DNA from: Cytophagales bacterium
GTDB taxonomy: Bacteria > Bacteroidota > Bacteroidia > Cytophagales > UBA9547
DNA length: 35,513 nt
Direction: 5' to 3'
NCBI GenBank assembly: GCA_004294265.1
Contig: REAG01000121.1
Location: forward strand, 1-35,513
The notes below the pieces were generated by a model. It did not search any database and was not told the origin of the DNA. It was given only the letters and a program-made list of their open reading frames with translations. Below are positions 1 to 35,513 of the stretch, piece by piece; the stretch's first letter is position 1, and every line of letters starts with the position of its first letter. The translations under genes and the position numbers were made by a program.

Positions 1-2
1 CA

Positions 3-647
3 TATGTTGCTAATCAAGGAATTCCTGCTGGTGGTTATATGGTTGCTGGTATGGCAATCATGGAATCTCCTGCAATAATTATGGGATTATTACTGATTAG
101 AATGTCCATCAAAACAGAAACAAGTGTACTTAAAGATGGTTCGCATCATGACTCAAGTCTTAAAAGTGTAGTCAAAGAAGCGGTTTTTAATGGTTCAATT
201 GTCTTGTTAGTTGGTAGTTTGGTAATAGGTTATTTGGCAGGTGATAATGGCGAAAAAGAATTGCATGGTTTTGTAAAAGATATTTTCAAAGGTATGTTGG
301 CATTATATTTATTAGATATGGGTTTGGTTGCTGGAAGTAGAATGTCGGCTTTAAAAAAATCAGGTTTTTTCTTGGTAGCATTCGCAATTATTACTCCCTT
401 AATAAATGCCGCTTTAGGAATTGGAATTGCTTATGTATTAGGATTTTCGGTTGGTGATGCTTTTTTATTTACTATATTATGTGCAAGTGCATCCTATATA
501 GCTGTTCCTGCAGCTATGCGTATGGCAGTTCCGCAAGCGAATATGAGCTTACTTTTGCCTATGGCTTTGGCAGTAACTTTTCCTTTTAACATAATTTTAG
601 GAATTCCAGTATATTTGATGATTATTAAATCTATTTGGGGCGTTTAG
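3..647 (+). CDS. SbtA-like sodium-dependent bicarbonate permease (DUF897), 5' truncated by window
   Basis: The frame is open from the window edge, so the gene starts outside; 214 C-terminal residues are visible. They form alternating hydrophobic segments (about five membrane helices) with the family-typical stretch PAGGYMVAGMAIMESPAIIM near the start and a final helix hairpin containing AMRMAVPQANMSLLLPM and ALAVTFPFNIILGIP. These match the second half of the SbtA/DUF897 family, sodium-dependent bicarbonate importers of the inner membrane described in cyanobacteria. In non-photosynthetic Bacteroidota the substrate is inferred rather than shown. The following gene starts 36 bases later on the same strand. 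No P-II-like SbtB partner is visible downstream. The family call is firm, the substrate less so. Confidence 0.85.
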   Translation, partial: YVANQGIPAGGYMVAGMAIMESPAIIMGLLLIRMSIKTETSVLKDGSHHDSSLKSVVKEAVFNGSIVLLVGSLVIGYLAGDNGEKELHGFVKDIFKGMLALYLLDMGLVAGSRMSALKKSGFFLVAFAIITPLINAALGIGIAYVLGFSVGDAFLFTILCASASYIAVPAAMRMAVPQANMSLLLPMALAVTFPFNIILGIPVYLMIIKSIWGV

Positions 648-683
648 TTGGTTTATTTTCAAACAAAATGAAATTAAAATAAG

Positions 684-1109
684 ATGTTACATTGGCTGTA
701 TGATCCACGTAGAAAAATAAATCGAGCTTTCGATGATTTAGATCGGGAGAAAAAAAAACATGATGGACATGAAGTAATTCGTGACATTTTGCTTATGGCA
801 AAAGAAAATGGCTTACGTCCTAGCGATTTAAAAAGTTTAGAACATGAAATAGAACCCTCTAAAATTATATTTCCAAATGATAATTTTGAGCGAATGTATC
901 AATTAATTTATATGGAAAAAATAATGATGGCAGATTTGAATATGGATACTGCCGAACTAGATTTTTTGATTGAATATGCCAGATATATAGAATTACCATT
1001 TGCTATTGCACCGCTTTTAGTTAGAGATATTTATTTTGAAATGAGAGATGAGAAATCAGATAAAGACATAATTTTAAATATGATGAAACGATTTGGATTA
1101 AAAAAATAG
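684..1109 (+). CDS. TerB-like helical hypothetical protein
   Basis: The gene encodes 141 residues, soluble, rich in charged residues and predicted mostly helical, with no signal peptide. The middle (about 65-125) has alternating acidic and hydrophobic pattern, with ADLNMDTAELDFLIEYAR followed by LPFAIAPLLVRDIY. This resembles the acidic helical repeats of the TerB/tellurite-resistance-like fold found in many Bacteroidota hypotheticals. That is a resemblance by pattern only; no metal-binding function is claimed. It follows the bicarbonate permease by 36 bases and precedes the DUF2490 gene by 20 bases on the same strand, so co-transcription is possible. Codon use matches the neighbours. Confidence 0.6.
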   Translation: MLHWLYDPRRKINRAFDDLDREKKKHDGHEVIRDILLMAKENGLRPSDLKSLEHEIEPSKIIFPNDNFERMYQLIYMEKIMMADLNMDTAELDFLIEYARYIELPFAIAPLLVRDIYFEMRDEKSDKDIILNMMKRFGLKK

Positions 1110-1129
1110 TTTTATAAATTATATTTATC

Positions 1130-1942
1130 ATGAAATTATTTATTCGATTATTACTAATCTTTGTACTAAATACGTTTATTTCATCCGCTCAACATAACCG
1201 AGAAAATGTATATAATACTATTGGTTGGTATGGATATTTTGGCGACCATAAAATAGCAGAAAAATGGAGTATTCATACGGAATACCAATTTCGTAGAACA
1301 GAATTTATTACTCATTGGCAATAATCTTTGGCTCGCTTTGGTATTAATTATCATTTATCAGACCAAGTTATGTTTACAATTGGTTATGCCCAAGCTCAAA
1401 CATTTTCTTATGGAGATTTACCCATAGCTCGAAAAAATGAATTCTCGCAAAGCCAGTCTTTTCCAGAAAATAGAATTTATCAAGCTCTTATATTAAAAAA
1501 CAATACAGGTATTTTTGAAATTAACCATAGATTAATGTTTGAACAGCGTTTTTTAGGAAATGTGTATGATTCAAAAAATAATAGAATTGAAGGAAAGTCA
1601 AATTTTGTGATGCGTTTTAGATATAGATTTAGAATTGCAATGCCTTTGCAAGGAGTTACAATAGATGATAAAGAATTTTATTTACACGCTTTTGATGAAA
1701 TATTAATAGGTGCTGGTGCAAATATTAGAAATAATATTTTTGATCAAAACCGTTTTCAAATTGGAATTGGCTTTAAAATAAATAAAAATTTCAGAATAGA
1801 AGCTAGTTACTTTAACCAAATTGTAACTAAACCTGCCTCGCATCCTATATCAAAACTACCTGTTATTGAATCAAATAACGGTGTTTTAATTGGGATAACT
1901 TATAATATTGACTTTACAAACTTTAAAAAAACTGAAAAATAA
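1130..1942 (+). pseudogene. DUF2490 outer-membrane beta-barrel gene with in-frame TAA
   Basis: Two adjoining open stretches (1130-1324 and 1325-1942) lie in the same frame and are separated only by TAA at 1322-1324. Read through, they give one 270-residue product: a signal peptide (MKLFIRLLLIFVLNTFISSA), then alternating amphipathic strands typical of DUF2490, an outer-membrane beta-barrel family of Bacteroidota with unknown function. The stop falls in HWQ-stop-SLARFGINYH, where family members usually carry a second glutamine, so CAA to TAA is the likely change. No frameshift is needed and both halves remain intact, which suggests a recent mutation, a readthrough codon or a sequencing error. 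The second half alone lacks a signal peptide and would not be exported. Confidence 0.75.
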
Positions 1943-1988
1943 AATTTATTATTAAAAAAAATCTTAAATTACAATTTAACATAAAAAT

Positions 1989-2414
1989 ATGCTTTCACAT
2001 TTAGTTTATCTCAGCGTAAAAACACCTCTTTGCACAGACTTAGAAATAGAAAAAATTCTTGCTTCTTGTAAAAAAAATAATGCCTCACTTGATATAACGG
2101 GCGTTTTGCTTTATACAGAAACCAAATTTTTACAATATTTAGAAGGCGAACAAGAAGAGATAATGAATTTATATTTAAAAATTAAAAAAGACCCACGTCA
2201 TTCAACATGTATTTTAATTAGTGGAAGTGAAATTAAAAATCGAGCTTTTCCAAGTTGGCAAATGGGTAGTAAAAAAATAGATAGCAATGTTTCATTTTTA
2301 ACCGAAATTTCTGAAGAAGATAAAATTCAATTTGCAGAAATTTTTCAAGGAAAAGAAAATGAAAATGCTTCAGTAATTATTTCAAGTTTCTTTAAATTTA
2401 ATAAAGTAAATTAG
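1989..2414 (+). CDS. Short BLUF-domain blue-light sensor
   Basis: The 141-residue product is almost entirely one BLUF domain (about 3-95) plus a 45-residue C-terminal extension. BLUF proteins bind FAD noncovalently and sense blue light. The photochemical residues are all in register with AppA: Tyr7, Asn31 and Gln49 have the same spacing as Tyr21/Asn45/Gln63, and Trp90 and Met92 match Trp104/Met106. Motifs seen are LDITGVLLY, FLQYLEG and AFPSWQMG. No output domain such as EAL, GGDEF or HTH is present, so signalling is presumably through protein contact, as in PixD-type short BLUF proteins. It lies 46 bases after the DUF2490 gene. The family call is secure; the partner is unknown. Confidence 0.93.
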   Translation: MLSHLVYLSVKTPLCTDLEIEKILASCKKNNASLDITGVLLYTETKFLQYLEGEQEEIMNLYLKIKKDPRHSTCILISGSEIKNRAFPSWQMGSKKIDSNVSFLTEISEEDKIQFAEIFQGKENENASVIISSFFKFNKVN

Positions 2415-2451
2415 TAATAAAACTAAATTTACAATAAACCAATAAAAATAT

Positions 2452-3579
2452 TTATTTTTTGTAAAAATCTTTAATTATTTCACATATATATATAATTTGC
2501 TCATTTTCTAAATCTGGGTGCATCGGTAATGATAAAACTTCTTGAGTTAAATCTTCAGAATGTAAATTAAAATTTGTAGTTCTAAATTTTTGATAGGCTT
2601 TTTGTTTTTGAGTTGTAAGAGGGTAATATATCATGGTTGGTATTTCTTTTGATTCTAAAAAAAGTTTTAATGCATCTCTTTTTCCATTTTTAACTTTTAA
2701 AGTATATTGATGAAAAATATGAGATGAGTTTTTACTTTTTGTAGGAATTTCAATTTGAGTTATATTTTGTAATAATTCAGAATATTGATTTGCATTTTCT
2801 ATTCTTTGTTGATTAAAGTTTTTTAAATGAGGAAGTTTAGTTAAAAGAATTGATGCTTGCAAAGTATCAAGCCTTGAGTTAATTCCTATTTCAGAATATT
2901 TATACTTTTCCGACTGACCATGATTTGCTAAACATCTAATTTTTTTCGATAAATGTTCGTCATTGGTAAAAACAGCTCCACCATCGCCATAACAACCTAA
3001 ATTTTTTGATGGAAAAAAAGAAGTAGTTGCAATATGGCTCATGTTGCCTGCCATACGTATATCTGAATCAGAAAAAGAATAAGAAGCACCCAAACTTTGG
3101 GCTGCATCTTCTATGATAAATAAATTATATTTTTGAGCAATTTTAATGATAGAAAGCATATCGCAACATTGTCCGAAAAGATGAACTGCAACTATGGCTC
3201 TGGTATTTTCAGTAATATTTTCTTCAATTTTTGACGTATCTATATTGAAAGTATCTGGATTTACATCTAAAAAAACTGGTATTAAACCCAACAAACATAC
3301 AACTTCGGCAGCTGAAATATAACAAAAATCAGGAATTAAAACTTCACTTTTGGGAGGCAAATTTAAAGCCATAAAAGCTAACTGTAATGCGTCAGTACCA
3401 TTTGCACAAGTAATGCAATGTTCAATTTCGATAAAAGAAGCCAGTTTGTGTTCTAATTCAGTAACTTGATTTCCTTTAATAAAATTTGATTGAAGCAATA
3501 CTTTTTGAATGGATTCGTCTATTTCTGATTTTAAAAGTAGATATTGCTTTTGCAAATCTACCATGCTTATTTTGTTCAA
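2452..3579 (-). CDS. DegT/DnrJ/EryC1/StrS aminotransferase, WbpE-like
   Basis: This is a 375-residue PLP-dependent sugar aminotransferase of usual family length. Landmarks are GTDALQLA (61-68) for phosphate binding, the pyridine-nitrogen aspartate in IIEDAAQSLGA (Asp158) and the Schiff-base lysine in TSFFPSKNLGCYGDGGA (Lys192), followed by NSRLDTLQA and the C-terminal LPMHPDL. The sequence reads closest, from memory, to WbpE, which aminates UDP-3-keto-GlcNAcA with glutamate for surface polysaccharide. It is the last gene of a three-gene minus-strand set, 18 bases after the preceding gene. No other nucleotide-sugar gene is adjacent, so the exact sugar is inferred and any NDP-keto-sugar is possible. 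Confidence 0.9.
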   Translation of the reverse strand: MNKISMVDLQKQYLLLKSEIDESIQKVLLQSNFIKGNQVTELEHKLASFIEIEHCITCANGTDALQLAFMALNLPPKSEVLIPDFCYISAAEVVCLLGLIPVFLDVNPDTFNIDTSKIEENITENTRAIVAVHLFGQCCDMLSIIKIAQKYNLFIIEDAAQSLGASYSFSDSDIRMAGNMSHIATTSFFPSKNLGCYGDGGAVFTNDEHLSKKIRCLANHGQSEKYKYSEIGINSRLDTLQASILLTKLPHLKNFNQQRIENANQYSELLQNITQIEIPTKSKNSSHIFHQYTLKVKNGKRDALKLFLESKEIPTMIYYPLTTQKQKAYQKFRTTNFNLHSEDLTQEVLSLPMHPDLENEQIIYICEIIKDFYKK

Positions 3580-3597
3580 TTTAGTTTAAATTTAAAA

Positions 3598-3945
3598 TTA
3601 TAAAATATTTTCAAAATAATCTAAAATCTGCATTTTTAATAATTTTTCTTGTTCTAAAATATTCAATTTTGGCAATGGTTTTAGCTGTTTCCAATGAGGC
3701 CATCCTTCAGCATCGTGTCCTTCGAGTTCGTAATAATCGAGGGTTGAAAAAAGTTTGCAGGTGGCAATATGCATTAAATCTTGCTTTTCTTCTTTTGAAA
3801 ACTCCTGAGGACCTTTTCCTAATTCTTGAACACCAATTAAATATAAAATACCATTCAAATCAGGCTTTTTTCCAAACTGTTCAGAAAAGGTATTTAAAAA
3901 ATTATTCCAATTTTTATTAAATTCTATATCTGTAAAATCAATCAT
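3598..3945 (-). CDS. Conserved Bacteroidota hypothetical protein
   Basis: The gene encodes 115 residues, soluble, without signal peptide. The sequence contains LYLIGVQELGKGP, KQDLMHIATCKL and EGWPHWKQLKPLP, a pattern I recall from short uncharacterised proteins that recur in Bacteroidota genomes. No catalytic motif can be named. Its ATG overlaps the TGA of the upstream lipoprotein gene by four bases (ATGA at 3942-3945), implying translational coupling, and it precedes the aminotransferase by 18 bases. The overlap and the good coding character make it a real gene; its function is unknown. Confidence 0.75.
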   Translation of the reverse strand: MIDFTDIEFNKNWNNFLNTFSEQFGKKPDLNGILYLIGVQELGKGPQEFSKEEKQDLMHIATCKLFSTLDYYELEGHDAEGWPHWKQLKPLPKLNILEQEKLLKMQILDYFENIL

Positions 3946-4325
3946 TTAAAATTCCCTATTTCGATATTTGTACTTAAAACGACCACTCTATGCAAAGCAT
4001 CAAAATCAACAACAACCGCTGTGTTTTCCATTAATTTGCTTGCACATACAATGGATGATAAGTAATATAGATATTGTTTTTTACTTCTTTCTTCCAGTAT
4101 TTTACGATCAGGCATACCCATAACTTCAAGTAATTGATCTTCTGAAATCCCTACCAAATCACCTTTAATTTCATTTAAAGTTTCAATATTTTTTTTTCTT
4201 ATTCCTAAACAACCCATTGGGTCGCTTTTCCATAATTTAGAATCAAATTGTTTTAAATTAGGTATGTTTTTACAAGAAAACAAAGAAAATAAAAGTAAGA
4301 ATATTGTAATGTGTTTTAAAAACAT
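3942..4325 (-). CDS. Putative small lipoprotein, BamE/SmpA-like fold suspected
   Basis: The gene encodes 127 residues. The N-terminus is a lipoprotein signal peptide, with hydrophobic IFLLLFSLFSC and lipobox cysteine at about residue 18, so the product is probably lipid-anchored. The middle part (GISEDQLLEVMGMPDRK followed by a tyrosine-rich strand and VVVDFDALHRVV) resembles the helix-helix-strand arrangement of SmpA/OmlA/BamE-like small lipoproteins, where a G-x-S/T-xx-xVxxxLGxP element is usual. This is a fold-level inference. It is the first gene of a minus-strand set (lipoprotein, hypothetical, sugar aminotransferase) and overlaps the next gene by four bases. Confidence 0.7.
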   Translation of the reverse strand: MFLKHITIFLLLFSLFSCKNIPNLKQFDSKLWKSDPMGCLGIRKKNIETLNEIKGDLVGISEDQLLEVMGMPDRKILEERSKKQYLYYLSSIVCASKLMENTAVVVDFDALHRVVVLSTNIEIGNFK

Positions 4326-5051
4326 AATTTTGGGGTAATGAATGTTTATAGCTTAAAATTTGTCGAATTTAATATTCTTAGTTTCAACACAAAATAAAAC
4401 TTTTGGTCGAAATATTAAGAAAAATATTTTATCATAGAAATAAAAAAATCCCTTTCTATTTGATAGGATATATTTCCTTTACAAGTCAGCCTACCAAAGC
4501 ATTCAAATAAAAGTCATATTATTTTAAGACAAAGATAATCAATTAGTGTAATTTTACAAACAAATCATTCTCAAAAACAAAAGCGGTGTCTATTATAAAA
4601 TAAAATAAAATAAAATAAAAATATTCTCAATAATCTCTTAATCAATTGAAATAAAGGTTATGATATCTTACCTTTAAAGTATGTTGGTTATTGTAGCGTT
4701 TTGCAGCAATGGTTTTAACAAAACGTCAACTCTATTTAATTGAAAAATCAAACTATATTTGTAAAAAATAATACAAAAAACTATTACTATTAGGCATAGT
4801 TTGACAAAAGTAATATGTTATCATTCGGATAGTTTTTGAATATAAAAGGCGTATGAAAATCTCTTTTGGATTAAAAAAAAGTCTATATTTTAGTTTTAAA
4901 AAGTTAGAGTTTTCATAATTTATATAGTTTACTTTTGGTAAGAATTAATTTATTTTCTACCGATTATTATTTTTCTAAGTTTCAAGTTTATAAAAACTAT
5001 TTTAAAGCCAATATTATTTAACAATAAATTTTGTAAAAATTAGAATATTTA
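4326..5051. other. 726-base gene-free stretch between divergent transcription units
   Basis: No convincing coding frame is seen on either strand. The region must hold the promoters of the minus-strand lipoprotein operon and of the plus-strand response regulator. One TAnnTTTG match (TACTTTTG at 4930-4937) could be the -7 element for the regulator, giving a leader of about 110 bases, but no good -33 TTTG stands at the right distance. A pentanucleotide run is listed separately. Nothing else stands out. Confidence 0.6.
4596..4620. repeat. (TAAAA)5 microsatellite
   Basis: Five perfect tandem copies of TAAAA lie in the gap upstream of the two-component system, about 430 bases before the regulator start. 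Such runs can vary in copy number by slippage, but this one is not placed between obvious promoter elements. It may simply reflect base composition. Confidence 0.8.
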
Positions 5052-5675
5052 ATGAAAAAAGTAATAATAATTGAAGATAACATGGACATTTGTTTATCAT
5101 ATTCTATGTTAATAAACAAAACTAGCAATTACAAAGTAATAAATACATATCAGAGTGGAGAAACAGCCATTTTAAATTTAAGCACAGACGCACCCGATAT
5201 CGCCTTAGTTGATATTAATTTACAAGGAAATATGAATGGAATTGAAGTTACAAAACAAATTAAAATTACATTTCCAAAAATAGAAATCGTAATAATTACT
5301 ATTTATGAAAATAGTAATTTAGTATTTGAATCATTAAGTAAGGGTGCATCGGGATATTTAATTAAAAATTCAAATAAAAATGAAATTATTGAAGCTTTAG
5401 ATTTAATCATAAAAGGTGGTTCGCCAATGAGTCCATCAATCGCTAGAATGGTAGTTGAAAGTTTTAAAAAAAATATAATTAATAATCCATTTTCAGAAAA
5501 AGAAAATTTGGTATTGGATGCTCTTGTAAATGGAAAATCTTACAAATCTATTGCCGTATATTTAGAAATAAGTTTAGATACAGTAAGATATCATATTAAA
5601 AATATTTATTTAAAACTACAAGTCAAAACAAAAGAAGAAGCCATTTCTAAAGCAAAAACTAATAATTGGATTTAA
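5052..5675 (+). CDS. NarL/LuxR-family response regulator
   Basis: The 207-residue protein has an N-terminal receiver domain (1-120) and a C-terminal LuxR-type helix-turn-helix (about 142-207). Receiver residues are present: acidic pair Glu8-Asp9, phosphoacceptor Asp54 in ALVDINL, Thr83 and Lys105 in GYLIKN. The output domain has FSEKENLVLDALVNGKSYK, then DTVRYHIKNIYLKLQVKTK, the usual recognition-helix region. It acts as a phosphorylation-controlled DNA-binding transcription factor. The cognate kinase gene starts three bases after its stop, so the two are co-transcribed, regulator first. Targets are not evident from the surroundings. Confidence 0.95.
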   Translation: MKKVIIIEDNMDICLSYSMLINKTSNYKVINTYQSGETAILNLSTDAPDIALVDINLQGNMNGIEVTKQIKITFPKIEIVIITIYENSNLVFESLSKGASGYLIKNSNKNEIIEALDLIIKGGSPMSPSIARMVVESFKKNIINNPFSEKENLVLDALVNGKSYKSIAVYLEISLDTVRYHIKNIYLKLQVKTKEEAISKAKTNNWI

Positions 5676-5678
5676 AAC

Positions 5679-6953
5679 ATGATATCAAAAATACTAACAT
5701 TTATTTTACATCCTGATTTACAAAAGAAAGATAATTCAGATAATAAAAAAGCAACCGTTTTTGCAAAAGGATTATTACTTGTTTTAATATTTAATACAAT
5801 TTATTCTTCTTATTATTATTTTTTTTGTTTAAGTTTTATTCAAAACATTTCAAACTTAATTGGCTTAATAATCGTTTTTATTACTTTTATTTTGCTGAAA
5901 ACCCAAAAAAAAATAAAAGTAACATTTCTATTTTTGGTTACATTTATTTTTCCTTTAATAGCGTGGGGAGTTTTTTTTACAGGTGGAATTTATTCTACTA
6001 ATTTAATATGGTTTTTAGTATTATGCATAGTAATATTTTTTTATATAGGACGCAAAGAAGGGATTTTTTTTTCAATTCTTATATTTGCAAGTTATATAAT
6101 ATTACTATTTTTTACTTACGATAAAGATTATAATTCTTACTTTTTAAATTACCTTCAAAATCAAAAACCTGGAGAAAGTTTCTTAAATATTCTATTTGCC
6201 AGTATTTTTTGTTTTGTAATGATGTATATTTTTGTTAAATCTGATGATGAATTTAATCGGAAAATTAAATTAGATAATGAAAATAAAGTTATTAAATTAA
6301 ATAATAAAATTACTGAACGAACCAAAGAAATTATTGATTTAAGAATTAATTTAGCTAGAGATTTTCATGATGAAATGGGTAATAAATTGGCAGGAATAAA
6401 CCTCTTAACTCAAATTTTAGCTGAAAAATTAGAAAATAATTCTGACCAAGAAATAGAACAAATTTTACAGACAATAGTAGTTCGTAGTGATGAGTTATTT
6501 TTAGGCACAAAAGATTTTATATGGTCAATAGACACTCAAAGTGATATTTTTGAAAATATGATTGATTATATTAAAGACTTTGGAGAAGATTTTTTTTCAA
6601 AATTAAATATTAATTTTCAATGTAATATGAAGTTGGATTTGGATAAAAATAAAATTTATCGAATAGTTGCAGGACGTCAAATGGTTTCTATTGCTAAAGA
6701 ATTAATGACTAATATTGCTAAACATGCTAAAGCTACAAATGTTGTTTTTGAAACTTATATTAAAAACGATAATTTGATTTTAATTTTTAAAGATAACGGT
6801 ATAGGTTTTAAATACAATGGAGTAAGAAAAAACGGTATTAATAACATTAATGAAAGAATTAAAATATTACATGGAAATATTTTTTATGAAAATTCAAAGG
6901 AAATTGGTACTCTTGTAAAAGTAGAAATTCCTTACAAAATTGATACGATATAA
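5679..6953 (+). CDS. Membrane sensor histidine kinase, HisKA_3 (NarX/LiaS-like) type
   Basis: The 424-residue kinase has about six membrane helices between residues 28 and 187, no large periplasmic domain, a short coiled-coil linker (190-222), a HisKA_3 dimerisation/phosphoacceptor segment with LARDFHDEMGN (His230), and a C-terminal HATPase_c domain. The ATP site shows the N box ELMTNIAKHA (Asn345) and the G1 box DNGIGF (372-377), then GINNINERIKILHG. It is the partner of the response regulator three bases upstream. The compact membrane sensor suggests sensing within or close to the membrane; the signal is unknown. The stop lies about 40 bases before a MITE-like repeat. Confidence 0.94.
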   Translation: MISKILTFILHPDLQKKDNSDNKKATVFAKGLLLVLIFNTIYSSYYYFFCLSFIQNISNLIGLIIVFITFILLKTQKKIKVTFLFLVTFIFPLIAWGVFFTGGIYSTNLIWFLVLCIVIFFYIGRKEGIFFSILIFASYIILLFFTYDKDYNSYFLNYLQNQKPGESFLNILFASIFCFVMMYIFVKSDDEFNRKIKLDNENKVIKLNNKITERTKEIIDLRINLARDFHDEMGNKLAGINLLTQILAEKLENNSDQEIEQILQTIVVRSDELFLGTKDFIWSIDTQSDIFENMIDYIKDFGEDFFSKLNINFQCNMKLDLDKNKIYRIVAGRQMVSIAKELMTNIAKHAKATNVVFETYIKNDNLILIFKDNGIGFKYNGVRKNGINNINERIKILHGNIFYENSKEIGTLVKVEIPYKIDTI

Positions 6954-6991
6954 TGTAATAAGGGAATTAAAACTTGTTATAATTTATAATA

Positions 6992-7111
6992 GGGAATCTC
7001 TAAAAACCCCAATATTATTTTTAAAAACCCGACCCAAATCAATTTCTGCTACGAAACCGCAGAATCCAAGTGGGTGGGATTCAACGGAATTGAGGTTTTT
7101 TAGGAGTACCC
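6992..7111. mobile_element. MITE-like repeat, copy 1 (120 bp)
   Basis: This is a 120-bp element that recurs at 10609-10727 and 23722-23840 with strong similarity. It begins GGGAATCTCTAAAAACCCC and ends GGTTTTTTAGGAGTACCC; the two ends are imperfect inverted repeats, extendable to about 22 bp. It is flanked on both sides by AATA, consistent with a 4-bp target duplication. Internally TTCTGC/GCAGAA and GAATCC/GGATTC form hairpins. It has no coding capacity. It sits between the convergent histidine kinase and RsmB-like genes. A long read-through frame across it is not considered a gene. Confidence 0.8.
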
Positions 7112-7138
7112 AATATTCTTTTTAAAAAAAAAGTGGTT

Positions 7139-8344
7139 TTATTTTTTGAGCAATGCAGCCATATAAAATCCGTCAAATCCTTCGGAAGGTAATATTTTTC
7201 GTTCTTCTAATAACGTAAATTGATTGTTAAAAGCTAAAAATTCTTCAATTTGGTTTTGATTTTCTGAAGGCAAAATACTGCAAGTAGCATAAACCATAAT
7301 TCCGCCTGACTTAAGGACGGAAGAGTAATTTTTTAGAATAAATTGTTGTTTTAACTGCAATTCTTCAACTGTTTTGGGAGTTAGTTTCCATTTGGCATCA
7401 GCATTTCTGCGAATTACGCCCAAACCTGTGCAAGGCACGTCAAGCAAAAGTCTATCTACTTTGCCGCTCCACTGCGAAATAAGCTGTGGATGCACAAATT
7501 CATGGGTTTCGATAATGGTTGCATTGCTCCTGGCAGCTCTTTTTTTGAGTTCAGTGAGTTTAAATTTTTCGGTATCAAGTGCAATAATCTTACCTTTATT
7601 TTTCATCAATGCTGCTAAATGAAGTGATTTTCCGCCTGCACCCGCACAAGCATCTACTACAAACATTCCTGGTTCAACTCTCAAAAACGGAGCAACTAAC
7701 TGTGAAGAAGCATCTTGAATTTCAAATAATCCACTCTTAAAACCTTCGCTTTGCTGTAAATTTTGTCGTTTTTTTAGTATAATTGCATCAGGATAATTTT
7801 CAATAAATTCCGTTTCATTTTCAGCTTTATCAAAAAAAGATTTTAACTCGGAAATCGTATTTTTTAAAGTATTGCATCTCAAAACAAGTGGTGCTGGTTC
7901 ATTCAAGGCTTTCATTTGTTTATTCCATTCTTTTCCAAGTTCTTTCTGACCAAGCTCATCCATCCAATCTGGAAAAGAATAAAGTATTTTTGGTACTATT
8001 TCAGCATCCGATTTTTTAGAATCAATATTAATTCCATTTACATTATTGAATTCTTGCCAAACGGGAAGTGGTTGTTCATTTTTTATTTTCAACCAAACAC
8101 CAAGAGCTGTCCAAATAGCATCCGAATCGGTTTTATTTTCATCTTTTCCTATTATAAAATGCAAATAACGCCACCAACGAGTAATATCATACACATTTTC
8201 AGCAATAAATCTTCTATCTCTACTCCCCCATTTTGGATTTGATTTCAAAAGTCTATCCACAACAATTTCTGCGTGTTCTTTTTGAATAAATATTTGAATT
8301 AAGGCATCAACAACCGCTTGAGCAACATTTCTATGTATAGACAT
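7139..8344 (-). CDS. RsmB/NOP-family rRNA (cytosine-5) methyltransferase
   Basis: The 401-residue SAM-dependent enzyme is of the RsmB/Nop2/Sun family, which methylates C5 of cytosine in rRNA. SAM motif I is DACAGAGGKS (231-240) and the family signature FEIQDASSQL is at about 207-216. Both conserved cysteines are present: Cys305 in LDVPCTGLG (motif IV) and Cys355 in YATCSILPSEN (motif VI, the nucleophile in RsmB). The C-terminus GFDGFYMAALLKK is typical. The N-terminal 120 residues are helical; whether they are a true NusB-like RNA-binding domain is uncertain. A plausible TAnnTTTG promoter lies 24 bases before the ATG. It is convergent with the histidine kinase gene. The exact rRNA site (C967 in E. 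coli) is an inference. Confidence 0.92.
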   Translation of the reverse strand: MSIHRNVAQAVVDALIQIFIQKEHAEIVVDRLLKSNPKWGSRDRRFIAENVYDITRWWRYLHFIIGKDENKTDSDAIWTALGVWLKIKNEQPLPVWQEFNNVNGINIDSKKSDAEIVPKILYSFPDWMDELGQKELGKEWNKQMKALNEPAPLVLRCNTLKNTISELKSFFDKAENETEFIENYPDAIILKKRQNLQQSEGFKSGLFEIQDASSQLVAPFLRVEPGMFVVDACAGAGGKSLHLAALMKNKGKIIALDTEKFKLTELKKRAARSNATIIETHEFVHPQLISQWSGKVDRLLLDVPCTGLGVIRRNADAKWKLTPKTVEELQLKQQFILKNYSSVLKSGGIMVYATCSILPSENQNQIEEFLAFNNQFTLLEERKILPSEGFDGFYMAALLKK

Positions 8345-8367
8345 TTTAAAAAAATAAAAATTTCGTG

Positions 8368-8375
8368 CAAAAGTA
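8368..8375 (-). promoter_or_regulatory. Bacteroidota -7 element (TACTTTTG) for the rRNA methyltransferase
   Basis: The minus strand reads TACTTTTG, a full match to TAnnTTTG, 24 bases before the ATG at 8344. A TTTG lies further upstream (8400-8403), but the spacer of 24 is longer than the usual 19-21, so only the -7 part is well supported. Confidence 0.5.
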
Positions 8376-8447
8376 ACCTTTTTAATTTCTTTTCGTTCAC
8401 AAATTTACAATCATTCATTTTTATTCAAATTTTAAATATTTTCATAC

Positions 8448-9023
8448 ATGAAAAAAATCATTTTAACAGGTTCAATGGTATTAGTTTCTATTTTGACATA
8501 TTCTCAAGATCTTCCTAACTCAAATAAATCGCAAGAAATTATAACTAGCCTTGAAAAAGAGAGTGATAATAAACAAGATGAAGGGAAAAAAGAATTTAAA
8601 AAAGTAAAAAAAACACCTGAAGAACGAGCTAATTTTTTAACCGAAAATGTAAAAACTGCCTGCGGTGACATTTCTGCCGAACAAGAAACGAAAATAAGAG
8701 CCATATTTTTAGAAAGGGCTCAAAAAGTAGATGCTATTAAGTCTAGCTCTCAAGCTAATAAAAAAGAAGCTCTCAAGCCATTATTTCAAAAATCTAAACA
8801 AGATTTAAAAGCAATTCTTACAGAAGCTCAATTTGAGAAATTCAAAACTTACAGGAAAAACAGAAAAGAAAACCGTAATAAAAATTCAAATAAAGAAGAT
8901 AGCAATGTAGATGATGATAAAGATGATAATGATGACAATGAATTGAAAAACGATGATAATTCAGATAAAAATAAAAATAATAAGAATGGAAATAAAGGAA
9001 ATGGAAATAAGAAGAAGAAATAA
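8448..9023 (+). CDS. Exported LTXXQ/Spy-like protein with Asp/Asn/Lys-rich tail
   Basis: The 191-residue product starts with a signal peptide (residues 1-20, MKKIILTGSMVLVSILTYSQ). Residues about 56-137 form a helical region with LTENVKTACGDISAEQETKI and ILTEAQFEKFKTYRKNRKE, which resembles the LTXXQ repeats of Spy/CpxP-like periplasmic proteins. From about residue 138 the tail is low-complexity, first Asp/Asn-rich and then Asn/Gly/Lys-rich, ending in four lysines. The role is presumably in the periplasm or at the cell surface, perhaps chaperone-like, but that is inference. A strong intrinsic terminator follows 48 bases after the stop, so it is probably a single-gene unit. Confidence 0.8.
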   Translation: MKKIILTGSMVLVSILTYSQDLPNSNKSQEIITSLEKESDNKQDEGKKEFKKVKKTPEERANFLTENVKTACGDISAEQETKIRAIFLERAQKVDAIKSSSQANKKEALKPLFQKSKQDLKAILTEAQFEKFKTYRKNRKENRNKNSNKEDSNVDDDKDDNDDNELKNDDNSDKNKNNKNGNKGNGNKKKK

Positions 9024-9071
9024 AATTAATCTACTTCAAAAATAAAAAATTTCAAAATAAATATATTCCTA

Positions 9072-9103
9072 AAAGAGTTTCTTTAGATAGAAACTCTTTT
9101 TTT
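9072..9103 (+). terminator. Intrinsic terminator after the LTXXQ-like gene
   Basis: The inverted repeat AAAGAGTTTC / GAAACTCTTT (10 bp, 8-base loop) is followed directly by a run of T. It lies 48 bases downstream of the exported-protein gene and before the metY promoter. Confidence 0.85.
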
Positions 9104-9149
9104 ATATAATATAAAAAAAATATAAATGAATTTATAAATAATTAATTAA

Positions 9150-10550
<1,401 letters not shown>

Positions 10551-10555
10551 TTCTT

Positions 10556-10585
10556 ACCCTTTCTGTAAAAAGAAAGGGTTTTTAT
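10556..10585 (+). terminator. Intrinsic terminator of metY
   Basis: ACCCTTTC / GAAAGGGT (8 bp, 8-base loop), followed by a T-rich run beginning at 10579, lies 30 bases after the metY stop. Confidence 0.8.
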
Positions 10586-10608
10586 TTTTATTATAAAAAT
10601 AAATTTAT

Positions 10609-10727
10609 GGGAACCTCTAAAAACCCCAATATAGTTTTCAAAAACCCCACCCAAACCAATTTCTGCTACGAAACCGTAGCATCCAAGCCAAAGGGCTTCA
10701 TCGGAATTTAGGTTTTTAGGAGTTCCC
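10609..10727. mobile_element. MITE-like repeat, copy 2 (119 bp)
   Basis: This is the second member of the 120-bp family. It begins GGGAACCTCTAAAAACCCC and ends GGTTTTTAGGAGTTCCC, flanked by TTAT on both sides. The inner part differs from copies 1 and 3 but keeps hairpins: GCTACG/CGTAGC with a 4-base loop and AAGCC/GGCTT. It lies downstream of the metY terminator and before the minus-strand acetyltransferase end. A 65-codon minus-strand frame through it is chance. Confidence 0.8.
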
Positions 10728-10853
10728 TTATATAAATTCAACTAAAATTGCACTAATAAAAATTTTATTAATTAATTCAACCTTTGCACATTTCAATTTA
10801 AAATTAAAATAAAGAAGTAAAATCATAAATTTTTACTTTTACCAAATTTATTT

Positions 10854-11945
10854 TCAATAAAAAGCACAATCACCATCGCCTGCTTCAAAGTTATTAATAT
10901 CAATTTCTTTAATATCTTTTGAAGTAAGATATAATTTTTTTATTTCTTTTTGGAAAATAAATTGTTTTCGGTTTTCTTCCAAACATAAATTTAAATTATC
11001 ATTAAAAGAAGTTAACATACAGCAATTATTTGTTTTCATATAATTAATTAAAAAAGTAACTACATCTGCTTGAAAATCTTTTTCTACATAAAAATAAGGA
11101 ACAGTTAAATGCGTTTCTCTTTGGTTAAAAACAAAAAATCCTACTAAACCATTTTTAGAATTATACACTTCATAAGCAAAAGTTTTAAAAACCGAACTTA
11201 CAGAAGTAAAAAAATATTTTTTACTATCAATGTTTTGTTCTTGCTCCAAAACCCAAGGAAAATTAAGTATCCATTTAAGTTCCGAAATATTTCTTTTTGA
11301 TAAATTTTGGTTATTACTTTTGGAAATAAAATTTTGAAGTTTTAAATCTTCCAAATTTGCTAATTTATATTTGCAATTAAATTTTAAATTATTACTAAAT
11401 AATTTAAAAGTATTTAGTAATAAAAAATTCAAACTTAAATCTATAAAAGATAATGCGTATTTATTTTTTGCAAAAAAAACGTGTTTTTGAGGTAAAACTT
11501 CTGCTAAATTAAATTTTAAATAACTTCTTAATCCAATTCGAGTTTGAGTTTGATTAAATATTTTGGTTTTTTGATATACTTTTTCAAGTGGAGAAATAAA
11601 ATTAGTAATCATAATTTTTTTATTCCAAGCTCGTATTATTCTTAAAAATAAATTGGCAGCAATATTACTATTTTTGTAATTGCTATCAACCCAAAAACAC
11701 GAAAGCCAACCCATTTTAATTTTTTCATTATTCACAAAAATATAATCTGGAATAACGCCCAAATATCCTACGGTTTTGTTTGAATCAAATGCGGCACATA
11801 AAATCACATCCGAATCATCCAACCTTGGATTATTAATTTGAGAAATAGCTCTATGAAAACTAATGGGTAAATTTTCTAGATTAGAAAATTCTTCCGACAA
11901 AATAAAATTATTTAGTTGTTCTTTATTAAAGGTTTTAGTTATCAT
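10854..11945 (-). CDS. GNAT-fold acyltransferase-like protein next to a polysaccharide deacetylase
   Basis: The 363-residue product has no signal peptide. The N-terminal half (about 30-140) has the strand-helix order of a GNAT domain: DVILCAAFDSNKTVGYLGVI, then MGWLSCFWVDSNYKNSNIAA (acetyl-CoA loop region) and LFLRIIRAW. The canonical Q/RxxGxA loop is not clear, so the acyl-CoA site is atypical. The C-terminal half may be a second, degenerate GNAT-like lobe, as in FemAB or CelD-like proteins. Its ATG lies one base after the TAA of the deacetylase gene, so the pair is translated from one message. A role in modifying an amino sugar on a surface glycan is inferred from this partner only. Confidence 0.65.
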   Translation of the reverse strand: MITKTFNKEQLNNFILSEEFSNLENLPISFHRAISQINNPRLDDSDVILCAAFDSNKTVGYLGVIPDYIFVNNEKIKMGWLSCFWVDSNYKNSNIAANLFLRIIRAWNKKIMITNFISPLEKVYQKTKIFNQTQTRIGLRSYLKFNLAEVLPQKHVFFAKNKYALSFIDLSLNFLLLNTFKLFSNNLKFNCKYKLANLEDLKLQNFISKSNNQNLSKRNISELKWILNFPWVLEQEQNIDSKKYFFTSVSSVFKTFAYEVYNSKNGLVGFFVFNQRETHLTVPYFYVEKDFQADVVTFLINYMKTNNCCMLTSFNDNLNLCLEENRKQFIFQKEIKKLYLTSKDIKEIDINNFEAGDGDCAFY

Positions 11946-11946
11946 T

Positions 11947-12927
11947 TTAATTTCTTTTTATGTAATTTTTACCAAAAAAAGATTTACACATAAAATATAA
12001 ATATTCATACTTTATAATTTGAATTGCCGAAAGTTCGTTATTTTCCATTAAAATTCTATGTTTATGTTTTGAAAAACCATCATTTTTCATGCCTGAAACC
12101 CCAAAAGAATTTAAAATATTTAATTCAGAATACATGGATTGAAAAAAATCATTTTCAATATTTTGATCACCAAAAGGAAATGAAAAGTAATAATCTATTA
12201 TATTAAGCTCATTTTTTAAAAATAAATTACAATCAAAAACTTGCATTTTTTGTTCAAAAATATCTATATTTTTGAAATTTGGATGATTTTTGCTGTGATT
12301 TCCTATTTGAAATCCCATTTTCATTAAATCTTTTAATTCTAAAGTTGTTAAATAGGGTTTGAAATCAAATAAATATTGACTAAAATCAATTCGTAATATT
12401 TCAGCAATAGCATCTATTAAAAAAACATCTTTAATACTATTAATTTTTGAATATATTTGTTGAGTTTCTACATTCAAATAATTTGAAATTTTATCTAAAT
12501 CAGTTTTAGATTTTTTTAATTGTGTTAAAATAATACTAATTTTATGTCTGTAAAACAAGTTTTTATTATCAATAAAATCGGAGTTTATAAAAAAAGTAGC
12601 ATGAATTTTATTATCAAAAAGCAAAGGAGCAACTTCTGAATAAACTTCACTAAGCCCATCATCAAAAGTAAGATGAAATGAATTATAATTTGCAAAATCT
12701 ATTTTGCTTATAGGTATTGATTGGTAATTTTTAGTAAAAAAAAGAATATCTTCTTTAAATAAATTGTATTCTCTGTAATATCCAATTTCGCTCAAATGAG
12801 ATTTATTCGATTTTAAAACTGTATGGTAAAAAGGTAATATTAATTTGTTTTTTGTAATGTTAATATACGTATTTATCGAAAATAAATCACTTGCAAAAAG
12901 TAAACTTTTATAATTTTTAGTTGGCAC
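11947..12927 (-). CDS. Polysaccharide deacetylase (NodB homology)
   Basis: The 326-residue protein has a NodB-type carbohydrate esterase fold. Motif 1 is HLTFDDGLSEVY (TFDDG at 87-91; Asp90 as metal ligand), and motif 2 is QIGNHSKNHPN with His211 and His215 completing the metal triad; later FSFPFGDQN fits motif 3. The enzyme would remove N- or O-acetyl groups from a polysaccharide. No clear signal peptide is seen, so the cellular location is uncertain. The start is GTG, and the minus-strand TATTTTTG (a TAnnTTTG match) overlaps it at 12927-12934, so either the message is leaderless or this match is chance; no ATG occurs near. It heads a two-gene unit with the acyltransferase. Confidence 0.85.
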   Translation of the reverse strand: MPTKNYKSLLFASDLFSINTYINITKNKLILPFYHTVLKSNKSHLSEIGYYREYNLFKEDILFFTKNYQSIPISKIDFANYNSFHLTFDDGLSEVYSEVAPLLFDNKIHATFFINSDFIDNKNLFYRHKISIILTQLKKSKTDLDKISNYLNVETQQIYSKINSIKDVFLIDAIAEILRIDFSQYLFDFKPYLTTLELKDLMKMGFQIGNHSKNHPNFKNIDIFEQKMQVFDCNLFLKNELNIIDYYFSFPFGDQNIENDFFQSMYSELNILNSFGVSGMKNDGFSKHKHRILMENNELSAIQIIKYEYLYFMCKSFFGKNYIKRN

Positions 12928-13017
12928 AAAAATATATTTTTAGAATTATTAAAGTTTTATTTTATTTGAATTACAAATCTAATCATTGAATCTTATTTTC
13001 TTTATTTTATGATAAAA

Positions 13018-13050
13018 TTTGTATTTTAATATATAGGATAATTACATTTG
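13018..13050 (+). promoter_or_regulatory. Predicted promoter (TTTG-N21-TACATTTG) of the Ldh-family gene
   Basis: TTTG at 13018-13021 and TACATTTG at 13043-13050 are both exact consensus matches with a 21-base spacer. The expected start of transcription near 13055 gives a 44-base leader before the ATG at 13099. Confidence 0.75.
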
Positions 13051-13098
13051 TATAAAATTGATTGATAAAAACAAAAAATAATATTTAATATAAATAAA

Positions 13099-14163
13099 AT
13101 GTATTCTTACGAAAAATTATTAAAATTCACCGAGCAAATATTTATAAAAATGGGCTGTCCTGCGGCTCAAGCCAAAAGCGGAGCTGAGGTTTTGCTTTCG
13201 GCTGATTTGCGAGGCGTAGATTCACATGGAGTTGCTAGATTATCTGGTTATGTTCGTTTGTGGGAATCAAAACGTATAAATGCAACGCCAAAAGTAAGAA
13301 TAGTGCACGAAACCCCAAGTACGGCTGTAGTTGATGGCGATTCTGGATTGGGTTTGGTTGTGGCTCCTATTGCCATGAAAATAGCGATTGAAAAAGCTAA
13401 AAATGTAGGTACTGGCTGGGTATCGGTTAAAGGCTCAAATCACTATGGCATAGCAGGTTATCATGCCATGATGGCGTTAGAACACGATATGATTGGCATC
13501 AGCATGACCAATGCAAGTCCGCTTGTTGCACCCACTTTTTCTCTGGATAGAATGTTAGGAACAAACCCGATTGCAGTGGCAATTCCTGCCGACAAACAGC
13601 CAGCGTTTGTGGCAGATTTTGCAACCACTACGGCTGCAAACGGCAAATTAGAAATTTTGCAACGCAAAGGAACGGACGCTCCCATGGGTTGGATTCAAGA
13701 TAAAAACGGCTCACAAACGCCCAATCCGCACGAATTAAAAAATGGTGGTGCTTTATTACCTTTGGGCGGAGATAGAGACCACGGAAGCCACAAAGGTTAT
13801 TGCCTTGGCTCGATTGTAGATATATTTTCGGCTGTGCTTTCAGGGGCAAATTATGGTCCTTGGGTGCCACCTTTCGTAAGTTTTTTACCTATGCCTGCTA
13901 ATCCTGTTGGCGAAGGTATTGGTCATTTTTTTGGTGCCATGCGCATTGATGCGTTCAGACCTGCGGAAGAATTTAAGCTGCACATAGATAATTGGATTTC
14001 TACTTTCAGAAATGCAAATGCCATTGAAGGCGAAAAAGTGCAAATTCCAGGAGATTACGAACGCAACGAATCCATTAAAAGGATTAATGAAGGTATTTTT
14101 TTACTTCCGCCTGTGGAAAATGATTTGAAAGAATTAAGTGAAAAGTTTAATATAATATTTTGA
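13099..14163 (+). CDS. Malate/L-lactate dehydrogenase family (Ldh-type) oxidoreductase
   Basis: The 354-residue enzyme is of the MDH/LDH2 family (unrelated to classical Rossmann LDH), oxidising 2-hydroxy acids or reducing imino/keto acids with NAD(P). Signatures: DLRGVDSHG (36-44, with the conserved His43), the SNHYGIAGYHA segment (113-123), MLGTNPIAVAIPA (152-164) and SHKGYCLG (230-237). Length fits the family (330-360). Substrate (malate, sulfolactate, ureidoglycolate, delta-1-piperideine-2-carboxylate) cannot be decided here. The gene is richer in GC than its AT-rich neighbours, perhaps from stronger codon selection. It stands alone, with its own promoter. Confidence 0.9.
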   Translation: MYSYEKLLKFTEQIFIKMGCPAAQAKSGAEVLLSADLRGVDSHGVARLSGYVRLWESKRINATPKVRIVHETPSTAVVDGDSGLGLVVAPIAMKIAIEKAKNVGTGWVSVKGSNHYGIAGYHAMMALEHDMIGISMTNASPLVAPTFSLDRMLGTNPIAVAIPADKQPAFVADFATTTAANGKLEILQRKGTDAPMGWIQDKNGSQTPNPHELKNGGALLPLGGDRDHGSHKGYCLGSIVDIFSAVLSGANYGPWVPPFVSFLPMPANPVGEGIGHFFGAMRIDAFRPAEEFKLHIDNWISTFRNANAIEGEKVQIPGDYERNESIKRINEGIFLLPPVENDLKELSEKFNIIF

Positions 14164-14380
14164 TAAAAATAAATATTTAGTCAAAAAAAAATAAGTATTT
14201 TTAATTTAGATTCTGATTTTTATTTCAATAAATATTACAAGTTTTATAACCTGAAATTTCTAATATTTATGATTATAACCAAAATATCTAAAACGATTGA
14301 ATAAATATATATTTCAGTAATTTCTTAGATAACTTTAGCGAACAATAACTTTTAATTTATAAAAAGACTCAAAAATAAAA

Positions 14381-14797
14381 ATGTTTACAAAAGAAATTGA
14401 AATTAGAGTAAGATATGCAGAAACTGATCAAATGGGATTTGTATATTATGGCAATTATGCTACCTATTTTGAAGTTGCGAGGGTTGAATCTTTGCGTGCT
14501 TTAGGGATGAGTTACAAAGAATTAGAAAAATCAGGAATTATGTTGCCCGTTTTGGAATACAACTGCAAATATTTAAAACCAGCCAAATATGATGATTTAT
14601 TAACCATTAAAACAACAATAAAATCAATTCCGACAGCAAGAATATTTTTTGATTATGAAGTTTTTAATGAAAATAAAGAACTTTTGACCATTGCAAGCAC
14701 AACTTTAGTGTTTGTTCAAGCATTCAATAAACGCCCCTGCGTTGCTCCTGAGCAGTTTTTAGAACAACTAAGAAAATATTTTCATCAAAATCAATAA
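14381..14797 (+). CDS. YbgC/FadM-type acyl-CoA thioesterase
   Basis: The 138-residue single-hotdog protein carries the 4-hydroxybenzoyl-CoA thioesterase signature RYAETDQMGFVYYGNYATYF with catalytic Asp16, followed by the long helix FEVARVESLRALG and strands ending ASTTLVFVQ. Such enzymes hydrolyse short-chain or aromatic acyl-CoA in the cytoplasm. In many proteobacteria ybgC sits with tol-pal; here it stands alone upstream of tRNA-Asp, with 216 unremarkable bases before it. The tRNA promoter begins 16 bases after its stop. Confidence 0.9.
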   Translation: MFTKEIEIRVRYAETDQMGFVYYGNYATYFEVARVESLRALGMSYKELEKSGIMLPVLEYNCKYLKPAKYDDLLTIKTTIKSIPTARIFFDYEVFNENKELLTIASTTLVFVQAFNKRPCVAPEQFLEQLRKYFHQNQ

Positions 14798-14813
14798 AAA
14801 AGTTAAAAAAAGT

Positions 14814-14843
14814 TTTGGTATTAAAATAATATATCTAATTTTG
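14814..14843 (+). promoter_or_regulatory. Predicted promoter of tRNA-Asp (TTTG-N18-TAATTTTG)
   Basis: TTTG at 14814-14817 and TAATTTTG at 14836-14843 are exact consensus elements with an 18-base spacer. Transcription should start near 14849, about 80 bases before the tRNA, just where a paired leader begins. Confidence 0.7.
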
Positions 14844-14848
14844 CACTC

Positions 14849-14909
14849 CCAAAACAGAGCGACAGTTTTGGTATCTCAATATAAGTTTTTTCTAACTGTT
14901 GTTAGAAAA
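14849..14909 (+). other. Structured tRNA-Asp leader with two hairpins
   Basis: Two perfect stems follow the predicted promoter: CCAAAAC (14849-14855) with GTTTTGG (14865-14871), 7 bp around a 9-base loop; and TTTTCTAAC (14888-14896) with GTTAGAAAA (14901-14909), 9 bp around TGTT. They precede the tRNA by 19 bases. They may serve precursor processing or insulate the tRNA; neither is followed by a T run, so termination is unlikely. Confidence 0.55.
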
Positions 14910-14928
14910 GCGCAAGCAGACTAATATT

Positions 14929-15002
14929 GGTTTGGTAGTTCAGTTGGTTAGAATACATGCCTGTCACGCATGGGGTCGCGGGTTCGAGTCCCGTCCGAAC
15001 CG
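14929..15002 (+). tRNA. tRNA-Asp (anticodon GTC)
   Basis: The 74-base cloverleaf has acceptor stem GGTTTGG/CCGAACC (one G-U pair), D arm GTTC-AGTTGGTTA-GAAT, anticodon arm CATGC-CTGTCAC-GCATG with anticodon GTC, variable loop GGGTC and T arm GCGGG-TTCGAGT-CCCGT. The discriminator base is G, as expected for Asp. The 3' CCA is not encoded. An intrinsic terminator follows within 25 bases. Confidence 0.96.
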
Positions 15003-15026
15003 CTCAAAAATTCTTTAATTAGAAAC

Positions 15027-15065
15027 AAAAAAGGTGTAGAATTTAATTTTCTACACCTTTTTTTG
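15027..15065 (+). terminator. Intrinsic terminator of the tRNA-Asp unit
   Basis: AAAAGGTGTAGA pairs with TCTACACCTTTT around a 9-base AT-rich loop, followed by a T run to about 15064. It ends the tRNA transcript before the DCC gene. Confidence 0.85.
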
Positions 15066-15095
15066 TTGTTTTACTCTAAATTTTCATAAAATAAA

Positions 15096-15512
15096 ATGAC
15101 AAATTCAATTCATAATCAAGTAATTATTTTTGATGGTGTTTGTAATTTCTGTAACTTTTATATAAATTTTATTCTCAAAATTGATAAAAAGAATAAATTC
15201 AAATTTGCAACATTGCAATCTGATTTCGGAAAAGAAATAGTTAGAAAATTTAATATTAAAGAAATAGATTCAGTTATTTTTTTTGCTGACAATAAAGTTT
15301 TCGTTTATTCAAACGCCATTTTAGAAATAATAAAAAAAACTTCTTTTCCATATTATTTTTTATATGTTTTATTAATTATTTTTCCTACTTTTGTAAGAGA
15401 TTATCTATATAAATTAATAGCTAAAAATAGATATGCAATTTTTGGGAAATCTAATCAATGTAGAATTCCTACAAAAAATGAAATTGAAAAGTTTATAACT
15501 AACAAGTATTAA
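15096..15512 (+). CDS. DCC-family (DUF393) thiol-disulfide oxidoreductase
   Basis: The 138-residue protein of the DUF393/DCC family carries the name-giving motif FDGVCNFCN with the DxxCxxC cysteines (Cys16, Cys19). Its thioredoxin-like fold is inferred from the family. It then has KFKFATLQSD and a hydrophobic helix (about 84-105, YYFLYVLLIIFPTFVRDYLY) that may touch the membrane, ending YAIFGKSNQCRIPT, as usual. The function is assumed to be redox on unknown partners. It lies between the tRNA terminator and dxs, whose start is 96 bases downstream with its own promoter element. Confidence 0.9.
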   Translation: MTNSIHNQVIIFDGVCNFCNFYINFILKIDKKNKFKFATLQSDFGKEIVRKFNIKEIDSVIFFADNKVFVYSNAILEIIKKTSFPYYFLYVLLIIFPTFVRDYLYKLIAKNRYAIFGKSNQCRIPTKNEIEKFITNKY

Positions 15513-15573
15513 TTTTAAATTTAATTTTGAAAAAATAACATTTTTTTAAAACTTAAAACAGCAAAATTAGTTT

Positions 15574-15581
15574 TAAATTTG
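15574..15581 (+). promoter_or_regulatory. -7 element (TAAATTTG) of dxs
   Basis: This is a full TAnnTTTG match, with the expected start of transcription near 15587, 22 bases before the ATG at 15609. A TTG start codon at 15579, which would extend the protein by ten residues, lies inside this element and is therefore unlikely. No good -33 element is seen. Confidence 0.5.
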
Positions 15582-15608
15582 ACAGAAATATTCATTCAAA
15601 CTTACAAA

Positions 15609-17531
15609 ATGCAAATTAACCAAGGTAATATACTTAAAAACATACAAAGTCCTGATGATTTAAAAAATCTAACTTTGGATGAATTAGTACAACTTTGCGT
15701 TGATTTAAGGCAATTTATAATTGATAATGTATCCATTTATGGTGGTCATTTTGGAGCAAGTTTAGGCGTTGTGGAGCTTACTGTGGCACTTCATCATGTT
15801 TTTAACACCCCTGATGATAGATTAGTTTGGGATGTAGGTCATCAAGCCTATGGACACAAAATTCTTACTGGCAGAAAAGACGATTTTCATACCAATCGAA
15901 GATATAAAGGTCTATCTGGTTTTCCTAAAATTAGCGAATCACCTTATGATGCTTTTGGCGTTGGACATTCTAGTACTTCGATCTCGGCCGCTCTTGGAAT
16001 GGCGATGGCTTCAACTTACAAAAACGAAAAAGACAGACAACACATAGCGATAATTGGTGATGGAGCTATGACTGCAGGCATGGCTTTTGAAGCTATGAAC
16101 CATGCAGGAGTTAGTAATTCTAACCTTTTGATAGTGTTGAACGACAACTGCATGGCAATCGATCCTAATGTTGGAGCTTTAAAAGATTATTTGACAGATA
16201 TTACTACTTCGCATACTTACAATAAGTTTAGAGATGATATTTGGAAATTATTAGGAAAAATTTCAAAGTTTGGACCTAATGCACAAGCCATTGCCTCTAA
16301 TATGGAAGCTGCCGTTAAAGCTGCTTTTCTCAAACAAAGTAATCTTTTTGAATCTTTAAAATTACGTTACTTTGGTCCAGTAGATGGTCATGATGTGGCA
16401 CATTTGATAGAAATTTTCAAAGATTTAAAAGACATTCAAGGACCTAAATTATTACATGTGATTACCACCAAAGGCAAAGGATATAAATTTGCTGAAGAAG
16501 GTAATCCTACATTTTGGCATGCTCCTGGAGTAAAGTTTGATAAAATTACTGGAGAGTTACAAAAAAAATCGCCCGTTGCTGGAAGTCCACCAAAATTTCA
16601 AGATGTTTTTGGAGAAACAATCATAGAAATAGCCAAACAAAACGATAAAGTTATGGGAATCACGCCAGCCATGCCCACAGGCTGCTCCCTTAATTTAATG
16701 ATGAAGGAAATGCCCGAAAGAGCATTTGATGTAGGTATTGCAGAACAGCATGCAGTTACATTTTCCGCTGGATTAGCAGTACAGGGCTTGATACCTTTTT
16801 GTAATATTTACTCAAGTTTTATGCAAAGAGCTTATGATCAAGTTTTTCATGATGTATGTTTACAAAACTTACATGTTATTTTTTGTTTGGACAGAGCCGG
16901 AATTGCAGGTGCGGACGGTCCTACCCATCATGGCACTTACGATATTGCTTATATGCGGTGTTTACCAAATATGATTGTATCGGCTCCTATGGATGAAATT
17001 GAACTCCGAAACTTGATGTTTACAGGTACTGAAACCCCTCAACCTTTCTCAATTCGTTATCCAAGAGGTGTTGGTGTGATTTCAGATTGGCGTAAACCTT
17101 TGCAAAAACTTACTATTGGAAAAGGTAGAAAAATTAAATCAGGTTCTGATATTGCCATTTTAAGTTTTGGAACTGCTGGCAATCAAGCCACCAAAGCCAT
17201 CGAAATTTTGGATTTAGAGAATATATCTGTGGCTCATTACGATTTACGATTTGCAAAACCTTTAGATAACAAAATGTTAGATGAAGTTTTTGCTACTTTT
17301 GATAAAATTATTACTATTGAAGACGGTTGTTTGCAAGGCGGTTTTGGAAGTGCAATTCTTGAATTCATGTCTGATAATCAATATTTTGCTCAAATTAAAA
17401 GATTAGGAATTCCTGATAAAATCATTGAACATGGCGAACAAGCCGACTTATATGCCGAATGTGGTTTTGATTATTTATCCATTATTGAAAATATAAAACA
17501 AATGATGGGAGTTGTTGAAAGAAAAGTTTAA
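15609..17531 (+). CDS. dxs: 1-deoxy-D-xylulose-5-phosphate synthase
   Basis: The 640-residue thiamine-diphosphate enzyme makes DXP from pyruvate and glyceraldehyde 3-phosphate, the first step of the MEP isoprenoid pathway. Landmarks (numbered from ATG 15609): GGHFGASLGVVELT near 45-58 with the active-site His, WDVGHQAYGHKILTGR, the ThDP motif GDGAMTAGMAFEAMN (150-164), RYFGPVDGHD, and the pyrimidine-domain FDVGIAEQHAVTFSAG with the catalytic Glu, then GIAGADGPTHHG and FSIRYPRG. Length and order match Dxs. It appears to be a single-gene unit; no other MEP gene is in the window. Confidence 0.97.
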   Translation: MQINQGNILKNIQSPDDLKNLTLDELVQLCVDLRQFIIDNVSIYGGHFGASLGVVELTVALHHVFNTPDDRLVWDVGHQAYGHKILTGRKDDFHTNRRYKGLSGFPKISESPYDAFGVGHSSTSISAALGMAMASTYKNEKDRQHIAIIGDGAMTAGMAFEAMNHAGVSNSNLLIVLNDNCMAIDPNVGALKDYLTDITTSHTYNKFRDDIWKLLGKISKFGPNAQAIASNMEAAVKAAFLKQSNLFESLKLRYFGPVDGHDVAHLIEIFKDLKDIQGPKLLHVITTKGKGYKFAEEGNPTFWHAPGVKFDKITGELQKKSPVAGSPPKFQDVFGETIIEIAKQNDKVMGITPAMPTGCSLNLMMKEMPERAFDVGIAEQHAVTFSAGLAVQGLIPFCNIYSSFMQRAYDQVFHDVCLQNLHVIFCLDRAGIAGADGPTHHGTYDIAYMRCLPNMIVSAPMDEIELRNLMFTGTETPQPFSIRYPRGVGVISDWRKPLQKLTIGKGRKIKSGSDIAILSFGTAGNQATKAIEILDLENISVAHYDLRFAKPLDNKMLDEVFATFDKIITIEDGCLQGGFGSAILEFMSDNQYFAQIKRLGIPDKIIEHGEQADLYAECGFDYLSIIENIKQMMGVVERKV

Positions 17532-17694
17532 TATTACATATTTATATTAATTTATTTTTTGTAAAAAATATTATAATCATATTTTGTTTATTTTACAAAA
17601 TTTAATAAAATTATGGTTTTATAATAAAAAATTTTATATCAATATCTTACTATTCTAAATAATATTTTTTAAAAATATAAAAAATTATGAAATT

Positions 17695-19359
17695 ATGAAA
17701 TTTTTATTAACTACACTGAACGCAAAATATATACATATTAATTTGGCTATCAGGCTTTTGTACGAATTAAATAAAAACTACAAAGGCTTGGAAATGAAAG
17801 AATTTACTATCAAAGAGCCAAAACAAGGTATTGCCGATTTTTGTGCCGATTTTGAAGTTATTGCTTTTAGTTGTTATATATGGAATATTACTCAAACTCT
17901 TGAAGTTTGCCGTTTGATAAAACTTATAAATCCTAATGCCAAAATTTTGTTGGGCGGACCCGAAGTAAGTTATGATTACGAAGATGTTATTTGCCTTCCT
18001 GAAATTGATTATATCATTGTAGGAGAAGGTGAAAATCCTTTTCGTGAGTTTTTAGAGCAATATCCTAAAATCGAAAAAGTATCAAATCTAGTAAGAAAAG
18101 ATGATGAAAAAGTTATTTTTGTTCCTAAAGCTGCAAATTTTGATTTGAAACTATATGCAGGCATAAATCCATATTCAAACGATACACCAGAAGAATTATA
18201 TAACAAAGTATGTTATGTGGAAACCTCACGAGGTTGTCCTTATAAATGCGAATTTTGTTTGGCAAGTTTGGATAATCAAGTAAGATACTTACCAATGGAT
18301 GATATAAAATCCAATCTTTTATATTTGATGCAACATGGTAGAGTTATCAAATTTTTGGACAGAACATTCAATATAAAAAAAGTATTTACGATTGAGATTT
18401 TTGATTTTATTGTCAAAAACCATAAGCCTCAAAATGTGTTTCAGTTTGAAATTACAGCTGATATTTTGCACCCTGATATTATTCAATATATCCATGATTT
18501 CGTTCCTCACGGGCTTTTTAGGTTTGAAATTGGTATTCAAACTGTTAATCAAAAGGCGAATTTGGAAGTTCAAAGAAAACAAAGTTTTGATAAAACTAAA
18601 AATATTATTAAAACTTTAGATTATAAAGTTGAAATGCACCTCGATTTGATTGTTGGCATGGCTTTAGATTATTGGGAGGATATAAAATATAGTTTTGAAG
18701 AAGTTTTTAAATTGTATGCTCCTGAGCTTCAGTTGGGTTTTTTAAAGTTTTTGAAAGGAACGCCAGTAAGGCACAAAGCCGAACAACATGGATTTATTTA
18801 CGAGCCAAATCCGCCTTATCAAATCATAGAAAGTAAGTATTTATCAAAAAATCAACTTTTTGAAATTACACTTGTTGAGGAAATTCTTGAAATTTATTGG
18901 AATAAAAAAAGAGCTATTCATACTTTAAAATACATAACAGAAAATAATTCTATTTTTGACTTTATGTTAGAATTAGGAAAGTATTTTGCCTCTAAACAAG
19001 ATTTCCATAAACACACATTGGCAAATATTTATGATATTTTAAATGATTTTGCAAAAGAAATTTATCCTCAAGATTTAATTTTGCATCAATTAATAGCGAT
19101 AGATTATTATTTACAATCAAAAATAAAACCTCAAATTAAATATATAAACGAAATAGAACGAAGTCAAAAACATGATTTTATTTCCAAATATGCTTTAGAT
19201 CATCATAAATTTAGGCATATTATCATTCCAATTAATTTTAATTTTGAAGAATATCTTCTAACAAGAATTATTGAAAATGGTACTTTTGAATGTGTTTTTG
19301 AATACAATGGCGTTGAAAAGCCCAAATTAATTCCAGTTGTTGAAAAGCAATATGCTTAA
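17695..19359 (+). CDS. B12-binding-domain radical SAM protein (DUF4080 type)
   Basis: The 554-residue protein has an N-terminal Rossmann-like B12-binding-type domain (1-125: MKFLLTTLNAKYIHINLAIR, LLGGPEVSYDYEDV, DYIIVGEGE), but no DxHxxG cobalt-ligand motif, so any cobalamin would bind base-off without a protein histidine. A radical SAM domain follows with ETSRGCPYKCEFCLAS (Cys181, Cys185, Cys188 for the 4Fe-4S cluster). The C-terminal 200 residues correspond to DUF4080. Substrate is unknown; such proteins are often called methyltransferase- or cyclase-like without proof. Upstream are 160 AT-rich bases, downstream the convergent nuoM. Confidence 0.88.
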   Translation: MKFLLTTLNAKYIHINLAIRLLYELNKNYKGLEMKEFTIKEPKQGIADFCADFEVIAFSCYIWNITQTLEVCRLIKLINPNAKILLGGPEVSYDYEDVICLPEIDYIIVGEGENPFREFLEQYPKIEKVSNLVRKDDEKVIFVPKAANFDLKLYAGINPYSNDTPEELYNKVCYVETSRGCPYKCEFCLASLDNQVRYLPMDDIKSNLLYLMQHGRVIKFLDRTFNIKKVFTIEIFDFIVKNHKPQNVFQFEITADILHPDIIQYIHDFVPHGLFRFEIGIQTVNQKANLEVQRKQSFDKTKNIIKTLDYKVEMHLDLIVGMALDYWEDIKYSFEEVFKLYAPELQLGFLKFLKGTPVRHKAEQHGFIYEPNPPYQIIESKYLSKNQLFEITLVEEILEIYWNKKRAIHTLKYITENNSIFDFMLELGKYFASKQDFHKHTLANIYDILNDFAKEIYPQDLILHQLIAIDYYLQSKIKPQIKYINEIERSQKHDFISKYALDHHKFRHIIIPINFNFEEYLLTRIIENGTFECVFEYNGVEKPKLIPVVEKQYA

Positions 19360-19450
19360 AAAAGTTATTTTATTTTAAAAAGTAATTTAAAAATAAAAGT
19401 AATATTATTAAAAATATTTTATATTTTTTGCTTTATTATTTTTAAAAAAA

Positions 19451-21031
19451 TTAAAATTTACTAAGCCAATTTTCTAAAGTAGTATTAAAAATGGTTGTTA
19501 AAAAATCTGGATAAACGCCCAAAAAGATAATAATAAATAATAAAGGAACAAAAAGTAGTAATTCAAAATAAGAAATATCAGACATTTGATTTGATGCAGT
19601 TATGCCTGGTTTAATATAAAATTTGCCAAAAAACATCCTTTGAATTGTCCAAAGATAATATCCAGCGGTAATAATTAACCCAAAAGTAGAAAAAACGGCA
19701 ATTTTAGTTGAGTAATAATTTGTTTTAAAAGCTCCTAAAAACACCAATACTTCAGCAATAAATCCGCTAAAAGCAGGCAATCCTAAACTTGCAAAAAATA
19801 CAATAACAACAATGGTGGAATATATGGGCATTTTGTTTGCTAATCCTTTGAAATGTAAAATATCACGACTGTGAGTGCGTTCATAAATAATTCCTACAAT
19901 TAAAAATAATGCTGCCGAAATAAAACCATGACTTACTAATTGATACATTGCCCCACTTACACCTTCACTATTGCAGGCTGCTAAACCCAAAAGTACAAAA
20001 CCCATGTGCGAAACCGAAGAATAAGCAATCATTTTCTTTAAATCGGTCATTGCTAAAGCACAATAAGCGGCATATATAATGGAAATCATACCAATAATAG
20101 CTATCATTGGAGCAAGTTCGATAGCAACTTCTGGGAAAATAGGATATGCAATTCTTATCATTCCATAAGCTCCAATTTTGAGCAAAACTGCTGCTAAAAT
20201 TACCGAAACTGGTGTTGGAGCTTCCACATGGGCTTCTGGCAACCAAGTATGAAAAGGGAAAGAAGGTAACTTTATCATAAAGCCAAGCATCAAAAACGTA
20301 AACGCCCAAGTTCTTATTCCTAACCCTAAAATCTTGTTTGTATTAGACAATGATAAAATACTATTTGGTAAGATATTATTATTATCAGATAAAAAATCAA
20401 TCCGAAAAGTCAAAACCCTTATTATTTCAGGAACGCTTTCAACAGGGTCTATTCCTGATAAATACAAGCCTATAGAAGTAATTAATATCAAAATTGAGCC
20501 TAGTAAAGTATATAATAAAAATTTCAAAGCTGCCCTTTCTCTCCCCTCGCCTCCCCAAATTCCAATTAAGAAATACATTGGTAAAAGCATAAATTCAAAA
20601 AATAAGTAAAATAAAAATAAATCTAAAGAAGTAAAACAACCAATAATTGAACTTTGTAACAACAATAATAAGCTATAATATCCTTTTTGTTTAAGAAAAA
20701 TAGTGTTTGATGCAAAAGTAGCAATCAAAAAAACGATGCTGGTTAGTAATATTAGTGGCAAACTAAATCCATCAATACCAATGGCATAATCTATGGATAA
20801 TTTATAATGAGAACCCATAGGTAAACTAATCCAATCAAATTTTTCAAAAAATTGATAACCTACTTTTTGAGTATCAAAAAGTAGATAAATTATTATTGAT
20901 AAAATTACTTGAATTGAAAAAACTCCCAATGTAATTATTCGGATAATTTTATTTTTTTTCAATAATAAAATTAAAATTGAAAATAAAAGTGGTAGAAATA
21001 TTAATATGGATAAAAAAGGAAAATCAGTCAA
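19451..21031 (-). CDS. nuoM: NADH-quinone oxidoreductase subunit M
   Basis: The 526-residue membrane protein has about 14 helices and belongs to the antiporter-like subunits of complex I. Key residues in the proton channel are present: Glu146 in LFFEFMLLPMY and Lys254 in MIKLPSFPFHTWLPEAHVEA, followed by PTPVSVILAAVLLKIGAYG and KKMIAYSSVSHMGFVLLG, all specific to NuoM rather than NuoL/N. In most genomes nuoM lies between nuoL and nuoN; here its neighbours are a radical SAM gene and an NlpC/P60 gene, so it is separated from the rest of the operon or is an extra copy. Confidence 0.94.
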   Translation of the reverse strand: MTDFPFLSILIFLPLLFSILILLLKKNKIIRIITLGVFSIQVILSIIIYLLFDTQKVGYQFFEKFDWISLPMGSHYKLSIDYAIGIDGFSLPLILLTSIVFLIATFASNTIFLKQKGYYSLLLLLQSSIIGCFTSLDLFLFYLFFEFMLLPMYFLIGIWGGEGRERAALKFLLYTLLGSILILITSIGLYLSGIDPVESVPEIIRVLTFRIDFLSDNNNILPNSILSLSNTNKILGLGIRTWAFTFLMLGFMIKLPSFPFHTWLPEAHVEAPTPVSVILAAVLLKIGAYGMIRIAYPIFPEVAIELAPMIAIIGMISIIYAAYCALAMTDLKKMIAYSSVSHMGFVLLGLAACNSEGVSGAMYQLVSHGFISAALFLIVGIIYERTHSRDILHFKGLANKMPIYSTIVVIVFFASLGLPAFSGFIAEVLVFLGAFKTNYYSTKIAVFSTFGLIITAGYYLWTIQRMFFGKFYIKPGITASNQMSDISYFELLLFVPLLFIIIFLGVYPDFLTTIFNTTLENWLSKF

Positions 21032-21152
21032 GTGTTACGTTTTAAAAGAATGTAAATTTAGATATTTTTTTTATTTTAATGTTTTAAATTCCATTTTTAT
21101 AAACAAAAATGAATGTAGAATATTGAAATTAATTCAAAATAAAATTAATTTA

Positions 21153-21941
21153 TTAAATAATTCGTTTAATGACTGTTAAATGGTGAGAATATTTTTTGGT
21201 TTCAGAATTCAAAATACCTTTATCATCTATGTAATCAATTCTTACTTTTCCGTGAGCGTGAATTATTTTGTTAGTTCCCAAATAAATTCCAACATGAATA
21301 ATTTTATTCGCATCGTTTTTAAAAAACAAAAGATCGCCAATATTTGATTTAAGAATATTTTCAATCAAAACACCTTGATTTGCTTGTTGATAGGCATCTC
21401 TTTGTAAATTAAACCCAAGAATTTTATAAACCTGTTGCGTAAAACCTGAACAATCTATTCCGAAACGTGTTTTTCCTCCCCATAAATAAGGTGAATTTAT
21501 GTATCTTAAAGCCAAAAATTGAATATTTTGTTCTAATTTATTTCCAGAAAGAGGATTGGCAATATCACCTTCAAAAATATATTTTTTATTACCAATATTA
21601 CCTTTAAAACCATTTAAAAAAGGTAAGACTGAACCTAAATGAATTAAGGAAGTTTCATTTTCAATATCAATTAAGGCTACATCATCCAAACAAAATTTGT
21701 GCTTTTGAAGCAAATATAATTCGATTTGATTTTCGGAAACTTCAAAATGTTGAATTTTATCAATCCAACCTATATAATCATCAAATAAAATCCTAATTTT
21801 TAGCCATTTTCCATTTTCAGAAACTTCTAAAACCGAGTAAGAATCTCCAAAAAGTAATTGCGTACAAAGTTCTGACTTATCTGAAGGTTCTGTACGAACG
21901 GGTACAAGACTCAATTCACAAATTCCAAAATTATTAATCAT
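21153..21941 (-). CDS. SH3-NlpC/P60 cell-wall peptidase (YkfC-like)
   Basis: The 262-residue protein has two SH3-like segments (about 8-62 and 75-125) and a C-terminal NlpC/P60 domain (about 135-262). The catalytic set is seen: Cys164 in FGIDCSGFTQQVY, His216 in KIIHVGIYLG, and a third polar residue at His228 (IIHAHGKVRID). This resembles gamma-D-glutamyl-L-diamino-acid endopeptidases such as YkfC or dipeptidyl-peptidase VI, which trim recycled muropeptides. No signal peptide is present, which favours a cytoplasmic recycling role. It has the same orientation as nuoM (120 bases downstream) and tgt (75 bases upstream). Confidence 0.9.
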   Translation of the reverse strand: MINNFGICELSLVPVRTEPSDKSELCTQLLFGDSYSVLEVSENGKWLKIRILFDDYIGWIDKIQHFEVSENQIELYLLQKHKFCLDDVALIDIENETSLIHLGSVLPFLNGFKGNIGNKKYIFEGDIANPLSGNKLEQNIQFLALRYINSPYLWGGKTRFGIDCSGFTQQVYKILGFNLQRDAYQQANQGVLIENILKSNIGDLLFFKNDANKIIHVGIYLGTNKIIHAHGKVRIDYIDDKGILNSETKKYSHHLTVIKRII

Positions 21942-22016
21942 AAAATATTTCTTTATAAAAATTCAAATAAATTGTAATCAAGTCAAAAATTGATTTCAAG
22001 AAATAAAAGTTAATTT

Positions 22017-23144
22017 TTACAACTTTCTACTTACTTTTTCTACCATTTTATTTTTCCAAAAAGTAAAAGTTCCTTCTTCAATTTTTTTACGTGCTTCGGT
22101 TACTAACCATAAATAAAACTGCAAATTATGCACACTTGCTATCATACAGCCCAACATTTCATCATGTTTGAGTAAGTGTTTTAAGTAAGCTTTTGAATAT
22201 TTATTGGCAAAACCATCCAAGTTTTCATCTAATGGCGAATAATCATATTTCCATTTTTCATTTCTGATATTTATCATGCCTTCGGAGGTAAAAATCCCGC
22301 CATTTCTAGCATTTCTTGTTGGCATAACGCAATCAAACATATCAATTCCGAGAGCAATGCATTCTAAAATATTGGCAGGCGTTCCAACACCCATCATATA
22401 TCTTGGTTTATCTTTTGGTAATATTTGCGTAACAATATCTGTCATGGCATACATTTCTTCGGCTGGCTCCCCTACTGAAAGTCCGCCAATTGCATTTGCC
22501 TTAAATTCCTGATTAGCAACGAATTCAGCCGATTTTTTTCGTAAGTCTGGATATGTACTTCCTTGTACAATCGGAAACAAAAACTGTTCATATCCATATT
22601 TTGGCTCCGTTTGTTCAAATCTATTTTTACAACGAACCAGCCAACGATGCGTCATTTCCATTGATTTTCGGGCATATTCAAATTCGCAAGGATAAGGCGT
22701 ACATTCATCAAAAGCCATGATAATATCTGCTCCAATTGAGCGTTGAATATCCATCACATTTTCGGGTGTGAAAGTATGTTTTGAGCCATCTAAAAAAGAT
22801 TTAAAAATAGCACCTTCTTCAGTAATCTTACGAGCATGAGCCAATGAATAGACTTGATAACCACCACTATCGGTAAGAATTGGCTTATTCCATCCATTAA
22901 ATTTGTGCAAACCACCAGCGCCTTCCAACATTTTTATTCCTGCCCTCAAGTATAAATGATAGGTGTTTCCAAGAATAATTTCAGCTTTTATGTCATGTTC
23001 TAATTCTTTAAAATGAACTCCTTTTACAGTTCCGTTTGTGCCAACGGGCATAAAAATGGGTGTTTGAATAACTCCGTGTTCAGTTGTTATTTCTCCAGTT
23101 CTGGCATTTGATTGAGAATCGTTTTTATGTATTTTAAAAAACAT
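22017..23144 (-). CDS. tgt: Queuine tRNA-ribosyltransferase (tRNA-guanine transglycosylase)
   Basis: The 375-residue enzyme exchanges G34 of GUN-anticodon tRNAs (including the tRNA-Asp in this window) for preQ1 in queuosine synthesis. Substrate-binding Asp92 in LTDSGGYQVYS, the FDECTPYP loop, GGLSVGEP and the nucleophile Asp271 in FDCVMPTRNARNG are present. The usual zinc site CxCxxC...H is not: the corresponding stretch (YSPLDENLDGFANKYSKAY) has no cysteine, though ASVHNLQFYLWL keeps the His. I recall this loss in other Bacteroidota Tgt, so it is probably lineage-wide rather than decay. Confidence 0.95.
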   Translation of the reverse strand: MFFKIHKNDSQSNARTGEITTEHGVIQTPIFMPVGTNGTVKGVHFKELEHDIKAEIILGNTYHLYLRAGIKMLEGAGGLHKFNGWNKPILTDSGGYQVYSLAHARKITEEGAIFKSFLDGSKHTFTPENVMDIQRSIGADIIMAFDECTPYPCEFEYARKSMEMTHRWLVRCKNRFEQTEPKYGYEQFLFPIVQGSTYPDLRKKSAEFVANQEFKANAIGGLSVGEPAEEMYAMTDIVTQILPKDKPRYMMGVGTPANILECIALGIDMFDCVMPTRNARNGGIFTSEGMINIRNEKWKYDYSPLDENLDGFANKYSKAYLKHLLKHDEMLGCMIASVHNLQFYLWLVTEARKKIEEGTFTFWKNKMVEKVSRKL

Positions 23145-23487
23145 ATTTCTAAAGTGATAATAAAATTATTTATGTTATCTTTTAAAAAAAATAATCATTA
23201 GATTTAAAAGTGCAAAATTGAGAAATATTTAATTTAAACACAAAGATACTTCTAATGTAACAATTCAGTTCCAAATTTAGAATTAAAATTAAGATTTTCC
23301 AAAACTGATTTATTGATTTTGATTGTACTTTCATTCTTTTCGACTTAGCTCCTTTTGCTTTCCTATTTTTTGTATAGAAATCACTAATGTTACCCAAAAA
23401 GAGTAAAATGCTAATAATTATTTTAGAAAATGGTATCGAAATTATTATCAAAAGTAGTGAATTTACTAATATCATATAAATAAAATC

Positions 23488-23587
23488 AATGCGCCACTAA
23501 CCAATTAACACCACTTCCCATACCTATTTCCATAGGAACTTCTAAAGGTATGGCGTTTTTCATTAAGTTTTCGATATAGAGTTTGAA
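23488..23587 (-). pseudogene. Second extra copy of the polA 3' end (last ~30 codons)
   Basis: On the minus strand this encodes the polA C-terminus in frame, NLMKNAIPLEVPMEIGMG followed by SGVNWLVAH and a TGA stop. About 10 of 97 bases differ from the real polA tail at 26051. It shares several differences with the other fragment (25423-25575), for example in the stretch encoding PLEVPMEIG, so the two fragments are closer to each other there than to the intact gene. Similarity ends abruptly near 23587. Confidence 0.88.
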
Positions 23588-23721
23588 AATAAAAATTACT
23601 TGATCAAAATTTCTGCTTGTATATTTAGTCGGACTTTATAGGTTACGAAAAACCTTTTCATTGTTTCATTTTCAATTTTATGAAAATTCGGATGCTTTTT
23701 ATTAGCAACATAAGCTCTTCA

Positions 23722-23840
23722 GGAAACCTCTAAAAACCCCAATATTATTTTTTAAAACCCCACCCAAACCAATTTCTACTACGAAACCGCAGAATCCAAG
23801 TGGGAGGGATTCAACGGAATTGAGGTTTTTAGGAGTTCCC
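23722..23840. mobile_element. MITE-like repeat, copy 3 (119 bp)
   Basis: It begins GGAAACCTCTAAAAACCCC and ends GGTTTTTAGGAGTTCCC, nearly identical internally to copy 1, including the hairpin-forming AGAATCC...GGATTC part. Flanks are TTCA on the left and TTTA on the right, a possible decayed 4-bp duplication. It lies 135 bases from the polA-tail fragment. Confidence 0.8.
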
Positions 23841-24153
23841 TTTAGGAAGAGTAACCTTGATTATTTTTCGCTTTCTCTCGAACCAGTGATTAGAAATTAA
23901 AGCTGTTTATTCGTAAGAAATTGTCATTGAGTTTTATGAAATTATAGGCATTGTTAATTTGAAATTGAGATTCGTTACACCTTACAAAATTAAATAAAAA
24001 GCTTAATGGGTGAATTTTAGAATACTATCCTACTTTACCCAATTGACGAATTTTATATCATTACAGAAAAAGAAAAATATAATTTTCAAATAATAAATAA
24101 AAACCATTTTTCTAACTTTTTATATAATAATTTCATGATTCGTCTTTTTTTTG

Positions 24154-24161
24154 TACATTTG
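24154..24161 (+). promoter_or_regulatory. -7 element (TACATTTG) of the RelE/ParE-like pair
   Basis: This is an exact TAnnTTTG match 19 bases before the ATG at 24181. No clear -33 TTTG is present at the right spacing. The short leader and lack of other start signals fit an autoregulated toxin-antitoxin promoter. Confidence 0.55.
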
Positions 24162-24180
24162 AATATAAAGTTGTTGATAT

Positions 24181-24381
24181 ATGGAAACATTAGTAATCAA
24201 AACCAAATCTAAAAGTGATACAAAAGCATTAAAAGCATTTGCAAGTGCTCTAATGTTAGAGGTATATTCTGCAAAAGAGGCAGAAGATATTGCATTAGCA
24301 AATTACATGAAAGAATGTAAAAAATCCGGTCTTGTTGGTTTAGAAAAAACTAAGGTTTTTTTTAATAATTTAGGAAAATGA
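24181..24381 (+). CDS. Putative antitoxin of a RelE/ParE-type pair
   Basis: The gene encodes 66 residues: METLVIKTKSKSDTKALKAF, a short strand followed by helices, then a charged helical C-terminus. This N-terminal strand-plus-helix pattern is common in small Bacteroidota antitoxins of the DUF2683 type. Its stop overlaps the ATG of the next gene by four bases (24378-24381), the usual arrangement for antitoxin before toxin. A promoter element lies directly upstream. The assignment rests on order, size and partner rather than on a strong motif. Confidence 0.65.
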   Translation: METLVIKTKSKSDTKALKAFASALMLEVYSAKEAEDIALANYMKECKKSGLVGLEKTKVFFNNLGK

Positions 24382-24638
24382 ACGTAAATGCCACTGCAAA
24401 ATTCATTGAACAAGCAAATAAGCAAACAATTGAGAATCAAATTAAAATTAAGGAAATTATCAATCGTATGTATTTAGCAAAAAATATTTTTGAAATTGAA
24501 CATGAATCACTTGTAGGATATCCATACCTATATAAAGTTAATCTTGGAATTTTTAGTATTTGTTTTGAAATTACAAAATGCGAAATCGAATTAATAGGTA
24601 TAGTTCCAACAGGAAATGAGCTAACCTTGTTTTTTTAG
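24378..24638 (+). CDS. Putative RelE/ParE-superfamily toxin
   Basis: The gene encodes 86 residues. The order is an N-terminal helix pair (KFIEQANKQTIENQIKIKEI), then NIFEIEHESLVGYPYLYKV and the strand-rich end LGIFSICFEI...IELIGIVPTGNELTLFF, which follows the RelE/ParE layout of two helices and a four-stranded sheet. The typical RelE arginine/lysine catalytic set is not obvious, so mRNA cleavage versus gyrase inhibition cannot be decided. It overlaps its presumed antitoxin gene by four bases and ends at a hairpin shared with the convergent DUF2442 gene. Confidence 0.65.
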   Translation: MNVNATAKFIEQANKQTIENQIKIKEIINRMYLAKNIFEIEHESLVGYPYLYKVNLGIFSICFEITKCEIELIGIVPTGNELTLFF

Positions 24639-24640
24639 CT

Positions 24641-24670
24641 ATTTATAATGCTGATTTCTTCATTATAAAT
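24641..24670. terminator. Hairpin between two convergent TA-type operons
   Basis: ATTTATAATG (24641-24650) pairs perfectly with CATTATAAAT (24661-24670) around a 10-base loop, in the 33-base gap between the plus-strand toxin gene and the minus-strand DUF2442 gene. On the plus strand it is followed by TTTTAAG. It could act for both directions, though the T run is weak. Confidence 0.6.
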
Positions 24671-24671
24671 T

Positions 24672-25121
24672 TTAAGAAATAACTATTAATTTAATTCCCA
24701 ATTCTTCAATAAACCTTGTTTTAAGCTGTCCTCTACGTACTTTATTCATCACATCCATTATTTTAAAACCATATTTTTGAGCATATTTAGTTTGTGTTAG
24801 TTCTTTTTTGGAGTCAATAATTATTTTTTCTTCTTGAATTAATTTACTATCTTGGTAAATTTTGAGTGTATCAAATTTCAAAAAATCTAATTTACCAAGT
24901 GAATTTGTGTACGTTATGTTTTTCCAGCACAATGCACCTTTTTCTGTTAAACTTACGGAAGAAAAAGTAGATTTATCCAATAATTTTTCAAATAAATTAT
25001 TTGTCATAAACTCTTTTTTAGTGAATTTTATTTGTCTAAGCTCGTTATTATTAAACCTTAACTTGATTTGATAAGGTTTAATTTCTTCAATTTTTAATAT
25101 GTAAGGGAGCGTATTTTTCAT
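24672..25121 (-). CDS. DUF2442 protein with C-terminal helical (HTH-like) extension
   Basis: The gene encodes 149 residues. The N-terminal part (about 8-75: KIEEIKPYQIKLRFNNNELR ... GALCWKNITYT) matches the small DUF2442 domain, often coupled to DUF4160. The C-terminal 45 residues (KKELTQTKYAQKYGFKIMDV, then NKVRRGQLKTRFIEELGIKL) are helical and basic, resembling a DNA-binding helix-turn-helix; DUF2442 proteins are usually only 80-90 residues, so this is an extended version. It follows the DUF4160 gene with a four-base ATGA overlap (25118-25121). Likely the antitoxin-like partner, but the roles are unproven. Confidence 0.75.
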   Translation of the reverse strand: MKNTLPYILKIEEIKPYQIKLRFNNNELRQIKFTKKEFMTNNLFEKLLDKSTFSSVSLTEKGALCWKNITYTNSLGKLDFLKFDTLKIYQDSKLIQEEKIIIDSKKELTQTKYAQKYGFKIMDVMNKVRRGQLKTRFIEELGIKLIVIS

Positions 25122-25348
25122 TTTCTATTGCTTGGATTTAGTTTTTCAAATTCTGACAAAAACTCTTTTTGAAACTTTAAAATTAATTTGATTGCTTTTT
25201 GAAGTGGTTTATTTGGCATATTACCTGCCAAAAACTCCAGTGTTTTTATGTTAATTAATATTTCAAATTCAGCATAAAAAACATGTACATGCGGAGGATT
25301 ATGGTCTCTAGAATAAACCTCTATGCTAATTCCTTCTGATTCAATCAT
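25118..25348 (-). CDS. DUF4160 protein, putative toxin-antitoxin partner
   Basis: The gene encodes 76 residues with the family hallmark SRDHNPPHVHVFYAEFEI near the N-terminus (histidines at about 16, 20 and 22), followed by two helices rich in lysine. DUF4160 proteins are small, very often next to DUF2442, and have been proposed as toxin-antitoxin components; biochemical activity is not established to my knowledge. The gene overlaps the DUF2442 gene by four bases. A 22-bp perfect inverted repeat starts 15 bases upstream of its ATG, where an operator would be expected. Confidence 0.8.
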   Translation of the reverse strand: MIESEGISIEVYSRDHNPPHVHVFYAEFEILINIKTLEFLAGNMPNKPLQKAIKLILKFQKEFLSEFEKLNPSNRK

Positions 25349-25362
25349 AAACTATTTTACAA

Positions 25363-25411
25363 ATATAAACAATTGTATTGACATATAAAATGTCAATACA
25401 ATTGTTTATAT
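25363..25411. promoter_or_regulatory. Perfect 22-bp inverted repeat upstream of DUF4160-DUF2442
   Basis: The arm at 25363-25384 (ATATAAACAATT...TTGACAT) is an exact reverse complement of the arm at 25390-25411, with ATAAA between. Each arm contains the palindrome CAATTG and TTGACAT. It lies 14 bases from the DUF4160 start and 11 bases from the polA-tail fragment. It may be an operator for the gene pair, a terminator for hicAB, or an insertion end. The symmetry is unusually exact for an AT-rich genome. Confidence 0.8.
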
Positions 25412-25422
25412 ACAGTTTTTCT

Positions 25423-25575
25423 CTAATGCGCCACCAACCAATTTACTCTACTTCCCATACCTATTTCCATAGGAACTTCTAAAGGCATAGCGTTTTTCAT
25501 AAAGTTTTCGATATAAGGTTTAATTTGCTCTAGTTCAGACTGATACACATAAAAAACTAACTCATCGTGTACTTG
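25423..25575 (-). pseudogene. First extra copy of the polA 3' end (last ~50 codons)
   Basis: The minus strand encodes QVHDELVFYVYQSELEQIKP through MKNAMPLEVPMEIGMG and NWLVAH-stop, matching the polA end from motif C onward, with Asp to Tyr in VFYV and Gly to Arg near the end. About 14 of 153 bases differ from the intact gene. Similarity stops sharply at 25575, eleven bases before the hicB stop. A chance frame of 62 codons runs into it from hicB sequence, but there is no reason to think it is expressed as a protein. Confidence 0.9.
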
Positions 25576-25585
25576 CGAACAATAT

Positions 25586-25798
25586 CTATACCAAAACCAT
25601 TTCAGCATCAAAATATTTGGGTTCTAGAATAGTCATATTGTCTTCTTGTAAAACTTCAAGATGCAAATGAATGGCTTCATTTATATTTGATTTAGCTTCT
25701 AAAAGTGTATTTCCAAAAGAATAGCATCCCTCTAAATCTGGAACTCTACCCCAAATTGTGCCATCTTCAGCACGTTCGTATATTACTAAATATTTCAT
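25586..25798 (-). CDS. hicB: HicB-type antitoxin
   Basis: The gene encodes 70 residues with the HicB partial RNase-H-like fold: MKYLVIYERAEDGTIWGRVP, DLEGCYSFGNTLLEA, then NINEAIHLHLEVL and a short C-terminal strand. It neutralises HicA. The common C-terminal DNA-binding domain (HTH or RHH) is absent, so autoregulation by this protein alone is doubtful. It starts 11 bases after hicA. Its stop lies 11 bases from the breakpoint of the polA-tail fragment, so the cassette ends very close to the gene. Confidence 0.9.
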   Translation of the reverse strand: MKYLVIYERAEDGTIWGRVPDLEGCYSFGNTLLEAKSNINEAIHLHLEVLQEDNMTILEPKYFDAEMVLV

Positions 25799-25809
25799 AT
25801 AATTTTAAT

Positions 25810-25998
25810 TTAAGCCCATTTTGCGATTTTAAATATACTTTTTACAACACCTATTGATGGTTCTGCGTTCATTCCATGATTAGGCAAAGTGATTAAATCA
25901 GTCACTCCTGCTTTTTTAAACACCATGTGGCTACCTTTTTGACTTCGCAACACCCAGCCGTCATTTTCCAATCTTTTAATTATTTCTTTTACTTTCAA
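25810..25998 (-). CDS. hicA: HicA-type mRNA interferase toxin
   Basis: The gene encodes 62 residues with the double-stranded-RNA-binding-like HicA fold: MKVKEIIKRLENDGWVLRSQ, KGSHMVFKKAG with catalytic His24, then LITLPNHGMNAEPSIGVVKS. It inhibits translation by cleaving mRNA unless bound by HicB. Order toxin-antitoxin is the usual one for this family. Its ATG is 52 bases after the stop of polA on the same strand, so read-through transcription from polA is possible. Confidence 0.92.
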   Translation of the reverse strand: MKVKEIIKRLENDGWVLRSQKGSHMVFKKAGVTDLITLPNHGMNAEPSIGVVKSIFKIAKWA

Positions 25999-26050
25999 AT
26001 TAAAATAAATTTAGTGTTTTGATTTATATTTTCCAAATGAAATATCAACT

Positions 26051-28897
26051 CTAATGCGCCACCAACCAATTCACACCACTTCCCATACCAATTTCCATCG
26101 GAACTTCAAGTGGTATGGCGTTTTTCATAAAATTTTCGATATAGGGTTTAATTTGCTCTAGTTCAGACTGATACACATCAAAAACTAACTCATCGTGTAC
26201 CTGTAGCACCATTTTTGAACGGAGTTTTTCTTTCTTCATCCAAGCATGAATATCTATCATGGCTTTTTTTATGATGTCGGCAGCAGAGCCTTGGATAGGA
26301 GCATTGATGGCATTTCGTTCGGCATATCCACGCACAGTCATGTTTCGAGAATTGATGTCTCTCAAATAGCGTCTTCTAGCCGAAATGGTAGTAACATATT
26401 CGGTCTCTCGAGCATTGTCTATACACTCACTCATGAAATTGCGAACGGCAGGGAATTCTTTCCAGTAAGCATCTATTATCTCACCTGCCTCTTTGCGTGG
26501 AATCGAAAGTCTTTGTGCTAATCCAAATGCTGAAATGCCATAAATAATCCCAAAATTGACCATTTTGGCTTTTCTCCGCATGTCAGAAGTGACTTCCTCA
26601 AGTCCTACTTTAAATACTTTTGAAGCCGTAGTTGAGTGAATATCCACGCCATTTCTAAAAGCGGCTATCATGCTTTCGTCTTTGCTAAACGATGCCATAA
26701 TGCGAAGTTCTATCTGCGAATAATCGGCAGAGAGAATCACCGAATCTTTGTCTCTAGGAATAAAAGCCTTACGAATTTCTTTGCCTCTATCGGTACGAAT
26801 CGGTATGTTTTGCAAATTTGGATCTGTGGAACTCAGTCTTCCTGTAGCGGCAACTGCCTGATTATAAGAAGTATGTACCATACCCGTATGTGGATTTATG
26901 AGTAAAGGTAACGCATCTACATAGGTAGATTTTAGTTTTTGCAATTCTCTATATTCTAATATTTGAGCGGCTATAGGATGCTCGTAAGCTAGTTTTGACA
27001 AAATTTCCTCGCCTGTGGCATATTGACCTGTTTCTGTTTTTTTAGGCTTATCTTCGAGTTTTAATTTTTCAAATAATATAATTCCTAACTGTTTTGGCGA
27101 AGCTACATTGAATTTTTCTCCTGCTAATTCATAAATTTTATCTTCAGCAAGAATGCTTTCTTTGCCCAAAATATCCGAAATTTCACTCAAAACAGTAGTG
27201 TCAATTTTTACCCCATCTCGTTCCATGTCTGCCAGTACATATATCAAAGGATTTTCTATGGATTGGAACAACGGTTCTAGTTGTGCACTTTTGAGTAAAG
27301 GTTCAAACGTATGTTTCAATTTCAAAGTAATGTCAGCATCTTCAGCTGCATACACTGCCACTTTTTCGATTTCTACATCACGCATATTGCCTTGAGAAAC
27401 GCCTTTTTTACCAATCAATTCAGTAATTGAAATGGGGGAATAATTTAGAAATGATTTTGCCAAAATATCCATTCCATGACGTTGGTCGGGTTCTATGAGA
27501 TAATGTGCCAACATGGTATCAAACAATTTGCCTTTGACTTCGATGCCATAATTGCCCAAAACCAAAATATCGTATTTAATATTATGTCCAATTTTAGTGC
27601 AATTCTCGTTGAGAAATACGTCTTTGAATTCGTTCACTATTTCTTGGGCTTCTTTTTTATCAGCAGGAATAGGGATATAAAATGCTTCTGATTGATAATA
27701 CGAAATGGACAAACCTACCAGTTCTGCCCGAATGGCATCAGTGCTGGTAGTTTCGGTGTCAAAACACAATTCAGTCTGTAGTAAAAGATATTTAATCAGT
27801 TCAGTTCTTTCTTCTTTGGTTTTTACCAAATGATAATCGTGTGAAATATCATCTATCGTTTGGCTTTGAATGGAAACTATAGGCTCGAAGGTTTGATTTT
27901 CATCTTTTGCAAAAGCTTCAGATTCGACTTTTTTAGGTTCTGTGGGAGCATCGAAAAGACCAAATTGCCCAGCAACAGCAGGAGATTTAGTAGCTTTTTT
28001 TGCTGGTGATGCTTTGGCTTCGCTCCCTTCCGATGGCAAAAGTTTGGCTTTCATTTGCCTAAATTCAAATTCATCGAGCAATTGGCTCAAATTTTCTTTG
28101 TTGGGTTCAGTTACTTTTAGATTTTCAAAATCTACAGCTACCGGCACACCTATATGAATAGTCGCCAATTCTTTAGACATGATGCCTTGAGCTGCAAAAT
28201 TCACAACATTCTCTTTTTGTTTGCCCGAAAGTTTATCGGCATTGGCAATAAGATTTTCTACTGTTTCGTATTCTGCAATCAGTTTTTGAGCCGTTTTTTC
28301 ACCTATGCCTGGAATGCCTGGAATATTATCGACAGAATCGCCTTGCAATCCTAAAATATCTCGCACTTGGTCTGGGTGTTTTATACCAAATTTTTCCAGT
28401 ACCTTAGCCACATCCAAAGCTTCGGCTGGTTTGCCCATAAAAGCAGGCTTGAAAACAAAAATATGTTCTGTCACCAACTGGCAATAATCTTTATCTGGTG
28501 TCATCATATATACATGACAATTTTCAGAAGCAAATTTCTTTGCCAAAGTACCTATGATATCATCTGCTTCGAAACCCTGCAATTCCAAAAGTGTGATATT
28601 CATAGCCCTAACCAATTGCTTGACCAAAGGAATATTAATAGAAATATCTTCAGGTTGCTCTTGGCGTTGGGCTTTGTACTCGGCAAACTGTTCGTGCCTA
28701 AAAGTAGGTCCCGACATGTCAAAACACACCGCAATGTGTGTAGGTTTTTCTTTTTGTAAAACTTCTAAAAGTGTATTGGCAAATCCAAAAGTAGCACTGG
28801 TATTCAGCCCTTTAGAATTGATTCGTGGATTTTGCGAAAAAGCAAAATGAGCCCTGTATATCAGAGCCATAGCATCGAGAAGAAATAGTTTTTGCAA
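26051..28897 (-). CDS. polA: DNA polymerase I with 5'-3' and 3'-5' exonuclease domains
   Basis: The 948-residue repair and lagging-strand polymerase is counted from TTG at 28897 (MQKLFLLDAM...). The frame extends to another TTG at 28948, adding 17 residues outside the family alignment; no ATG precedes the first beta strand. Domains: 5'-nuclease (1-285) with FEADDIIGTL and DSVDNIPGIPGIGEKTA; Ala/Lys/Pro linker (290-340); 3'-5' exonuclease with DTET (380-383), HNIKYD (Asp443) and YAAEDAD (Tyr516, Asp520), so proofreading looks intact; polymerase with DYSQIELR (Asp725), RRKAKMVNFGIIYG and QVHDELV (His901-Glu903). Two partial copies of its 3' end lie downstream. Confidence 0.96.
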   Translation of the reverse strand: MQKLFLLDAMALIYRAHFAFSQNPRINSKGLNTSATFGFANTLLEVLQKEKPTHIAVCFDMSGPTFRHEQFAEYKAQRQEQPEDISINIPLVKQLVRAMNITLLELQGFEADDIIGTLAKKFASENCHVYMMTPDKDYCQLVTEHIFVFKPAFMGKPAEALDVAKVLEKFGIKHPDQVRDILGLQGDSVDNIPGIPGIGEKTAQKLIAEYETVENLIANADKLSGKQKENVVNFAAQGIMSKELATIHIGVPVAVDFENLKVTEPNKENLSQLLDEFEFRQMKAKLLPSEGSEAKASPAKKATKSPAVAGQFGLFDAPTEPKKVESEAFAKDENQTFEPIVSIQSQTIDDISHDYHLVKTKEERTELIKYLLLQTELCFDTETTSTDAIRAELVGLSISYYQSEAFYIPIPADKKEAQEIVNEFKDVFLNENCTKIGHNIKYDILVLGNYGIEVKGKLFDTMLAHYLIEPDQRHGMDILAKSFLNYSPISITELIGKKGVSQGNMRDVEIEKVAVYAAEDADITLKLKHTFEPLLKSAQLEPLFQSIENPLIYVLADMERDGVKIDTTVLSEISDILGKESILAEDKIYELAGEKFNVASPKQLGIILFEKLKLEDKPKKTETGQYATGEEILSKLAYEHPIAAQILEYRELQKLKSTYVDALPLLINPHTGMVHTSYNQAVAATGRLSSTDPNLQNIPIRTDRGKEIRKAFIPRDKDSVILSADYSQIELRIMASFSKDESMIAAFRNGVDIHSTTASKVFKVGLEEVTSDMRRKAKMVNFGIIYGISAFGLAQRLSIPRKEAGEIIDAYWKEFPAVRNFMSECIDNARETEYVTTISARRRYLRDINSRNMTVRGYAERNAINAPIQGSAADIIKKAMIDIHAWMKKEKLRSKMVLQVHDELVFDVYQSELEQIKPYIENFMKNAIPLEVPMEIGMGSGVNWLVAH

Positions 28898-29277
28898 AGG
28901 AATATATTTTAATTTTAACAAAATTAATTTTAAATAGCTATTAAACAATCAAAAATGTATTTAAAGAAAATTAAAGTAATAATTTTAAATAACTCATTTC
29001 GATTATAATTTTAATTTTGGATATGAATGATACATTTTTTAAGTTTGCAAATAAAAAAGTTGATTTACAATAAAGCTTATTTCCTAATTCTATTTTGAAA
29101 AAAAATATTTACCTATACTTTTGGAAAAAATACGCATTTATTAAACTTTATTTCCTAAAAATCGGCATTTAATAATTCTAAATTATATAAAAGCCTTTTT
29201 AAGGCAACTGAGGTTGTTTCACAATTTGTCATATAAGTAAAAAAGAAAGAATTATTCAGATAAAATTAAAATTAATT
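28898..29277. other. 380-base gap between divergent polA and the accessory block
   Basis: There is no coding frame of note. The gap contains a small hairpin GCCTT-TTT-AAGGC (29193-29205). It must hold the polA promoter on the minus strand, but no clear TAnnTTTG match at a good distance is seen. It probably contains the left boundary of the inserted ORF6N/restriction-modification block. Confidence 0.5.
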
Positions 29278-29403
29278 ATGATAGAAATCGAAAAAGTTCA
29301 AACAAAGATTCCCGAAATAAGAGGACAAAAGGTGATGCTAGATTATGATTTGGTGGCACAGCTTTTTGAAATAGAAACTATGGTTTTAAAGCATCCTAAA
29401 TAA
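29278..29403 (+). pseudogene. Truncated ORF6N-domain gene remnant
   Basis: A 41-codon frame reads IPEIRGQKVMLDYDLVAQLF followed by EIETMVLK and stops at HPK. The IRGxxVMLDxDLAxLYxVETKxLN pattern is the start of the ORF6N domain, a phage/mobile-element DNA-binding domain of about 90 residues that usually continues QAVKRNxxRFP. Here the domain is cut right after that core, so only a fragment remains. No continuation is found in other frames downstream. It marks the block as having mobile-element origin. Confidence 0.75.
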
Positions 29404-29553
29404 ATGAAAAGAAAAATTGTTTTAATAATTTCAACATTTTTTATAGTTTTTAGCTTATTTAAAATTTATTTTTTTATTAAAATACAATTTGAGATTGATA
29501 AATGCCTTGATAAAGGTATTAGATGGAATTATCAAAAAGATGAATGTGAATAA
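29404..29553 (+). CDS. Small single-pass membrane protein (49 residues)
   Basis: It begins directly after the stop of the ORF6N remnant (TAAATG). One hydrophobic helix (about 4-27, IVLIISTFFIVFSLFKIYFF) is followed by KCLDKGIRWNYQKDECE. The C-x4-5-GxRWxxxxxxC pattern recurs, from memory, at the end of many small exported or membrane proteins of unknown role, the two cysteines perhaps forming a disulfide. It lies 50 bases before the methyltransferase gene. It is possibly part of the accessory cassette. Confidence 0.6.
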   Translation: MKRKIVLIISTFFIVFSLFKIYFFIKIQFEIDKCLDKGIRWNYQKDECE

Positions 29554-29603
29554 AAATTACTAATTCAACATTAAAATATCATAATTCTAGTTAAATAATA
29601 AAA

Positions 29604-31205
29604 ATGAACGCCACAATAACTGAAACTTCAAAAAATAAATTTGGGCAATACTTTACTCCAAAAGTAGTTGCTAATTTTATGATTGAAATGGCGGACATTT
29701 CGGTAAATTCAAGCATATTAGAGCCTTCTTGTGGAGAAGGGATTTTTTTAAAATTATTACATGATAAGGGATTTGATAATTTGATGGCTTTTGAAATAGA
29801 TGAAGAATTAGCACAAGATTTTTCAAATGTAAGATACGAAAGTTTTGTTTCAGCAAAAATTTCAGAAAAATTTGATTTAATTATTGGTAATCCGCCCTAT
29901 ATCCGATGGAAAAATTTAGAAGACGACTTAAAAAAAGAACTTTCTTCAAATCCAATTTGGAACAAGTATTTCAACAGCCTTTGCGACTATTTATACATTT
30001 TTGTTCTCAAATCTATTGAATTGTTGAACGAAAATGGACAGCTTATTTTTATTTGTCCAGAATATTGGATGAATACCACTCATTCTATTTCTCTTCGCAA
30101 TTACATGGTTGCTAATGGCTTTTTTGAAGCGATTTATCATTTAAACGAAACGCCAATTTTTGAAAAAGTAACGGTTTCTATTATGATTTTTAAATTCATA
30201 AAAAGTAAATCTAAAACAGAAAAAATCAAAGTTTCAAAGTTTTATGCCAATCAAAAACTAACTTTTGAAACGCTTCAAAAACTAAAATTTCAAGTTGAAT
30301 TAAAAGATGCCGAATATATAGAAGTAACTCAATTTAAAACTAATGAAAGATGGCTTTTGCAATCCGACAATGTGCGTGAGGAGTTGCGTGTTCTTGAAAA
30401 TAATTGTAAAATAAAAAATGGAAAATCATTTCTAAATTTATTTTGTAACGAAAAGCAAGAATTTCATACTATTGGAGAATTCTGCGATATTGGTAATGGC
30501 TTGGTTAGTGGTTTAGATAAAGCGTTTCAAGTAAATGGACACGTTTTAACTGAAAATGAAAAAAAGGCAACCCTAAATGTTGTAAAAGCAAAAGATTTGA
30601 AACCATTTTTTGCGGAAAACATTACAAAATATATTTTTATTGAAGAGGGACTTGTAGAAACTACATTTATAGAGGAATACCCTAATTTTCACTCCCATTT
30701 TAAAAAACATAAAGAAGATTTAGGCAATAGATACCAATACAACAGAAAAATAAACTATTGGGAATGGGTATTTTTGAGAAATTTTAATTTATTCAACAAT
30801 CAAGATAAAAGAATATTTGTGCCTTGTAAGGAGCGAATATCAAATAAAGATTATTTCCGTTTTGCACTCGTGGACAAAGGCATTTTTCCAACCCAAGACG
30901 TAACTGCCATATTTAAAAAGCCTCATGTAAAGGAAAGTATTGAGTATTTTTTGGCTTACTTAAACAATCCTATCGTTTTTGATTGGCTAAAATGTAATGG
31001 AATTGTAAAAGGAAATATCGTAGAGTTTTCTGAAAAACCTATTTCAAGTATTCCATTCAGAGTAATTGATTGGGCAAATGAAAAAGAAGTTGCTTTACAC
31101 GAAAATATAACAAATGCAACAAAAAAATATCTTGAAACAAAAAAACTAGATGAGCTAAATAAAATCAACGATTTTTTTAATTTACTTTTTAATCTTAACA
31201 AATGA
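29604..31205 (+). CDS. HincII-type N6-adenine DNA methyltransferase
   Basis: This is a 533-residue modification enzyme of the gamma class. Motif X is FGQYFTPK (13-20), SAM motif I is LEPSCGEGIFL (39-49) and catalytic motif IV is IIGNPPYIRW (NPPY at 96-99). The remaining 350 residues are the target-recognition part. Partnered with a HincII-like endonuclease through a four-base overlap (31202-31205), it should protect GTYRAC by adenine methylation; that specificity is inferred from the partner. M.HincII is slightly shorter (about 500 residues). No controller (C) protein gene is found upstream. It is likely horizontally acquired. Confidence 0.92.
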   Translation: MNATITETSKNKFGQYFTPKVVANFMIEMADISVNSSILEPSCGEGIFLKLLHDKGFDNLMAFEIDEELAQDFSNVRYESFVSAKISEKFDLIIGNPPYIRWKNLEDDLKKELSSNPIWNKYFNSLCDYLYIFVLKSIELLNENGQLIFICPEYWMNTTHSISLRNYMVANGFFEAIYHLNETPIFEKVTVSIMIFKFIKSKSKTEKIKVSKFYANQKLTFETLQKLKFQVELKDAEYIEVTQFKTNERWLLQSDNVREELRVLENNCKIKNGKSFLNLFCNEKQEFHTIGEFCDIGNGLVSGLDKAFQVNGHVLTENEKKATLNVVKAKDLKPFFAENITKYIFIEEGLVETTFIEEYPNFHSHFKKHKEDLGNRYQYNRKINYWEWVFLRNFNLFNNQDKRIFVPCKERISNKDYFRFALVDKGIFPTQDVTAIFKKPHVKESIEYFLAYLNNPIVFDWLKCNGIVKGNIVEFSEKPISSIPFRVIDWANEKEVALHENITNATKKYLETKKLDELNKINDFFNLLFNLNK

Positions 31206-31972
31206 ACGTAAATTATACAGAACTTATAAAGAAAGTTAAAGGAACAACTGTACCTAAACCGCTTTCAGGAACATTGTCGGGACACGCTGCGGGTGAACCT
31301 TTTGACAAGCACGTTTATAATGAAATCAAAAAGCAGTTTCCTAAAAATACGTTTAGACAATACGAATATTTAAACGAACTATATACCCAAAATTCGGAAG
31401 TTATTGGCTATGAAGCAAGAGAAAAATTATTCAAATCGCCTTCTGTTCACTTTTTATTAGCAAGAGGGAAAGAAGTTACTAACAAATGGAGTAGTGAAAA
31501 TCAATTTGACGAAAAACAAAACGACACAGCAGATGTTTTGGTTGTCTTAGACAATTTCTATAAAATTATTGATATAAAAACCCGTAATTTATCAAAATCG
31601 GCACAGCCGCCAAACATTATTTCTGCCTTCAAATTAGCTCAAGTTTGTGCTAAAATGATTGACAATAAAGAGTTTGATAATTTTTCAATTAACTATTTTG
31701 AGATTGATTGGGAATTAGAGAAAAATAAATTAATTTGCAGAGATGCTCACTTTGCAAGTTTATTCAAGTGTAACCCAAACAATCTTTACATTAATTGGGC
31801 TGCAGCCATGCAATTACAGTTTCATGTAAACGATTTAGATCAAGATTTTGAAGGAAACAGAGAAGTTTGGGCTAAAACATATTTGAAGCATTTTGTAACT
31901 CAAGCAAAAAAACGTGCAAACGATATGATTACAAAATTTGTAAAACCATTTGAGAAATATATAAATTTATAA
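31202..31972 (+). CDS. HincII-family type II restriction endonuclease
   Basis: The 256-residue protein is close throughout to R.HincII (about 258 residues), recalled by stretches such as KPLSGTLSGHAAGEPFDKHV, KQNDTADVLVV, NIISAFKLAQVCAKMIDNKE and NWAAAMQLQFHVNDLDQDF. Catalytic residues of the PD-(D/E)xK site are conserved with a constant offset of three: Asp111, Asp124 and Lys126 (DIKTRN) against Asp114/Asp127/Lys129. It should therefore be active and cut GTYRAC (blunt, GTY/RAC). The start overlaps the methyltransferase stop (ATGA). purL begins 23 bases after its stop. Confidence 0.95.
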   Translation: MNVNYTELIKKVKGTTVPKPLSGTLSGHAAGEPFDKHVYNEIKKQFPKNTFRQYEYLNELYTQNSEVIGYEAREKLFKSPSVHFLLARGKEVTNKWSSENQFDEKQNDTADVLVVLDNFYKIIDIKTRNLSKSAQPPNIISAFKLAQVCAKMIDNKEFDNFSINYFEIDWELEKNKLICRDAHFASLFKCNPNNLYINWAAAMQLQFHVNDLDQDFEGNREVWAKTYLKHFVTQAKKRANDMITKFVKPFEKYINL

Positions 31973-31995
31973 AAAATAACAACCAAAATAATATA

Positions 31996-34320
31996 ATGCA
32001 AGAACAACTCCCAACCGTAGAAACCGCCAAAAAACTAGGACTTCGTGACGAAGAATTTGAAAAAGTAAAACAGATACTAGGTCGCAGCCCAAATTTTACT
32101 GAATTAAGTATTTTTTCAGTCATGTGGAGTGAACATTGCTGCTACAAAAACTCAATCGTTTGGCTCAAACAATTGCCTAAAGAAAGTCCTCGAATGCTCG
32201 CAAAAGCAGGAGAAGAAAATGCAGGTTTGGTAGATATAGGTGGAGGTTTAGCCTGTTCATTCAAAATCGAAAGTCACAATCACCCTTCCGCTTTGGAGCC
32301 TTACCAAGGAGCTGCGACAGGAGTTGGGGGTATCAATAGAGATATTTTTACGATGGGAGCAAGACCTATTGCTCAACTGAATTCTCTTCGTTTTGGAAAT
32401 TTGACCAACGAAAAAGCGAAATGGCATTTGAAAGGTGTGGTAAAAGGAATTGGCGATTATGGCAATGCGTTTGGAATTCCTACTGTGGGTGGCGAAATAA
32501 ATTTTGATGAGTGTTATACCATTAATCCGCTGGTAAATGCGTTTTCGGCAGGAATAGCGAAAGTGGGACATACTGCTTCGGCTACTTCGTATGGTGTTGG
32601 AAATCCAGTTTTTATCGTGGGTTCTTCTACTGGAAAAGACGGAATTCATGGTGCAGCTTTTGCTTCCAAAGATTTGACAGAGAATTCTACAAAAGACCTT
32701 CCTGCTGTGCAAGTTGGCGATCCTTTTATGGAAAAACTATTACTTGAAGCCAGTTTGGAAGTATTAGAATCGGGTGCAGTAATCGGTATTCAAGATATGG
32801 GAGCTGCTGGAATTATCTGCTCTACTTCCGAAATGAGTGCCAAAGGCGAACATGGAATGATTATTTGGCTGGATAAAGTGCCTATGCGACAAGCAAATAT
32901 GAAACCTTTTGAAATCCTGCTTTCCGAAAGTCAAGAACGTATGCTCGTGGTAGTTCATAAAGGAATGGAACAAAAAATCTTATCTATTTTTGAGAAATGG
33001 GATTTGAATTGTGCCCAAATTGGGGTGATAACTGATTCTAAAAGGTTAAACTTTTATTATAATGTTCCACAAGAGGATCATGCAAAAATGGAAGAAATAA
33101 TGAAAGCCCCCCAGCCCCCGAAGGGGGTGTTGCTTACGCAGGTTCCCCCTTCGGGGGTGAGGGGGCTTGTTGCAGATGTCCCTTGCCACGACCTTGTTTT
33201 AGGGGGCGGAGCTCCGGTTTATCATCGTGAATACAGCGAACCTCCATACTTCAAAGAGTTTCAAAAATTCAATATTGAAGATGTAAAAGTGCCTACGAAT
33301 TTCCCTGAGATTGCTAAATTTTTGTTAAATAGACCCAATATTGCATCGAAAAGATGGATTGCTCGTCAATACGATAGCATGGTAGGAACGATTAATATGT
33401 GCACCAATGCTCCATCAGATTCGGCTGTCGTGAAAATAAAAGGAACGAACAAAGCCTTGGCAATGAATGTAGATTGTAATGGACGTTATGTAAATGCAAA
33501 TCCAGAAGAAGGTTGTGCAATGGCTGTGGCAGAAGCTTCGAGAAACGTAGTTTGCTCAGGTGGCGAGCCAGTGGCAGTAACCAACAATTTGAACTTTGGA
33601 AATCCATACAATCCGCATGTATATTGGCAATTTGTGGGTAGTATTAAAGGGATGAAAAAAGCCTGTGAGAAATTCCAAACCCCTGTTACTGGTGGAAATG
33701 TGAGTTTCTACAACCAATATTCTACTCCCGAAGGAGAAACCATTCCTGTTTTTCCAACACCTACTATTGGTATGTTAGGAATTTTGGATGATAGAAGCAA
33801 TCACATGACTTTAGATTTTAAATCTGAAGGTGATTTTATCTATTTGATAGGAAATTCTGTCAATGATATTGGAAGTTCGGAATATTTGTATGGATACCAT
33901 GGCATTAAAGCTTCTCCCGCACCCTATTTTGATTTGGATGAAGAGTATGAAATGCAACAAGCTATAAAAAAACTCATTAAAGACAAATTGATTAATGCAT
34001 GTCATGATCTTTCGGATGGTGGATTGATAGTAGCTTTGATGGAAGCTGCTTTCCCTCGTGGATTAGGATTTGAAGTTCACACCGACCAGTTAATCCGAAA
34101 AGATGCCTTCCTTTTTGGTGAAGCCCAAGGCAGAGTTTTAGTAACGGTAAGCAAAGAAAAAGTAGAAGCTTTTACCCGCTATTTCGAAATGCTAGAAGTA
34201 GATTATTTGTTTTTAGGAAATGTGACAGGAAAAAATGCTGTGATCGATGGGGAAAACTATTTTGGAATTGAAGAAATCAAAAATCAGTATGATGGAGTGA
34301 TTGAAGGGATGTTGGGGTAA
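31996..34320 (+). CDS. purL: Phosphoribosylformylglycinamidine synthase subunit II (short PurL)
   Basis: The 774-residue enzyme is of the small PurL type, which works with PurS and PurQ (not in the window) to convert FGAR to FGAM in purine synthesis. Motifs: MWSEHCCYKNS (44-53), FKIESHNHPSALEPYQGAAT (89-108, catalytic His94 by comparison), GGINRDIFTMGARPIA, GIQDMGAAG, PCHDLVLGGGAPVYHREY, TGGNVSFYNQY and LSDGGL. Around residues 370-391 it carries a Pro/Gly-rich insertion encoded by a GC-rich palindrome (listed separately). It follows the restriction gene by only 23 bases without a visible promoter, so it may now be read from the restriction-modification transcript. Confidence 0.95.
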   Translation: MQEQLPTVETAKKLGLRDEEFEKVKQILGRSPNFTELSIFSVMWSEHCCYKNSIVWLKQLPKESPRMLAKAGEENAGLVDIGGGLACSFKIESHNHPSALEPYQGAATGVGGINRDIFTMGARPIAQLNSLRFGNLTNEKAKWHLKGVVKGIGDYGNAFGIPTVGGEINFDECYTINPLVNAFSAGIAKVGHTASATSYGVGNPVFIVGSSTGKDGIHGAAFASKDLTENSTKDLPAVQVGDPFMEKLLLEASLEVLESGAVIGIQDMGAAGIICSTSEMSAKGEHGMIIWLDKVPMRQANMKPFEILLSESQERMLVVVHKGMEQKILSIFEKWDLNCAQIGVITDSKRLNFYYNVPQEDHAKMEEIMKAPQPPKGVLLTQVPPSGVRGLVADVPCHDLVLGGGAPVYHREYSEPPYFKEFQKFNIEDVKVPTNFPEIAKFLLNRPNIASKRWIARQYDSMVGTINMCTNAPSDSAVVKIKGTNKALAMNVDCNGRYVNANPEEGCAMAVAEASRNVVCSGGEPVAVTNNLNFGNPYNPHVYWQFVGSIKGMKKACEKFQTPVTGGNVSFYNQYSTPEGETIPVFPTPTIGMLGILDDRSNHMTLDFKSEGDFIYLIGNSVNDIGSSEYLYGYHGIKASPAPYFDLDEEYEMQQAIKKLIKDKLINACHDLSDGGLIVALMEAAFPRGLGFEVHTDQLIRKDAFLFGEAQGRVLVTVSKEKVEAFTRYFEMLEVDYLFLGNVTGKNAVIDGENYFGIEEIKNQYDGVIEGMLG
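33105..33167. repeat. GC-rich nested palindrome inserted in purL
   Basis: Two 23-base arms, AGCCCCCCAGCCCCCGAAGG(GGG) at 33105-33127 and CCCCCTTCGGGGGTGAGGGG(GCT) at 33145-33167, are near-perfect inverted repeats, and each arm is itself palindromic (CCCCCGAAGGGGG, CCCCCTTCGGGGG). It is translated in frame as KAPQPPKGV...VPPSGVRGL. Its GC content is far above that of the flanks. Similar palindromes inside coding and intergenic DNA occur in other Bacteroidota, as far as I recall. Confidence 0.85.
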
Positions 34321-34327
34321 TATTTAT

Positions 34328-34368
34328 TAAAATCAGTATGATATTATAAATTTACCACACTGATTTTA
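34328..34368. terminator. Stem-loop after purL, possible terminator
   Basis: TAAAATCAGT (34328-34337) pairs perfectly with ACTGATTTTA (34359-34368) around a 21-base AT-rich loop, eight bases after the purL stop. No T run follows. The left arm repeats AAAATCAGTATGAT, also found inside the last purL codons (from about 34280). Confidence 0.45.
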
Positions 34369-34401
34369 AAACAAATAGTAGAACAATTTTAATCATTAAA
34401 T

Positions 34402-35419
34402 TTGTATAATTTGAAATCAATAATTGTTTTAATTTTCAGTTTAATCTATCAATTTTCAAATGCGAATTCCTATTTTTCTATTTTACCATCAAAAAAAGTA
34501 GTTAAAATTGGTGAAAAATTCACTTTAAGTGTTAAGTTTTATTATTGCTATGATTCTTTAGAGTTCTCTAAAGGAATATCCTATAAATTTTATAATGTTT
34601 CAGAAGACTTTAAAGCACTTTTACCAAAAATACATCCCAATAATTGTATAATTGTTAATAGACAAATTGAGGAAATTTTAAACTCGGGTAATGAAATAAT
34701 AAATAACAAAACATATACCGTTTATGAAATGGTTTTTATGGAATGTTATCCAATAAAAATTGGGAGGCAAAAATTCAATTCATTCTCATTAAGACTACAA
34801 AAAAAGAATAAATTAGATTCTAATATTATTTATTATAAATCAAAAGAATTTGAACTAAATTTTATTAAAAATAATAAAATCGGTTCAATAGATGGTACAA
34901 ATCTTGCTTCAGGTGATTTTAAAATTCTTGAAGAAGATAGTATCTTTTTAGAAAATGAAAATAGATTTTCTGTTTTTTTAGAAGGTTATGGGAATTATTT
35001 TTTTTTACCCTACTATATTAAACAAGAATTTAATTAAATGGATAAATACAGAATACAGCACAATTTATGATGAAAATAAAAAAGCTAATAAATCAATCAT
35101 GCGATTTGATTTTTTGATCTTAAATAAAAATATTAAAGAGATAAGTCTTGAAAAAGAAATAATTTTTAAATACTTTAATTTAAAAATTAATAAATTATCA
35201 TTTTTAAAGCCTAAGAATATTGTTGTTACAAAAAGCATCTTACCAGTATTTAATAATTTAAAAAAATCAAATTTTGATATTAATTATTGCATAGATGTGT
35301 CTGGTTCTATGTCAATTAAAGATGTTGAACCTAATAGATTTGAAGTTGTGAGAAAAGGAATTCTTAATTTTTTGCAAAATTACTCGTATATAAACTCCAC
35401 AAGTTCAATTTCGTTTTGA
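34402..35419 (+). pseudogene. BatD-VWA fusion gene, frameshifted and truncated by an IS end
   Basis: The first part (34402-35037, TTG start) encodes a signal peptide (about 1-21, ending SNANS) and Ig-like strands typical of BatD (oxygen-tolerance) proteins, including SGDFKILEEDS and VFLEGYG. At the run of nine T (34998-35006) the frame breaks and stops at 35037, while the continuing BatD-like sequence lies one frame over (to 35419) and leads into a VWA domain: NYCIDVSGSMSIKDVEPNRF with the MIDAS DxSxS. Removing one T would join them. The VWA domain is cut after about 35 residues at the IS end (35418), where the stop TGA is formed. In most genomes BatD and the VWA proteins BatA/BatB are separate. 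Confidence 0.8.
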
Positions 35420-35513
35420 TAGTGTACAAAAAAGTGTGTAATCCCAAAGAAATGTTATATTTAAAATTCAACCTTTAAATAAAAAAACAATGGAATTTAC
35501 ACACGAACAAATA
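35418..35513 (+). mobile_element. Left end of an IS256-like insertion sequence, cut by the window
   Basis: The VWA coding sequence stops abruptly at GATAGTGTACAAAAAAGTGT GTAATCC, which resembles the GTGTACA-containing terminal repeats of IS256-family elements. A coding frame starts 72 bases further on. The family is inferred from the end sequence and the first residues of the putative transposase; only 96 bases are visible, so the other end and target duplication cannot be checked. Confidence 0.55.
35490..35513 (+). CDS. Start of a putative transposase, truncated by window
   Basis: An ATG with eight codons (MEFTHEQI) reaches the window edge, preceded by an AT-rich leader inside the presumed insertion sequence. 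Starts of this kind (MxFTxEQ) are, from memory, common for IS256-like transposases in Bacteroidota. Too little is visible for certainty. Confidence 0.4.

Follow-up and report, generated by a model that had tools for sequence, protein, structure and literature searches.

Genetic context of the DUF4160 operon

The window, by which we mean the whole 35,513-nt stretch of Cytophagales DNA analysed here, carries a DUF4160 gene and a DUF2442-like gene on the minus strand. Read along that strand, the order is polA (26051-28948), hicA-hicB (25998-25586), a copy of the polA 3' end, an inverted repeat, the DUF4160 gene (25348-25118) and the DUF2442-like gene (25121-24672), the last two overlapping by 4 nt. 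The features at the centre of the analysis, in this order, are:

25423..25577, minus strand: copy of the polA 3' end, 155 nt, 91% identical, ending at the polA stop and lying outside the putative operator
25390..25411, no strand assigned: right arm of the perfect inverted repeat, 22 nt, ATGTCAATACAATTGTTTATAT
25387..25390, minus strand: TTTT, a possible weak -33 element, proposed from sequence only
25385..25389, no strand assigned: loop between the arms, 5 nt, ATAAA
25363..25384, no strand assigned: left arm of the perfect inverted repeat, 22 nt, ATATAAACAATTGTATTGACAT
25360..25367, minus strand: -7 box TATATTTG, a perfect match to the Bacteroidota TAnnTTTG
25118..25348, minus strand: DUF4160 protein, DhiT-type toxin, 76 aa (PF13711, E 1.3e-14)
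24672..25121, minus strand: DUF2442-like antitoxin, 149 aa, proposed binder of the repeat (PF10387 and a structural model)

The DUF4160 protein scores 54.5 bits against PF13711 (cut-off 23) and also matches the DhiT equivalog NF048015 (E 2.3e-17), there with 63.4 bits, below the cut-off of 100. Its 149-aa partner is matched weakly by PF10387 (14.0 bits vs a cut-off of 23.9) and very weakly by the NCBIfam DhiA model (NF048016; 14 of 200 bits). Two neighbouring gene groups were also observed. A plus-strand pair at 24181-24638, inside the array of polA-end copies described below, encodes proteins of 66 aa (weak DUF2683) and 86 aa (no Pfam match) and looks like another toxin-antitoxin (TA) module; between polA and the next gene, an Eco57I-type methylase adjoins a HincII-type restriction endonuclease (29604-31972).

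A long perfect inverted repeat fused to a promoter-like box

The initial annotation described exact 22-nt arms around ATAAA, 14 bases before the first gene and next to a polA-tail fragment, and each of these points holds: the arms (25363-25384 and 25390-25411) are 100% complementary, the distance to the DUF4160 ATG (25348, minus strand) is 14 bases, and on the far side the stop codon of the polA-end copy (25423) is 11 bases away from the repeat. No other perfect hairpin in the window is as long, the runner-up having 15-nt arms. A 257-kb sample of the same genome, on which our hairpin statistics for this genome are based, holds one longer perfect hairpin (24 nt) and four with 17-18-nt arms, and several of the hairpins in this sample resemble ordinary terminators with T-tracts. 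Arms of at most 14 nt arose in 2 Mb of third-order Markov sequence, and the 22-nt inverted repeat is far beyond chance.

As minus-strand RNA, the repeat folds at -29.9 kcal/mol (z = -7.8 vs dinucleotide shuffles), and the only match in an Rfam scan of the window was a tRNA. So strong a hairpin could be an intrinsic terminator, acting either on the minus-strand polA/hicAB transcript or on plus-strand transcripts from the 24181-24638 pair, and a terminator scan does flag a site of terminator type on the plus strand, with T5 a few bases past the stem. However, the minus strand after the stem reads TTGTAAAATAG, without a T-tract, whereas several other long hairpins of this genome do have adjoining A/T tracts; the plus-strand site lies 725 nt beyond the nearest plus-strand gene and is antisense to the operon; and the hairpin is absent behind polA in sister species. 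We consider a terminator unlikely and rejected it, the sense strand having no T-tract.

A second alternative derives the repeat from a dispersed palindromic element of the REP or MITE kind, as a copy or a remnant. The genome does carry one such element, of ~120-150 nt with inverted ends and with at least 41 matches (40 candidates scored), but its sequence differs from that of 25363-25411. An 18-nt core of the arm, allowed up to three mismatches, was found across the 3.4-Mb genome no more often than its reversed control (9/7 vs 10/8), and a 37-nt pattern spanning most of the repeat had no exact match in 2.9 million viral contigs. With the repeat in single copy, this derivation was likewise set aside as highly improbable. 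The dispersed element itself occurs in the window at 6981-7111, 10585-10729 and 23696-23845, and has 43 weaker matches in the related genome G006.

The Bacteroidota -7 consensus is TAnnTTTG. A perfect instance, TATATTTG on the minus strand (25367-25360), joins directly onto the end of the repeat nearest the gene, with the ATG 11 nt further on, such that the palindrome overlaps the promoter-like region of the TA operon. The TTTT in the loop region, 19 nt upstream of this box, could act as a weak -33 element of the operon promoter, although the match is poor. We looked at 14 related Bacteroidota operons, counting the window itself and one antitoxin that has no DUF4160 neighbour; in 11 of them a TAnnTTTG box occurs no further than 75 nt from the start, against an expectation of ~0.12 boxes per 75 nt. 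In several of these operons, the window included, a palindrome adjoins or overlaps the box (at L059, for example, ATGTATCTAATTAGATACATTTG).

A predicted winged helix at the antitoxin C-terminus

The window antitoxin has no recognisable HTH_3 domain, and a PDB sequence search with it gave no match. Its AlphaFold model, built on an alignment of five sequences, has a mean pLDDT of 86.7 and folds residues 110-147 into two helices and a beta wing. The best Foldseek match of the model is NE0471 (2auw, 'putative DNA binding protein'; 65 columns, E 5e-3, prob 1.00), which we take to be a match of the N-terminal DUF2442 part; further matches of 40 columns are to BldC-DNA complexes (prob 0.99, rmsd 1.4-1.6), which we take to involve the C-terminal part, the Foldseek output giving no residue ranges in either case. 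The 149-aa antitoxin is thus predicted, by model and fold search, to end in a BldC/MerR-like winged helix, in line with the earlier remark that the DUF2442 C-terminus looks DNA-binding.

A homologue at locus L050 is 42% identical to the window antitoxin and reaches 22.4 bits against PF10387; its corresponding C-terminal part shows weak matches to HTH_Tnp_1, HTH_17 and MerR. Among the relatives, it alone shares the window's type of antitoxin tail, and upstream of its operon a weak palindrome (p 0.70) lies beside a perfect TTTG-N19-TATATTTG promoter. We also searched class-wide with a profile for antitoxins with BldC-like tails; the C-termini that were inspected proved to be HTH_3-type or bare, so that the closest comparison is this single locus; the inference is therefore good at the level of the partner class and thinly compared for the exact partner type.

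Palindromes accompany DNA-binding-type partners in related operons

We assembled a set of homologous operons (n=116) from GTDB contigs and from genomes belonging to the order and the class, and scored the best palindrome in the 70 nt before each DUF4160 start against 200 dinucleotide shuffles, calling it significant at p <= 0.05. Partners of 140-182 aa or of RHH-like type were classed as DNA-binding-type, and those of at most 125 aa as bare DUF2442. This split is mostly by length, with Pfam spot checks finding HTH_3 in several long partners, and the RHH class was assigned by eye, its one scanned member having no Pfam match.

Significant palindromes are unevenly spread: 21/42 operons with a DNA-binding-type partner have one vs 5/74 of those without (Fisher 1.6e-7). 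The difference persists when DUF4160 sequences of >65% identity are collapsed (13/30 vs 2/31, p 0.0009), when the window and the RHH-like partners are left out (17/36 vs 5/74; de-duplicated, 10/25 vs 2/31, p 0.003) and, as a small comparison, in Bacteroidota alone (4/10 vs 2/32, p 0.02). The expectation that similar palindromes would stand before other DUF4160-DUF2442 operons is thus borne out for half of those with a DNA-binding-type partner and mostly fails for the rest; a general lack of inverted repeats ahead of homologous pairs, which would have spoken against the operator, was not observed. Among the plasmid relatives that we inspected, partners are short or not listed.

The palindromes fall into families, GTATCTAATTAGATAC-like in Bacteroidota and TATAGAAATnATTTCTATA in Geobacter relatives, with arms typically of 7-11 nt, much shorter than the 22 nt of the window. 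In two genomes (G737 and G590), the Bacteroidota motif, allowed at most one mismatch, matches solely at the operon. At L208 in G590, the palindrome AGTTGCCTAGTTAGGCAACT lies ~75 nt upstream of the match to a DUF2442-HTH gene, before which we found no DUF4160 reading frame. The degenerate inner palindrome of the window repeat, TTGACAT-N5-ATGTCAA, is no more frequent in the genus than its control and hence does not point to a regulon extending past the operon.

An array of polA 3'-end copies

The window holds two copies of the polA 3' end (25423-25577 and 23486-23584), and three lie behind polA in G006 (L047: 6177-6425, 5235-5313 and 4284-4411), where they are interleaved with DUF6934 genes, a gene for a 283-aa protein and a BrnT-like gene. 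Copies of ~80-250 nt thus alternate with TA-like pairs in two species of the genus (window 23486-26203; L047 4284-7320). In a third species of the genus, G005, a TA-like reading frame, recognised by eye, also stands behind polA before the contig ends (L048 4935-5219). Of 390 genomes of the order that we surveyed, nearly all of those with a match had just one polA end, and only a few had one second match.

All copies stop at the polA stop codon, and their upstream ends are variable. They are 85-93% identical to their own polA over the last 78-150 nt, comparable to the 86-91% between the polA genes of sister species, and the window copies are slightly nearer to the polA of G005 (91%) than to their own (87-88%, last 78 nt). 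The differences in the longer copies fall mostly at third codon positions (e.g. 3/0/11). Because of these third-position differences, and because divergence from the resident polA is like that between sister species, the sequences suggest imported polA ends that diverged while coding, and not copies that arose by local duplication and then decayed. As the mechanism, we infer that incoming DNA recombined at the polA end by a single crossover. Somewhat more speculatively, the polA 3' end in this genus may be a serial docking site, a view to which we give rather less than even weight: TA cassettes would arrive with a relative's polA end and recombine such that polA regains a working end, pushing the older end downstream and leaving a tandem record of insertions. 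Each cassette would then bring its own regulated promoter, here with the 49-bp palindromic operator, or be transcribed behind polA.

In such a region of repeated cassette insertion, a repeat that sits at the edge of a cassette, with a duplicated polA end 11 nt away, could itself be a cassette boundary or recombination site through which the DUF4160-DUF2442 pair entered behind polA. However, at the other polA-end junctions that we examined, in this genome as well as in G006 and G005, the sequences diverge right after the polA stop and show no such repeat, and the array has no recombinase gene; we rejected this role, which appears most improbable given these junctions.

The repeat as a probable promoter-operator

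In our preferred reading, which we consider likely, the inverted repeat serves as promoter-operator for a TA operon of the DhiTA type (DUF4160-DUF2442) controlled by its antitoxin. This is because the repeat is beyond chance and single-copy with a promoter box at its edge, because palindromes go with DNA-binding-type partners and the predicted fold resembles DNA-bound BldC, and because the upstream region of a published relative, dhiTA, is repressed by the antitoxin and more so by the complex. The initial annotation had left the choice between an operator bound by the DUF2442 protein and a cassette boundary; promoter overlap, the predicted winged helix and the palindromes of relatives favour the former, and the other junctions examined, which lack such a repeat, speak against the latter.

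Under this operator reading, the operon promoter would run into the repeat, with its -7 box TATATTTG at the gene-proximal end and its -33 region in the loop. We infer that the 149-aa protein binds the 25363-25411 repeat and represses: its C-terminal winged helix would contact the two-fold symmetric DNA, and the bound protein would block RNA polymerase, probably binding more tightly when toxin is bound to the antitoxin, and repression of the operon would lift once the antitoxin is degraded. The arms are far longer than a single dimer would need. BldC binds DNA as a row of monomers, and our guesses for the window are two stacked dimers or overlapping BldC-like sites.

Comparison with known systems

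The array resembles, by analogy, the insertion with long target duplication described for restriction-modification modules, which are flanked by ~100-nt, variable direct copies of the target (PMC3874152). In both cases, modules of selfish type are flanked by direct target copies; in the polA array, unlike the restriction-modification case, TA-like pairs have built up repeatedly at the end of a single gene, and every copy ends at the polA stop codon.

An experimentally tested DUF4160/DUF2442 type II TA system is dhiTA of Dickeya dadantii 3937 (PMC8198452; NCBIfam NF048015/NF048016), for which toxicity, neutralisation and autoregulation were shown: the antitoxin represses its 100-bp upstream region by about 50% and the complex does so more strongly, with no operator named (PMC8198452). 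Like dhiTA, the window has a DUF4160 toxin gene first and an overlapping DUF2442-like gene second, with the promoter region just upstream of the pair, the region through which autoregulation is known in Dickeya. Unlike dhiTA, its proteins stay under the NCBIfam cut-offs (63 bits against 100 and 14 bits against 200), its antitoxin tail is BldC/MerR-like by predicted fold, and it has a 49-nt perfect palindrome, whereas the Dickeya paper leaves the operator unnamed. The DUF4160-DUF2442 persistence module (PEM) of Thermus plasmids, whose first ORF acts like a toxin and second like an antitoxin (PMC12724237), corresponds in domain pair and order, but its partner has 92 aa and lacks the extra C-terminal domain. 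Similar in layout are the DUF2442-HTH_3 operons of other Bacteroidota (L052, L054, L059, L218 and others), where a palindrome likewise overlaps or adjoins TAnnTTTG before DUF4160; theirs, however, is a GTATCTAATTAGATAC-like motif of 14-20 nt overall, and the tail is HTH_3 and not BldC-like.

DhiTA modules are widespread, and their autoregulation has been shown once, without a named operator. Our comparison provides candidate, testable operator motifs for several DUF4160-DUF2442 branches and a simple rule, namely that operator palindromes accompany antitoxins with a DNA-binding-type tail and are mostly missing with bare DUF2442. The window shows a variant in which the HTH_3 tail of relatives is swapped for a predicted BldC-like winged helix and paired with an unusually long palindrome.
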